In this document: one piece after another, positions 1 through 11,490 of the stretch
Numbering within the stretch: the stretch's first letter is position 1
Layout: each line of letters starts with the position of its first letter
Assembly: GCA_031254955.1 (NCBI GenBank)
Contig: JAIRTK010000508.1
Span: 1 to 11,490, forward strand
Reading direction: 5' to 3'
Origin: Opitutaceae bacterium
GTDB taxonomy: Bacteria > Verrucomicrobiota > Verrucomicrobiia > Opitutales > Opitutaceae
Length of the DNA: 11,490 bases
Notes under the pieces: generated by a model
What the model saw: the letters and a program-made list of their open reading frames with translations, nothing else
Told to the model about the DNA's origin: nothing
Databases searched by the model: none
Made by a program: the position numbers and the translations under genes

Positions 1-128
1 CGACAGAGGAGGAAAGAGGAGGACAGAGGAGGAAGGGAGAGGAGCGAAGGGGGGAAAAAAAGGAGAGAAGGGGGAGAGGAAAGAAGAAAGAAGAAAGAGA
101 AAGAGAACGAGAACGAGAACGATTAAGA
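1..128. repeat. Polypurine tract ending in GAGAAC hexamer repeat
   Basis: The plus strand is almost purely A and G for about 125 bases. It begins with three copies of AGAGGAGG at a 10-bp period (5-12, 15-22, 25-32), passes through G/A runs, and ends in tandem GAGAAC-type hexamers. The last 28 bases (101-128) are identical to 1501-1528 in the next long intergenic region, so this is a dispersed repeat rather than random composition bias. It lies downstream of the 3' end of the 318-1283 gene. Function is unknown; such strand asymmetry can adopt triplex (H-DNA) structure. No gene is credible here. Confidence 0.8.
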
Positions 129-302
129 GGATGAGGGGTGGCATCAGGCATGTTGTTTGGAGGATTTATTATCTTGGCGCCGGTTTCCACGGGCATGAAT
201 CGGCACTCGTATTTTCCTCATGACTGGGGACATGTAAATGCACCAACAATTACAATGACTGCCCGTCTTTGTAATCCTCCGGCCTTTCGCGAGAGCAACC
301 AG
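129..302. other. Intergenic stretch, no gene seen
   Basis: This segment has much lower GC than the surrounding genes and no convincing ORF on either strand. The only structure seen is a weak 8-bp inverted pair, GGAGGATT (159-166) with AATCCTCC (273-280), which could be chance. It separates the 3' end of the leftmost gene from the polypurine tract. Confidence 0.5.
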
Positions 303-323
303 CGTTGACGTCTTTCGTCAGCG
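303..323 (-). terminator. Possible stem-loop at the 3' end of the 321-aa gene
   Basis: TGACG (306-310) and CGTCA (316-320) are perfectly complementary around a 5-base loop. The stem extends to about 8 bp (303-310 with 316-323) with one wobble pair. It overlaps the TGA stop (318-320) of the minus-strand gene. No U tract follows on that strand, so it is not a textbook intrinsic terminator. It could instead protect the 3' end or be a repeat remnant. Confidence 0.3.
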
Positions 324-1283
324 TTGGCCGCCTTTCATCAGTTCCTCGGCGTATTGGGCGACGGCGTCCATCATGTCGGTCTGGATGGAGCCTTCGCTGA
401 TTTCACCGGCGAGTTCGGTGTATTTTTTCCAGAGTCTGGAGTCGGCGTTGCCGAAGATGGAGGCGCCGCCTTCCAGTTTCACGATGTCGCGAATCGCTTC
501 GGGCGAATAGCGGGACTGAAAGCGGCGCGCGAAGTTCTTGCCCGCCGGGCCGAGAGAGGCGACGAGGCCGGCGATGAGCTGGCGCATTCCTTCGAGCTGC
601 CGGGCGATTTGCGCGGCGGAAACCTCGGCGTCGCCGGTGACGGAGCGGCGGAGCGCGGAGCGGAGGTCGCCCGCGGAGTTGTCGCGGCGGATGGCGGACT
701 TGGGCGCGAGGCCTTTCCAGACGTTCCAGACAAGCTGGTCGGTCATGATGCAGACTTCGGCGAGCGCGGCGAAGAGTTTGCCGAGGCGCGCGGCGTCGAG
801 TTTGTCAGCGGGGGAGAGTTTCAGCTTTTGCGTGATTTCGGCGAGGGCGTCGGTGTCAAGCGAGTCGCTGGCGACGTGGACAAAGCCGGCGTCGGCGAGG
901 CGGCGGCGGATGGTTTCGCGTTGCTCAAGGGTGTAGCGGGGGAGGGTTTTGAGAAAGAGCGCCCAGATGTCATCGGGCGCCATCCCGTCCGGTCCGGCCT
1001 CGGCGGCGGGCGCGGCGGCGGCGAGCGATTCCCAGGTGGGGAATTTCTCGGCGAGGGTGTCGAGATAAAGCTGGCGTTTGCCGGCGGGAACGGGGTCGAG
1101 GAGTTTTTTAAGCTCGTCTTCCAAAAATGACTCGCGGTTTTCACGGGCGTCGTCGGCCAGATTGGCCTGAAGATAACGGAGTCGGCTGGCGGTGTTGGCA
1201 GCCCAGACAGGAGCGTCGGGCAGGCCGGCAGGGGTGGCGGGAGCGGCGGGAGTGGCGGCGGGTGCGTTTTTTGGGTCAGACAT
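318..1283 (-). CDS. Helical protein resembling the T6SS FHA-associated C-terminal domain (Fha/TagH-like)
   Basis: This is a soluble 321-residue protein with no signal peptide or membrane helix. After an Ala/Pro-rich N-terminus (1-25) come two similar helical segments: about 35-85 (acidic/Lys helix FLEDELKKLL, ending FPTW) and about 101-150 (DDIWALFLKTLP, then a charged helix). The part from about 165 to 315 resembles my recollection of the Fha C-terminal domain: a helix pair QIARQLEGMRQLIAGLVASL (225-244), then RRF..RYSPEAI (253-263), an aromatic DSRLWKKY helix (281-288) and a terminal amphipathic helix. No FHA domain is present, so at most this is the C-terminal module on its own. That assignment is inference from pattern, not from a search. 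It is the last gene of the co-directional series, 471 bp after the 1398-residue gene. The start at 1283 opens the longest frame; no Shine-Dalgarno sequence is visible upstream. An unrelated helical family is the alternative. Confidence 0.85.
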   Translation of the reverse strand: MSDPKNAPAATPAAPATPAGLPDAPVWAANTASRLRYLQANLADDARENRESFLEDELKKLLDPVPAGKRQLYLDTLAEKFPTWESLAAAAPAAEAGPDGMAPDDIWALFLKTLPRYTLEQRETIRRRLADAGFVHVASDSLDTDALAEITQKLKLSPADKLDAARLGKLFAALAEVCIMTDQLVWNVWKGLAPKSAIRRDNSAGDLRSALRRSVTGDAEVSAAQIARQLEGMRQLIAGLVASLGPAGKNFARRFQSRYSPEAIRDIVKLEGGASIFGNADSRLWKKYTELAGEISEGSIQTDMMDAVAQYAEELMKGGQR

Positions 1284-1310
1284 GGCGGGTGTGGGTTGTG
1301 GTGTGGCGGA

Positions 1311-1560
1311 TTTGTTCTAATCGGTTTCTTAATCGTTCTCGGTTTCGTTCTCTTACTCGTTCTCTTTCTCGTTCTCGTTCTCGTTCTCTTACTCGTTCTC
1401 GTTCTCTTTATCGTTCTCTTTCTCGTTCTCTCTTTTTTCATCAGGAACGGGTGGGGAAAAGAGAAAGAAAAAGAGAAAGAGAAAGAGAACGAGAACGAGT
1501 AAGAGAACGAGAACGAGAACGATTAAGAAACCGAGTAAGAGAACGAGAAAGAGAAAGAAT
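1311..1560. repeat. Long imperfect inverted repeat of GTTCTC/GAGAAC hexamers
   Basis: A polypyrimidine arm (about 1320-1438), built from CGTTCT/CTTTCT units, is followed after about 20 bases by a polypurine arm (about 1458-1560) of GAGAAC/GAGAAA units. The arms are partly exact inverse copies: CGGTTTCTTAATCGTTCTCG at 1322-1341 is the reverse complement of 1514-1533, and further blocks continue inward. Transcribed in either direction, the region could fold into a hairpin more than 100 bp long. The right arm shares 28 identical bases (1501-1528) with 101-128. Position between two co-directional genes suggests a transcript-end or repeat-element role, but no function is established. Confidence 0.85.
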
Positions 1561-1629
1561 AAAGAGCTGATGTCATGCGCTGCTTTTGTCGTGACGCGGA
1601 TTTTCAAGTCTGCTTCAGGGTGGGAAGGG

Positions 1630-1681
1630 CGGGCCTTCGGCCCGTCAGCAGGTTTGGAAACCTGCGCTACGTAAGCAGCGC
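1630..1681. repeat. REP-like pair of perfect hairpins
   Basis: CGGGCC-TTC-GGCCCG (1630-1644) is a perfect 6-bp stem with a 3-base loop. Immediately after it, GCAGGTTT-GG-AAACCTGC (1648-1665) is a perfect 8-bp stem with a 2-base loop. A third short pair, GCGCT (1664-1668) with AGCGC (1677-1681), follows. Tight arrays of short palindromes between genes are typical of REP/BIME-type dispersed elements, and this one lies downstream of the 1398-residue gene on its coding strand. It could also help end that transcript, but no U tract follows. Whether it recurs elsewhere in the genome cannot be seen from one window. Confidence 0.65.
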
Positions 1682-1721
1682 GTAACAGGGAAATGATGCT
1701 GGGTGTGGCGGTGATAGAATG

Positions 1722-1741
1722 AGAGAACGAGGACGGTTAAG
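1722..1741. repeat. Degenerate third copy of the GAGAAC...TTAAG repeat
   Basis: The 19 bases from 1723 to 1741 match the ends of the 101-127 and 1501-1527 copies at all but two positions (G for A twice). It sits only 13 bp from the stop codon of the 1398-residue gene. Its placement next to a gene 3' end matches the other copies. Confidence 0.5.
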
Positions 1742-1754
1742 TGAACGGGAAGGG

Positions 1755-4700
1755 TTATTTTTGTTGCCGGACGTAGGGTTGCGCGCGGAAGAGTTTTATA
1801 AGCGAGGCGCGGATGAGCATGGCTTTGGAGACATCGAAGGCCGGGCGCAGGCCGACATCGGCGTAGCCTTCGGCAAAGGCGTCGATGGGATAGGCGGTTT
1901 TCGGGTCCAGACCGGCGGGGGAAAGGGCGGAGCCGCCGGCCACGGAGTAGCGGTCGGACAGGGGATCGTGGAGGTAGGTGGCGACGTTGCCATACAGGTG
2001 CGCGAAATCGCCGCCGGTGTCGCCGGTGTCGGCAAACCAGAGCATGCGGTCGTCGGCGTCGGGGGCATAGGGTTGGGCGTTTTGGCGCGAGCCGCCGGCG
2101 TAATCAATGGGGACGAAGGCGCCGAAGTCGGGCCAGGGGTATTCAAAGTTGGCGCCGCGCTGGACGAGGTGGTCGCGCTGGGCGAGCCAGGCGGTGTCGG
2201 AGAAATTGGCGCCGGGGGCGGCGGGGGCGGCGCGTTCCGCGTAAAGGGTGGCGAGGGAGGCCCATTCCTCGGGCGTGGCGAGACGGGCGCCGAGGACGCG
2301 TTCGGCGAACGCGCGGGCGGCGGCGGGGGGAATGTTTTGCACGGGGTGGGCGGCGGAGGGCGCGGGCGGCATGTGGAGGCCGGGCGCGTAGAGGGGATCG
2401 GGCCAGCGCGGGTCGAGGTAGGCGGTCCAGCGGTTGTTGAGCGCCATCCGGCTGTCGTTGAGCCGGCGGGCGGTGGCGCGCCGGGGGGAGAGAATGCGCC
2501 AAGTTTGGGGGCCGGGCCGGGCGTCCACGTCCCGGCCTTCGGAGATGTCGGCGAGGTAGGCGGGCATGGCGGCGGTGACTTCGGCGCCTTCGGGGCGTTG
2601 CTCAACGAGGGCGATGAAGTCGCCGATTGAAATGGCGCGCGTGGAAAGGAAAAAGGGCGTGTCGGCCTCGGGTTCCACCAGAAGGTATTCTTGGACGCGC
2701 ACGGTTCCGGCGAGATCGGTCCAGCGGTAGGTCGCGCGTCTGTCGTCGTCGGCGAACTCGCCTTGCCAGCCGATGCGTCCGGGGCCGATGTCGGCGGGAG
2801 TGATCGTCTCGCCGGTGGGTTCGAGGTTGATGGCGACGGTCTCGTCGAGGAAACGGGCGATGCCGGAATCGGCGGCGGCTTCGGGGATGGCGCGGGCGAG
2901 CGCCACGAAGGCGTCGCGGCGCGACTTGGCCTCCTCCTCGGCGAGGCGGGTCCAGCGGAGGGTCTTGGCGTTGGCCAGAAGGTAATCGAAGCGGTCGAGT
3001 CCGGTGAGTTCGTCGGGGTTTATGCCCATTGGGGTCATGCGGAGGATGACTTCCGGGGTAAGGGCGGGAGTGATTTGCGCGTAGGCGCGGCGCCAGCGGT
3101 GCCGGGCTTGGGTGGCGATGGTTTCGATTTTCGCCTTTTGGGTTTCGGGCAAGCCCGCTGCGGCGAAGGTCGTCGCTGTTTCCACGCGCGTTTTGAGCGC
3201 GGACTCCAGGGCGATTTCGCGATCCAGTTCCTCAAGGCTGGCGGGCCAGTCGGGCAGCGTGTCGAGGCGGTTCCAGGCCGCGAGGGGGAGGCTGAGCGGC
3301 TGGTCGGAGGCGGCGGTGGCGGCAAGGGCGGCGCGGTCGGTCTCGGTTTGGAGGGTTTCGAGCCGGCGGGCGGCGGCGGCGAGTTCGGCGGGGCGTCCGG
3401 CGGAGGTCACGGCGGCGAACGCGGGGCCGGCGGCGGCGGCTTCCGTCATGATTTTCTGGATACTGGTGTCGGCCTCGGAGCCGAGGGCGACCGGTTCGTC
3501 CCAGGCGGCGCCCAGCCCGAGCAGCGTTTCGAGGCGGGCGAGGCCGGCGGCAAGTCCGGCGGCGGCGGAGCGCATGCCGGCGAGGGCGGCGAGCCGGGCC
3601 TGAACCTCGGGGAGCCGGGCGAAATCCGCGATGGAGACGGCGGGCGCGCCGTCGGGCGCCCATTGGACTTGGTCCAGAAAGGCCGCGAGGACGGTTTCTT
3701 TTTGCGCGAGGTCCACGGCGCCGGTTTGCGCGGCAATGGCTTCCGGGATGCCGGCGAGGTTCACGGGGTCGATGCCGCCGGCGAGCTGGGGGCCGTCGAG
3801 CGCGTCCAGCAATTCCCGCACGCGGCGGAGGCGGGCGCGCAGGGCGCGGAAGCCCGCCTCGTCGTCCGCGAGGGTTTGCTCGGTGACGCCGTCGAGAAGC
3901 CGGTCGCGGCGCCTCGCCCACTCGGCCTGAAGCACGGGCGGGCCGGCGAGGTTGTCGGCGCGGATGCGGGCCAGCCATTCGGCGGGGACGGGGCGCATGT
4001 CGTCGAGGGCGGCGGCGAGGCGGGCGACGAGGTCGTTGAAGCGGGTTTGGAGCGCGGCGGCTTCCTGGGCGGCGTTGTCGATGTCTTTGCGGATGACTTT
4101 GCGGGCGCGCAGGGTGTCGAGGGAGGCGGTGAGCGCGGCGGCCTCGGTGGCGAAGGGGGCGGAGATGGTGCCGCCGAGGCCGAGCTGGGTTTCCTCGCCG
4201 GTCAGACGGCGGAGGGCGTCGGCGAGGCGGGCGGCGGCGGCGGCCCAGTCGATGGCGAGGCGGGGGTCGGCGGCGGTGTCCACAAAGTAGTAGGGCTGGA
4301 TGCCGGTGTCCCAGCGGGCGAGGATTTCATCGGTAACGGCGCCGGAGAAATCATGGACAAAGCCTTCGCGGAGCCAGCGCGCATGATCGATGCGCACGGC
4401 CCAGTCGCCGCGGACAAAGGCGGCGCGGGCGGCGAGGAGCGGTTGTTGCGCGGCGAGGGTGCCGGGGATTTCGGCGAGGGGGACGGGGGCGGCGCGGAGG
4501 CGGATCATGCCGACGATGCCGGAGAGGACGGGGTCGCCGGTGGCGGCGAGGATGGAGGTGTCGCGGGCGACGATTTCCCAGGCGCTGTCGGCGGCGGCGG
4601 CGTTTTCGAGGAGGAGGAGGCGGGCGCTGATGTCGGCGGCCAGGCTTCCTGAATCGAGGGGGGGCGGGGGCGGGAGCCGGAGTTCGGCGGCGGCGTCCCA

Positions 4701-5951
4701 GTCGAGGGCCTGGAGGCGGGCGGCGGTGGTCGCGAGTTGTTTGCCGCCGGGCCAGTTTTCGAGCGAGGTGGCGAGGGTGGCGAGGGTGGCGCGGGCTTGT
4801 TTGATGGAGCGGACGACGAGGCCGCGCTTGGCCGATTCGGGGGGCGCGGACTGGAGCGCTTCAAAGTTGCGTCCGTCCTCGGTGAGGACGCGCGGGTCGA
4901 GACGCGCGCGGGTGTCGGCGATGGCGGTGACGTGTTCGCGCAGCCACGGGTCGGCGTTCCAGCGCGCGCGGGTTTCCGGGTCGTCAAGTTCGGCGCAGAG
5001 GGAGCCGAACCACGCGAACCACGCGGCGCAGAGTTCGCCGAACTCGGGCGGCACCTCCTCGGCGTCGGGGGGGACGTTGCCGAGTTTGATGGCAAGCTCC
5101 TGCACGGATTCGGGGAGTTTTTCAAAGGGCGTGAAGCGCAGCCACGCGAACGGGCTGGCGAGCACGAGGAGCGGCGCGGCGACCAGCGCGGCCTTGGCCG
5201 GGGTGGACAGGCCGCGCCCGCTCACGCGGGCGAAGCGGCGCCGAAGCGCGTCGAGCGTGAAGTCGCCGGGTTTGGCGTGCGGGTCGATGAGGTAGTTGCA
5301 AAAGTCAATCCACGCGCGGGCGTGGCCGCCGAGCACGCGCCACTTGGGGGAGTCCTCGATGGGCCAGCCGGCTTGGGCGCGTTTGCGGACGAGGGTGACG
5401 AGCAGGGTGCCGAGGGCGCGGAAGTCGGCGGCGCGCGCCTGTTCGCGGGTGACGCCGGCGAGCGGCGCCGGTTCGGCGAGCAGCACGGGGGACTGGCGGA
5501 GGGCGGCGGTGCCGGACACGAAGATATTGGACGGTTTCAACGCGCCGTGCGGGCGGCCCGCCGTCTGGTCAAGCGCCACGAGGCCTTCGATGATGCGGAG
5601 CGTGACGGCGTGGAGCGTCGGCGAGTCAACGGTGAGATGTCCGTCGATGATGCGCTGGAAGGAGCGGCGGTAGAGTTGCGTGACGACAAAGACGCCTTCG
5701 GGGCAGCGTCCGCTGGCGATGACGGGCGCCCAGCGGTCGGGCCGTCGCGCGCAAGCCGCGGCTTGCGCGGCGGCGGCGTCGAGGGCGGCGTTGAGGAGCG
5801 CGGCGCGGCGCGGGCCGCGCGGGCCGCCGGCGCGGAAGATTTTGAGCGCGCGCGGCGGCGCGGCGGCGCGGTCCGTCCCGGCGGTCGCCTCGTGGACGGA
5901 GGAGCGGAGGCCGACGTGGATGTCGCGTGTGGGTTCGTAGCCGCCGGGCAT
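1755..5951 (-). CDS. Pseudokinase-TM-SUMF1/FGE-like inner-membrane protein, possible T6SS regulator (PpkA-like)
   Basis: This is a 1398-residue protein. Residues 5-245 follow a Ser/Thr-kinase plan: a degenerate glycine loop, the beta-3 lysine in ALKIF (K37), and a catalytic loop HGALKPSNIF (135-144). The normal catalytic Asp is Ala there, while the following Lys and Asn are kept. No DFG is visible (LLAEPAP instead), and a helix like DxxxLG is present (DFRALGTLL, 176-184). It should therefore not phosphorylate. A single hydrophobic helix at about 250-272 implies a cytoplasmic kinase end and a periplasmic remainder. Residues about 275-1090 are Ala-rich and helical. Residues about 1095-1375 resemble SUMF1/FGE: HPVQNIPPAAARAFA (1202-1216), RLATPEEW (1223-1230), YGNVATYLHD, VAGGSAL and DVGLRPAF (1366-1373). 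That domain contains no cysteine, so it cannot use the FGE cysteine chemistry and is probably a binding fold. PpkA of T6SS has a related kinase-TM-periplasm layout. The start at 5951 lacks a Shine-Dalgarno sequence but sits just before the kinase fold. The function in secretion is inferred from the neighbours. Confidence 0.93.
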   Translation of the reverse strand: MPGGYEPTRDIHVGLRSSVHEATAGTDRAAAPPRALKIFRAGGPRGPRRAALLNAALDAAAAQAAACARRPDRWAPVIASGRCPEGVFVVTQLYRRSFQRIIDGHLTVDSPTLHAVTLRIIEGLVALDQTAGRPHGALKPSNIFVSGTAALRQSPVLLAEPAPLAGVTREQARAADFRALGTLLVTLVRKRAQAGWPIEDSPKWRVLGGHARAWIDFCNYLIDPHAKPGDFTLDALRRRFARVSGRGLSTPAKAALVAAPLLVLASPFAWLRFTPFEKLPESVQELAIKLGNVPPDAEEVPPEFGELCAAWFAWFGSLCAELDDPETRARWNADPWLREHVTAIADTRARLDPRVLTEDGRNFEALQSAPPESAKRGLVVRSIKQARATLATLATSLENWPGGKQLATTAARLQALDWDAAAELRLPPPPPLDSGSLAADISARLLLLENAAAADSAWEIVARDTSILAATGDPVLSGIVGMIRLRAAPVPLAEIPGTLAAQQPLLAARAAFVRGDWAVRIDHARWLREGFVHDFSGAVTDEILARWDTGIQPYYFVDTAADPRLAIDWAAAAARLADALRRLTGEETQLGLGGTISAPFATEAAALTASLDTLRARKVIRKDIDNAAQEAAALQTRFNDLVARLAAALDDMRPVPAEWLARIRADNLAGPPVLQAEWARRRDRLLDGVTEQTLADDEAGFRALRARLRRVRELLDALDGPQLAGGIDPVNLAGIPEAIAAQTGAVDLAQKETVLAAFLDQVQWAPDGAPAVSIADFARLPEVQARLAALAGMRSAAAGLAAGLARLETLLGLGAAWDEPVALGSEADTSIQKIMTEAAAAGPAFAAVTSAGRPAELAAAARRLETLQTETDRAALAATAASDQPLSLPLAAWNRLDTLPDWPASLEELDREIALESALKTRVETATTFAAAGLPETQKAKIETIATQARHRWRRAYAQITPALTPEVILRMTPMGINPDELTGLDRFDYLLANAKTLRWTRLAEEEAKSRRDAFVALARAIPEAAADSGIARFLDETVAINLEPTGETITPADIGPGRIGWQGEFADDDRRATYRWTDLAGTVRVQEYLLVEPEADTPFFLSTRAISIGDFIALVEQRPEGAEVTAAMPAYLADISEGRDVDARPGPQTWRILSPRRATARRLNDSRMALNNRWTAYLDPRWPDPLYAPGLHMPPAPSAAHPVQNIPPAAARAFAERVLGARLATPEEWASLATLYAERAAPAAPGANFSDTAWLAQRDHLVQRGANFEYPWPDFGAFVPIDYAGGSRQNAQPYAPDADDRMLWFADTGDTGGDFAHLYGNVATYLHDPLSDRYSVAGGSALSPAGLDPKTAYPIDAFAEGYADVGLRPAFDVSKAMLIRASLIKLFRAQPYVRQQK

Positions 5952-6008
5952 TGACGAGGGGGGGAGAGCGTGCGGGGCGCGCGGGACGGGCGGGCGCCGG
6001 CACGCCGT

Positions 6009-6557
6009 TTATTTCAAGTTGCGGGGGGTGAGGAGGCGCAGGCCGCTTTCTTTGACTTGGATTTCGATGGGGGCTTTGCCGGCTTTTTTCCATTGTTTCG
6101 CATCGAGCGGGAGGATGAGGCGGCGGGGATCGGCGTTGCCTTGCTGGTCGGAGGCGATGCCGGGGAGGTCGGCGATGACGACCACGTAGGTCGCCCCGGT
6201 CTGGAGCCAGCGGGTCCATTTCGCGTCGGTCGAGCCGATCTTTTGCGAGGCGGGTTTGCCGCGTCCGAAATCGACGGTGTAGCGGTCGGTGTCGCGGCGG
6301 GTGCTGTTGCCGGGCTGCCAGTATTCGGTGATCGAATACGATTCCCATTTCGGGAGGTCGGAGGTGGCGTTGGCGCCGATGATGTCCACTTGGAGCGAGG
6401 TGTTTTCCAGGGATTTGTCGAGGGTGAGCGCGATGGTGTGCGCGACGGGTTTGGGCGCGCTGGTGCACGCGGCGAGCGCAAGGGCGGCGGCCAGCAGGCT
6501 GAGGGCGGCGGCAAGGGCGCGGATGGGTTGTTGCGGGTTGCGGGTTTTGTTTTTCAT
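6009..6557 (-). CDS. Outer-membrane lipoprotein, TssJ-like candidate
   Basis: This is a 182-residue lipoprotein. A basic N-terminus (MKNKTR), an Ala/Leu hydrophobic stretch (about 13-30) and a lipobox LAAC place the acylated cysteine at residue 31. The mature part, about 150 residues, alternates short hydrophobic strands (HTIALTL, TSLQVDII, TYVVVIADL, RRLILPL, IEIQV) with turns, as expected of a small beta-sandwich. TssJ, the T6SS outer-membrane lipoprotein that docks the TssM/TssL complex, has the same size and layout. The sequence is not close enough for me to name it firmly, so TssJ is inference from size, lipobox and neighbours. The frame is open further upstream to 6827, but that would overlap the end of the 655-residue gene and bury the signal peptide, so ATG 6557 is the better start. 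Gaps to the flanking genes are 53 and 57 bp, consistent with one operon. A general periplasmic lipoprotein is the alternative. Confidence 0.9.
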   Translation of the reverse strand: MKNKTRNPQQPIRALAAALSLLAAALALAACTSAPKPVAHTIALTLDKSLENTSLQVDIIGANATSDLPKWESYSITEYWQPGNSTRRDTDRYTVDFGRGKPASQKIGSTDAKWTRWLQTGATYVVVIADLPGIASDQQGNADPRRLILPLDAKQWKKAGKAPIEIQVKESGLRLLTPRNLK

Positions 6558-6610
6558 GGCGAGGAAAAAAAAGCGCGGGCGGGGCGGTTTTTCGGGTTGG
6601 CGGGCGGGGG

Positions 6611-8578
6611 TCAGGCGAGGCGGTGGATGACGCGGGAGATTTCGCGGTTGGCGGTCCAGTCGGTGACGATGAGGGAGCGGGAGCGGACGAGGTGGTTGTC
6701 GAGTTCGTGGAGGGGGGCGTCGAAGATTTTTTCGAGGTTGAAGGGCGAGGCGTCGCCAAAGTCTTTGCAGAAGCTGTCGGGGCCGGCGCCGGGGAAGAAG
6801 CGCGCGAGCGTGGCGAGGATGCTCCACCAGAGGTCGGGGGGGAGCCAGCCGAAGGCTTCTTCCTGGGTGATGCCGTCGCAGGCGAGGCGGTGCGCGCCGA
6901 GGGCGGAGCGGATGCGCGGGTCGGCCCCGGCCACGCGGAGGGCGCGGGCGGCGAGGGGTTCGCCGGGCTGGGTTTCTTGGGCGAGTTTGCGGGCGAAGCC
7001 GAGCATGTCGTCGGCGGCGACGCCGAGGGTGTTGCCGGCGTTCACGGTGAGCAGGAGGGCGCCGAGGATGCCGAGCGAGTAGAGGTCGGCGGGGCTGCCG
7101 AGCAGGGGGATGGTTTCAAAGGGTGTGCCGGGAAACACCGCGCCTTCGGTGGCGCGGAGGGCTTCGTTCACGGCGGGGTCGAGGTCCTGCGGGATGGTGC
7201 GGAAGCGGGCTTCGCCGGAGGCAAGGCCTTCTTCGGTGTCGAGTCGTCCGAAGAGGTCTACGACGCGCGCGGCGAGCGGGAGGCGCAGCCAGAGGATGTC
7301 GCTGGCGGAGTGGCCGACGCGTTCGTGGGTGACGAGGGTGGCGTCGAGGCTGGCGCGTCCGCCGGTGTCGGTGAACACACGGCGCACGCGGACGGCGCCT
7401 TGTCCGCGAATGGGTTGGCCCATGAACGAGGGGCGGTAAACGGAGGCGGCGGGTTGCTCAAGCGCCATGAAGTAGCGTGTGTCGGCGGTTTTGATGGGCA
7501 GGGCGACGGCTTGGCCGGCGCGGGCGGGGACGAGATGCGCCGTCCAGAGCGCGGGGAGCGCGCCGGCGGGCGCGGCAAGGGAGACGCGGAAGGTGTCGGC
7601 GGAGAGGTTGAGCAGCGGGAGTTGGCGGCGGTGAATCGCGTCGCGCGTCAGTTGCACGGCTTGCCGGAAGAGGGAAAGTTTGAGGTGAAAGGTTTCGAGG
7701 AAGCGTCCGGCGCGGCCCGTGGCGGCGCCGAAGAGGAAGGCGCCGCCTTGCTGGAGGCTGTCCCAGTCGCCGAGCGGTTTCAGCGCGGTGTCGAGCAGGC
7801 AGGTGTCGCGTCCGGCGGGGTTGCCTTTCCAGGGGCGTCCGCCGAGGAAGGCCGCGTAATCGTCGAGTGAAAATGGCGCGAGGCGGCGGATGAATAGGAG
7901 GCCGCCTTCGGGGTTGAGGGGCGCGAGGCGGGCGCCGGGGGGGAAGGCGAAGGTTTCGATTTTGGCTTTTGTGTTTTCGAGTTCGGGGGCGGTTTCGAGC
8001 GAGGCGGGGTCGGGCGTGGCGAAGCGCGCGGCGGCGGCGGCGGAGTCGGCGCGCCAGAGGCGGAGGCTGGAGCTTGAGTAGGCGGGGAGGCCGGCGGCGA
8101 GCAGCGCGGCGTCGTCGGTGGCGGGCAGCCAGGCGCGGCCTTCGGGGTCGGCGGGGTGCCAGGGGGAGGCGGTGTCGAGGTTGATGAAGGCGGGGCGCGG
8201 GTGGGTTTGTTCGTGGCCGGTCTGGATGCAGGCGGCGGGGTCGGCGGCGAGGAATGAGGCGGTCATTTCGCGCCAGCGGGCGTCGAGGGCGGCGTTGTCG
8301 AGTCCGCCGCGACTCGTGTGAAACGCGCCGGCAAGGCCGGCGGTGGTTTGCACCCAGATTTCCACCCATTCGCGGATTTGTCCGGCGGCGTCGCAGACGG
8401 CGCCGAGGTAAACGCGGGCGTCCACCGCCGAGCGGAGCAGCACGAGCGGGCCGGCGGGCGAGGTTTCGTCGGGCGTGGGCGGCGCCGTGCGCGCGGCCAC
8501 GCAAATGCGGAGCGGCTGGCCGGCGGAGGCCGCGTCGATGGGGATCAGGGTGTGACGGTCGGGAAGCGTGGCGGGCAT
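6611..8578 (-). CDS. Unrecognised 655-aa protein with degenerate kinase-like features
   Basis: I do not recognise this soluble 655-residue protein as a named family; it has no signal peptide or membrane helix. Two segments recall a protein kinase. HRRQLPLLNLSADTFRVSL (316-334) resembles a catalytic loop and following strand, but without the catalytic His-Arg-Asp or Lys. GSPADLYSLGILGALLLTVN (494-513) closely matches the alpha-F helix motif DxYSLGxxxxxLLT of kinases. Between them lie about 150 residues with a beta-rich look (VRVRRVFTDTGGRASLDATLV), where an activation loop would be. If this is a kinase fold it is a very diverged pseudokinase with an inserted domain. The C-terminal 120 residues are helical (WWSILATLARFFPG, DAPLHELDNHLV). 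It lies 60 bp after the PAAR gene and 53 bp before the lipoprotein gene, so it probably belongs to the same secretion unit. It may be a regulator or adaptor. The start at 8578 has no Shine-Dalgarno sequence. Confidence 0.9.
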   Translation of the reverse strand: MPATLPDRHTLIPIDAASAGQPLRICVAARTAPPTPDETSPAGPLVLLRSAVDARVYLGAVCDAAGQIREWVEIWVQTTAGLAGAFHTSRGGLDNAALDARWREMTASFLAADPAACIQTGHEQTHPRPAFINLDTASPWHPADPEGRAWLPATDDAALLAAGLPAYSSSSLRLWRADSAAAAARFATPDPASLETAPELENTKAKIETFAFPPGARLAPLNPEGGLLFIRRLAPFSLDDYAAFLGGRPWKGNPAGRDTCLLDTALKPLGDWDSLQQGGAFLFGAATGRAGRFLETFHLKLSLFRQAVQLTRDAIHRRQLPLLNLSADTFRVSLAAPAGALPALWTAHLVPARAGQAVALPIKTADTRYFMALEQPAASVYRPSFMGQPIRGQGAVRVRRVFTDTGGRASLDATLVTHERVGHSASDILWLRLPLAARVVDLFGRLDTEEGLASGEARFRTIPQDLDPAVNEALRATEGAVFPGTPFETIPLLGSPADLYSLGILGALLLTVNAGNTLGVAADDMLGFARKLAQETQPGEPLAARALRVAGADPRIRSALGAHRLACDGITQEEAFGWLPPDLWWSILATLARFFPGAGPDSFCKDFGDASPFNLEKIFDAPLHELDNHLVRSRSLIVTDWTANREISRVIHRLA

Positions 8579-8638
8579 GGGTGTGGGCGGGAGCGGGAGC
8601 TTCGGTTTGCGGGTTGCGAGGGGTTGTCCGGCGCCGGG

Positions 8639-8938
8639 TCAGCCGCCGATGTTCACGGTGGGGAAGCCGAGCGCGATGGTGCCGCCATGCGCGGTGGTGT
8701 CCCCCATGCGGGCGGCGGGTTTTTTGCCAATCATCACCGTGGCGGAGCCTTTGAGGATGGTCGAGGGCGGGCCGACGCAGACGCAGGAGTCGCCCACCAC
8801 GGCGGCGGGCATTTTTCCGATGAGGACGGTCGGCGCCCCCGGTCCGATGATCGGGCCGCCGACATGCGGCACGGGCGGTATTCCGGGAGTGATCATCGGG
8901 CAGACGTGGAGGTCGGTGATGCGGGCGGCGGGTGGCAT
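8639..8938 (-). CDS. PAAR-domain spike-tip protein
   Basis: This 99-residue protein is essentially one complete PAAR domain. It starts MPPAARITDLHVC (Pro-Ala-Ala-Arg at 3-6) and carries repeated VLIGKMPAAVVGD (38-50) and VMIGKKPAARMGD (68-80) hairpins, with TAHGG (82-86) and a closing TVNIGG. His and Cys residues (H11, C13, C53, H84) are available for the metal site at the tip. PAAR proteins form the sharp cone on the VgrG spike of T6SS and on related contractile injection machines, and can recruit effectors. There is no C-terminal toxin extension, so this is a structural tip; cargo would be a separate protein. The frame extends upstream with a low-complexity, implausible leader, so ATG 8938, directly before the PAAR motif, is chosen. 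The next gene begins 60 bp downstream. Confidence 0.95.
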   Translation of the reverse strand: MPPAARITDLHVCPMITPGIPPVPHVGGPIIGPGAPTVLIGKMPAAVVGDSCVCVGPPSTILKGSATVMIGKKPAARMGDTTAHGGTIALGFPTVNIGG

Positions 8939-9001
8939 GAGGGGGAAAAAAGTCCGAGGGTTAAAAAACAGGATGCGCGGCGTGCGGATGGAGGGCGGGG
9001 C

Positions 9002-9059
9002 TTTTTTTTTTGGGGGGGGCGGGTGTGTTGTTTGTCGCGTGTGTTGTTTGTCGCGTGTG
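9002..9059. repeat. T10/G8 homopolymer runs plus 16-bp tandem repeat
   Basis: Ten T (9002-9011) are directly followed by eight G (9012-9019). Two exact tandem copies of GTGTGTTGTTTGTCGC (9023-9038, 9039-9054) and the start of a third follow. All of this lies in the 131-bp gap between the 388-residue gene and the PAAR gene, 64 to about 120 bp upstream of the PAAR start on its coding strand. Such runs are prone to slippage. No promoter can be identified with confidence. Confidence 0.75.
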
Positions 9060-9069
9060 TGATGCGTTT

Positions 9070-10236
9070 TCAGGCAGCGAGCGGGCAGGAGGGGCATTTT
9101 TTCGCTCCTTTTTTGGCGGCTCCGACGGCTTCGCCCACGGTCATGAGCGAGGTCATGGGGCCGACATTGGGGAGCGGCGGGAGGTCTTGGAGCGGGGCGA
9201 AGTCGATGCGTCCGATGTCGAAGTTTTTCATGAGTCTGAGGGCGGGAAAGAATTGCGAGGCTTGTGTCCAGGACTGGGCGTTGGCGGCTTGCCGGGGAGT
9301 GAGGGTTTCGGTGAGGGATTCGGTGATTTCCGCGACACGCTGGAGCGGGGTGTGGATTTTCGCAACGAAATCGCCTGGATTGAGCCGGGCAAGGTCGATT
9401 TTGAAGAACCGGGCGACATTGTCGTAGGTTTGCGCGATGCCGAGGATGTTGAGCACGGCGGGGAGCACGGGCGGCGGAATCGGAGGGGGCGGCGGGAGTT
9501 TGACGATGGCGTTGAGTTTGTTGGCGAGGTGGCCCAAGGCCTTGGGTTCGCGGATGTCGATGCCGAGGGTTTCGGTGAGTCGCACGAGGGTGGCGAGGGG
9601 AGCGAGCGGGGCCATTTGCCCGGCAGGAAAGGGCGGGATGGCGGCGACGGTCTTGACGGCCATTTGTATCTTGACCAGGGCCTTGGGGTCAACGGGGAGG
9701 AGCTTGATGTCCAGGGCGGCCTTCATCATGCGCATCTGCGTGACGATGGCGGACATCCGCTGGATGGGTTTCGGCGGCGGGGGGGGCGGGGCGGCGGACA
9801 GGGAAGGCAGCGGTATTTTGACCAGGCCGGCGAGCGAGCCGTTTATCTTTGCCGCCAGTTTCGGGTCGTCGATTTTCATCTTCATCATGCCCTCCATGAC
9901 GCGGACGAAGGGCGGGAGGGATTCCATCTGCCCGATTTTCACGTGGTCGAGCGGAAGCCGCATGACAGGCTCGGGGATGCGCATTTTGGCAAACACGTCG
10001 AGTCGCGCGCGGATGAAATTGTTGGCGGGGTTGGCGGGCGCGGCGACGATGACGGGGGCGAGTGGCTCCAGTTTGGGAATGGGCACTTCGGGAATGGGGA
10101 TGGGCACGCGCGGGATGAGTTGCTTGAGCTGCTCGACGAGCTTGAGCGGACAAACGCACGGGATGCCGGCCGGGGTGAGAAGTCCGGCCAGGGAGGAAAG
10201 CCCGGTGGCGTTGGCGAATCCCGAAAAAAGGCCCAT
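9070..10236 (-). CDS. Unrecognised 388-aa proline-rich repeat protein with terminal Cys pairs
   Basis: I do not recognise this family. After a Gly-rich hydrophobic start (MGLFSGFANATG) comes PCVCP (26-30), then a Pro/Ile strip (VPIPIPEVPIPK, 44-55). The middle is built of about four diverged units of roughly 45-50 residues (about 104-145, 158-204, 208-251, 258-304). Each has helices around an (I/L)DxxxP(K)AL-like centre and ends in prolines (KIPLP, AIPPFP, KLPPPPP). The only four cysteines are C27, C29, C381 and C384 (CxC near the N-terminus, CPSC at the C-terminus), a plausible metal site that would bring the ends together. There is no conventional signal peptide. The gene directly precedes the PAAR gene, so it could be a spike-associated adaptor, PAAR partner or secreted cargo; this rests on position only. 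The start at 10236 is supported by AAGGAG 5 bases upstream. Length is typical of no family I can name. Confidence 0.9.
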   Translation of the reverse strand: MGLFSGFANATGLSSLAGLLTPAGIPCVCPLKLVEQLKQLIPRVPIPIPEVPIPKLEPLAPVIVAAPANPANNFIRARLDVFAKMRIPEPVMRLPLDHVKIGQMESLPPFVRVMEGMMKMKIDDPKLAAKINGSLAGLVKIPLPSLSAAPPPPPPKPIQRMSAIVTQMRMMKAALDIKLLPVDPKALVKIQMAVKTVAAIPPFPAGQMAPLAPLATLVRLTETLGIDIREPKALGHLANKLNAIVKLPPPPPIPPPVLPAVLNILGIAQTYDNVARFFKIDLARLNPGDFVAKIHTPLQRVAEITESLTETLTPRQAANAQSWTQASQFFPALRLMKNFDIGRIDFAPLQDLPPLPNVGPMTSLMTVGEAVGAAKKGAKKCPSCPLAA

Positions 10237-10241
10237 GTGCG

Positions 10242-10247
10242 CTCCTT
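10242..10247 (-). promoter_or_regulatory. Shine-Dalgarno site of the 388-aa gene
   Basis: AAGGAG on the minus strand lies 5 bases upstream of ATG 10236. It is the only clear ribosome binding site among the seven genes and fixes that start. It falls in the 30-bp gap after the channel gene, so the 388-residue gene may be translated from a shared transcript. Confidence 0.75.
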
Positions 10248-10266
10248 GTTGTCGCTGGCGCGGGGG

Positions 10267-11133
10267 CTAGGCGGTGGCCGGCCCCGGCCCGGCCTTTTTG
10301 TCCCGCTGCGCTTTTATGTCATCCATGATGATTTGATAATTGTTCACCACCGCGCCGACCAGGAGGTTGAGCAGCAGGAAGGCGGCGAGCGAAAACCATA
10401 TCACGTGGAATGTGGTGATCACCGCGTGGGACGGCGCGATCAATTCATATTTGCGCGCCTGCAACAAGCTGTAGCGCACCGCGGTCCAGTCGTCGCCGGT
10501 CATGACGCGAAACAGCGTGAACATGGACTCGGTGAGCGAGCCGTAGGGGTCCGTGCAGGTGAAGCCGTTGGGGTCAACCTGGGCGAACTCCTTGTAGATG
10601 GCCTGCTTTTCCGGCGGCAGGGTGCCGGCCTCCGGGAGCTTGAACAGGATGTGGCCGATGTTTGCGAACAAATACATGAATACAAAAAAGAATAATCCGT
10701 TATATAAAAGCGACCTCATGGATTTTATAAGAACGGCGGCGATCAGCTTCACCTCGCCGGAGATGCGAAGCAGGCGCAGGATGCGGATGACGCGCAGGAC
10801 GCGGAAGATGACAAACTGCTGGCTGCCTGCAAACAGCACCTCGGGAGTATAGCCCAGGAACACCAGCACGAGGTCGAAAAGATTCCAGCCGTCGGCGAAA
10901 AACGCCCGGCTGTTTTTCGCGGCGAGGAAACGCAGGGCCAGCTCGGCGGTGAAAAGCCATAATATGACCCGTTGCACGGATTCGATCGCCGAATCGTCGG
11001 CCGTATAGGAGGCCACGCCGACGAGGGCGGCATTCAGCAGGATGATGACGGTTATGACCAGGTTAAACGCCCTGTTGTCCACAAGGCGCTGGCAGCGGGA
11101 TTTCAGTATTTCCATGTCGGGATTTGTTGGCAT
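10267..11133 (-). CDS. Voltage-gated cation channel with calcium-type selectivity filter
   Basis: This 288-residue single-domain channel of the Ion_trans/NaChBac family works as a tetramer in the inner membrane. S1 is about 22-42; S2 about 52-71 carries the counter-charge E64; S3 about 82-94 has WNLFDLVLV (N84, D87). S4 has five arginines at every third position (R111, 114, 117, 120, 123), so voltage sensing should be intact. S5 is about 141-165 and S6 about 236-266 with a conserved Asn (N256). The pore has a long turret (166-200) and the filter MTGDDWTAV (211-219). Sodium-selective bacterial relatives have TLESW. Two acidic residues here, and the resemblance to TGEDW in repeat II of eukaryotic Cav channels, predict calcium permeation; this is inference. 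The cytoplasmic tail is short (about 20 residues), without the long coiled coil of NaChBac. A second in-frame ATG at 11115 (MEILKSRC) is possible; neither start has a good Shine-Dalgarno sequence. The region coding for S5 is noticeably AT-richer than the neighbouring genes. Confidence 0.94.
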   Translation of the reverse strand: MPTNPDMEILKSRCQRLVDNRAFNLVITVIILLNAALVGVASYTADDSAIESVQRVILWLFTAELALRFLAAKNSRAFFADGWNLFDLVLVFLGYTPEVLFAGSQQFVIFRVLRVIRILRLLRISGEVKLIAAVLIKSMRSLLYNGLFFFVFMYLFANIGHILFKLPEAGTLPPEKQAIYKEFAQVDPNGFTCTDPYGSLTESMFTLFRVMTGDDWTAVRYSLLQARKYELIAPSHAVITTFHVIWFSLAAFLLLNLLVGAVVNNYQIIMDDIKAQRDKKAGPGPATA

Positions 11134-11176
11134 CTATCAAAAAGAAAAATCGGGGCGGTCGGTTGTGACACAGGAC

Positions 11177-11292
11177 CCGGAGGACACAGGGCGCGCCCCA
11201 CGGAGGGCGCGGAGATATTGCGTGAACAGGTTTTTTCTCTCCGTGCTCTTTGTGTTTTCCGTGTCGGGGCTTTGTGTCCTCGGTGTCCTCGG
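11177..11292. repeat. Composite inverted repeat upstream of the channel gene
   Basis: GAGGACACA (11180-11188) is the reverse complement of 11273-11281, and inside it CACGGAG (11199-11205) pairs with CTCCGTG (11239-11245). The right side also holds two tandem copies of TGTCCTCGG (11275-11292). The sequence type (CGGAGGACACAG / CTCCGTG...TTTCCGTG) recalls intergenic repeat families, often mis-annotated as proteins rich in Thr-Glu-Asp-Thr. Nothing here looks like a gene; it occupies the upstream region of the channel gene. Confidence 0.65.
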
Positions 11293-11364
11293 TATCAAAA
11301 CAGACTTCATTGGCTTTTTTGCGTCTTTGCGCGGGTTGTTTTGTCAGGCATTCTAAAAAGCAAC

Positions 11365-11484
11365 CGCGAAGGGCGCGAAGGGTGCGAAGATATGAAAAAA
11401 CAGCCTCATGGGGTTTTCTTGATTCATGGAATGGCATTCGATGGATGCTTTTGTTCGCATCCTGACGGCTTCGCGCCCTTCGCG
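11365..11484. repeat. GCGAAGGGCGCGAAG inverted repeat
   Basis: CGCGAAGGGCGCGAAG (11365-11380) is exactly the reverse complement of 11469-11484. The pairing resumes as GGTGCGAA (11381-11388) against TTCGCATCC (11454-11462), after a few unpaired bases. The 65-bp spacer is AT-richer and has no gene. The end-to-end symmetry suggests a dispersed repeat element or a long transcript hairpin. The repeat may continue beyond the window edge at 11490. Confidence 0.65.
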
Positions 11485-11490
11485 TTCTTC

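Follow-up and report, generated by a model that had tools for sequence, protein, structure and literature searches.

The window, a stretch of 11,490 nucleotides from an Opitutaceae bacterium (assembly GCA_031254955.1, contig JAIRTK010000508.1), carried a gene for a protein of 1398 residues, referred to here as the focus protein, whose reading frame was intact and uninterrupted over its whole length. The following features were assigned in the window:

318..1283, minus strand: 321-aa protein, whose gene in relatives separates the focus gene from tssK
1755..5951, minus strand: whole focus gene, 1398 aa, with pseudokinase head, membrane helix, helical region and FGE-like fold
1830..2765, minus strand: SUMF1/FGE-fold domain without cysteine, about residues 1063-1374
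2772..5126, minus strand: helical region, about residues 276-1060, putatively periplasmic (AlphaFold secondary structure)
5133..5204, minus strand: single membrane helix, about residues 250-273 (hydropathy)
5214..5951, minus strand: pseudokinase head, residues 1-246
5526..5549, minus strand: catalytic loop HGALKPSN, residues 135-142, with Ala replacing Asp
6009..6557, minus strand: small lipoprotein at the place expected for TssJ, immediately upstream of the focus gene (lipobox LAAC, by eye)
6611..8578, minus strand: 655-aa protein, possibly with a degenerate kinase C-lobe motif (54.5% by hhalign, 32 columns)
8639..8938, minus strand: PAAR protein (PF05488, 83 bits on the longer ORF 8639-9097)
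9070..10236, minus strand: 388-aa uncharacterised protein, in genome G002 between the TssB-TssC fusion gene and PAAR

A single helix joining two end domains had been proposed in the first-pass annotation and was recovered by hydropathy: one clear hydrophobic segment separated the head from the outer part in 32/32 rows, with a second window, barely above threshold, elsewhere in 6 of them. The helix call stems from hydropathy, residues 247-265 being of low confidence in the structure model. The folds proposed for the two ends were found as well. Profile comparison, predicted structure and structural search identified a bilobal kinase fold in the head, and an FGE/C-type-lectin fold at the C-terminus emerged from profile comparison and structural search. 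Scanned on its own against Pfam and NCBIfam, the window protein matched neither kinase nor FGE profiles; FGE-sulfatase was matched in 2 of 13 family members in a profile scan at E up to 1. For the helical region in between, comparison with TssM, kinase and FGE profiles gave no sign of relationship. The structure searches were filled by the end domains, to which their results apply.

The family was present in 19 of 252 Opitutaceae genomes and in 7 of 49 genera, with Termitidicoccus and Ereboglobus as named relatives. Five of the 19 genomes (G001, G433, G523, G525 and G606) held fragments only and were left out of the 24 family rows used below, and the G004 copy was not added beside P0004. A sample of 387 genomes of the phylum held the full-length form in five, all Opitutaceae; the other 18 matches were kinase parts.

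The catalytic loop with its Asp to Ala exchange had been read correctly, and the exchange is part of a wider pattern. The HRD Asp was absent from all 28 heads compared (24 family rows and P0016-P0019), where N was commonest (12), followed by A (10), K (4) and R (2), and was present in 23/23 canonical kinases, the references being 23 of 27 loci tried. Both the 24 and the 28 rows contain at least one duplicate protein pair, L039 and P0006 being identical in the aligned part. Homologues with an intact Asp and DFG, against which this copy would be a lone mutant, were looked for; none was found among the 28 heads, and the lone-mutant idea was rejected. The proposed loss of DFG held for the focus protein, which has E at the position of the Asp, but not as a family rule, since the 28 heads have D (16), E (11) or T (1) there. 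In the joint alignment the DFG column of the canonical kinases is out of place; for the heads, the residues read at that position match those of the family alignment. The spacing from the catalytic Asn to the αF Asp was 30-35 residues in 26/26 heads measured (34 in the focus protein), the pattern having missed L041 and P0016, whereas it was 53-85 residues in the 16 of 23 canonical kinases in which it could be measured, seven having been missed. This short spacing indicates that the activation segment is gone in the measured heads. In a tree with the 23 canonical kinases and four T6SS kinases, none of them a characterised PpkA, the 28 heads formed one branch (99/93), for which the tool issued a long-branch warning on the tree. 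The next branch consisted of two Sel1-repeat-like-looking proteins with HGN loops, the canonical and T6SS kinases standing apart.

Since the VAIK Lys was retained in 26/28 heads and the catalytic Asn in 27/28, nucleotide binding by the head may persist. These two residues, together with an acidic residue at the DFG position in 27/28, would also suit a head that is still an enzyme, moving phosphate, AMP or another group in an unusual active site; some so-called pseudokinases, e.g. SelO, do transfer groups. We regard this as improbable in view of the residues at the HRD position, with K or R in 6/28 heads, and of the activation segment missing from every head measured (26 of 28). The loss of catalytic residues might as well be read as the mark of a decaying relic of a PpkA-like kinase. 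In four pairs of relatives, however, the head had dN/dS values of 0.14-0.26, the helical region of 0.19-0.34 and the FGE-like end of 0.17-0.32. These values reflect purifying selection on all three regions, and the head is thus maintained and not decaying. The intact reading frame and the occurrence of the same losses in P0018, named Phycisphaerales, point the same way; decay was rejected from the dN/dS values and deserves hardly any credence.

At the FGE-like end, the reported absence of cysteines was correct, the last 345 residues of the focus protein containing none and AGGSALSP occupying the position of the catalytic motif. The same stretch was cysteine-free in 20 of the 24 family rows, and in the other four the cysteines lay outside the catalytic motif. 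This absence is not a distinctive trait: judged by motif, the cysteine pair was also absent from 6 of 9 FGE-family reference proteins of related genomes (those entries of the series L055-L083 that carry the motif GN[VAM][WAF] and match openly over 190 residues), so that the FGE half of the finding is common. Compared with PorK/PorN, PvdO, EgtB, FGE and DGR variable proteins, the focus protein is without the cysteine pair.

On the window contig, PAAR was the one clear T6SS gene besides the focus gene, and relatives supplied the wider context. In G004 the order was TssB-TssC fusion, 388-aa family protein, ion channel, a slot with an opposite-strand ORF, 655-aa protein, lipoprotein, focus gene, 321-aa protein, TssK, TssL, TssM and a TagF-like gene, with sheath fusion, TssK, TssL and TssM confirmed by profile. 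In the slot between the ion channel and the 655-aa gene, ORF picking took the opposite strand. The gene order of G002 matched that of G004, with the sheath fusion confirmed by profile and PAAR and the other genes assigned from matching entries of the ORF list. The contractile secretion setting suggested at first is therefore borne out by PAAR in the window and by T6SS core genes around the focus gene in these two genomes. The 655-aa gene lay upstream of the focus gene in 8/8 relatives having it; its hhalign comparison left out L125. For the lipoprotein, lipobox and position fit TssJ, with a score of 2.5% against TssJ and profile support absent. The G004 copy of the 321-aa protein gave a weak T6SS_FHA_C match (15.5 bits, below cut-off); as an Fha relative this neighbour was rejected, at 0.3% against four Fha proteins (hhalign).

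A search for FHA domains in 12 of the 19 family-bearing genomes found none in seven, two of which are incomplete (G000 69%, G016 81%). In the other five, FHA was located on another contig, for which drafts give no distances, or, in G152, about 400 kb away. PF00069 kinases occur elsewhere in family-bearing genomes (four matches in G000), and another kinase could act on the T6SS, which speaks against a regulator working by binding. One such kinase, with the loop HRDIGPKN, lay some 13 kb upstream of the G004 sheath gene. It looks unrelated to the family, because kinases with the same loop are found in G003, G005 and G006, all without the pseudokinase-FGE family.

A separate TagF-like gene was present in 17 of the 19 family-bearing genomes, just after tssM in G004 and on another contig in G000. 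Fifteen copies compared with 11 annotated TagF proteins gave 75.9% (E 2.3e-5), three controls remaining at or below 0.7%. PF09867 had 0 matches in 288 Verrucomicrobiota genomes, a count that says nothing on absence, the controls having 0 too. A search of plasmids by tblastn gave no match for either the TagF-like protein or the focus protein. Four proteins (P0014, P0015, P0020 and P0021) started with a TagF-like head and continued through a membrane helix into an outer part that finished in an FGE-like domain. The outer part of P0014 aligned with the FGE-like end of the window protein and, in two matches, with the first stretch of its helical region; used as a query, it retrieved seven further proteins, P0015 being named Planctomycetota and P0018 Phycisphaerales. 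The TagF identity of these heads runs through the separate gene, to whose G004 product the head of P0014 shows 32% identity across 330 residues, and is moderate: against the 11 annotated TagF the four proteins alone gave 5.1% and all TagF-like rows together 29.4%, and against 3 TagF references the best score was 19.5%. TagF_N had no match in the four and matched the separate TagF-like genes below cut-off. Sequence comparison thus shows alternative heads on a related frame. TagF-headed and kinase-headed rows were intermixed in the tree of the FGE-like end, with 4 changes, yet a single TagF-headed clade was not rejected (p 0.11). Polyphyly of the TagF heads was therefore not retained, and repeated head swapping is suggested at most.

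In type IX secretion, the PorK/PorN ring illustrates that FGE-fold domains can have a structural role. The focus protein could accordingly be a purely structural component of the T6SS envelope complex, bracing TssJLM as a strut or ring subunit and taking no part in signalling. A pure strut would have no obvious need for a conserved kinase fold or for a TagF-like cytoplasmic head, and we consider this explanation rather unlikely.

Among described proteins, the PpkA kinases of Pseudomonas, Serratia, Agrobacterium and Acidovorax share with the focus protein a kinase-fold head, one membrane segment, a predicted outer part and a T6SS locus. The focus protein differs by the absence of the catalytic Asp, of the activation segment and of an FHA domain at the locus, and by an outer part that is far longer and finishes in an FGE fold. 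The missing catalytic residues and the FHA-free locus would speak against phosphorylation of Fha or TssL by the head. The Agrobacterium TagF-PppA fusion and TagF itself resemble the four TagF-headed proteins in having a TagF-like module, here within a larger protein; in these, however, the module sits on a membrane helix and an FGE-fold end with no phosphatase, and the head of the window protein is kinase-like. A mycobacterial pseudokinase complex in cell wall synthesis, MviN-FhaA, reportedly uses the pseudokinase as a binding module at a membrane machine. That complex depends on FHA binding, whereas no FHA domain was found at the focus locus. TagR of Pseudomonas aeruginosa has an FGE-type domain within a T6SS regulatory module, a likeness by description; it is a separate protein, whereas the FGE-fold end of the focus protein is fused to a kinase-like head. 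TagR has been listed as an FGE-sulfatase domain protein (PMC7253367) and placed upstream of PpkA (PMC10482370). In Serratia, the membrane complex is prevented from assembling by TagF; deletion of tagF removes the need for PpkA, whereas Fha is required even then (PMC6082577). In Acidovorax, PpkA without kinase activity retains binding to TssW and focus formation (PMC12607579).

Taken together with the anatomy of the protein, the Serratia, Acidovorax and TagR reports favour a PpkA-plus-TagR-like protein that would relay an envelope cue by binding. We thus propose, with a probability of roughly 0.55, that the focus protein is a trans-envelope T6SS regulator, resembling PpkA with a fused TagR-type FGE-fold sensor and acting through binding instead of phosphorylation. 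The scaffold or sensor in place of an active PpkA put forward in the first-pass annotation is, as an inference, still the best reading. Either the envelope itself or the membrane complex of TssJ and TssM would be sensed by the end beyond the inner membrane, and the signal would travel to the head, which would then hold or release a cytoplasmic partner. The likeliest candidates for this partner are TssK, TssL and the TagF-like protein, whose gene directly follows tssM; which protein is bound, what is sensed and even which way the effect runs are all inferred. Judging by the TagF-like heads of relatives, one frame may be able to carry either of two inhibitor or adaptor modules. The requirement for Fha in Serratia even without TagF means that a T6SS with no FHA protein at its locus needs explaining.

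A wider version, which we put forward only tentatively, would extend this binding regulator to a phosphorylation-free T6SS switch of Verrucomicrobiota and Planctomycetota. One frame, composed of helix, helical arm and FGE-fold sensor, would accept interchangeable pseudokinase or TagF-like repressor heads and, through direct binding, couple envelope state to membrane-complex assembly in place of the PpkA-PppA-Fha-TagQRST relay.

Kinase, TagF and FGE modules are each already known in T6SS regulation. What appears to be new is their combination, in which the catalytic part is gone and one frame bears alternative heads. In line with the initial statement that no described example of this exact architecture was known, our literature search found no description of the pseudokinase-helix-FGE arrangement or of alternative heads on one frame. 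Known post-translational control of the T6SS consists largely of phosphorylation by PpkA and repression by TagF. A disabled kinase, an FHA-free locus and TagF-like and kinase-like modules in the same place would show these two known branches merging in one protein. The family would make the question of PpkA roles apart from phosphorylation directly testable, and it is a marker for T6SS loci in phyla where our literature search found little on such loci.

A neighbour of the pseudokinase gene, encoding a 655-residue protein, is possibly a second degenerate kinase: its sequence carries a kinase-like DLYSLG motif, and hhalign returned a kinase match of 54.5% extending over only 32 columns. Among the 18 genomes searched, this neighbour was present in nine and was found neither in the eight genomes of genus g39 nor in G606. 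Two further features of the window are listed with it.

Window 1333-1566: tandem repeats with units of 6, 12, 18 and 24 bases, between the 321-aa gene and the pseudokinase gene
Window 6611-8578: gene of the 655-aa protein
Window 10267-11133: gene of an ion-transport channel protein (PF00520, 128 bits), adjoining the type VI secretion (T6SS) genes

The repeats are pyrimidine-rich first and then purine-rich. An ORF resembling the channel gene occupies the equivalent position in the relative's genome G004, where three uncharacterised genes directly follow the TagF-like gene. Their third-position GC is lower, a family scan of two of them gave no match above the cut-off, and they are possibly cargo genes. 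At L009 and L011, this T6SS encodes a single fused sheath protein of 652-677 residues, corresponding to TssB plus TssC (VipA plus VipB).

L012:13398-17368: three uncharacterised genes (G004)
L009:7814-9847: TssB-TssC fusion gene
L011:12919-14877: TssB-TssC fusion gene

P0014, a relative with a TagF-like head, apparently carries the opening portion of the helical region twice (residues 349-597 and 829-1131). Verrucomicrobial proteins at L020 and L021 combine an HGN-loop pseudokinase with apparent Sel1-type repeats, the latter judged by eye, and form the branch next to the kinase-fold heads in the tree; another group, L024, L027, L030 and L032, has HGNLKPGN loops and forms a separate branch there.
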